Shown: positions 1 through 35,064 of the stretch, in pieces
Numbering within the stretch: the stretch's first letter is position 1
Layout: each line of letters begins with the position of its first letter
NCBI GenBank assembly: GCA_016931055.1
Contig: JAFGFL010000060.1
Coordinates: 1-35,064, forward strand
From: Candidatus Omnitrophota bacterium
GTDB lineage: Bacteria > Omnitrophota > Gorgyraeia > Zapsychrales > Zapsychraceae
DNA: 35,064 nt
Direction of reading: 5' to 3'
Made by a program: the position numbers and the translations under genes
The notes under the pieces: generated by a model
The model's database searches: none
Told to the model about the DNA's origin: nothing
The model's input: the letters and a program-made list of their open reading frames with translations, nothing else

Positions 1-150
1 GGTTCTTTAGCGGAAACGGAATATTTATTAGAATTCTGTTTTAGGCTGAAATATCTCGGACAAGACGCCTTTAAATCATTAGAACAAAAAAGATCCGAAG
101 TCGGCGCATTACTTTGGAGTTTTTATCATAACTACCAAACTGTGTCTTAA
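1..150 (+). CDS. Four-helix-bundle protein (S23/avd-like), C-terminal fragment
   Basis: The window opens inside a reading frame that runs uninterrupted to a TAA stop at 148-150, giving 49 residues of the C-terminus. The visible part is helical, with a segment around ETEYLLEFCFRLKYLG followed by a second helix ending in LLWSFYHNY. This pattern, an E-x-x-x-L-L-E-x-C-F-R-L-x-Y-L helix and then a short final helix, is typical of the end of the small four-helix-bundle family related to the 23S rRNA intervening-sequence protein. Their cellular role is poorly understood. The start is outside the window, so length and N-terminus cannot be judged. An 8-bp tandem repeat array begins almost immediately after the stop. 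The family call is by motif feel only. Confidence 0.6.
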   Translation, partial: GSLAETEYLLEFCFRLKYLGQDAFKSLEQKRSEVGALLWSFYHNYQTVS

Positions 151-152
151 GT

Positions 153-216
153 CTTGTGTTCTTGTGTTCTTGTGTTCTTGTGTTCTTGTGATCTTGTGTT
201 CTTGTGATCTTGTGTT
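153..216 (+). repeat. Tandem 8-bp repeat array, CTTGTGTT type
   Basis: Eight head-to-tail copies of CTTGTGTT, two of them carrying the variant CTTGTGAT, fill the spacer between the four-helix-bundle gene and the next gene. The complementary unit (CACAAGAG or CACAAGAA) recurs at 803-840 and 1704-1742, and same-sense units at 845-882 and 1866-1884. The units are contiguous with no unique spacers, so this is not a CRISPR. Confidence 0.9.
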
Positions 217-258
217 CATTGTATTTGGGATTAACTATCGATAATACAGACTCACGTT

Positions 259-786
259 ATGGACCGCAAAAATTATAATATCATTATTTACAGCACAGTC
301 GCGATAGTCGCGATATTCTTTGTCGCCTTCCGGTTTTTTAATATATCGGTCCAGCGGCAGATGGATGCGCAGATGTTCAAACAGGCCAAAGGGACTGCGG
401 CTGCTGAATTAAAAAAAACGCGCGAAGAGGAAATTAAGGAAGAAAAAAAGATTGTTGAAGATAACAAGTTGACGCCCGAGACCATCAAAGTGCAAAAGGA
501 AAGCGTCCTGCAGGAGAACCAGTATTATTGGGATGCGAACACGAAGGCGATATTGGATAAGACGGATATCTTAGAACGCATGGATGAAACGGGGGTGTTT
601 GAAGGGAACATGAGGACGCCCGAACAATTTAAGCTGCAAATTCAACGCATCGACGAGCGTATCCGGGAATATGAGCAAAGGGTCCAAAACGATCCGGGCG
701 ACGATTCCGCGCACCAGAAATTAAGGAACCTCTATATGCTTAGGGCCACGGTCAGCGGGCTTGAAGAGACGGTGGTTGAGAAGTAA
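259..786 (+). CDS. Membrane-anchored coiled-coil protein of unknown function
   Basis: This 175-residue protein is not a family I recognise. Residues 7-27 (NIIIYSTVAIVAIFFVAFRFF) form one hydrophobic segment, probably an uncleaved N-terminal membrane anchor. The rest is hydrophilic and strongly charged: residues 45-80 are rich in K and E, and residues 115-150 are a second helical stretch (QIQRIDERIREYEQRV). It is therefore a single-span protein with a long coiled-coil-like tail, most likely facing the periplasm. No Shine-Dalgarno sequence is obvious before the ATG. Inverted arrays of the 8-bp repeat flank it on both sides. Its position at the front of the deacetylase-glycosyltransferase-exosortase cluster suggests a role in envelope or polysaccharide export, but that rests on context only. 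Confidence 0.7.
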   Translation: MDRKNYNIIIYSTVAIVAIFFVAFRFFNISVQRQMDAQMFKQAKGTAAAELKKTREEEIKEEKKIVEDNKLTPETIKVQKESVLQENQYYWDANTKAILDKTDILERMDETGVFEGNMRTPEQFKLQIQRIDERIREYEQRVQNDPGDDSAHQKLRNLYMLRATVSGLEETVVEK

Positions 787-802
787 CTTGCCGGGCAATG
801 GA

Positions 803-882
803 CAAGTGCACAAGAGCACAAGAGCACAAGACACAAGAACACAACCTGGTTGTGCACTTGTGCGCTTGTGCTCTTGTGTTCT
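803..882. repeat. Inverted 8-bp repeat arrays forming a long imperfect hairpin
   Basis: Units of the CACAAGAG type (803-840) are followed directly by units of the CTTGTGCT type (845-882). The two halves are complementary and meet at CACAACC-T-GGTTGTG, so the whole spacer can fold into one long imperfect hairpin. It separates the coiled-coil gene from the polysaccharide deacetylase gene. No T-tract follows, so it is not a classical intrinsic terminator. Confidence 0.85.
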
Positions 883-923
883 CATAAATGATGGCGGCTT
901 TTCAACAAAGGAATAACCCGATT

Positions 924-1700
924 ATGTCCCAACCATCCAAACAGCCAATTGTCCTCATGTACCACGGTATCGTGTCTGAATGGACGGCCCTTCCGAAAAC
1001 AAGGGAAGTCGGCGCGGACCTCTACGATGTGCCAACAGTCCATTTCATGGAACAGATGGAATGGCTGAAGGCGAATCAATACAGGGTTAAGATTTTTGAG
1101 GATGGGATGCCGGCGCCCGGCGAACACGAGGTCGTATTGACCTTTGACGATGGGGAGATGAACAATTATGACCAGGCGCTTCCTGTCCTTAAGAAGTGCG
1201 GGTTTCCCGCGTATTTTTTTGCCATTGCCAAACGTGTCGGGGAGCGGGGCTATATGGGTTGGGACGAACTTCGCGCGATGCATAAGGCCGGAATGGCCAT
1301 CGGCTCCCACGGCTTTAGCCATGAGATCCTGACCAACCTCCTGGACTCGCAGGTCGAGGAGGAATTGCGCGCGTCCAAACGGTATCTTGAGCGGAATTTG
1401 AATATTCCCATAGACGCGTTTTCCGTGCCGCGGGGATTCTGCAACAACCGTATTATCCGCATGGCTTATGATGCGGGGTACAAGCAGGTCTTTATTACGG
1501 ATCACCCCAGAGCATTGAGAATTGAGTGTTTAAGCCGCATCGCGGTCAAACCGAACTGGTCGCTTGAACGGTTTGAACTGGCTCTCATTGGGGAAGTCCC
1601 GATAATGGAACAGATAAAAAGCTGGAGTATCCGTATTGCGAAAAGAGTTTTTGGCAGCAACATTTATGACTGGATACGGAAGATGCTGTTGAAAATATAA
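924..1700 (+). CDS. Polysaccharide deacetylase family protein (NodB homology domain)
   Basis: The protein carries the NodB/carbohydrate-esterase-4 metal-site motifs: LTFDDG (about residues 72-77 from this start) supplies the catalytic and metal-binding Asp pair, and SHGFSH (about 128-133) supplies the HxxxH-type zinc histidines. Such enzymes remove N- or O-acetyl groups from polysaccharides, and exosortase-linked EPS clusters often contain one. An in-frame ATG at 888 would add 12 residues, but it abuts the repeat array; the ATG at 924 is preceded by AAGGA at 908-912 and gives the sensible N-terminus MSQPSKQPIVLMYHGI, so I prefer it. No signal peptide is visible, so as read it would act in the cytoplasm or leave by an unrecognised route. 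The gene is bracketed by inverted repeat arrays. Substrate unknown. Confidence 0.88.
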   Translation: MSQPSKQPIVLMYHGIVSEWTALPKTREVGADLYDVPTVHFMEQMEWLKANQYRVKIFEDGMPAPGEHEVVLTFDDGEMNNYDQALPVLKKCGFPAYFFAIAKRVGERGYMGWDELRAMHKAGMAIGSHGFSHEILTNLLDSQVEEELRASKRYLERNLNIPIDAFSVPRGFCNNRIIRMAYDAGYKQVFITDHPRALRIECLSRIAVKPNWSLERFELALIGEVPIMEQIKSWSIRIAKRVFGSNIYDWIRKMLLKI

Positions 1701-1703
1701 AGA

Positions 1704-1742
1704 CACAAGAGCACAAGAGCACAAGAGCACAAGAGCACAAGA
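1704..1742 (-). repeat. Tandem 8-bp repeat array, CACAAGAG type
   Basis: Nearly five contiguous copies of CACAAGAG start four bases after the deacetylase stop. They are complementary to the CTTGTG arrays upstream of the same gene, so the deacetylase message would carry mutually complementary 5' and 3' ends if transcribed as one unit. Confidence 0.9.
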
Positions 1743-1890
1743 AATGGGATGCGGAATGATAAATGCCAAATGAATTCCTAATGAAAATGACAAACGGCAG
1801 AATCAAAAATTGGAGAATTCGTATAAATTTAACTTTTATTATTTGTCATTAATCCTATCTTTGCGCTCTTGTGCTCTTGTGATCTTTTGT
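1741..1890. repeat. Spacer with AATGACAAAT-type units and a further CTTGTG array
   Basis: After the CACAAGAG array the spacer contains loosely repeated units around GAATGATAAATG, CCAAATGAATTCC, AATGACAAAC and TTTGTCATT, the same style of unit as the spacer at 27110-27220. It ends with two to three CTTGTG units at 1866-1884. No coding capacity was found. Confidence 0.6.
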
Positions 1891-1907
1891 CAAACATATT
1901 TAATCCT

Positions 1908-3065
1908 ATGACTTTTATTTTCTGGCTTCTATTATTGCTGATTATTTATTGTTACTTCGGCTATCCAATTCTTTTGTGCTGTCTGAGCTGGATCCTGGAT
2001 CGTCCGGTTATGAAAGGGGAATGGGAACCGACGGTCTCGGTTGTTCTTTCGATTTGGAACGAAGAGGATGTTATCGAACGCAAGGTCAAAAATCTATTGT
2101 CACTGGAATATCCTGCCGAGAAAATCGAATTCTTGATCGGGTCGGATGGCTCATCAGACCAAACCAATGAAATCATCCGTCAAATTTCGGATCCGCGGGT
2201 TCACTTTATAGAGAGCGTAAAACGGCGAGGGAAAATGGCCACTCTTAATGAGCTGGCCAAGGCAGCGAAACATGAGGTCATTGTTTTTACGGACGCCCGT
2301 CAGACATTCAAAAAGGACGCGGTAAGGGTTTTAGTACGTAATTTTAATGATCCAAAAATCGGGTGTGTGAGCGGAGAGCTTATGCTTGCCGAGAAAGAGG
2401 GGGCGACCGCGAAAGGAATCAGCCTTTACTGGAATTATGAGAAATTTATCCGCAAGGCGGAAAGCCGCATCCATTCCATGTTGGGCGCGACGGGTGCGAT
2501 TTACGCGATCCGCCGGGAATTATTTTTGGCAATCCCGGAACATATCGTTCTCGACGACATGTTTGTGCCGTTTAAGATTATTCAAAAAGGGTACCGCGCG
2601 GTCTTTGATTCTTGCGCGATTGCCTATGATGAAGTTGCCGATAGCCCAAAGGAAGAATACCGGCGCAAGGCCCGAACGCTTTATGGGAATTACCAGATAT
2701 TCTGGTCTTTCCGTGACATGTTCAATCCTTTCAAAAGCCCAATCGCGGTTCAATTGTTTTCCCATAAATTCTTGCGGGTTTTAATACCGTTTTTTATGAT
2801 TGCGCTGTTTTTCATGAATTGGCATTTGAGTAGCCGATTATTGTACGGATTGTTTTTTGACCTGCAGAAAATATTTTATCTCATGGCTGTCATTGGCGGC
2901 TTGGCAAGGAACCAAAAGTATGGTATCCTCAAAGGCATTTCCAAAGCGTGTTATATTCCTTATGTGTTTTGCTTGCTCAACTTTTCCGCGTTTGTTGGCT
3001 TTATAAGGTTTATTATTATAGGTCAGGAGATTCGGTGGGAAAAGGCGAGAGAGAAAGAGGCTTAG
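1908..3065 (+). CDS. Glycosyltransferase family 2, membrane-bound processive type
   Basis: This 385-residue GT-A glycosyltransferase has one N-terminal membrane segment (residues 3-29), a cytoplasmic catalytic domain and about three C-terminal membrane segments from residue 290 on. Catalytic-domain landmarks are SDGS (79-82) for nucleotide binding, TDAR (128-131) in the place of the DxD metal motif, GATGAIYA (193-200), the LDDM acid (215-218) and RRKAR (252-256) in the place of the QxxRW motif. That layout is shared with cellulose/hyaluronan synthase-like enzymes that polymerise and export sugar chains. A TTG at 1869 would extend the frame but lies inside the repeat array, so the ATG at 1908 is chosen. 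Exosortase begins six bases after its stop. The sugar used cannot be told from sequence. Confidence 0.93.
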   Translation: MTFIFWLLLLLIIYCYFGYPILLCCLSWILDRPVMKGEWEPTVSVVLSIWNEEDVIERKVKNLLSLEYPAEKIEFLIGSDGSSDQTNEIIRQISDPRVHFIESVKRRGKMATLNELAKAAKHEVIVFTDARQTFKKDAVRVLVRNFNDPKIGCVSGELMLAEKEGATAKGISLYWNYEKFIRKAESRIHSMLGATGAIYAIRRELFLAIPEHIVLDDMFVPFKIIQKGYRAVFDSCAIAYDEVADSPKEEYRRKARTLYGNYQIFWSFRDMFNPFKSPIAVQLFSHKFLRVLIPFFMIALFFMNWHLSSRLLYGLFFDLQKIFYLMAVIGGLARNQKYGILKGISKACYIPYVFCLLNFSAFVGFIRFIIIGQEIRWEKAREKEA

Positions 3066-3070
3066 ATATT

Positions 3071-3892
3071 ATGGTCAAGACGGTTCTTAAAAATCATTTG
3101 AAACTGTTATGTGCGGCGGCTGTTTTTTTGTTTTCCTATGTCCCGACTTTTATCTGGATGTGGGACCGGTGGTTCGCGCGGGATTCCTATTACAGCCACG
3201 GGGTCCTCGTGCCTTTTGTGACGGCGTTCTTAATATGGCAGAAGAGGGGAGAGCTCACCTCGACGGAAAAGAGCGAATCAGGATGGGGGATGCCCCTGAT
3301 TGTTGCGGGGATGCTCTTGCATATTTTCGCGTCACTCTTGCGGGTCTATTTTGTTTCCGGGTTTTCAATGCTGATCGTGCTGGCGGGGTTGATCCTTTAT
3401 TTTTACGGCTTGGCGGTATTTCAAAAAATCCTTTTCCCCGTTTTATTCCTGGTCTTTATGGTCCCCATGCCGCTGATTATCATCACCAATGTCAGCTTTC
3501 AGATGAAGATTTTCGCGGCGAAAATCGCAGCAGGAATTTTAAATAACATCGGGATACCGGCCTTGCGCCAGGGCAGTTTGATCATCATGAGAAATGCCCA
3601 GGTTGTTGTCGATGACGTCTGCAGCGGTTTGAGGTCGCTGATCTCTTTGATGGCCCTGGGGAGCATTTTCGCGTACTGGATGAAGTCATCGGCCGTCAAA
3701 AAATATGTGTTGTTTGCGGCTACGATCCCGATTGCCGTTTTGACGAATGTGGCGCGGATCATTTTTCTTTCATCCATCGCGGAAATCTGGGGGCCGCAAT
3801 CCGCGATTGGTTTTATCCATGACGCGTCCGGTTTTCTCGTTTTCGCGCTGGCATTTATTTTACTTTATGTGATGGTGAGGATATTGGAATGA
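3071..3892 (+). CDS. Exosortase (XrtA/EpsH-like membrane transpeptidase)
   Basis: Exosortases are multi-pass membrane enzymes that recognise PEP-CTERM C-terminal signals, cleave them and pass the protein to the envelope. This 273-residue protein has about eight hydrophobic segments and all three active-site landmarks: Cys184 in DDVCSGLRS, Arg229 in TNVARI and His250 in FIHDASGFLVF. YYSHG at 40-43 near the first loop is also typical. The reading frame extends upstream in the same frame, but the ATG at 3071 gives a normal N-terminus and sits just after the glycosyltransferase stop. Its stop overlaps the start of the EpsI-type gene by four bases. Likely substrates encoded in the window are the two PEP-CTERM proteins at 4819 and 5714. 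The exact exosortase subtype cannot be assigned without a profile search. Confidence 0.95.
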   Translation: MVKTVLKNHLKLLCAAAVFLFSYVPTFIWMWDRWFARDSYYSHGVLVPFVTAFLIWQKRGELTSTEKSESGWGMPLIVAGMLLHIFASLLRVYFVSGFSMLIVLAGLILYFYGLAVFQKILFPVLFLVFMVPMPLIIITNVSFQMKIFAAKIAAGILNNIGIPALRQGSLIIMRNAQVVVDDVCSGLRSLISLMALGSIFAYWMKSSAVKKYVLFAATIPIAVLTNVARIIFLSSIAEIWGPQSAIGFIHDASGFLVFALAFILLYVMVRILE

Positions 3893-4533
3893 AGCGTCAT
3901 AAGACCGACATCCCGTTTTACCTGATCATCGCCATGTCCCTTATCGCGGGGATCATATCGTGGCGGATCTATTTCAAGGTTTATCGCCAGGACGACACTG
4001 TCAATATCCATTATTTTCCGAAGCAAATTGAGGATTGGACGGCCGAGGAAATACCCATTTCCGATGATGATAAGGCCATGCTTGAGACGGATAATGTCTT
4101 TATCCGCCGTTATGCGAATGCGCGGGATGAAGAGGTCTTTTTGTTTGTTGTCTATTCCCAGAATAACCGCAAAGTTTCACATCCGCCGGAAATCTGTTAC
4201 ACGGGAGGAGGGGCCGCCATCCTCAACAATGTCCATGATTCTTTTGTTTCGGCGGCTGGCGGTGAAGAGATACAGGTGAACCGTCTGAGGGTCGAAAGAG
4301 GCGGCGCAGAACAAATCTTTGTTTACTGGTTCAAAGTGGGGGATTCTTTTACCTCCAATTATTGGGTACAGCAAGGGCAAATTGCCTTAAGGTCCTTTTT
4401 AGGGCGGCCTGCCAGCAGCGCGCTTATTAGGATCTCTTCAACGGTCAAGAATGGAAAAGAAACAGAGGCAACCGAAGTCATTAAGAAATTCGGGCGGCTG
4501 ATCGTTTCACATCTGCTCAAATACCTTCCATAA
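3889..4533 (+). CDS. epsI: EpsI-type exosortase-associated protein (DUF3485)
   Basis: The gene overlaps exosortase by ATGA, the usual arrangement for this family, which is elsewhere also found fused to the exosortase C-terminus. One N-terminal membrane segment (residues 9-29) is followed by an extracytoplasmic domain of about 180 residues. The family signature HPPEICYTGGG is at 98-108, preceded by the strand FLFVVYSQNNRKVS. EpsI-type proteins are needed with exosortase for exopolysaccharide production in methylotrophs, though their chemistry is not established. Length (214 residues) is normal. No terminator is clear after the stop; the next 285 bases form a regulatory gap before the sigma-54 promoter. 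Confidence 0.92.
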   Translation: MKRHKTDIPFYLIIAMSLIAGIISWRIYFKVYRQDDTVNIHYFPKQIEDWTAEEIPISDDDKAMLETDNVFIRRYANARDEEVFLFVVYSQNNRKVSHPPEICYTGGGAAILNNVHDSFVSAAGGEEIQVNRLRVERGGAEQIFVYWFKVGDSFTSNYWVQQGQIALRSFLGRPASSALIRISSTVKNGKETEATEVIKKFGRLIVSHLLKYLP

Positions 4534-4630
4534 TTTTAATAATCATTTGAAAATAATTATAAGAATATCATTATAAGTGTTTAGTAACATAAACGCATGT
4601 TCATAAAAGTCAACATAAAAACCGCCACAA

Positions 4631-4658
4631 ATGTCATGACATGTCTATGCATGTCATA
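4631..4658 (+). promoter_or_regulatory. Candidate upstream activator sequence, phased ATGTC repeats
   Basis: ATGTC occurs at 4631, 4641 and 4651, exactly ten bases apart, so on one face of the helix. The first is part of the perfect palindrome TGTCATGACA (4632-4641). The block lies roughly 120-145 bases before the expected start of the sigma-54 transcript, the normal place for an enhancer-binding activator site. Assignment to the regulator at 9338 is inference. Confidence 0.55.
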
Positions 4659-4670
4659 CTATAACCTACC

Positions 4671-4678
4671 AAGCGCTT
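4671..4678. promoter_or_regulatory. AAGCGCTT palindrome, copy 1
   Basis: An 8-bp perfect palindrome within the sigma-54 control region. A second, longer copy (GAAAGCGCTTTC) occurs at 4791-4802 between the promoter and the start codon. Two copies flanking the promoter suggest a second DNA-binding protein, but one 8-mer can arise by chance. Confidence 0.35.
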
Positions 4679-4748
4679 TTTCCTTCTTATAACTTCATTA
4701 TTTTCAAGATGTTATAGAGATAAAAAATTTTTTCAAAATAGCTAGATA

Positions 4749-4765
4749 TTGGCATGGTATTTGCT
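4749..4765 (+). promoter_or_regulatory. Sigma-54 (RpoN) promoter of the PEP-CTERM pair
   Basis: TTGGCATGGTATTTGCT matches the -24/-12 consensus (TTGGCAC-N5-TTGCT) almost perfectly. The GG at 4751-4752 and GC at 4763-4764 are separated by the required ten bases. Transcription should start near 4776, giving a leader of about 43 bases before the ATG at 4819. It stands in a gene-free gap beside a sigma-54 activator operon and upstream of PEP-CTERM genes, which are known RpoN/PrsR targets in Zoogloea. Confidence 0.85.
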
Positions 4766-4790
4766 CATTTAAGGGTATCTGCTGAAAAAA

Positions 4791-4802
4791 GAAAGCGCTT
4801 TC
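4791..4802. promoter_or_regulatory. GAAAGCGCTTTC palindrome in the leader
   Basis: A perfect 12-bp palindrome lies in the 5' leader of the sigma-54 transcript, 16 bases before the start codon. It could be an operator or a small RNA hairpin limiting translation, since no Shine-Dalgarno sequence is visible before this ATG. It shares AAGCGCTTT with 4671-4679. Confidence 0.4.
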
Positions 4803-4818
4803 AATAGCGAAAAATAGT

Positions 4819-5670
4819 ATGAGTCGAATCCCTAAAAAAGTGAAAAGTTTGTTGGCGGTATTTGCGATTATGACCGTTTTGGCGGCATTCGTAAGTACTG
4901 CTTGGGCAACGTTTTCTGCAATAACTTCCGTTGAGAAATCGTATCGTTATGATCTTAATGAGGGGCCTGATGTTGTCAAAATCGGCACGGAAAGAGCTCC
5001 GAGAGCGCGTGCACCTGAACCTACGACATTAGCTTTATTCGGAAGCGGCCTTATGGGTATGATCATTAGTTTTGTGCGGCGGACATATGCCAGGGCAAAA
5101 CGGATTTTTGATATTCTTGCCTCTATTGTTGGGATAATGGCGCTATCGCCGGTATTCCTTCTTACGGCGTTATTGATAAAATTGACTTCCAAGGGGCCGG
5201 TTTTCTATTTTCAAGTGCGGGTTGGGAAAATGGGAAGGCTCTTTAATATGTATAAATTCCGGACCATGAAAGTGAATGCGGAGAAGGAAACAGGACCGGT
5301 TTGGGCGGCTGCAAATGATAACCGTTTAACGCCAATCGGCAATTTTTTGAGGAAAACGCATATTGATGAGATCCCTCAGTTCATTAATATTCTCAAGGGG
5401 GAGATGAGCCTTATCGGGCCGAGGCCGGAGCGGCCGGTCTTTGTTGAGAGATTTAAAGAAGAAATTAAGGGTTATGAGCGGCGGCTTGCCGTTAAGCCGG
5501 GGATCACCGGGTTAGCTCAGGTTTGGCATCGTTATGATGAAACGATTGCGGATGTAAAAAAGAAGCTCAGGTATGATCTTCTGTACATCGAGAAGATGTG
5601 TTTCTGGGCGGATATCAACATTATGCTGCGTACCTTCCGCGTTGTTGCGACGGGCGAAGGCGCGCGATAA
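4819..5670 (+). CDS. PEP-CTERM signal fused to a sugar transferase (monotopic phosphoglycosyl transferase)
   Basis: One uninterrupted 283-residue frame joins two modules. Residues 1-30 are a signal peptide (basic start, hydrophobic core, AWA end). A short segment (31-65) leads to PEP at 66-68, a hydrophobic helix (71-86) and arginines from 87 on, the complete PEP-CTERM signal. From residue 95 it is a bacterial sugar transferase: reentrant helix near RIFDILASIVGIMALSP, GPVFYFQ (126-132), MYKFRTM (144-150), the catalytic Asp-Glu pair D183-E184 in HIDEIPQFINILKGEMS, GPRPERP and KPGITGLAQV. Such enzymes put the first sugar phosphate on undecaprenyl phosphate. The topology fits: N-terminus outside, PEP-CTERM helix crossing inward, enzyme in the cytoplasm. 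No SD precedes the ATG; an internal ATG at 5053 has GGAAG seven bases upstream and could yield the transferase alone. Transcribed from the sigma-54 promoter. Confidence 0.92.
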   Translation: MSRIPKKVKSLLAVFAIMTVLAAFVSTAWATFSAITSVEKSYRYDLNEGPDVVKIGTERAPRARAPEPTTLALFGSGLMGMIISFVRRTYARAKRIFDILASIVGIMALSPVFLLTALLIKLTSKGPVFYFQVRVGKMGRLFNMYKFRTMKVNAEKETGPVWAAANDNRLTPIGNFLRKTHIDEIPQFINILKGEMSLIGPRPERPVFVERFKEEIKGYERRLAVKPGITGLAQVWHRYDETIADVKKKLRYDLLYIEKMCFWADINIMLRTFRVVATGEGAR

Positions 5671-5713
5671 ATACATTTTTGGGCGCTAAATATTAACAAG
5701 AGAGGAGAAAGAA

Positions 5714-6013
5714 ATGAAAAACAGTCTTTCAAAAATCATGAAACTGGTTGCAATGGCTGGGACGCTTCCTTTTATTTATGGATGCGGTTCTGGCGGCGGC
5801 AGTTCATTGGCCAGCACTCTATTTGGCCCTGATAGCGGTATCAGTGATACCCTGTCTAGCTTAGGGTCAAGCATAGATCTGTCCAGCGCCAGCTCAAGCC
5901 TCACTCAAGGGGCAACGGAGCTTGCTACATTGCATCAACCTGAACCTGCCAGTATGTTGCTGTTGGGAAGCGGTTTGATTGCGGCCATGTATTTCTCACG
6001 CCGTAAGAAGTAA
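5714..6013 (+). CDS. Small PEP-CTERM sorting-domain lipoprotein
   Basis: This 99-residue protein has an N-terminal export signal ending in IYGC, a plausible lipobox with Cys24, followed by a flexible Gly/Ser-rich region (GSGGGSS). The middle is low-complexity, dominated by Ser, Leu, Ala and Thr. The C-terminus is a textbook PEP-CTERM signal: PEP at 76-78, hydrophobic helix 80-94 and RRKK at 96-99. It is thus a probable substrate of the exosortase at 3071, with the unusual prospect of a lipid anchor at one end and a processed sorting signal at the other. The ATG is preceded by GAGGAG (5702-5707) with ideal spacing, in contrast to the gene before it. It shares the sigma-54 transcript and is followed by a strong terminator. 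Ser-rich PEP-CTERM proteins are often surface or matrix components. Confidence 0.9.
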   Translation: MKNSLSKIMKLVAMAGTLPFIYGCGSGGGSSLASTLFGPDSGISDTLSSLGSSIDLSSASSSLTQGATELATLHQPEPASMLLLGSGLIAAMYFSRRKK

Positions 6014-6100
6014 CGACATCTTCCACAATTAACCAAGTGATATAACTGGATATTTTATTCAGATATATTGGATAATCTATGTTTAGATGGTATGTATAGA

Positions 6101-6138
6101 ATAGGGTAGGTTATAGATAGACAACCTACCCTATTTTT
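6101..6138 (+). terminator. Intrinsic terminator after the PEP-CTERM pair
   Basis: A perfect 12-bp stem (ATAGGGTAGGTT at 6101-6112 with AACCTACCCTAT at 6123-6134) encloses a 10-base loop and is followed directly by a T-run. It lies 88 bases after the PEP-CTERM stop and isolates the sigma-54 unit from the sigma-70 operon that follows. Confidence 0.92.
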
Positions 6139-6195
6139 GTTTCATCATATTTAATAGTAATATTAATATGTTAGGTAGCAGCTATCGTTCCATTG

Positions 6196-6224
6196 TTGAC
6201 ACTTTATCTTGATTTTGATAGAAT
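6196..6224 (+). promoter_or_regulatory. Sigma-70 promoter of the two-component operon
   Basis: TTGACA (6196-6201, perfect -35) and TAGAAT (6219-6224, five of six matches to -10) are separated by 17 bases. Transcription would start near 6231, giving a leader of about 48 bases before the ATG at 6279. Confidence 0.85.
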
Positions 6225-6278
6225 TTATCCTAATTCATTCTTATGTAAAGATTTATAGAAATATAGTCAGGACAATTA

Positions 6279-7154
6279 ATGCCACGGAAAAGATCTTCTA
6301 AAGAAGAACTTGTTCCTCTTTTAAGAGGGACATTCAATTCGTTTTTTACCCATCCAATAATATTATTTCCGTTTATAACCATTGCTTTTATACAGATTTT
6401 GGTCCTGGAAATACTCTATTTTTCGCCAAGGTTTCCATTATCCGCTTTTTTTAATCCCATAATTCAAACGCTTTGGGGAGAGGCATTTATTCACTATCCG
6501 AACAATTTTATCATTCTTCCTAAATTATTCCGAAATGCCCAATTGTCCCTATACCTTTTTGTCAGCAGTTTTCTTATCGCGGTAGCCATTTCGATTATTT
6601 CCGCCATCAACGACAACCGGAAGATAAAATTTTCAAAAGCCTGCCGGGATGTTTTGTCTCAATATGTCCATGTTTTTATCGCGGCTCTTTTAACCTTGGG
6701 CGTCTTTTGGGGGTTCTTTAGGGCATACAACTTGCTTGTTGTTCGCGTCCTGCAAATCAAATCTGCTGAAGGCATTTTCCCTGTGATTAAGACTATTGTC
6801 ATTGAAGGGGCCCCGTATTTTAATCTCATCATAGGGGCGTTGGTGACCACGCTTTTTGCGTTTGTGTTGCCGCTGATTGTGATTGATAAGAGAAAAATAT
6901 TTTCTGCGGTCCTGTTGAATTTCAGATACCTTTGGGGGTCCTTTTGGCTTGTTGCCGCCCTTGTTGTTGCGCCTGTCCTGCTTTATGTGCCGGTGCTCAT
7001 GCTGCGCGGGAACGCCGCCGGCATTGCGCAGGCAACGTTTCCGGAGGCGGGCGCGCTGATCCTCGCGGCAGGCATATTGGTCACCATGTTCATTGACGCG
7101 ATGATTTATACGGCTATTACGATGTTTTATCTGTTAAAGAAAGAATCGGCATGA
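6279..7154 (+). CDS. Six-helix integral membrane protein, function unknown
   Basis: The 291-residue protein begins with a basic cytoplasmic segment (MPRKRSSKEE) and has about six hydrophobic helices, near residues 26-48, 89-110, 129-150, 178-202, 221-241 and 257-285. I do not recognise a family and see no catalytic motif. It is the first gene of a tightly overlapped operon: its stop overlaps the next start by ATGA, and the TPR protein, histidine kinase and sigma-54 activator follow. The kinase has no membrane part of its own, so this protein may supply the membrane side of signal detection, or may handle the envelope component whose state is sensed. That role is inference from operon context. 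Confidence 0.8.
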   Translation: MPRKRSSKEELVPLLRGTFNSFFTHPIILFPFITIAFIQILVLEILYFSPRFPLSAFFNPIIQTLWGEAFIHYPNNFIILPKLFRNAQLSLYLFVSSFLIAVAISIISAINDNRKIKFSKACRDVLSQYVHVFIAALLTLGVFWGFFRAYNLLVVRVLQIKSAEGIFPVIKTIVIEGAPYFNLIIGALVTTLFAFVLPLIVIDKRKIFSAVLLNFRYLWGSFWLVAALVVAPVLLYVPVLMLRGNAAGIAQATFPEAGALILAAGILVTMFIDAMIYTAITMFYLLKKESA

Positions 7155-8050
7155 AAAAAGCCTGTTTGATTTATTTGATTATTCTGGCCGGATTGTATGC
7201 GGTTTTGTCCTTGTTTGACCTCAAAGGCGATTACATTGTTGAAAAGAAAATTTGGAAGCTTTATCAGATGCAACTGGATATCGCGAAAGACCCGAGGGTG
7301 ATCCCCGATCTGACCTTTAAAAACGTTATTGACGGATATCGGAAAGTTATAGAACAGTATCGCGGTTCGCGTTTGACGCCGACCCTTTATATCCGGCTTG
7401 GGGAAGTTTATTCCCTCAAAAAGGATTATGAACAGGCGCGGAAAACGTTTCATGAGACGATAAAACGTTATCCTGATAATCACGATCTTTCAGCTCAGGC
7501 CATGTTTGAAATAGGCAAGACCTATGAGCTGGAGCAAAATTGGATTGAGGCCAGCAGGGTTTATAACGCGATCATCCGGGAATACTCTGAAACCGAGACG
7601 GCGATGTCGGTGCCGATCTACATAGCGAATTATTATAGAAACCAGAACGATTCTCAAATGACGAAAGAGGCTTATGAGGTCGCCAGGCGATATTATAAGA
7701 AAATGGCGGCTGACTATACGGACACGAAAGTCGGGTTAAACGCCTTGCGCTATCTTTCCAATTGTTATCTTGAGCAGAAAGGTTGGAATCATGCGGTTGA
7801 AACATTGGGGACTATTATTGAAAAATACGCGCAATACGGATATTTGCCGATTGACGATATGGAAAAAATGATCAAGACCATCAATATTATTAGTGCGTAT
7901 AAGATTAAAAATTACGATAAGGCGATCCTGTTATACCAGGGGATTATTGACCGGAATCCGAACCATCGCTTTAGAGGATATTTACAGAAGATGATTGACG
8001 CCTTTCAGCAATTAAAAAAAGAAGATCTCAAGGCCTCGAACCTTGAATAA
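7151..8050 (+). CDS. Membrane-anchored TPR-repeat protein
   Basis: Residues 5-22 (CLIYLIILAGLYAVLSLF) form an N-terminal signal anchor; the rest is helical with tetratricopeptide-type repeats. Clear units are around TPTLYIRLGEVYSLKKDYEQARK (about 76-98), AQAMFEIGKTYELEQNWIEAS (about 117-137), ALRYLSNCYLEQKGWNHAVE (about 196-215) and NYDKAILLYQGIIDRNPNH near the end. TPR domains bind other proteins, and the anchor places this one in the periplasm. It sits between the six-helix protein and the histidine kinase with overlapping or one-base junctions. In proteobacterial exosortase systems a TPR lipoprotein, PrsT, accompanies the PrsK/PrsR pair; this protein is positioned like an analogue, but I see no lipobox and cannot claim orthology. 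Confidence 0.85.
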   Translation: MKKACLIYLIILAGLYAVLSLFDLKGDYIVEKKIWKLYQMQLDIAKDPRVIPDLTFKNVIDGYRKVIEQYRGSRLTPTLYIRLGEVYSLKKDYEQARKTFHETIKRYPDNHDLSAQAMFEIGKTYELEQNWIEASRVYNAIIREYSETETAMSVPIYIANYYRNQNDSQMTKEAYEVARRYYKKMAADYTDTKVGLNALRYLSNCYLEQKGWNHAVETLGTIIEKYAQYGYLPIDDMEKMIKTINIISAYKIKNYDKAILLYQGIIDRNPNHRFRGYLQKMIDAFQQLKKEDLKASNLE

Positions 8051-8051
8051 G

Positions 8052-9338
8052 ATGAGCGTTTTGCAGAAGCCGATTTTTGAAGAAGGGCAGCTGACGGATC
8101 TTTTCCGTAAAATAAATGATATTTGCGGCGTTGTTGATTTTGTCGACAACACGGACAAGCTCTTTGAAATCACATTGCATAAAATTACGGCTTTATTCCG
8201 GGCGAGCCGCGGGTCTATCTTCACGCTGAGGGAAAACAGCGACGAGCTTGTCATGATTACGGCGGTCGGGGCACAGCGTCAAGAAGAGAGGGCCATGGTC
8301 AAGCGCATAGGCGGCAGCATTGTCGGCAAGGTCGCGGAACAGAAGCGGCCCATTGTTGTCGAGGACATCGGGAAAGACGGCAGGTTTGCCAATTTCAAGC
8401 CCCGCAAAAGTTATAAGACGCCTTCGTTCATTTGCGTCCCGTTGATGGTCAAGGACAATCTTTTGGGGGTCATCAACATTGCGGACAAAGAATCCGGATT
8501 GCACTTTACGACGAATGAGATGCAGCTTTTGGATTTTTTATCGAGCCAAATCGCGCTCAATTGCAGGCGGATCCAGCTTTACCAAAAGTTCGAAAAAAGC
8601 ATTAAAGAAGCCCAGAAATTGAAAGACCGGCTGGGGCGAAGAGATCAGGAAGCGGAAAATCTTAAGAAGCAAATCGACATCCAGGAAAAATTGGCCACGC
8701 TGGGGAAATTAGCCGGCGGGATCGCCCATGAATTTAATAATCCCCTGGACGGGGTCATGCGCTACACGAATTTGAGCCTTGAGCTCGTTCACGATGATGT
8801 GGTCAGAGGGTATCTTCTGGAAGTGAAACACGGGCTGGACCGCATGGCGAATATCGTCAAAAACCTTCTGGCGTGCACGCGCAGCCAGTCGATTGCGACC
8901 GAACGGGCGGATTTTAAGGAAGCGTTGGATTATGCGTTGGCAGGCTTAAAGGCGGAGATCGCGCATAAAAATATTAAAATTGAGAAGCGCATTCAGGACG
9001 ATCTTCCTTCGATCCTGGACCTGGGCATTGAAGGGGTCTTGACGAATCTTTTGCACAACGCGGCTGATGCCGTTAATAAAAACGGCACCATCAAGGTCCA
9101 GATCAGTTGTCAAAACGATGTTTTGACGATCGCTGTCAGCGATACAGGGCGGGGGATCGCAAAAGAAGATTCCGAGAAGATCTTCGAACCGTTCTTTACG
9201 ACGAAGGAAATGGACAAGGGGTGCGGCCTGGGCTTGACCATTGTGGCCGAAATCGTGAAAAGCTACGATGGGAGTATCCGTGTTGAAAGCAAGCTGAATG
9301 AGGGGTCTGTTTTTACGATCAATTTACCGGTGAAATAA
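8052..9338 (+). CDS. GAF-domain sensor histidine kinase (PrsK-like)
   Basis: The 428-residue kinase has a GAF domain (about 15-175), a short coiled coil (about 180-220), a HisKA dimerisation domain with the phospho-accepting His in GGIAHEFNNPL (about 222-232), and a HATPase domain with N box LTNLLHNAADAV, G1 box DTGRGI, F box FEPFFTTK and G2 box GCGLGLTI. There is no membrane segment, so it is cytoplasmic and must receive its signal through the GAF domain or a partner. The frame could start at a TTG at 8043; the ATG at 8052, just after the TPR stop, is preferred. Its stop overlaps the activator start by one base, so the two are almost certainly a cognate pair. The GAF-HisKA-HATPase order matches the cytoplasmic half of PrsK, whose membrane half is missing here. 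Confidence 0.93.
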   Translation: MSVLQKPIFEEGQLTDLFRKINDICGVVDFVDNTDKLFEITLHKITALFRASRGSIFTLRENSDELVMITAVGAQRQEERAMVKRIGGSIVGKVAEQKRPIVVEDIGKDGRFANFKPRKSYKTPSFICVPLMVKDNLLGVINIADKESGLHFTTNEMQLLDFLSSQIALNCRRIQLYQKFEKSIKEAQKLKDRLGRRDQEAENLKKQIDIQEKLATLGKLAGGIAHEFNNPLDGVMRYTNLSLELVHDDVVRGYLLEVKHGLDRMANIVKNLLACTRSQSIATERADFKEALDYALAGLKAEIAHKNIKIEKRIQDDLPSILDLGIEGVLTNLLHNAADAVNKNGTIKVQISCQNDVLTIAVSDTGRGIAKEDSEKIFEPFFTTKEMDKGCGLGLTIVAEIVKSYDGSIRVESKLNEGSVFTINLPVK

Positions 9339-10744
9339 TGGTCTCATGGAAGGAAATAAACAAGAAATACAACATCCTGGTGGTTGACGATGAGCCGCTC
9401 ATACGGGAGTCCCTTTATGAAATCCTGCGGATCGAAGGCTATCATGTGCAAATGGCCCCGGGAGCGCCGGAGGCCTTGAAACTCATGTCCCATAACAAGT
9501 TTGATGTGGTTGTTACAGATTATAAGCTCTCAAAAATGAGCGGGATGGAGCTTCTGGAAGCGGTAAAAAAGGATTCTCCGGAAACGGAGGTGGTCATGAT
9601 TACCGGTTACGGGTCGATTGAGACAGCCGTTGAGGCCATGAAAAAAGGCGCTCGGGATTATATTACCAAGCCGATCAATGATAATGAATTCAAGATCATC
9701 ATACAGAAAACGGTTGAGAATAAGGATATTCTTGAAGAAAACAAAACTTTGAAGGAGATGCTGGCCAGGGAACATCGCAGCGCGTTTGGAGCCATGATCG
9801 GAGCCAGCGAGAAAATGCAGAGTGTTTACCGCATCATCGATTCTGTGGCAAGCACGAACGCGACCATCCTTATTGCTGGGGAGAGCGGCACCGGGAAGGG
9901 CTTGATCGCAAAGGCGATTCATGAGAATGACAAGGCCCGTAAGGATAAACCGTTTATTGAGGTAAGCTGCGGCGCTCTTTCGGAGACTTTGCTGGAAAGC
10001 GAGCTTTTTGGACATGTTAAAGGGGCGTTTACCGGGGCGATCAAAGATAAAGAGGGGCGCTTTGAGTATGCGGACGGCGGAACAGTCTTTTTGGATGAGA
10101 TTGATGCCTTTTCATTGAACCTGCAGGTAAAGCTGCTTAGGGTATTGCAGGATGGCGTTTTTGAGCGCGTGGGGGATAATGTGACCCGCAAGACCCATGC
10201 GCGGATCATTGTGGCGACCAACCAGGTCTTGACGGATCTGGTGGAAGCCGGAAAATTCCGCGAAGACCTTTTTTATCGGGTCAATGTTATTGCGATACAG
10301 GCCCCGCCGTTACGGGATCGCAAAGATGATATTGGGCAAATTGCGGCGCATTTCCTTGAGAAATACAGCCGGATTAACAATAAAAAGGTTGATAAGCTAT
10401 CGGATGAAGTTATCGAGATATTCCGGTCATATTATTGGCCGGGAAACGTGAGGGAATTGGAGAATGCAATCGAGGGGGCTGTGATCATGGCCAAAACCGA
10501 GACGGTCCATAAGGATGATATCCCCAATATCTCAAAATTTATCTATGAAGGGATTGCAGATTTTAGCGAAAAAACGCTAAAAAAAGCGGTTGAAGAACCG
10601 GAACGCGAGCATATCATCTCCGTTCTTAATGATTGCAATTGGAACAGGAACAGGGCGGCGGAGGTCCTAGGGGTCAACCGGACGACGCTTTATAATAAGA
10701 TGAAAAAGTACAATATTTTTGGAAACGCCAAGAGGTCCGAATGA
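9338..10744 (+). CDS. Sigma-54-dependent response regulator (NtrC family, PrsR-like)
   Basis: The 468-residue protein has three intact domains. The receiver (8-125) has the acidic pair VVDDEP and phosphorylation site Asp61 in VVVTDYKLS. The AAA+ domain (about 150-385) has Walker A GESGTGKG (181-188), the GAFTGA loop that touches sigma-54 (229-234), Walker B TVFLDEID (249-256) and the later YYWPGNVRELEN region. A Fis-type helix-turn-helix ends the protein (NRNRAAEVLGVNRTTLYNKM). With GAFTGA intact it should remodel sigma-54 polymerase at a -24/-12 promoter. The only such promoter I see in the window is the PEP-CTERM one at 4749, beyond the terminator upstream of this operon, so this is its best candidate regulator. 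PrsR performs that job in other exosortase systems; orthology needs a tree. Confidence 0.96.
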   Translation: MVSWKEINKKYNILVVDDEPLIRESLYEILRIEGYHVQMAPGAPEALKLMSHNKFDVVVTDYKLSKMSGMELLEAVKKDSPETEVVMITGYGSIETAVEAMKKGARDYITKPINDNEFKIIIQKTVENKDILEENKTLKEMLAREHRSAFGAMIGASEKMQSVYRIIDSVASTNATILIAGESGTGKGLIAKAIHENDKARKDKPFIEVSCGALSETLLESELFGHVKGAFTGAIKDKEGRFEYADGGTVFLDEIDAFSLNLQVKLLRVLQDGVFERVGDNVTRKTHARIIVATNQVLTDLVEAGKFREDLFYRVNVIAIQAPPLRDRKDDIGQIAAHFLEKYSRINNKKVDKLSDEVIEIFRSYYWPGNVRELENAIEGAVIMAKTETVHKDDIPNISKFIYEGIADFSEKTLKKAVEEPEREHIISVLNDCNWNRNRAAEVLGVNRTTLYNKMKKYNIFGNAKRSE

Positions 10745-11763
10745 ATCCGGAAGAATTAAAAAAATTAGCGCGTCAGGTCATCGATAAGGAGAAGTGGTGG
10801 GATATGCTTTCCCATTTTATCGATGTTCTGCGCATGAACATCTATGTGATTGATGCCCAGGGGGGTATGATTCTGCCTCCCGAAAGAACGCGATATGGCG
10901 GACGCCTGTTGACCGATCGGCACCTGAAGTTTGACCTTGCGGATGATTCGATCAATCTGGATAAACAGTTTGAGAAATATGGGGCGTATCTTGAGTCGTA
11001 CAACCGGTATGGCTTAAACAGTTTCGCGATTCCCATTAGAATTGACAATGAGCGAGTTATCGCGTATCTCGTTATCGGACCTGTCATTTTAAACAAACGC
11101 CTTTCAGCTTCAGAGTATGAAGAAATGGCGGAAGAATATGGGGCCGATAAGGGGGAGCTTTTAAATGAGCTTGGGGGAGTTCGCGTCCTTTCTAATATCA
11201 TGGTTAATTCGATTTTAGACCTGCTTTCGGAAATCGTTCGCGATAATGTTGAGCTGAGTTTGAGGAAAAGCGAGCTCAATAAGATAAAATCGGAAATGGG
11301 GGTTTTATCGGAGGAATTCAGCGAGACGGCCCAGGAGATCTACTCGGCTGTCTATCTGGATGGGCTCTTGGCGACACTTTTAGATGTCGCGTTAAAGATG
11401 ACGAACGCGGAATGCGGGTCTATTATGGTTAAAGACCCGAAAGCCGATGGGATGACCATTAAAGCATCGCGCGGGCTAGACCTTCAAAAGATTCATGGGG
11501 TGACGGTAAAAATGGGTGAGGGAGTAGCGGGTATCGCGGCCCAGGAAAACACTCCTTTTATTATCCATGGAACGGAAGGGGATAACCGCATCAAACCTTT
11601 CTTAAAACGTCCGGACATTAAAGAGGCCCTGGTCATGCCTTTGCATGATAAGGATCACGTGTTCGGGGTCTTAAATCTTCACACCAAAAGAGAGGGTGGA
11701 AAGATTGAAGGCAATATCAATAACCTGCAGTATCTTTCCAAACTTCTTTCTTCAGCGATATAA
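10741..11763 (+). CDS. PocR-like and GAF domain sensory protein
   Basis: The start overlaps the activator stop by ATGA, so it is the last gene of the same operon. Residues 15-165 resemble a PocR-type ligand-binding domain (MLSHFIDVLRMNIYVIDAQG near the start, AIPIRIDNERVIAYLVIGPVIL in the core). A helical linker follows (about 175-205), then a GAF domain from about 205 to the end (LATLLDVALKMTNAECGSIMV, GEGVAGIAAQENTPFI, ALVMPLHDKDHVFGVLNLHTK). No output domain is present: no kinase, cyclase or DNA-binding motif. It is probably a soluble accessory sensor that modulates the kinase or activator. PocR domains classically bind small molecules such as hydrocarbon derivatives; the usual cysteines are absent here, so the ligand is unknown. 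Confidence 0.82.
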   Translation: MNPEELKKLARQVIDKEKWWDMLSHFIDVLRMNIYVIDAQGGMILPPERTRYGGRLLTDRHLKFDLADDSINLDKQFEKYGAYLESYNRYGLNSFAIPIRIDNERVIAYLVIGPVILNKRLSASEYEEMAEEYGADKGELLNELGGVRVLSNIMVNSILDLLSEIVRDNVELSLRKSELNKIKSEMGVLSEEFSETAQEIYSAVYLDGLLATLLDVALKMTNAECGSIMVKDPKADGMTIKASRGLDLQKIHGVTVKMGEGVAGIAAQENTPFIIHGTEGDNRIKPFLKRPDIKEALVMPLHDKDHVFGVLNLHTKREGGKIEGNINNLQYLSKLLSSAI

Positions 11764-11889
11764 ATCGAAACGCCACAAGATAATCAGCCGCAAGACACAT
11801 GAGCCGTCGTCATTCAGAATGATGGAGTTTAAACATTAAGGGCGATCGTATTAGTTCTATGAAAATCAGAAGGATGGAGGTCTTAGAAT

Positions 11890-11913
11890 AATTGAAATTA
11901 TTCCTTTTCAATT
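11890..11913 (+). terminator. Possible weak terminator after the two-component operon
   Basis: AATTGAAA (11890-11897) pairs with TTTCAATT (11906-11913) across an 8-base loop, followed by a short T-run. The stem is entirely A/T-rich apart from one G-C pair, so termination would be weak. Confidence 0.35.
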
Positions 11914-11930
11914 TTAACGCATATATTATA

Positions 11931-11980
11931 ATAAGCATATGCTCATATTAACATCATGTTTAATATGAGCATATGCTTAT
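11931..11980. promoter_or_regulatory. 21-bp inverted repeat operator upstream of the DUF134 gene
   Basis: Positions 11931-11951 and 11960-11980 are perfect inverted copies of 21 bases around an 8-base loop. Each arm holds the smaller palindrome AGCATATGCT, so four half-sites are present. A TATAAT at 11978-11983 overlaps the right arm and would start transcription near 11990, 29 bases before the DUF134 start codon. A DNA-binding protein sitting here would block that promoter, which suggests autoregulation by the DUF134 protein. Confidence 0.7.
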
Positions 11981-12018
11981 AATAAATGACGGTTTAAAAT
12001 GGGCCCTAAAAGTTAACA

Positions 12019-12444
12019 ATGGAAAAAGGCAGACGGAAAAAAATACGGTATATCCAGAAGATGCCGGTCATCGGGCAGTTCAGCCCGCGCGGCAAGCCCG
12101 GCCGCCCGGATGAAATTGAGCTCAAAATCGATGAATATGAGGCGATCAAATTGGCAGATTTCCAGGGATATGACCAGACTGAAGGAGCCATGGCGATGGG
12201 GATCTCCCGCCCAAGTTTTGGGCGTATTCTGCGTGCCGGCCGTAAGATTGTTGCCAATGCCCTGGTCAACGGGAAGATTATCAAGATTCGCACCAGTAAT
12301 GTTCAGGTCGGTGTGCGACAAAGGAACTTCCCCATCAAAGATCGTGGCGCAAATGAAACATCAACACTGCTGTCCCAATTGAGAGAAGAAGCATTACGCC
12401 GCAGTATTACCAAATTTTCCCGCGTACAAACGACAAAGAAGTAG
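12019..12444 (+). CDS. DUF134 family DNA-binding protein
   Basis: The 141-residue protein shows the DUF134 layout: a basic N-terminus leading to GKPGRPDEIELKIDEYEAIK (25-44), then a helix-turn-helix resembling a sigma-factor region 4 fold (LADFQGYDQTEGAMAMGISRPSFGRIL, about 45-71) and the helix RAGRKIVANALVNGKIIKI. Residues from about 95 on are a less conserved tail rich in charged residues. DUF134 proteins are predicted DNA-binding regulators, often near genes for metal-cluster or Mrp/NifX-type proteins; no such neighbour is visible here. No Shine-Dalgarno is evident. The large inverted repeat 40-90 bases upstream is the obvious binding site. The long gap on its other side makes it a single-gene unit. 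Confidence 0.88.
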   Translation: MEKGRRKKIRYIQKMPVIGQFSPRGKPGRPDEIELKIDEYEAIKLADFQGYDQTEGAMAMGISRPSFGRILRAGRKIVANALVNGKIIKIRTSNVQVGVRQRNFPIKDRGANETSTLLSQLREEALRRSITKFSRVQTTKK

Positions 12445-12926
12445 TCAAAACCCAGGCATATTCTAAATACATATCAAAATATGACAAATTGTCAAATTTC
12501 GACAACTACCTATAATATATGTTATGTTAAGTAGAATATATATGGATATTTGGCGCAATTGATTGAAACCACGTCAATTAATGAGTTTTTAAATTGTCTT
12601 GTGGAAAACTTCATGTAGAGTTACTTCTTTTATAAATAAATATGAACGGATGACAGGAATGATGTAGAATTTGCCATTTGATATAACGGATTATGAATCT
12701 ATGAAGGATGGCAACATTCTTTCCCTATTTAGAATGTTTCATAACAAAAAGTACAGGAAGGGCTAAAAATTTCATGCGAGAGCGTAAAGGTATTAAATAT
12801 GTGGGAAAATTGAGACAAAAAAAACAATAATGAAGAAATGAACAGTTATTTCTGTGCCTAAATACCTCCTCCCTATTGATTGTTGATAAAATAAGGCAGG
12901 GGCGTGTTGCAATACGCCCCAGCATA
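12445..12926. other. 482-bp AT-rich intergenic region without genes
   Basis: I found no convincing reading frame, tRNA or conserved RNA. It separates two convergent units, DUF134 and the minus-strand flavin-binding gene. Apart from the hairpin at 12899-12920 and a 5-bp TTGTC/GACAA stem near 12490, it appears to be AT-rich spacer. Confidence 0.6.
12899..12920 (-). terminator. Hairpin terminator of the minus-strand cyclophilin-XdhC operon
   Basis: GGGGCGT (12899-12905) pairs with ACGCCCC (12914-12920) around an 8-base loop, a GC-rich stem starting seven bases beyond the stop of the flavin-binding gene. On the minus strand it is followed by a T-rich stretch (TGCCTTATTTTATC). The T-tract is interrupted, so efficiency is uncertain. 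Confidence 0.6.
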
Positions 12927-13334
12927 TTAGAATTCGATTCTTTCTGGCTCTTTCTGATGCGGTGTCATGGCTTCAACCTCATTAATGTCAACAACCATCA
13001 GGATGAAATTCTTGTCTTGGGGGCCTCCAAAATACTGTTTTAACATCGGGATATTATTCCAGAGGATTTCCTTTTTATCGATATCATCGCTTATTGTTGC
13101 CGTGCCGGCAATACGGCAATACCACATTTTCCGGTCAACAAAACAAAGTTCAACCTGGGGGTTTGCCTTGGCCTGCGGGATCGTTCTGGAGCGTTGCAGC
13201 AAGGCAATCAAAAGCTGGTTTTCGTCCGATAAATACGGCATCATAGGCCTGACACGCGGCTGCTTGCCTTCCGTAGTAGCCAGGAAACAAAACCCGGCAT
13301 CCCTGATCAGATCAACAACTTCCTCTTTGGTCAT
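12927..13334 (-). CDS. Pyridoxamine 5'-phosphate oxidase-family flavin-binding protein
   Basis: The 135-residue split-barrel protein starts MTKEEVVDLIRDAGFCFLATTEGKQPRVRPMMPY, the standard beginning of small PNPOx-like proteins (general stress protein 26 type), where the FLAT(T)-x-PRVRP strand contributes to FMN or F420 binding. The middle LLIALLQRSRTIPQAKANPQVELCFVD and the later YCRIAGTATI strand complete the barrel. Such proteins bind flavin or haem and are usually oxidoreductases of unknown substrate. A good ribosome site (AGGAGT) stands eight bases before the ATG. It is the last gene of the minus-strand unit after XdhC, with a 35-base gap. Confidence 0.9.
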   Translation of the reverse strand: MTKEEVVDLIRDAGFCFLATTEGKQPRVRPMMPYLSDENQLLIALLQRSRTIPQAKANPQVELCFVDRKMWYCRIAGTATISDDIDKKEILWNNIPMLKQYFGGPQDKNFILMVVDINEVEAMTPHQKEPERIEF

Positions 13335-13369
13335 ACTATTACTCCTTTAAGGAAATAAATTGTGATGTA

Positions 13370-14173
13370 TTAATGTTTATCCTTGAATTTATCGCCTCCA
13401 ATATAACTCCGGTTGCTCACAGACACCAGTTCCGCTGCTATGGAAACAGCGATCTCTTCCGGCGTTTGGCCTCCGATGTCGATCCCGGCCGGGATATGGA
13501 TCCTCTTGATATATTTGGACGGGATGCGCATGCTCTTGAGCTGGCTAATTAATTTCATTCTTTTTGGCCGGCTGGAGATGACCCCAAGATATCCGGCATC
13601 GGACCTGACTACGGTTTTAACACAGTCAAAATCATGTTCATGCCCCTGGGTCATGATCATGATTTCCGTATTTTTATCTATGGGGATTCCTGATAACTCT
13701 TTCGCATGATTGCCAACGATGATCCTATCCACATGCGGAAAACGGTTCTTGTTAGCCAATGGTTTGCGGTCATCAATGATGGTTACTTTGTAATTGAGTA
13801 TTTTCGCGATGACCGAAAGCGGCAAGGCGATATGGCCGGCCCCGCAGATGATCAATTGCTTCTTGGCCGAAAAAGGCTCGATAAAAACCTTCATTTGGCC
13901 GCCGCAGACCGGCTGGTCCTTCCTGCCGAACAGGTCATAAGTGACTAAGGCTGGTTTTGCTGTGCGGATGGCCTTCAGGCACTCTTTTCGGGCCTTTTCC
14001 TCGATGCGGCCCCCTCCTATTGAACCGAACAGGGAACCGTCTTGCAGAACTACCATTTTTGCGCCAGGTTTACGGGGGGTCCCGATTTTGGTCGTTTCAA
14101 CAACAGTGGCAAAGGCGTATTTCTGGCCTTTTTCAGAGGCTTCCAGGGCTTTTGTGAGCAAATCAGGGTCCAT
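13370..14173 (-). CDS. xdhC: XdhC/CoxI family protein, molybdenum hydroxylase maturation factor
   Basis: XdhC proteins bind molybdenum cofactor, protect it during sulfuration and pass it to xanthine dehydrogenase-type enzymes. The N-terminal CoxI domain is clear (FATVVETTKIGTPRKPGAKMVV at 21-42, GSIGGGRIEEKA at 50-61, CGGQMKVFIEPF at 90-101). The C-terminal XdhC domain is a Rossmann fold (LIICGAGHIALPLSVIAKIL at 107-126, IIDDR at 132-136, MTQGHEHDFDCV and GVISSRPKRM later). Length 267 is normal. It lies in the operon with a secreted cyclophilin and a PNPOx-like protein, about 3 kb from the molybdenum hydroxylase genes it presumably serves. The symbol is by family, not orthology. Confidence 0.93.
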   Translation of the reverse strand: MDPDLLTKALEASEKGQKYAFATVVETTKIGTPRKPGAKMVVLQDGSLFGSIGGGRIEEKARKECLKAIRTAKPALVTYDLFGRKDQPVCGGQMKVFIEPFSAKKQLIICGAGHIALPLSVIAKILNYKVTIIDDRKPLANKNRFPHVDRIIVGNHAKELSGIPIDKNTEIMIMTQGHEHDFDCVKTVVRSDAGYLGVISSRPKRMKLISQLKSMRIPSKYIKRIHIPAGIDIGGQTPEEIAVSIAAELVSVSNRSYIGGDKFKDKH

Positions 14174-14197
14174 ATAAAGAGATAAAACTTCTGGCAG

Positions 14198-14743
14198 CTA
14201 TTCTTCCGAACCCGATAGATAAGCCCTGATGATCGTTTGATCTTCAAGGGGCTTATTGTTATCGGCGTTTACGCTGACATTTTCAATTTTTTTAACGATG
14301 TCGTAGCCGCTGATGACTTCACCGAAAATCGTGTGTTTCATGTTCAGCCATGGGGTCAAAACGGTTGTGATGAAGAACTGGCTGCCGTTTGTGTTTGGCC
14401 CCGCATTGGCCATGGCCAGAAGGCCTTCCCGGTCAAATGCCAGATCAGGAGTGACCTCATCCTCAAAATTCCCGCCCCAAAGGCTTTCCCCGCCCATTCC
14501 GGTTCCTGTAGGGTCTCCTCCCTGGATCATAAAGTCTTTGATGACCCGGTGGAAGATGATCCCGTCATAATAGCCTTTTTCGACTAATCCGATAAAGTTT
14601 TCGCAAGTCTTAGGGGCAATTTCGGTGAATAACTGCAGTTCGATCTTGCCTTGATTTGTTTCAAGCACGACGATTCTTGAAGCATAGGCGCTGGAAGTTA
14701 ATAGTAAGACGAATAGAAAAATTCCTAAGGTTTTAAATGACAT
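14198..14743 (-). CDS. Secreted peptidyl-prolyl cis-trans isomerase, cyclophilin type
   Basis: A cleavable signal peptide (residues 1-21, ending SSAYA-SR) directs the protein to the periplasm. The cyclophilin core follows: [26 protein letters not shown], the active-site block [14 protein letters not shown] (Arg and Gln), the [10 protein letters not shown] block, and the [12 protein letters not shown] block near the end. The enzyme interconverts prolyl peptide bonds during folding of exported proteins. At 181 residues it is a single-domain cyclophilin. It starts three bases after the coiled-coil gene, with AAGGAATAAGAA before the ATG, so the two are co-transcribed. Its periplasmic location fits an organism that exports many cell-envelope proteins. 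Confidence 0.95.
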
Positions 14744-14746
14744 TTC

Positions 14747-16123
14747 TTATTCCTTTGCGTTTTTGTTGGTTTCTGTGTCTTGTCCGTGGTTCTTAGGCGG
14801 GGATCCCGATCCCTGCGTTGATCCCGGCGGGAAATGTTTGCTTCCCGGATCCGGTTTTATCTTCGGTTCTGGAGCCGATTGAATGGATTGCTCGATCTCA
14901 TCCGCTAGCGGGCTTTCTTTGGCCGTTTCTTCGGACAAAATGTCCGGTTGCAGTTTTAGGAAGCTTTCTTCTTCCATCGGTTGGTCATCTTGGAATGGCT
15001 CTTCATAAGGTCCTGGCGGATCGGCCCCTAAAGGACCGCTCATTTGGAGAAAACGATCATCTTGATTTTCATTATTTTCAATATCTGCTGGGATTGAGAC
15101 TTGCGGGGTTGCTTCCTCCATTTTGTTTTGGTATTCGGGTAAAGACGATGCTGCTTCAGCCGATGGACTTGCCCCGGGCGAGTCAGGATCCATTTTTTCC
15201 TTCACGGGGCTTTCCGGCGGTTGCGGCTGCTTGGCAAGATCGTGAATTTTACGTTCCTTTTCAAGAAGGGATTTTTCGAGCTGGGCGATCTTTTCTTCTA
15301 ATTGGGAAACGCGCTTCTTGTGTTTCTCCATCTCGGATTTGGCATTTTCGCTTTCTAATTGAACATGGTGCGATCTATCCCGCAAATCCTTTATCTCTTT
15401 CTCGAGTAAATCCTTGACTTTGTTGAAATCTTTACGGTTTTTGACCTCATTATCCAAGGACGCTTTTGTTTTTTCAAGATCGGCGCTTTTCTCTTTAAAT
15501 AATGCGTCTAGTTTTTCGTATTTTTCTTGGAGTTCGGCTGATTGGGAAGATAAATGAGCTCCAGAAAGACCCATTTCTTCTTTGGCCGTTTCTTCTGCGG
15601 GGACGGTTTCAAGAGACGCAGTCCCTGACGGGGGCGAGTCTGCATGTTCTGGAATAGCGGGCTCTTCTTTTTCCAAATATTCTTTTAAACTGGGCAAAGG
15701 TGTTATGGTGGGGATGTTTTTCTCTCGCGAGTCCTTCCTCTTTAATTTTTGTTCATTTGAGACTGCGGCAAGGTTAAGTCTTTTAAAGATGCCGCCAAGA
15801 TGAAGTTTCCCTAAAAGGCTAGTAAGAGGAATTGAAGGTTTTTTTGATTCGAACGGAAATTCTTTCGGCTCATCTGTATCAATGACTGGCGGCGCGTCAT
15901 CTTTTTTCCGAAGGCCCCTTATTTTGTTCAAAAGGCTGAATTTTTGTTTTTTGTCAGGGCTTGGTTCGGGGGCTGTCTCTGGCGACGGGCTGATTTTCTT
16001 TTCTGCAAGGTCTAGGGCTCCCGATAAAGAGGTTTCATCGGGCTCCTGATCATTTTTCAAGAACCATAAAGCGGCTCCTATGCCGGCCAGAGACAAAACA
16101 AACAAAACAATAAGGATGGTCAC
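14747..16123 (-). CDS. Membrane-anchored coiled-coil protein with acidic Pro-rich tail
   Basis: Residues 3-22 (ILIVLFVLSLAGIGAALWFL) form an N-terminal anchor. Residues 23-190 are low-complexity and rich in E, P, K and S, with several basic patches. Residues about 195-305 are a clear coiled coil (QEKYEKLDALFKEKSADLEK and SQLEEKIAQLEKSLLEKERK). From about 306 to 458 the protein is again acidic and proline-rich, probably disordered. No enzymatic motif is visible and I do not know the family. It is the first gene of the cyclophilin-XdhC operon and is divergent from the MocA-like gene 96 bases away. Orientation of the long tail is not certain; with a single N-terminal helix and few upstream charges, either side of the membrane is possible. 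Confidence 0.8.
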   Translation of the reverse strand: MTILIVLFVLSLAGIGAALWFLKNDQEPDETSLSGALDLAEKKISPSPETAPEPSPDKKQKFSLLNKIRGLRKKDDAPPVIDTDEPKEFPFESKKPSIPLTSLLGKLHLGGIFKRLNLAAVSNEQKLKRKDSREKNIPTITPLPSLKEYLEKEEPAIPEHADSPPSGTASLETVPAEETAKEEMGLSGAHLSSQSAELQEKYEKLDALFKEKSADLEKTKASLDNEVKNRKDFNKVKDLLEKEIKDLRDRSHHVQLESENAKSEMEKHKKRVSQLEEKIAQLEKSLLEKERKIHDLAKQPQPPESPVKEKMDPDSPGASPSAEAASSLPEYQNKMEEATPQVSIPADIENNENQDDRFLQMSGPLGADPPGPYEEPFQDDQPMEEESFLKLQPDILSEETAKESPLADEIEQSIQSAPEPKIKPDPGSKHFPPGSTQGSGSPPKNHGQDTETNKNAKE

Positions 16124-16219
16124 GCGGCACTCTCTTTGCTTAAGGGACAGATGTTCACTGGCCTGAATTTCTGTAAGGGGATCCTAGTTTTTCCGTCTTT
16201 ACGAGTATATAATGGTCTC

Positions 16220-16813
16220 ATGATCGCAAGCATACTGTTATCGGCCGGTTTAAGCCGGCGTTACGGTTCTCCGAAAGCTTTAGCGAAGCTCAACGGGGAA
16301 ACCGTCATCGAGCGCCTGCAGAAAGTGGTTATCCAGTCGCCAGTCGAGGAAATGATTGTTGTCTTGGGCGCAGATGCTGATGAAATCAAACCCCACCTAT
16401 TAAACCACAATAAGATAAAATTTGTCTATAACAAAGATTATAATCTTGGGCAAACATCTTCCTTTAAGGCTGGTTTGCGAAGTATTTCCAAATGGGTTAA
16501 AGGGATTTTATTGATTCCGGTCGACCACCCGTTTATTCAACCGGGCACGATTGATTTGTTGATCCGTTACTACTTAAAACATTTTCCTCTTATCGTCCTG
16601 CCTGCTTTCGAGGGCAGAAAAGGGCACCCTCCTTTATTTTCGGCTGATTTAAAAGAAGAGTTTTTGGCGCTCGATAACGGTATTGGCTTAAACGCCATCG
16701 CGCATGCTCATCAAAACGAAACGGTCATCCTGCCTGTTGAGGATGCGGGGGTCATCCAATCCTTCAACACGAAGGAAGAATTCAGAGATCTTCGTCAACA
16801 ACATCCGCATTAA
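16220..16813 (+). CDS. MocA-like nucleotidyltransferase (molybdenum cofactor cytidylyltransferase family)
   Basis: The N-terminus MIASILLSAGLSRRYGSPKAL has the nucleotide-binding signature of the MobA/MocA superfamily (L-x-A-G-x-S-x-R-x-G-x-x-K). Further landmarks are VVLGADADEI, the substrate-binding LIPVDHPFIQPGTID (the DxP acid), and GRKGHPPLFSADL, which fit the MocA branch that attaches CMP to molybdopterin. The frame extends upstream to 16136, but the ATG at 16220 aligns with the family start. A TATATAAT six bases before this ATG could be a -10 element, which would make the message almost leaderless. The XdhC and molybdenum hydroxylase genes nearby support a molybdenum cofactor role. The 3' end overlaps the convergent lipoprotein gene by 32 bases. 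Confidence 0.88.
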   Translation: MIASILLSAGLSRRYGSPKALAKLNGETVIERLQKVVIQSPVEEMIVVLGADADEIKPHLLNHNKIKFVYNKDYNLGQTSSFKAGLRSISKWVKGILLIPVDHPFIQPGTIDLLIRYYLKHFPLIVLPAFEGRKGHPPLFSADLKEEFLALDNGIGLNAIAHAHQNETVILPVEDAGVIQSFNTKEEFRDLRQQHPH

Positions 16814-17288
16814 TCGGTACTGTATTCCTATTGAGCGGCTCAGTATCCGTTTTGAGCGGCTCAACATCCATGTCGAGAGGCTTGGTATCCATCTTCATCG
16901 GCACCCTGTCCGCTCCCGTGAATACAATCACGGATGCCATATAATTGGCCCGGACATAAGCATTGCCGATCCTTTTTTGTGCCGGCAGGCGCTGCCATAC
17001 GCCAGTGGCATCAGAGCGGATATCTGTGATAGCGTTTCCCCCGAGGATGGCTGCTTCGCGCTTCATTTTCACGATCACCTCGTCAAAATCGCGCTGCTTG
17101 CGCTCTCCATTGACGGTGACGGTCGCGATAACCGCATAATCTTTGTTTGTATTTTCCAGATAAACGACTTCGTCAGGTGAATTGGCCGGGTAATAGAATT
17201 CGCCGGTATCCACGGAGTCAATGTTATAAAGGCTGCAGGAAGATGTTAAAAGGACGAAAGTCATCAGTGCGACGAATTTTTTTGTCAT
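16782..17288 (-). CDS. Small lipoprotein with a heptad-like C-terminal tandem repeat
   Basis: The N-terminus MTKKFVALMTFVLLTSSCS is a lipoprotein signal with Cys18. The folded middle contains YAVIATVTVNGERKQRDFDEVIVKMKREAAILGGNAITDI; the -AA-LGGNAI- block is shared with several small envelope proteins of the YbjQ/RcsF kind, but I cannot assign a family. Residues about 137-164 are four tandem seven-residue repeats beginning PL or PI (PLDMDVE, PLKTDTE, PLNRNTV, PINADVV), encoded by a 21-bp DNA repeat near 16800-16890. It follows the molybdenum subunit by three bases, so it is co-transcribed as the last gene of the hydroxylase operon. The 3' end overlaps the convergent MocA-like gene. Confidence 0.82.
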   Translation of the reverse strand: MTKKFVALMTFVLLTSSCSLYNIDSVDTGEFYYPANSPDEVVYLENTNKDYAVIATVTVNGERKQRDFDEVIVKMKREAAILGGNAITDIRSDATGVWQRLPAQKRIGNAYVRANYMASVIVFTGADRVPMKMDTKPLDMDVEPLKTDTEPLNRNTVPINADVVDEDL

Positions 17289-17291
17289 AGG

Positions 17292-19622
17292 CTAAACCTC
17301 AACTTTCTTTTCTTGTTGTTCTTTTAATGCTTCGATGATCTTCTCCGGTGTGAAGGGAAGTTCTTTTAAGCGGATTCCGACGGCGTCATAAATGGCATTT
17401 GCGATGGCGGCAGATGTCGGCAACAGCGAGGCTTCCCCCATCCCCTTGGCTCCGAACGGCCCTTGCGGGTCATTGGTTTCGATTAAAATAGTTTCGATCG
17501 GGGGCATCCCGATTGCTCTTGGCAAACGGTAATTCGCGAAATTCCCGTTAGCCGGCCGGCCCTTTTTGTCAAATTGCAGGTTTTCCATAAATGTGTATCC
17601 AAGGCCCATCGCCAGGGAGCCTTCGATTTGCCCCTCGACAGATTTGGGATTAATGGCCTTGCCGATATCGTGGGCATCCCACATCTTAAGGACGGTGACC
17701 TCACCGGTTTCCGTGTTGACCTCGACTTCGGCGATCTGGGCTTCAAACCCGTAGCTTCCGGAAACGTTCCCCTCCCCTGTCCTGAAATCGATCGGGGTCG
17801 TGTTGGGGTTATAACTTCCTCGGCCGATAATTTGATTTCCGTAATGGAAAGAATAACAAAGCTCGACGGCCTTATCAAAATCCATGATGGCGGTACTGTC
17901 TTTTGTGTTGATGACTTCTTCGGCTTTGATATCCAGGTTATCCATGTTCAGGCTAAATTCTTTGGCAACAACTCCTAGGATCTGCATTTTAGCATCGCGG
18001 GCGGCCTGAATGGTCGCATTTCCTGAGATGAACGTCACGCGGCTCGCAAAGCTTCCGGTGTCAAAAGGAGTGATTTCGGTATCTCCTGCTTTGCATTTGA
18101 TGCGGCTGTAGCTGACGCCAAGTTCCTGACAGGCAATTTGGGAAAGAGCGGTATCAGACCCCTGCCCGGTATCCGCAGCTCCCGTAAACAGATACACGGA
18201 GCCGTCTTCTTCAACTTTCACGATGGAACCGGCGGACTCATGGGATTTGTACATCTTCGATCCCATGACGTCAGCGGCAATCCCGATGCCGATGCCGCGG
18301 CGTAAATGCCTCTGTTTGCCTCTTTTCTTTGACCAGCCTGCGGCTTCTGTCGATTTTTCGATGCATTCCTTAAGGCCATTGGAAGAAATGATCATCTTAT
18401 TGATGGTCGTCATGTTCGGTGTTGTGATATTTTTCAGACGGAACTCAACCGGGTCCATGCCGATGCCTTCGGCCAGCATGTCCATATGCGCTTCGATGGC
18501 AAATCCTGCCTGAACGCCGCCGAAGCCGCGCATCGCGCCGCTGACGGGAGTGTTTGTATAGACGCGATAGCCGGTAACGCGGAAATGCTGGATCTTATAA
18601 ACCATGAAGATGCGCATAATGGCCGCGGCTATAACGGTCGGCCCGTAGCTGCAGTAAGCGCCTCCGTCAGCGATAACCTCTCCCGTGATCGCGACAAGGG
18701 TCCCATCTTTTTTGACGCCGGATTTCAGCTTGTAGATCATGCCGTGTTTTCGACGGGAGGCCAAAAATTCTTCTTCCCTATTGTAGCATATTTTCACCGG
18801 AAGTCCTCCGGCTTTTTTGGACAGCAAACAAGCTGAAAAGTCCATCGGGAGCATTTCAAGTTTTCCGCCGAACCCGCCGCCGACAGCCATCTTGATGACC
18901 CGGATATTATTTAAATCCATCTTTAATGTTTTGGCAAGGGCCTCGCGGCATTTAAACGGGGCTTGGGTCGAGGCCCAAAGCGTGACCTTGTTGGTGAATT
19001 TTTCCCACTGAGCGACGCAGACGTGGGGTTCCATGGCCGACTGGTGCGCGGCCGGCGTATAGAAAAGGTCCTCGCGGACATAGTCGGCTTCTTTCAAGGC
19101 GCGCTCAGGGTTGCCGAAATTGACAGGCATGATCACCGCGATATTGTTCAGCGACTCATGGATTTGCGGCGCCCCGGGCTTCATGGCTTCCTGAACGTCG
19201 ACAACATGCGGCAGGATTTCGTATTGGACATCGATCAGTTTCAAGGCTTCCAAGGCCGTCTCTTCGTCAACGGCCGCAACCGCGCCGATCTCATCTCCGA
19301 TATAACGGACTTTTTCCGATTCAAGGGCCATTTGATCGATGGTGTGCGGGAAGAAATATTCATTAGAACCGAATTTGATTTGATCGGTATCTTTAGCCGT
19401 GATGACCGCGCGGACGCCAGGCAAACTTTCAGCTTTTGACGTGTCCATGCTGATGATCCTGGCGTGGGGATGCGGGCTTCTGATCATTTTGCCGACCAGC
19501 ATATTGGCGAACTTCAGGTCAAAGGCGTATTTGGTCTGCCCCGTGACGATGCCTTTGCCATCGATGCGGGGAACGCTTTTCCCTACGGGATTGAGATATT
19601 CCTTGTTAATTTGGTTTTGCAT
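17292..19622 (-). CDS. Xanthine dehydrogenase family molybdopterin-binding subunit
   Basis: The large catalytic subunit (776 residues) of a molybdenum hydroxylase. The N-terminal a/b-hammerhead domain begins PVGKSVPRIDGKGIVTGQTKYAFDL; molybdopterin-contact motifs include GGGFGGKLEM, SGAMRGFGGVQ, GAADTGQGSDTALSQI and the C-terminal GPFGAKGMGEASLLP, whose Glu (in GMGE) is the catalytic base. The serine selenocysteine-type or CO dehydrogenase loop (AYRCSFR) is absent, arguing for a purine, aldehyde or aromatic substrate over CO; the substrate is not predictable. A longer frame to 19658 exists, but the ATG at 19622 has AAGGATCAAGG just upstream. It overlaps the 2Fe-2S gene by 17 bases. No signal peptide, so cytoplasmic. 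Confidence 0.95.
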   Translation of the reverse strand: MQNQINKEYLNPVGKSVPRIDGKGIVTGQTKYAFDLKFANMLVGKMIRSPHPHARIISMDTSKAESLPGVRAVITAKDTDQIKFGSNEYFFPHTIDQMALESEKVRYIGDEIGAVAAVDEETALEALKLIDVQYEILPHVVDVQEAMKPGAPQIHESLNNIAVIMPVNFGNPERALKEADYVREDLFYTPAAHQSAMEPHVCVAQWEKFTNKVTLWASTQAPFKCREALAKTLKMDLNNIRVIKMAVGGGFGGKLEMLPMDFSACLLSKKAGGLPVKICYNREEEFLASRRKHGMIYKLKSGVKKDGTLVAITGEVIADGGAYCSYGPTVIAAAIMRIFMVYKIQHFRVTGYRVYTNTPVSGAMRGFGGVQAGFAIEAHMDMLAEGIGMDPVEFRLKNITTPNMTTINKMIISSNGLKECIEKSTEAAGWSKKRGKQRHLRRGIGIGIAADVMGSKMYKSHESAGSIVKVEEDGSVYLFTGAADTGQGSDTALSQIACQELGVSYSRIKCKAGDTEITPFDTGSFASRVTFISGNATIQAARDAKMQILGVVAKEFSLNMDNLDIKAEEVINTKDSTAIMDFDKAVELCYSFHYGNQIIGRGSYNPNTTPIDFRTGEGNVSGSYGFEAQIAEVEVNTETGEVTVLKMWDAHDIGKAINPKSVEGQIEGSLAMGLGYTFMENLQFDKKGRPANGNFANYRLPRAIGMPPIETILIETNDPQGPFGAKGMGEASLLPTSAAIANAIYDAVGIRLKELPFTPEKIIEALKEQQEKKVEV

Positions 19623-20079
19623 CCTTGATCCTTTTGCCGGCCTGACGGACGGCCTCAAAGATTTTTAGATACCCCCCGCAACGGCATAGATTGCCGTCTA
19701 AGGCTTGTTCGATTTCTTCTTGGGCAGGCTCCCTGTTTTTGTCAAGCAAGGCCTTGGAGGACATGATCATCCCCGGTATACAAAATCCGCATTGGACCGC
19801 TCCCGTGTCGATAAACGCCTTTTGGACGGGGTGAAGTTCTTCTTTGTCAGCCAGCCCTTCGATGGTCGTAATTTCATCGCCCTCAACATCGGCGGCCAGA
19901 GTAATGCAGGACAGAACGGCCTTTCCGTTAATGATGACCGTGCACGCTCCGCACTCTGATTCATCGCAGGCCGCTTTGGTGCCGGTTAACCCTAAATGGT
20001 CACGAAGGACTTCCAGAAGAGTCTCGTTCCCTTTTAGAGCCAGATTATATTTAACATTATTAATGCTTAACGTTACCAT
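19606..20079 (-). CDS. 2Fe-2S subunit of the molybdenum hydroxylase
   Basis: The 157-residue small subunit carries electrons between the molybdenum centre and FAD. All eight cluster cysteines are present: the plant-ferredoxin-type cluster uses Cys38, Cys43, Cys46 and Cys58 (ACDESECGACTV and LSC), and the second cluster uses Cys97, Cys100, Cys132 and Cys134 (QCGFCIPGM and NLCRCGGY). The domain order and length are standard for CoxS/XdhC-operon iron-sulfur subunits. It starts two bases after the FAD-subunit stop and overlaps the molybdenum subunit at its 3' end, so the three subunits are translated together. Confidence 0.96.
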   Translation of the reverse strand: MVTLSINNVKYNLALKGNETLLEVLRDHLGLTGTKAACDESECGACTVIINGKAVLSCITLAADVEGDEITTIEGLADKEELHPVQKAFIDTGAVQCGFCIPGMIMSSKALLDKNREPAQEEIEQALDGNLCRCGGYLKIFEAVRQAGKRIKDAKPN

Positions 20080-20081
20080 GT

Positions 20082-20924
20082 TTATTTGGTGATGGTTGAA
20101 ATTGCCTCTTTCATGGCCACTCGGAACATATGTTTTTTATACTCACTGCTTCGAGTATCGTAAATCGGAGTGTCCATATGGTCAAGGGCTTCTTGCGCCA
20201 AAGTCTTGGATCGCCTGCTTTGATTCATGAAATCCTCAAGTTTTCTGTCGCGTTGGCTGAAAGCGATACAATTATTGATCACCACCCGCGTATTCGTAAG
20301 TTTCTTCCCATCAGGAAGCGCTCTAACAAGCAATGATAATAACGGGATATCCAGTTGCGGGGATCTTTTTATTCGGCGGTAAACGATCACGGCTTTCGGG
20401 TCCTTCTGAATGGACGCGTGAGTGAAGATTTTTTCTGTCTTTGCCCCTGAGTGAAAGAATTCTTCAGCAGAGATGGTTTGTTCCTTTCCATCGGGTCCCA
20501 TAAAATGCAAGTCCGCATTCAGCCCAACCATTATTGTCGGCATTTCAGTCCATGTGTAGCGGCAGGTCAGGTTCCCGCCGACGGTCGCCATATTGCGGAT
20601 GGGAGCGGTTCCGATATGTTTCGCGGCACATTTAAGGATATCCAAATTGCCTTTGAGTAATGGGCAATCCATAAGTTCGTCCATGGTGGTCATGGACTTG
20701 ATAATGAGCGCATTTCCTTGCGCGGATATGCCTTTGAGATCGGCAATTCTTTTGAGGCTGATGACGTGGTCCGGGGTCTTTAATCCTTTTCTTTTCAACA
20801 GTTTGAGATTATTGAACAAGAAGGTCCCCCCTGCCTGAAGCCTGACATTTCCTAATCTTGTATAGAGATCTATAGCTTCAGTGATTGATTTCGGTGCGTG
20901 AAATGTAAATGGATTTAAAAGCAT
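20082..20924 (-). CDS. FAD-binding subunit of the molybdenum hydroxylase
   Basis: The medium subunit (280 residues, CoxM type) binds FAD, the exit point for electrons. The FAD-binding domain has LQAGGTFLFNNLKLLK (33-48) in the place of the AGGTDL motif, and GTAPIRNMATVGGNLTCRYTWTEMP (about 91-115) as the second flavin loop, which is normal for the family. The CO_deh_flav_C-type domain follows (IVYRRIKRSPQLDIPLLSLLVRAL, TRVVINNCIAFSQRDRKLEDF). It is the first gene of the hydroxylase operon and has its own promoter in the gap after the CPBP protease gene. Confidence 0.93.
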   Translation of the reverse strand: MLLNPFTFHAPKSITEAIDLYTRLGNVRLQAGGTFLFNNLKLLKRKGLKTPDHVISLKRIADLKGISAQGNALIIKSMTTMDELMDCPLLKGNLDILKCAAKHIGTAPIRNMATVGGNLTCRYTWTEMPTIMVGLNADLHFMGPDGKEQTISAEEFFHSGAKTEKIFTHASIQKDPKAVIVYRRIKRSPQLDIPLLSLLVRALPDGKKLTNTRVVINNCIAFSQRDRKLEDFMNQSRRSKTLAQEALDHMDTPIYDTRSSEYKKHMFRVAMKEAISTITK

Positions 20925-20958
20925 GGGGAATAGCGAAATTTGGCCATATTTTCGAAAT

Positions 20959-20986
20959 AGTATATCAAAAACCCAACTTTTGACAA
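20959..20986 (-). promoter_or_regulatory. Sigma-70 promoter of the molybdenum hydroxylase operon
   Basis: On the minus strand TTGTCA (20986-20981, five of six to -35) and TATACT (20964-20959, five of six to -10) are 16 bases apart. The start would be near 20951, 27 bases before the FAD-subunit ATG. It lies just beyond the protease stop, so the hydroxylase genes can be expressed apart from the valS operon. Confidence 0.75.
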
Positions 20987-20989
20987 GAC

Positions 20990-22873
20990 CTATATAATTG
21001 AAGTCCCTCCATTACCAAAAAAATCCTCCAAGGCAACTTCGACCACGGCTGGATCCCATCCGTGGAGCGTGATTTCCCGCTTTATTTGGTCTTGTGATTT
21101 CTGCATGAACGCATTCTTGTTTGTGTTTAAATAGGCTTTGAGAATTTCCAGGTTATAGAGTTGATGTTTGTTTAAATGCCAGCGAAGAGGCCGCTCCTCC
21201 TCCTTTTTATTCATGAAGAAGGCGACAGCTGCCAGGCCAAAAGGCAGCAACAAAATGGAAAGAGAACTATAGAAATAAAATGGCGTTGATGTCCCAAAAA
21301 TGTAACCGGCATTATTCCAAAAGACGTCAAATAGATAATGGGCGATCAAAACGGGGATGATCCCGAATTTTAAATAGATTAATGCCAAAAATATGCCCAG
21401 ACAAGTCACTTCGATCCCGCGAAACCAAACGGGAAAAATGGGGTAGTTGCTGTGAGAAAAACCCCAGATCAGGGAAGACAACAAAACGGCAATAAGGATA
21501 TTCCCCCCTTTTGTCCCAAGGCTGATTTTATTAAATATTTTTTTGCCGAGATTAATGGCGTAAAAGCGGTACATGATCTCTTCCGCAAAGCTTGCTTTAA
21601 AACCGATGGTAAAAGCGGCCAGAAAAGGGAAATAGGCCGTTGAAATATTATCGATCCATTTGTGTTCGGCCCAGACCCCTAAATGTGTTTGCCCGATCTT
21701 AAAAAGGAATGATTGCATTCCCAACAGGATCGCGCAAACTAAATAGCCCAAGACAATGCTTTCGGCCAAATAACGGGAGGCGAATGTTGTCCGGATATAA
21801 TGAAGAAAAGAACCGGTCTTTTCGTTCGGCGAGGTTTCGTAGTGCAGCAATTCACCCGAAAGGCTTGGAATCAAAATGGCGATGTTAATAAATACCGCGC
21901 TGATAATCGTGTTAAGGGCAAAACGCCATAAATATGCGTTCAATGGAGAAGTGGTTTTGTAGGAAAACAAGATATCTTCAAATTGGTTAAAACCAGACAG
22001 CAATGATAAACCAAACGAGATGACTACTGCCATAATATAAAACTTTTTCGTTGTCTGCATGGCGAGGTGATTTTGACGGATGATGATCAAGAATACGCCA
22101 TAGGTAAACAAGGCCGTTACCAAAATCCTGATAATGACCATGATATTGCGGCTTAAATCTTTGCGGTTGTCTATGTCACGGTTGAACTGGTCCGGAACCA
22201 AAAAGGCATTTTTGTTGAACGAAAGCAATTCGTCTCCGGACACCCGCGCCTCAATGAGGAGCTTTCCCGTTCCGCTGTTAGGTGCATGGCTCCAGGGGAT
22301 GTTAACGTCGTTTTTTTGCCAGCTGAAAACGTAATCAGAACGGTTATCGCGGTGCACGGCAAGATTGCTGCGTATGGTGCATTGGGCCGGATCAAAGAGC
22401 TTAAACTTCTCTTTTAGGAATTCCTCGGCTTTTTGGAGGGCTTCCTCTTTTGATATTTCTCTTCGGGCGTCGTTCTCATCGATCGTATGCCGGAACCCGA
22501 TAATTTCTCCGCTTGATGAACTGATCTCGACAAGATATTCCTCTTTCGTATTTTCTTTGAAGAACCGGACTAGCCAGTAAAACAGGTCAAAATCGTGCTG
22601 TTTTATGAAATTTTGAAGCCCGTGAAATCCGATTGTTTTTTGCAGGTAACGATTTGTCCTTTGGTCCATGCTGAAAATGGCGGCCTTTTGAAAATGACGG
22701 GAATCGGCATGACGTTCGTTGTTTAAATATTCTTCCGCAATGCGGGCGGCTTTGACGCGGTCGATTGAGAAGTTGGAAATGGCCAGCTGAGGATAACTGA
22801 ACTGAAACCAGACGGCGAGACTTATCACGACAGGAATAAGAAATTTCATCCAAGCGGCAGGGCGAATGTGCAT
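20990..22873 (-). CDS. CPBP family intramembrane metalloprotease with a large N-terminal domain
   Basis: The C-terminal 200 residues are a CPBP (CAAX protease and bacteriocin-processing) domain: the glutamate pair in FAEEIMYRFYAI (Glu431-Glu432), the His in WGFSHSNYP (His474) and the His in LIAHYLFDVFWN (His512). Before it, residue 10-28 is one hydrophobic helix, then a soluble region to about 235 with two segments resembling PepSY-type repeats (VKAARIAEEYLNNE and SKEEALQKAEEFLKEKF, each followed by strands), then several more membrane helices. Extracytoplasmic PepSY-like repeats plus a membrane protease suggest a regulated protease. The frame could extend to 22945, overlapping the upstream gene; the ATG at 22873, two bases after that gene, is chosen. 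C-terminal tail ends with a small helical domain. Confidence 0.88.
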   Translation of the reverse strand: MHIRPAAWMKFLIPVVISLAVWFQFSYPQLAISNFSIDRVKAARIAEEYLNNERHADSRHFQKAAIFSMDQRTNRYLQKTIGFHGLQNFIKQHDFDLFYWLVRFFKENTKEEYLVEISSSSGEIIGFRHTIDENDARREISKEEALQKAEEFLKEKFKLFDPAQCTIRSNLAVHRDNRSDYVFSWQKNDVNIPWSHAPNSGTGKLLIEARVSGDELLSFNKNAFLVPDQFNRDIDNRKDLSRNIMVIIRILVTALFTYGVFLIIIRQNHLAMQTTKKFYIMAVVISFGLSLLSGFNQFEDILFSYKTTSPLNAYLWRFALNTIISAVFINIAILIPSLSGELLHYETSPNEKTGSFLHYIRTTFASRYLAESIVLGYLVCAILLGMQSFLFKIGQTHLGVWAEHKWIDNISTAYFPFLAAFTIGFKASFAEEIMYRFYAINLGKKIFNKISLGTKGGNILIAVLLSSLIWGFSHSNYPIFPVWFRGIEVTCLGIFLALIYLKFGIIPVLIAHYLFDVFWNNAGYIFGTSTPFYFYSSLSILLLPFGLAAVAFFMNKKEEERPLRWHLNKHQLYNLEILKAYLNTNKNAFMQKSQDQIKREITLHGWDPAVVEVALEDFFGNGGTSII

Positions 22874-22875
22874 AG

Positions 22876-23604
22876 TTAGAGCAGATTGATGACTTCTGTG
22901 GGAAGTTTTTTCAGCTCCTGATTGCCGAGGACCTTGATCGACCAACGGAGCAATTTTAACTTTCCAGCCAGTTTGGTATCGGGTTCCTTAACGGTTGCCA
23001 GGCGTTTGCGCGAAAGAAAAAAAGTTTTACGCAAGGTGTTAAAAACAATACGGGCTTCCCTGTTGCGGTTGCTCCCGCTTTCAACGATTCGGTTCAGGCT
23101 GTCAAACGCAACCTCGTTGACGGCAGCGTTGTAATGGTCGAGTTTCTGGATTAGAGCCGGGACCATGGATTTAAAATAGTGATAGCGGTCCATCTGGCAA
23201 AGCGTGTGCATGATCTCCACTTCAACAAAAGGCGAATCGGTTCGATGCAGCCTCCGCAGCAAAATTTTTTCAATGATAATTTTTTCCCGCGAAACAACCT
23301 CACCGCTGAATTTTTCCTTGAAAACCCTGACGGCCGCCGCGCTGCGGTAAGAGGTCAGCGTATCATCCTCTATCATGGCCAGAAGGATTTCCAGGGAGAG
23401 ATCGCGGTATTTCTCGGTGTATCCTTTAAGCAGCATCTGATCATCGAAGATCGTGTTGGCGGCAGGAGGATGGCCGGTTCCGTTTTGCGCGATGGTTTCC
23501 GATGTGTATTCGTAAACATTCTGGGCACCCGCTATAACAGCGCTGGCGAGAATAGTCATGAAAATCGACAAAACGCAATAAATTGTTCTTAAAGGTCGTT
23601 TCAT
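22876..23604 (-). CDS. Secreted helical-repeat (HEAT-like) protein, unknown function
   Basis: The 242-residue protein has a signal peptide (MKRPLRTIYCVLSIFMTILASAVIAGA-Q). The mature part is alpha-helical, with repeated pairs such as LSLEILLAMIEDDTLTSYRSAAAVRVFKEKF, VEVEIMHTLCQMDRYHYFKSMVPALIQKL and NAAVNEVAFDSLNRIV that resemble HEAT/armadillo repeats. No catalytic motif is visible. It begins one base after the nadC stop and ends two bases before the CPBP protease, so it is translated with them. Adjacency to a membrane protease with an extracytoplasmic domain makes a shared envelope role plausible, but that is inference. Confidence 0.75.
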   Translation of the reverse strand: MKRPLRTIYCVLSIFMTILASAVIAGAQNVYEYTSETIAQNGTGHPPAANTIFDDQMLLKGYTEKYRDLSLEILLAMIEDDTLTSYRSAAAVRVFKEKFSGEVVSREKIIIEKILLRRLHRTDSPFVEVEIMHTLCQMDRYHYFKSMVPALIQKLDHYNAAVNEVAFDSLNRIVESGSNRNREARIVFNTLRKTFFLSRKRLATVKEPDTKLAGKLKLLRWSIKVLGNQELKKLPTEVINLL

Positions 23605-24459
23605 TTAACCGAGCAAATCAAGGGAAACATCAATCCCATTATGGGAATGCGTTAATGAACCGATGGATATACAATCAACACCCGTGTTGGCCACGCGCGC
23701 GACATTCCTGAGCGTGATTCCGCCTGAGGCCTCCAAAATGGGCCTTTTCCTAAGCGGCAAACTTCTCGTAATGGCCACGGCTTTTTTCATTTGGGCACAG
23801 TTCATATTATCCAGCAGGATCATATCGGGATTGGCCGTTAGAGCTTCTTTAAACTGTTTTAAAGTATCGACTTCAATTTCGATCATTTTTTCTGATTTTC
23901 GCCTGGCGCGTTCAATGACCTCTGGTATCGATAACCTCAAACGGCAGGCCTCCCGGTGGTTGTCTTTAATAAGCACAAGATCGCTTAAATCGGGGCGGTG
24001 ATTATGTCCGCCGCCCCATTTAACGGCGAGTTTTTCAAGAAGACGCAGTCCGGGGGTCGTTTTGCGCGTATCGAGGATCTTGACGTTGGTATGCCGAATT
24101 TTCTCAACAAACCGGTTTGTGTCGGTCCCGATGCCGGAGAGGTACCCTAAAAAGTTCAGGGCGACCCTCTCCCCCGTTAATATGGCCCTGGTTTTCCCTT
24201 TGATCTTTGCGACAATGGTATGGGCTTTGACTTTTGTGCCGTCTGTGTAAAAGGCTACAAAACGGATGCGGGGATCCAGCAGCTTAAAAACCCTCTCGGT
24301 GACTTTTAATCCGCAGATAACAGCGTCCTCTTTGACAATAATCACGGCCTGCGAAACCTGATGTTTCGGGATCAAGGAGTTCGTTGTCACATCATTGTCG
24401 GTGGCGTCTTCGCGAAGCGCCCGCCGGATCAATTGATTGAGAGCCCAGGATTTCATCAT
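23605..24459 (-). CDS. nadC: Nicotinate-nucleotide pyrophosphorylase (carboxylating)
   Basis: This enzyme converts quinolinate and PRPP to nicotinate mononucleotide, the committed entry of de novo NAD synthesis. The sequence has the full set of family blocks: EDATDNDVTTNSLIP near the N-terminus, GERVALNFLGYLSGIGTDT, ILDTRKTTPGLRLLEKLAVK (quinolinate-binding region), GGGHNHRPDLSDLVLIKDNH and LEASGGITLRNV. At 284 residues the length is normal. The frame can reach a TTG at 24468, but the ATG at 24459 overlaps the valS stop by ATGA, a strong sign of translational coupling. nadA and nadB are not in this window. Confidence 0.95.
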   Translation of the reverse strand: MMKSWALNQLIRRALREDATDNDVTTNSLIPKHQVSQAVIIVKEDAVICGLKVTERVFKLLDPRIRFVAFYTDGTKVKAHTIVAKIKGKTRAILTGERVALNFLGYLSGIGTDTNRFVEKIRHTNVKILDTRKTTPGLRLLEKLAVKWGGGHNHRPDLSDLVLIKDNHREACRLRLSIPEVIERARRKSEKMIEIEVDTLKQFKEALTANPDMILLDNMNCAQMKKAVAITRSLPLRKRPILEASGGITLRNVARVANTGVDCISIGSLTHSHNGIDVSLDLLG

Positions 24460-27086
24460 GATAAGCAAGAGACGACTTTCTTAAGTTCCTTGATTTTTGT
24501 GTTAATGGATTCCAAACGGGCCTTTTCTTTATCGACCACTTCCTTTGGCGCTTTTTTCAGGAAATCCTTGTTTTTCAAGCGGGCGGCCAACCCAACGGAA
24601 GCTTTCTTCTGTTGGCCGATCTGGCCCAATATGCGGCTCTTTTCTTCCTTGATGTTGATGAGATGGCCTAAGGGGACAGCCCCTTTGATCATACGGACAA
24701 TGACGGTTGCCGTGTTTTTTCGTTCGACTGCCTTTTTATCGATGGTCAGGCCATTCATGTGCGCCAAATTCATTAAAATGGTTTCATGGCTTTTTAATAG
24801 CTCGAGATCTTCTTTTGACCGCGAACAGAAAAAGCACTGTATTTTCTCCTGCGGCTTGATGTTCCATTGAGACCGCAGATTTCTCAGAGATGTCACCAGC
24901 TCAATGACCGTCTGCATGCGGGCTTCAGCCGCGTTATCGATGAGATTTTTATGGACCGGTGGCCACGGCTGGTGGCAGATCGATCCTTTCCCCTCGTTGA
25001 TCTGGCTCCAGATCTCTTCGGTGACAAACGGCATAAAGGGATGGATCATTTTCAGGGAAAGCTCGAGGACTTTAAAGGCGATGTTCTGTATGGCTGGATC
25101 GTCCCATTGGTCTTTGACGATCTCCAGGTACCAGTCGCAGAAATCTCCCCAGAAAAATTCGTAGATCGAATTTTCCGCTTCCGAATAGCGGTACTGTTCA
25201 ATGGCGAGGCTGACCTTTTTCAGCGTCGAAAAAAACCTTGAAACGATCCATTGGGAAGGCAGATTGATGTTTTTGATGTTCTTAATCGCGCTAAGGTCGA
25301 AAGATGGATCAACGGCGCTCGCGTTCATCATGATCAACCGTGACGCGTTCCATATTTTGTTGGCGAAATTCCTCCCAATCTCGAATTTTTCCTTTGAGAT
25401 GAAAAGGTCCTGTCCCGAATTGATGATGAGGCTGAAGCGCAGGGCATCGGCCCCGTATTCTTCGATGATCTCAAGCGGATCGATGGCATTCCCCAGCGAT
25501 TTGGACATCTTCCGGCCCTTTGTGTCGCGCACGGTCCCGTGCAGGTAAACGTCGGAGAACGGGATTTGCCCCATGAATTCGAGCCCGGCCATGATCATGC
25601 GCGCGACCCAGAAAAAGATGATCTCCGGAGCGGTAAATAACGATGCGGTCGGATAAAAATATTTGAGGTCCTTGCTTTTATCCGGCCAGCCCAGCGTGGC
25701 GAACGGCCAGAGCCAGGATGAAAACCATGTGTCCAGGACGTCCTCGTCCTGTTTCAGGTTTGTTGAACCGCATTGCGGGCAATTGGAGGGCGTTGTTAAA
25801 GAAACGATCGGTTTGCAGCTTTGGCGTTCGCAATACCAGACAGGAATACGATGGCCCCACCAGATTTGACGGGAGATGCACCAGTCGCGGATGCTCTCCA
25901 TCCAGTTCATGTAAACTTTGGTCCATCGTTTGGGATAAAACGCGATCTTTCCTTTCTTGACGGCCTCAATGGCGGGTTTCGCCAATGGCTTCATTTTGAC
26001 AAACCACTGCCGTGAAAGATAAGGTTCGACAACGGTATGACATCTATAACAATGTCCGACGGCGTGCGTGTGCGGTTCTGTTTTCTCGAGGAATTTGCCT
26101 TCGCGCAAGGCCTCGAGAACGGCTTCCCTCGCTTCAAAACGGTCCATCCCTTCGAAATCCCCGGCCTGGTCATTGAGCACGGCATCGGGATGCAGGATGT
26201 TTATAAACTCAAGGTTGTGCCGTTTGCCCATTTCAAAGTCATTGGGATCATGCGCCGGCGTGACTTTGACCGCGCCGGTCCCGAAAGCCGGGTCAACCAG
26301 CTCATCGCTAATGACCGCGATTTCCCGGCCCATCAAAGGCAGGATCAGGGTCTTGCCGATCAGGTCTTTATAGCGTTTGTCTTTTTTGTTAACGGCAACG
26401 GCGGTATCTCCGAGCATGGTCTCGGGCCTGGTTGTGGCGACGGTCAAGCCTTTGTCTGGATTGTCTTTAAACGGATATCGGATGTAATAAAGACTGCCCT
26501 GTATTTCATGATGCTCAGCCTCTTCATCGGAAAGTGCGGTATGGCAGCGCGGGCACCAATTGATGATGTATTCCCCGCGGTAAATCAGACCTTTTTCATA
26601 GAGCCGGACAAAGACTTCCTTGACGGCGTTGCAGTACTGGTCATCCATCGTAAAGCGCGTGCGCGGCCAGTCGCAGGAAGACCCTAGTTTCTTGAGTTGG
26701 CGGATGATCGTGTCGCCGTATTCCTTTTTCCAGTCCCATAACCGCTTTAAGAAATCCTCACGGCTGAGGTCCTGACGCCTCTTCCCTTCTTTGGCGAGCT
26801 GTTTTTCGACGACATTCTGGGTGGCAATGCCGGCGTGGTCGGTCCCCGGCATCCAGAGGGTTTCAAATCCTTTCATCCGTTTGTACCGGATAATGATGTC
26901 CTGGAGGGTGTTGTTCAGGGCATGGCCCATGTGCAGGATACCGGTCACGTTGGGCGGCGGAATGACGATGGTATAGGGCTCTTTGCCGGAATCGGTTTGG
27001 GCATGGAACAGGTTTTCCATTTCCCAACGGACGCACCATTTATCGTCGATTTCCCTGAAATTGAATCTTGTGGAGAGTTCGGTCAT
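24456..27086 (-). CDS. valS: Valyl-tRNA synthetase
   Basis: A complete class I synthetase of 876 residues that charges tRNA-Val. The first active-site motif PPNVTGILHMGHALNNT holds HMGH at 52-55, and KMSKS is at 526-530. The editing domain is present (LTVATTRPETMLGDTAVAV at about 214-232), as are the RQIWWGHRIPVWYC block (406-419) with a CxxxC...CxxC zinc-like site, the anticodon-binding region, and the C-terminal coiled coil (RLKNKDFLKKAPKEVVDKEKARLES), all typical of ValRS. It is the first gene of the valS-nadC operon. The 159-base upstream gap is filled with short repeats. Confidence 0.98.
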   Translation of the reverse strand: MTELSTRFNFREIDDKWCVRWEMENLFHAQTDSGKEPYTIVIPPPNVTGILHMGHALNNTLQDIIIRYKRMKGFETLWMPGTDHAGIATQNVVEKQLAKEGKRRQDLSREDFLKRLWDWKKEYGDTIIRQLKKLGSSCDWPRTRFTMDDQYCNAVKEVFVRLYEKGLIYRGEYIINWCPRCHTALSDEEAEHHEIQGSLYYIRYPFKDNPDKGLTVATTRPETMLGDTAVAVNKKDKRYKDLIGKTLILPLMGREIAVISDELVDPAFGTGAVKVTPAHDPNDFEMGKRHNLEFINILHPDAVLNDQAGDFEGMDRFEAREAVLEALREGKFLEKTEPHTHAVGHCYRCHTVVEPYLSRQWFVKMKPLAKPAIEAVKKGKIAFYPKRWTKVYMNWMESIRDWCISRQIWWGHRIPVWYCERQSCKPIVSLTTPSNCPQCGSTNLKQDEDVLDTWFSSWLWPFATLGWPDKSKDLKYFYPTASLFTAPEIIFFWVARMIMAGLEFMGQIPFSDVYLHGTVRDTKGRKMSKSLGNAIDPLEIIEEYGADALRFSLIINSGQDLFISKEKFEIGRNFANKIWNASRLIMMNASAVDPSFDLSAIKNIKNINLPSQWIVSRFFSTLKKVSLAIEQYRYSEAENSIYEFFWGDFCDWYLEIVKDQWDDPAIQNIAFKVLELSLKMIHPFMPFVTEEIWSQINEGKGSICHQPWPPVHKNLIDNAAEARMQTVIELVTSLRNLRSQWNIKPQEKIQCFFCSRSKEDLELLKSHETILMNLAHMNGLTIDKKAVERKNTATVIVRMIKGAVPLGHLINIKEEKSRILGQIGQQKKASVGLAARLKNKDFLKKAPKEVVDKEKARLESINTKIKELKKVVSCLS

Positions 27087-27109
27087 TATTTTGATAATTA
27101 TTCGAATGT

Positions 27110-27220
27110 TTTAATGTCAAATGCGAAATGACAAATTTCCAATGACAAATACCCTGGTTATTTGGATTTTGTCATTTGGAATTCATTGGTCATTTGGCAT
27201 TTTACATTTGTCATTAGCGA
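27110..27220. repeat. Intergenic repeat of AATGACAAAT-type units, partly inverted
   Basis: The spacer between cimA and valS contains many copies of units like AATGACAAAT and its complement ATTTGTCATT (for example near 27112, 27126, 27143, 27168, 27188 and 27208). The left half carries mostly one sense and the right half the other, so the region can fold back around GGTTATTTGG. Similar units appear at 1741-1850. They look like a genome-wide spacer motif, not a gene. Confidence 0.7.
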
Positions 27221-27245
27221 TGAGATTGGCTTTGAGTATCAATTT

Positions 27246-28829
27246 TTACTTTTTTTGATCTTTTAACAGTTTATATTCGATGCTGTCGGTCAATGCTTCC
27301 CAGCTGGCTTCGATGATGTTCTCATGGACGCCGACCGTTGTCCATGAATCGGTGTTGTCCTGGGACTCGATGAGGACCCGCACCTTTGCCGCTGTCCCGG
27401 CGGTGGTGTCCAAGACACGGACCTTGAAATCGGTCAAATGCATCTCTTTGAGCCTGGGATAGAACTTCATCAGCACCTGGCGTAGAGCGTGGTCCAGGGC
27501 TTCCACGGGACCGTTGCCGTCCGAAGCGCTGAATTTACTTTTGCCATCAACATTGACACGAATCGAAGCTTCGGCAAAGACACGGCCATCAAAGAGCTTC
27601 TCGGAAGCCGACTTGAAACCTTCGAGCTTAAAAAACGGTTTATATTTCTTCAAACACCGTTTGACGAACAGTTCAAAGGAAGCGTCGGCGGCCTCGAACT
27701 GATAGCCGCTGTGCTCTTTGTCCTGGAGCTTTTTCAAAAGCTTTATGGTCTCAGGAGATTTTTTGTCCAGGTTCACGTCGAATTGATGGGCCTTAAGGAC
27801 GATCGGCATTTTGCCGGCCAGCTCCGAAGTGATGAACCGGCGGTGGTTCCCGACAATTGCCGGGTCGATATGTTCATAGGCGAGCGGGTTCTTGATCATG
27901 GCGTCGATATGCACGCCGGCCTTATGGGCAAACGCGGAGTGCCCGACAAAGGGGGCATTATCCGCCAATTTAAAATTGCTGATCTCGCTTATGTAATAGG
28001 AGGTTTCCATCAATTTATCGATATTCTTCTCAGGAATCGATTGTAATTTCATTTTTGTATGAAGGATGCCGATAATGGTGCACAAATCAGCGTTGCCGCA
28101 CCTCTCCCCTAGTCCGATGAATGTCCCTTGGACCTGAGCGCAGCCGGCTTCGACGGCCGCGATACTATTGGCAACCCCAATCCCAAGGTCATTGTGGGCG
28201 TGAATGCCGAGAGGCGTGTTCAATTTGTCTTTAATTTCTGAAATGATTTCTTCCACTTCCCCGGGCAACGAGCCGCCGTTTGTATCGCAAAGAATGATGA
28301 CATCGGCCCCGGCGTTTTGGGCGGCAAGAAGCGTTTTTAACGCGTATTCCGGATTGGCCTTGTATCCGTCAAAGAAATGCTCAGCGTCATAAAATACTTG
28401 TTTTTTCTTTTTCTTAAGGAAATCGACGGAATCAGCGATCATGATCAAGTTCTCGCTTAATGTCGTTTTGATGACATCCGCGATGTGCAGGTCCCATGTC
28501 TTGCCGAATATGGTGATGACTTCGGCCTGGGATCTGACAAGTTCACGCAGATTGGCGTCTTCCGGGGCTTTGGTTTTAGCGCGCCTTGTCGAACCAAAAG
28601 CCACGACCCGGGCATGTTTGAGTTTCTCTTTTTGGATGTCTTTGAAAAAAGCCTTGTCTTTGGGGTTGGATCCCGGCCATCCGCCTTCGATATAGTGGAT
28701 ACCGATTTCATCAAGCTTCTTGGCGATCTTGATTTTGTCGCTAAGGGAAAAGGCGATACCTTCGGTTTGGGAACCGTCCCGTAAAGTTGTGTCATAGATG
28801 GTTATGCCCGACATATTATTTCCCGTCAT
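27246..28829 (-). CDS. cimA: Citramalate synthase
   Basis: CimA condenses pyruvate and acetyl-CoA to (R)-citramalate, which leads to 2-oxobutanoate and isoleucine without threonine deaminase. The DRE-TIM barrel starts TIYDTTLRDGSQTEGIAFSLSDK, followed by GIHYIEGGWPGSNPKD, a hallmark of the CimA branch versus LeuA; the metal-binding HAHND is in GIHAHNDLGIGVANS, and the catalytic His is in FVGHSAFAHKAGVH. The C-terminal regulatory LeuA_dimer-type domain is complete (to 527 residues), including RVLDTTAGTAAKVRVLIES. ATG 28829 or 28814 are both possible starts; the former has GGATG six bases upstream. A 22-bp palindrome separates it from lysC. Confidence 0.93.
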   Translation of the reverse strand: MTGNNMSGITIYDTTLRDGSQTEGIAFSLSDKIKIAKKLDEIGIHYIEGGWPGSNPKDKAFFKDIQKEKLKHARVVAFGSTRRAKTKAPEDANLRELVRSQAEVITIFGKTWDLHIADVIKTTLSENLIMIADSVDFLKKKKKQVFYDAEHFFDGYKANPEYALKTLLAAQNAGADVIILCDTNGGSLPGEVEEIISEIKDKLNTPLGIHAHNDLGIGVANSIAAVEAGCAQVQGTFIGLGERCGNADLCTIIGILHTKMKLQSIPEKNIDKLMETSYYISEISNFKLADNAPFVGHSAFAHKAGVHIDAMIKNPLAYEHIDPAIVGNHRRFITSELAGKMPIVLKAHQFDVNLDKKSPETIKLLKKLQDKEHSGYQFEAADASFELFVKRCLKKYKPFFKLEGFKSASEKLFDGRVFAEASIRVNVDGKSKFSASDGNGPVEALDHALRQVLMKFYPRLKEMHLTDFKVRVLDTTAGTAAKVRVLIESQDNTDSWTTVGVHENIIEASWEALTDSIEYKLLKDQKK

Positions 28830-28882
28830 TTTTTCATCCCGTTTTTCAGGTTATTCAATTACAGGAAAATTGGGACGAGGCT

Positions 28883-28904
28883 CGTCAAAATAATTATTTT
28901 GACG
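28883..28904. repeat. 22-bp perfect palindrome across the lysC stop codon
   Basis: The perfect palindrome starts CGTCAAAATAA and contains the lysC stop codon (28894-28896). Further pairing of GGC with GCC on the outside lengthens the RNA hairpin. No T-run follows directly, so it is more likely a processing or stability hairpin, or a protein site, than a terminator. Confidence 0.7.
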
Positions 28905-30126
28905 GCCTTTTTTCTAATTGAAACGCTTTATGCAGCGCTTTGACAGCCTTGATGACCTGGGCGTTGTTAATGACGCACGAGATGCTGATTTCGGATGTCG
29001 CGATCATTTCGATATTGATCTTGTTTTTCGCGAGCGTCTGGAACATCTTGGCGGCAATCCCGTGATGGGAGCGCATTCCGGAACCGACGATCGAGATCCG
29101 GGCGATATTTTTGTCCTGCTGGACTTCGCCCGCCTTGATCCTCTGGGCGATCGATCTTGCGGCGGCGAAGGCCTTCGACAAATCTTTTTTCGGTACGGTA
29201 AAAGAGATATCCGTGTGGCGCGTATGGCTGACATTCTGGACGATAATGTCAACATTCGTCCCGGTCTTGGACACCTCGGTGAATATTTTGGCGGCGATAC
29301 CGGGCTGGTCCGGCACGGCGCAGATCGTGATTTTCGCGTCCGATTTGCTGCTGGTGACTCCTTGGACGGCAACTTCTTCCAGTTTCATGTTTTTTTTCAC
29401 TATCATGGTTCCTTCCTCCTTAGAAAAGCTCGAGCGCACATGAATCGGGATATTAAACCGTTTGGCCACCTCGATGGAACGGGCCTGCATGACCTGGGCG
29501 CCCAAAGACGCCATTTCCAGCATCTCATCGAACGTGATGACTTTTATCTTTCTCGCTTGTTTGACAATGCGGGGATCGGTCGTATAAATACCTTTGACAT
29601 CCGTGAAGATCTCGCACACATCCGCTTTCAACGTTTGGGCCAAAGCGACGGCGCTTAAGTCGGACCCTCCCCGGCCAAGAGTCGTAATATCATTGTCTTT
29701 GCTGACGCCTTGGAATCCGGCGACGATGACGATTTTGTTCTCCGCCAGGGCCTTGCGTATCCTTCTGGCGCTGATCGATTCAATACGGGCATTGGTATGA
29801 GATTTGTCCGTTTTGATGCCTACCTGATGTCCTGTAAATGAGATGGCGTCATGCCCTTGGGCCTTGATCGCTATGGCGAGTAACGCGCATGAGATCTGTT
29901 CGCCGGTTGACATGAGCATGTCCATTTCCCGGTCAGAAGGGTTCTTGGTGATGTTGAATGCCAGCTCTTCGAGTTCATCGGTCGTGTCTCCAAGGGCGGA
30001 AACAACGACGACGATGCAATTGTTGTTTGTTTTAAAGCTGAGGATCCTCTTGGCAACGGCCTTGATCCGGTCGATGTTGGCGACCGAAGAACCTCCGTAT
30101 TTCTGAACGATGATGCGCTTATTCAT
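28894..30126 (-). CDS. lysC: Aspartate kinase
   Basis: Aspartate kinase phosphorylates aspartate, the first step toward threonine, isoleucine precursors, methionine and lysine. The N-terminal kinase motif VQKYGGSSVANIDRIK, the substrate loop FTGHQVGIKTDKSH, TTLGRGGSDLSAVALAQ, and FDEMLEMASLGAQVM are all present. Two ACT domains follow (VPDQPGIAAKIFTEVSKTG... and GSGMRSHHGIAAKMFQTLAKNKINIEMIATSEISIS...), giving the 410-residue monofunctional, feedback-regulated type. It is in the hom-thrC operon, so it is probably tuned to threonine supply. The next gene, the mutase-like protein, ends 14 bases upstream. asd is not in the window. Confidence 0.97.
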   Translation of the reverse strand: MNKRIIVQKYGGSSVANIDRIKAVAKRILSFKTNNNCIVVVVSALGDTTDELEELAFNITKNPSDREMDMLMSTGEQISCALLAIAIKAQGHDAISFTGHQVGIKTDKSHTNARIESISARRIRKALAENKIVIVAGFQGVSKDNDITTLGRGGSDLSAVALAQTLKADVCEIFTDVKGIYTTDPRIVKQARKIKVITFDEMLEMASLGAQVMQARSIEVAKRFNIPIHVRSSFSKEEGTMIVKKNMKLEEVAVQGVTSSKSDAKITICAVPDQPGIAAKIFTEVSKTGTNVDIIVQNVSHTRHTDISFTVPKKDLSKAFAAARSIAQRIKAGEVQQDKNIARISIVGSGMRSHHGIAAKMFQTLAKNKINIEMIATSEISISCVINNAQVIKAVKALHKAFQLEKRPSK

Positions 30127-30140
30127 TTTCTTCTTTTCCC

Positions 30141-31343
30141 TTATAGGTATTTTGTCATAAAGTGGTTCAAGAGGGCCTCCCCGCTTTCGAATTTTAATCC
30201 ATTTTTTCCCCCTTCCTTCTCGCTGAATTCCTGCGAGCCGTCTTGCGCAATGCCTTTTCCGAACATCACGAACGGGACAGGGTCAGCCGTATGAGTCCGC
30301 AGCTTGAGCGGGGTCGGGTGGTCCGGTAAAACAAGGATACGGACAGGGTCATGTTCGCCATAATGGTTTAAGATGGTCCCAACGATATCCTGGTCGACTC
30401 TTTCAATGGCAGCGACCTTTGCCCTGATGTCGCCATTGTGGCCCGCTTCATCAGGAGCTTCGATATGGATAAAAACAAAGTCCTTATGCTTTAATGATTC
30501 CAGGGCGTATTGCGCTTTTCCCAGGTAATTTGTATCATAGTAGCCTGTGATCCCCGGGACATCGATGACATCAAGCCCGGCCAAGCGGCCGATCCCGTTA
30601 ACAAGGTCGACCGCTGAGATAATGGAACCGGAGACCCCGTATTTCTTCTGAAACGACGGCAGTTCAATCCGCCTTCCCTGCCCCCAAAGCCAGATCATGT
30701 TCGCCGGGTTCTCTCCGAGATCGATCCGCACCTCATTGACCGAATGGTCTTTGAAAATATCCACGGACCTTTCCATGAGCTTAAGCAGCGTTCCTGATTC
30801 CGGCCCTTTAGGAAGATAAGGCGTAATGTCTTTGTTCAAGATATCATGCGGCGGTGTTGTTTTGATATCGCAGAATGTCTTCGGATGGCGCGCTTTCAGG
30901 ACCAGCAAGTGGCGGTAACTTTTCCCGGCATAAAACTTAACGCCGTCCAAATCGATTTTCTCGTTTAAAGTGTCGATCAGAAGCGAGGCCTCTCTTGTTT
31001 TAATATGACCGGCGCTGTAATCGGCCATTTTATGATCGACAACCGTTACCAGATTGCAGCGGAAAACCACCTCGTCATCGGCAATGGTGATCTTAAGGTT
31101 TGCCGCTTCAATCGGGGCGCGCCCGCACTGGTATTTTCTTGGATCATAGCCCATGAGGGCCAAGTTGCCGATTTCCGAGCCCGGACTCATTTTCTCGGGT
31201 ATGGTCCGGACCAATCCCGTCGATCCATGCTGGGCCAAATAATCCATGTTGGTGGTGCGAGCGGCTTCCAGAGGCGTTTTGTTGCCCAATTCCTCAAGCG
31301 GATGGTCTGCCATGCCATCCGGAATGATGACGATATATTTCAT
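30141..31343 (-). CDS. Cofactor-independent phosphoglycerate mutase family protein, probable homoserine kinase
   Basis: The alkaline-phosphatase-fold protein starts IIPDGMADHPLEELGNKTPLEAA, with metal-binding Asp9, and has the nucleophile block MSPGSEIGNLALMGYDP (Ser56) and the C-terminal metal ligands in HIEAPDEAGHNGD and LPDHPTPLKLRTHTADPVPF. These are features of the archaeal-type ApgM branch, about 400 residues long. In many genomes lacking thrB a member of this family lies beside hom and is a proposed homoserine kinase (TIGR02535-type). Here it sits among hom, thrC and lysC while no GHMP-type homoserine kinase is in the operon, so that function is the better guess over glycolytic mutase. 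The kinase function is inferred from context, not seen in a motif. It overlaps coaB by ATGA. Confidence 0.88.
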   Translation of the reverse strand: MKYIVIIPDGMADHPLEELGNKTPLEAARTTNMDYLAQHGSTGLVRTIPEKMSPGSEIGNLALMGYDPRKYQCGRAPIEAANLKITIADDEVVFRCNLVTVVDHKMADYSAGHIKTREASLLIDTLNEKIDLDGVKFYAGKSYRHLLVLKARHPKTFCDIKTTPPHDILNKDITPYLPKGPESGTLLKLMERSVDIFKDHSVNEVRIDLGENPANMIWLWGQGRRIELPSFQKKYGVSGSIISAVDLVNGIGRLAGLDVIDVPGITGYYDTNYLGKAQYALESLKHKDFVFIHIEAPDEAGHNGDIRAKVAAIERVDQDIVGTILNHYGEHDPVRILVLPDHPTPLKLRTHTADPVPFVMFGKGIAQDGSQEFSEKEGGKNGLKFESGEALLNHFMTKYL

Positions 31344-31975
31344 AGATGTTCCTTAACGATTTTAACCAATATTTTTGAAAGCCCTCTGCGGGATCGTTTA
31401 TGGGTTAAAATCTGATGATGCGTATCTAAAATGTATCCTGAATATGTTTTTCCTTTGAAACTATTTGCAACAACCAGGCTGCTTCTTCCCTCACGGAAAA
31501 GGCTCCGGGATTTCTTTATGGCTATCAATTCGGTTATTTTTGTCTCAAGCTTAAAAGCCACTAAAAAAAGGCCGGGATTGAACTTCTTGATGATGTGAAC
31601 AAGTTTTTCTGTCGGGACCAACTCAAGCCGTAAGTTTTTATGCCCGGAATCCAGTTTTGCGCGCTTTGGCTTCTTGACTTGATAATCCGAAACAGCCGCC
31701 GCATGGATACAAATATCGTATTTGCGTTTCAGCTCCTTTTTCATGAGCGCGGCTAATTCGTCAAAGAACGAAAACTTTATGACCCTGACCGATTTTGACC
31801 GCAGCGGGCATTCGACCGGCCCTTCCAACAAAGTTACCCTGGCGCCCGCCTCGGAAAAATCTTTGGCAATCATCTGCCCTAATTTTCCGCTTGACCGGTT
31901 GCTGATGACGCGCATGGCGTCAATCGGCACCCAAGTCGGCCCGCACGTGACCAAGACCCGCTTGTTTTTCAGCAT
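31340..31975 (-). CDS. coaB: Stand-alone phosphopantothenate-cysteine ligase (CoaB domain)
   Basis: CoaB joins cysteine to 4'-phosphopantothenate in coenzyme A synthesis, using CTP in most bacteria. The 211-residue protein corresponds to the C-terminal half of the usual bifunctional Dfp (CoaBC): VLVTCGPTWVPIDAMRVISNRSSGKLGQMIA at the N-terminus, the dimer/phosphopantothenate region IHAAAVSDYQV, LVPTEKLVHIIK and LFLVAFKLETK. The nearest CoaBC sequences read GPTxEPID; here the glutamate is replaced by V in GPTWVPID. The flavin decarboxylase half (CoaC) is missing from this gene and was not found in the window. It lies between thrC and the mutase-like gene, overlapping the latter by four bases. 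The symbol rests on domain identity. Confidence 0.85.
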   Translation of the reverse strand: MLKNKRVLVTCGPTWVPIDAMRVISNRSSGKLGQMIAKDFSEAGARVTLLEGPVECPLRSKSVRVIKFSFFDELAALMKKELKRKYDICIHAAAVSDYQVKKPKRAKLDSGHKNLRLELVPTEKLVHIIKKFNPGLFLVAFKLETKITELIAIKKSRSLFREGRSSLVVANSFKGKTYSGYILDTHHQILTHKRSRRGLSKILVKIVKEHL

Positions 31976-31992
31976 ATATTCGCTTTTAGTTT

Positions 31993-33051
31993 CTACAAAC
32001 CAATCTCGTGAAGGACGGCTTTAATATCCGCTTTCAGGACAACCGGCTCGGTGATGTTTTTGATCGCGATATTCGGGTCCTTCAGCCCGTGGCCGGTCAC
32101 GGTGCAGACAATACGTGCATCCTTGTGCTTCTTAAAATATCCTTGTTTGCTTAACTTAAGGATCCCCGCGACAGAGGCAGCTGAGGCAGGTTCCACAAAG
32201 ACTCCGGTCTTTGAAGCGAGCCGTTTATAAGCGTCCAGGATTTCATCATCGGTCACCGAATCGATCAGCCCGCCGGATTCATCACGGGCGGCCTCAGCCT
32301 TCTTCCAGCTTGCCGGATTGCCGATGCGGATTGCGGTCGCAATCGTTTCTGGTTTTTCGACCACGTGTCCCAGGACGATCGGCGCGGCCCCAGCGGCCTG
32401 GAATCCCAACATCTTAGGCAATTGTTTTGATCTCCCGATATCGTTATATTCTTTATAACCTTTCCAATATGCGGTGATGTTCCCGGCGTTCCCAACCGGA
32501 ATGGCGTGGAATTCCGGAGCACCCTGAAGGACGTCACAAATCTCAAAGGCAGCTGTCTTCTGCCCTTCAATACGGAACGGATTGATGGAATTGACCAATT
32601 CAACCGGATAATGGTCCGTTATGTTTTTGACAAGGGTTAAGGCATCGTCGAAATTGCCCTTAATCGCAATAACCTGGGCCTGATGGATCATGGCCTGGGC
32701 CAGTTTCCCAAGAGCGATGTTTCCTTCAGGGATCAGAACAACGCATTTAAGACAACCGCTTTTTGCCGAGTAAGCGGCGGCAGATGCGGAGGTGTTGCCT
32801 GTCGAAGCGCACATGACCATTTTGCTGCCCTTTTCGATGGCTTTGGAAATCGCCATGGTCATGCCGCGGTCTTTAAAGGAACCGGTCGGGTTGAGGCCCT
32901 CATATTTCAAATAGACTTTTGGCCCGATGGCCTTCGTGAGGTCTTCCGAAAACACAAGCGGCGTATTGCCTTCCAGCAACGTGATGACAGGGGTCTTCTC
33001 CGTTACGGGCAGGAATTTGCGGTAATGATGGATGACGCCTTTCCAGTTCAC
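31993..33051 (-). CDS. thrC: Threonine synthase
   Basis: ThrC converts O-phosphohomoserine to threonine with PLP. The PLP lysine is Lys60 in GLNPTGSFKDRGMTMAI, the phosphate-binding loop is PVGNAGNITAYWKGY, and the CASTGNTSASAAAYSAK block after it is typical. At 352 residues it belongs to the short threonine-synthase class found in Bacillus and archaea, not the longer E. coli type. Its start overlaps the hom stop by four bases (ATGA), so the two are coupled. Confidence 0.96.
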   Translation of the reverse strand: MNWKGVIHHYRKFLPVTEKTPVITLLEGNTPLVFSEDLTKAIGPKVYLKYEGLNPTGSFKDRGMTMAISKAIEKGSKMVMCASTGNTSASAAAYSAKSGCLKCVVLIPEGNIALGKLAQAMIHQAQVIAIKGNFDDALTLVKNITDHYPVELVNSINPFRIEGQKTAAFEICDVLQGAPEFHAIPVGNAGNITAYWKGYKEYNDIGRSKQLPKMLGFQAAGAAPIVLGHVVEKPETIATAIRIGNPASWKKAEAARDESGGLIDSVTDDEILDAYKRLASKTGVFVEPASAASVAGILKLSKQGYFKKHKDARIVCTVTGHGLKDPNIAIKNITEPVVLKADIKAVLHEIGL

Positions 33052-34355
33052 AGCAATTTCTCCATTCTGATCGCAACCGGTTTGCTTTTCACGACAGGCA
33101 ATTTGTCTATTTTGTTAAGCGCAAGACGGAGCATCTTTTCCGATGTGAAATCCGTCAGCATAATGACGGGGACCGTGGCAGTCGGGTTATGGGCTTTTTG
33201 TGTGACCGAATTGATGCCGATGCCGTGTTTACCCAGGATGCCGGTGATCACGGACAGGACACCGGGCTTGTCGGTCACCATGAAACGGATATAAAATTTT
33301 GTCTTGATCTGGTCGATTTTCCGGATCTTCAGTCCGGAAGCCTCGCTGTAAAGATTGCACGGCAGAGTGGCCCGGTCTCCTCTCGAAACAAAATTGACCA
33401 GATCGCTGATGACGCCGGAGGCGGCCGCCATTTGGCCCGCCCCCTCGCCCGAAAGCAAGACGTTCCCCTGAGGGTCCGTGTTTATATAAAACGCGTTATA
33501 AATGCTGTGGATGGAGGCCAGGGGGTGATCCTGCGAGATCAATGTCGGATGCACTCGCACTTCGATCTTATCATTTTCTTTTTTTGTGATGGCCAATAGT
33601 TTAATAGTCAGCCCCAGGCTGGTGGCATGCTCGATATCGGCATGGGAGATATGCGTAATGCCTTCGCGGTAGATGTCTTTAACGTCGATGAATTTCCCGA
33701 AAGCCAGATAGGCCAGGATGGCCAGCTTATGGACAGAATCCATGCCGTTGATATCGAGCGTCGGATTGCTTTCCGCGAACCCCCTCCTTTGCGCTTCGGC
33801 AAGGGCCTGGCCGAAAGAAAAGTTGTTTTGGGTCATCTCACTGAGGATAAAGTTGCATGTGCCGTTGATGATCCCGTAAATGCTTTTGAATTTGTTGCCG
33901 GCAAGGCCTTCGGTGATCATTTTAATAATAGGGGTACCGGCGCCGACGGAAGACTCAAAATACAAGTGGCGGTTCTGCTTTTTTGCCAGCTGGAACAATT
34001 CCTTGCCGCTATTGGCAATGACCGCTTTGTTGGCGGTGATCACATGCTTGCCTTGTTTGAGGGCTTCCATGATGATTTCTTTGGCCGGATGCAGGCCGCC
34101 GATGAGCTCAATGACGATGTCGATCTTCGGGTCATTGAGGATGTCATGAAATTTCCTTGTCAGGCGGGCTTTCCCCAGGCCCCGGACATTTTCCAGCTGC
34201 CTGACATCGCAGATGGTTCTTATGACGAATTCCGTGTTGAATTTATTTTTAAAAAAAGATTTGCGCCTGCTCAGGAATTTAGCAACGCCTGAACCGACGG
34301 TGCCGTATCCGACAAGCCCCAGGTTGATTTTACTCATGGATTTGGTCTTTTGCAT
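33048..34355 (-). CDS. hom: Homoserine dehydrogenase
   Basis: Hom reduces aspartate semialdehyde to homoserine. The N-terminal NAD(P) fold is LGLVGYGTVGSGVAKFL, followed by VIELIGGLHPAKEIIMEALKQGKHVITANKAVIA and the catalytic region KSIYGIINGTCNFILSEM, AEAQRRGFAESNPTLDINGMDSVHKLAIL. A C-terminal ACT domain (RFMVTDKPGVLSVITGILGKHGIGIN...) makes it the 430-residue feedback-regulated type. The ATG at 34355 has GGAG ten bases upstream, while the ATG at 34337 has none, so I keep the former although the latter gives a more ordinary N-terminus. It overlaps the PilZ gene at its 5' end. Confidence 0.97.
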   Translation of the reverse strand: MQKTKSMSKINLGLVGYGTVGSGVAKFLSRRKSFFKNKFNTEFVIRTICDVRQLENVRGLGKARLTRKFHDILNDPKIDIVIELIGGLHPAKEIIMEALKQGKHVITANKAVIANSGKELFQLAKKQNRHLYFESSVGAGTPIIKMITEGLAGNKFKSIYGIINGTCNFILSEMTQNNFSFGQALAEAQRRGFAESNPTLDINGMDSVHKLAILAYLAFGKFIDVKDIYREGITHISHADIEHATSLGLTIKLLAITKKENDKIEVRVHPTLISQDHPLASIHSIYNAFYINTDPQGNVLLSGEGAGQMAAASGVISDLVNFVSRGDRATLPCNLYSEASGLKIRKIDQIKTKFYIRFMVTDKPGVLSVITGILGKHGIGINSVTQKAHNPTATVPVIMLTDFTSEKMLRLALNKIDKLPVVKSKPVAIRMEKLL

Positions 34356-34722
34356 TGATAAAAAACTCCATTAATTTTTCAAGTAACACGGAGGCCTCTG
34401 TGTCCAGCGGATCGAACTGAAGCCGCGTTTCGAAAATGGTTCCTTTCATTTTTTCGTGGGACTGCAATACGGTTCCCTCTAAATAGGTGGTTTCGGCTAT
34501 GTACGGCGTTTTAAGTTCGATGCCCAATTTCGTTCCATGCTCAAAACTATGGGTTGTCACGAAACACATCCCTCCCAAACTAATATTCTTCAACTGGGTA
34601 ATCTCAAACTTATGGTCCGGGCTTTTTAGATCGAAGTATGAAAGGACAAAACTTTTTTTGATCCGTTCGTGGCGCCGGCGTTCTTCGTTTGGTTTTTTGG
34701 AATTATGGTTATCGTGTATCAT
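34330..34722 (-). CDS. PilZ domain protein (c-di-GMP receptor type)
   Basis: The 130-residue protein has the two PilZ c-di-GMP-binding signatures: the basic RRRHERIKK (about 16-24) in the place of RxxxR, and LKNISLGGMCF (about 45-55) in the place of D/N-x-S-x-x-G. The barrel continues with GTKLGIELKTPY, YLEGTVLQSHE and FETRLQFD. PilZ proteins change activity or partners when they bind c-di-GMP, often in motility or exopolysaccharide control. The frame reaches 34761, but the extra 13 residues come from hairpin-rich spacer, so the ATG at 34722 is preferred. Its end overlaps the hom start, an odd pairing with amino acid biosynthesis. It may be a leftover of an EPS control layer or simply hitchhike on this promoter. 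Confidence 0.85.
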   Translation of the reverse strand: MIHDNHNSKKPNEERRRHERIKKSFVLSYFDLKSPDHKFEITQLKNISLGGMCFVTTHSFEHGTKLGIELKTPYIAETTYLEGTVLQSHEKMKGTIFETRLQFDPLDTEASVLLEKLMEFFINAKDQIHE

Positions 34723-34742
34723 ATGGCCCGTCTTAGATCCTG

Positions 34743-35030
34743 GAGTTCGTCCAGAACTCATTGGTCACATCTTGGTCGCACTCGAGCTTTTCTGAATATG
34801 ATGAAGCTCGAGTACGACCAAAGCTCGGATTCGTTCTATGAACGCATCCTCGCATCTTGGTCGGAGCGGTGAGGCTTTTAATGACGGCACACTTTATGGA
34901 GCCCAAAGGGCGGCATAAAGTGCAGCCGGAATTAATCCCGAGCCCCCTTCTCTGCCGGGTCCGGGGCGAGGGAGAACTCACCCGCTTTTTGATCCCTCGT
35001 GATTGAATGTTGGATAACAATCACTCGGGA
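34743..35030. repeat. Hairpin-rich intergenic region at the right edge
   Basis: No gene was accepted from 34762 to the end. The region holds four inverted repeats: GAGTTC/GAACTC at 34743-34759; a 17-bp pair with one mismatch at 34773-34789 and 34804-34820 (core ACTCGAGCTT/AAGCTCGAGT); a nested stem at 34890-34922 (CACTTTATG/CATAAAGTG outside, GCCC-AAA-GGGC inside); and a 13-bp pair with a two-base bulge at 34993-35005 and 35018-35030 (GTGATTG/CAATCAC). ATCTTGGTCG also recurs directly at 34769 and 34853. This looks like a dispersed structured repeat or a leader RNA. Confidence 0.75.
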
Positions 35031-35064
35031 CAACACTTTTTGTTTTCTGAATAAAATTCAAAAA

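Follow-up and report, generated by a model that had tools for sequence, protein, structure and literature searches.

The window, one entire 35,064-nt contig of a draft Omnitrophota genome (2.2 Mb, 89% complete), holds a cluster of genes for a polysaccharide deacetylase, a glycosyltransferase, an exosortase, EpsI, a fusion protein, a small PEP-CTERM protein, a membrane protein, a TPR protein, a histidine kinase and a response regulator. The sorting enzyme, an exosortase of the EpsH family (3059-3892, + strand), scored 178.5 bits against TIGR02602 (cut-off 105.55), and the exosortase-associated EpsI behind it (3889-4533, +) scored 98.5 bits against a cut-off of 42.8. Next stands a gene for a 283-residue fusion protein (4819-5670, +; PF02397 and PF07589) composed of a signal peptide, a short exported stretch, a PEP-CTERM helix and a bacterial sugar transferase, a layout which is conserved across several Omnitrophota families. 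Its internal PEP-CTERM segment at codons 65-88, claimed in an earlier sequence-only reading of this DNA, was recovered by PF07589 over the same residues (24.8 bits, cut-off 20.7). The PEP triplet is kept in 28 of 30 fusion orthologues, the exceptions being SEP in G004 and PES in G026. The following gene (5714-6013, +) encodes a small PEP-CTERM protein with a lipobox-like IYGC; it is conserved in relatives and sometimes duplicated, as in G002 and G004, and among its relatives a PF[IV]YGCG lipobox region and PEPASMLL are conserved. The two PEP-CTERM motifs of this genome, both over the PF07589 cut-off, thus fall within the transcription unit of the fusion and, with the EpsH-family exosortase, make up a PEP-CTERM/exosortase system.

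The limits of this unit are suggested by its layout. Only 43 nt separate the fusion from the ORF at 5714-6013, which is followed by a Rho-independent terminator (6098-6137, +; 15-bp stem, -19.7 kcal/mol, z -5.5, then a T-run). Beyond the hairpin, a consensus match to a sigma-70-like promoter (TTGACA-17-TAGAAT with an extended -10; 6196-6224, +) precedes an operon which ends in the kinase and regulator genes. Joint control of the fusion and the small lipoprotein by a single upstream promoter, as had been proposed, is supported by this arrangement. Within the region ahead of the fusion, no sigma-70-like promoter was found on the + strand between 4575 and 4819, and searches of the leader for riboswitches or other RNAs returned no credible Rfam match.

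The sequence TTGGCATGGTATTTGCT at 4749-4765 (+) is the candidate for that promoter, and the near-perfect sigma-54 site with GG and GC ten bases apart that had been claimed lies exactly here. GG occupies 4751-4752 and GC 4763-4764, as the -24 and -12 positions with ten-base spacing demand; the -24 element reads TTGGCATG and the -12 element TTGCT. The core fits TGGCAYR-N4-TTGCW and shows a single departure, C to T, from TGGCACG-N4-TTGCW. Between the core and the ATG at 4819 lie 53 nt, and transcription would be predicted to start at about 4775-4777. Exact matches to TGGCAYGN4TTGCW number one in the 2.2-Mb genome, namely this site, where our own estimate from base frequencies gives a chance expectation of about one. 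Permitting one mismatch raised the count to 18, within noise of the 16 found with a reversed-pattern control, and a genome-wide excess of sigma-54 sites was accordingly dropped as a line of evidence. With a chance match expected and no separation from the control, the motif alone is weak evidence, and position and conservation must therefore carry the case.

Orthologues of the fusion (E < 1e-60) were found in about 36 of 91 relatives. Locus L021 represents a congener of the present genome (Omnitrophica WOR_2 RIFCSPHIGHO2_02_FULL_52_10). The pattern TGGYAYR-N4-TTGCW stands 13-74 nt before the likely ATG of the fusion in 27 of 30 orthologous loci which, coming from related genomes, are not independent trials. 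Dinucleotide shuffling of the same upstream regions left an average of 0.010 loci with a core in every 30, and the 226,212 positions scanned in these loci contained no other core. Across 22 genera the core is near invariant while its flanks have diverged. An A-tract about 24 bp upstream of the -24 element (4722-4727, +) is also conserved, with A in about 20 of the 22 genera. Between this region and the repeats described below, a possible inverted repeat, TTATAAC...GTTATAG (4685-4716), is echoed in some relatives; it was discerned by eye only in some loci, motif searching and positional conservation gave no clear separation, and it was rejected as a fixed element. Among deeper Omnitrophota, near-matches TGGCACAGATACTGCA (L022:3148-3163) and TGGCATGGATGGTGCA (L023:6484-6499) lie upstream of a non-fused transferase devoid of PEP-CTERM. 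Since these transferases also have near-consensus sites, sigma-54 control may predate the fusion, and they are suggestive of a control independent of the PEP-CTERM part.

The distribution of rpoN provides a second line of evidence. Scored by PF04552 over its cut-off, the gene was present in 41 of 92 genomes, and its occurrence follows that of the fusion closely: 32 genomes have both, five the fusion only, nine rpoN only and 46 neither (p=1.4e-11). Restricting the comparison to genomes at least 90% complete gave corresponding counts of 20, 1, 3 and 23 (p=3.6e-9). All 25 fusion loci from rpoN-positive genomes carry the site, and the three loci lacking it, from G013 and G024 (one genus) and from G056, are all rpoN-negative (p=0.002); the rpoN-negative genomes with a site before the fusion are the present one and G023. 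G013 and G056 keep the membrane and TPR genes next to the fusion but lack the kinase/regulator pair there, and no close orthologue of the response regulator was found in G013, G024 or G056. The G056 locus has TTGACA-16-TATACT upstream of the fusion (L144:13770-13797, -), at the place where relatives have the sigma-54 site, and a switch of promoter class to sigma-70 is possible there. As a general feature of rpoN-less genomes such a switch was not upheld: it is clear only in G056, and since general sigma-70 scores fail to separate the groups it is put forward tentatively. Taken together, conservation at orthologous loci, co-occurrence with rpoN and the rpoN-negative status of every site-less locus strongly support the original proposal, and we assign a probability of roughly 0.92 to 4749-4765 being the sigma-54 (RpoN) promoter of the fusion operon.

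Promoters of this class would require an activator, and the upstream region offers a plausible docking site for one. Three tandem TGTC repeats with an exact 10-bp period begin at 4632, 4642 and 4652 (4632-4660, +), about 100-118 bp upstream of the -24 element in the window and centred about 100-130 bp upstream overall. The array is present in 20 of the 27 loci with a core; here WGTC-N6-WGTC yielded 29 pairs at period 10, where shuffling gave a mean of 0.1 pair, and no pairs were seen in the 27 loci at periods 6-9 or 11-13. A composite pattern of two repeats plus core matched 18 of the 92 genomes with no control matches, and its occurrences precede the fusion or, in G022, G039 and G049, another PEP-CTERM gene. 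The phased repeats are a probable enhancer (UAS) for an NtrC-type activator. Candidates for the sensor and activator are encoded in the same cluster: a GAF-domain histidine kinase identified by profile matches (8043-9338, +) and, overlapping its end, an NtrC-type response regulator with a receiver, a sigma-54 AAA+ domain bearing GAFTGA, and a Fis-type HTH (9338-10744, +).

The leader contains a further element that the sequence-only reading had not mentioned. At about +15 lies a perfect palindrome, GAAAGCGCTTTC (4791-4802, +), which resembles a cre/LacI-type operator. Its counterpart GAAARCGYTTTC recurs at about the same offset in 15 of the 27 loci (two mismatches or fewer), compared with a mean of 0.45 and a maximum of 2 after shuffling. 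LacI-family operators have CG-centred symmetry, and it is in this symmetry that GAAARCGYTTTC resembles the cre sites of CcpA and the operators of its relatives. Nearly every genome examined, the present one included, encodes one LacI-family regulator; the protein of this genome, encoded at L200:1537-2541, differs from the characterized branches in fitting RbsR, PurR, CytR and CcpA only below their cut-offs. On these grounds we lean towards a LacI-family protein binding the palindrome, presumably as a repressor acting just after the transcription start.

Several alternatives were weighed against these observations. Were the core a fortuitous match, with a sigma-70 promoter or read-through out of the exosortase operon supplying the transcript, the single match expected per genome and the lack of any genome-wide excess would be readily explained. 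The comparison of orthologous loci effectively refutes this: 27 of 30 loci against 0.01 expected, with no sites elsewhere in the same loci, can hardly be fortuitous, and 4575-4819 offers no good sigma-70 match on the + strand. We regard the chance explanation as scarcely credible. It could also be supposed that the species has truly lost rpoN and that the promoter is a relic, its site now decaying or recognized by a different sigma factor. The earlier reading had itself held that a genome without rpoN would refute a sigma-54 promoter, and this is literally what the 89%-complete draft returned, there being no match to Sigma54_DBD or RpoN. The gene is apparently absent from about half of the relatives as well, and G013, G024 and G056 illustrate fusion loci with neither site nor rpoN, one of them with a sigma-70-like sequence in its stead. 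However, only 4.8 kb of the contig precede the fusion, and in nine relatives rpoN is found 22-50 kb upstream of it, in opposite orientation. A PEP-CTERM-type chain-length determinant, encoded just past the divergent neighbour of rpoN in relatives, was not found in the draft either. Because rpoN would thus be expected past the contig end, and because a gene close to it is missing too, an assembly gap is probably the explanation and is likelier than loss; as empty searches cannot prove a gap, we infer it. The congeners G002 and G004 are rpoN-positive, as are congeners of G023. Furthermore, site, repeats and palindrome are all intact in this genome, the repeats being among the cleanest observed, and an NtrC-type regulator with GAFTGA is retained, while genomes from which rpoN seems truly absent lack site and regulator alike. 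A relic promoter consequently appears improbable.

Granting a genuine sigma-54 promoter, its activator might nevertheless be some other NtrC-family protein than the regulator of the pair encoded at 8043-10744. First-look counts suggest that these genomes have many NtrC-type candidates, G014, G015, G018 and G049 have the site and repeats but no orthologue of the regulator at the threshold used, and in G034 the orthologue lies about 15 kb from the fusion. Against this, orthologues of the regulator co-occur with the fusion (28 genomes with both, nine with the fusion only, six with the regulator only and 49 with neither; p=2.6e-10), they belong to the cluster of the fusion in several relatives, locus L023 included, and they are missing from all three site-less genomes. 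We therefore consider a different activator unlikely, and the regulator at 9338-10744 a likely one. This assignment is less secure than that of the promoter, since a strict TGTC pair is absent in 7 of the 27 loci and four genomes with the site lack the orthologue.

With the sigma-54 promoter as the preferred reading, the following course of events may be envisaged. RNA polymerase carrying sigma-54 would bind the -24 and -12 elements and stay in a closed state until an NtrC-type activator acts. That activator, most likely supplied by the GAF-kinase/response-regulator pair 3-6 kb downstream in the same cluster, would bind the TGTC repeats at 4632-4660 and remodel the polymerase through looping of the intervening DNA. 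The transcript would start near 4775, run through the genes of the fusion and of the small lipoprotein, and end at the hairpin at 6098-6137, with a LacI-family repressor probably adding a second control at GAAAGCGCTTTC near +15.

Whether the same promoter class serves other PEP-CTERM genes, a check the sequence-only reading had recommended, cannot be addressed within this genome, because both of its PEP-CTERM genes sit in one operon; the relatives do provide an affirmative answer. Scanning with TTGGCAYRN4TTGCW gave 82 sites in the 41 rpoN-positive genomes and 34 in the 51 rpoN-negative ones. Among the former, 27 of 82 precede the fusion and at least 10 of 82 precede another PEP-CTERM gene within 1.5 kb. 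The rpoN-negative genomes have 2 of 34 sites before the fusion (the present genome and G023) and, among the matches listed, none of 34 before another PEP-CTERM gene. Perfect cores also lie between rpoN and a divergent polysaccharide-export gene in G002, G004 and G006, the three relatives inspected for this feature. The congeners G002 and G004 have a further core, the identical TGGTATACTTCTTGCA, directed at rpoN itself (L135:8131-8958, L136:5825-7155). As both directions of the divergence then carry a full sigma-54 core, autoregulation of rpoN is suggested in these two congeners. A broader proposition, which we judge to be about evenly balanced, is that in part of the Omnitrophota sigma-54 has become a near-dedicated sigma factor for exosortase and exopolysaccharide functions. 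Its gene would stand beside the export operon with a -24/-12 site of its own, and its recognisable targets would comprise the export operon together with PEP-CTERM genes, the fusion among them; control would involve an enhancer not described for PrsR, joined by a LacI-type operator immediately past the start, and where a lineage drops rpoN, the enhancer, the promoter and the activator would go with it. That some relatives lack rpoN, site, enhancer and regulator all at once amounts to a natural experiment, which backs the sigma-54 assignment without cultivation.

The nearest known system is that of Haft et al. 2006 (PMC1569441), who described sigma-54 boxes before PEP-CTERM genes in association with PrsK, PrsR and PrsT, reported these motifs in Proteobacteria only and noted that other control elements were still to be discovered. 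The likenesses are considerable: sigma-54 -24/-12 motifs before PEP-CTERM genes, an upstream activator motif, an NtrC-type regulator and a histidine kinase near exosortase and exopolysaccharide genes, and a TPR protein in the cluster. The activator motif of that system is a 17-nt sequence which ends in TTTACA and precedes the sigma-54 motif by about 63 nt (PMC1569441). Neither TTTACA nor TGTAAA occurs in 4534-4748, where the TGTC array with its 10-bp period is found instead. The regulator of the window scored 405.8 bits against TIGR02915 (PrsR), below the cut-off of 502.6, and the kinase 91.3 bits against TIGR02916 (PrsK), below the cut-off of 300, its best stretch covering only the C-terminal kinase part and the N-terminal part of PrsK being lacking. 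Because both proteins fall short of their family cut-offs and the enhancer differs, we have not filed the system as PrsK/PrsR. The suggested extension of PrsK/PrsR logic to another lineage thus stands as regards the sigma-54 sites and the role, in which the kinase and regulator appear PrsK/PrsR-like, and does not stand as regards family membership and enhancer motif.

The literature searched yielded no account of either sigma-54 in Omnitrophota or a fusion between PEP-CTERM and a sugar transferase. The present assignment would carry sigma-54 control of exosortase substrates, until now described for Proteobacteria, into a second phylum, and would supply for Omnitrophota a control element with a specific enhancer motif, a candidate activator, a candidate repressor and a list of targets. 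Experimental parallels come from Proteobacteria. The pepA gene of Aquincola tertiaricarbonis is RpoN-dependent, with a TGGCAC/CTGCTT promoter and a mapped start, and RpoN is needed for flocculation (PMC9850573); PEP-CTERM genes of Zoogloea resiniphila depend on PrsK/PrsR, as cited in PMC9012009. Those systems share with ours a PEP-CTERM gene read from a sigma-54 promoter and a sugar transferase gene next to prsK, and differ in having separate genes for the transferase (epsB2) and the PEP-CTERM protein. The gene under control in the Omnitrophota is not just cargo but a sugar transferase which bears an internal exosortase signal and is of the kind that initiates glycan chains; as transferase and signal reside in one gene, the start of polysaccharide synthesis and the supply of exosortase substrate would be switched on together.
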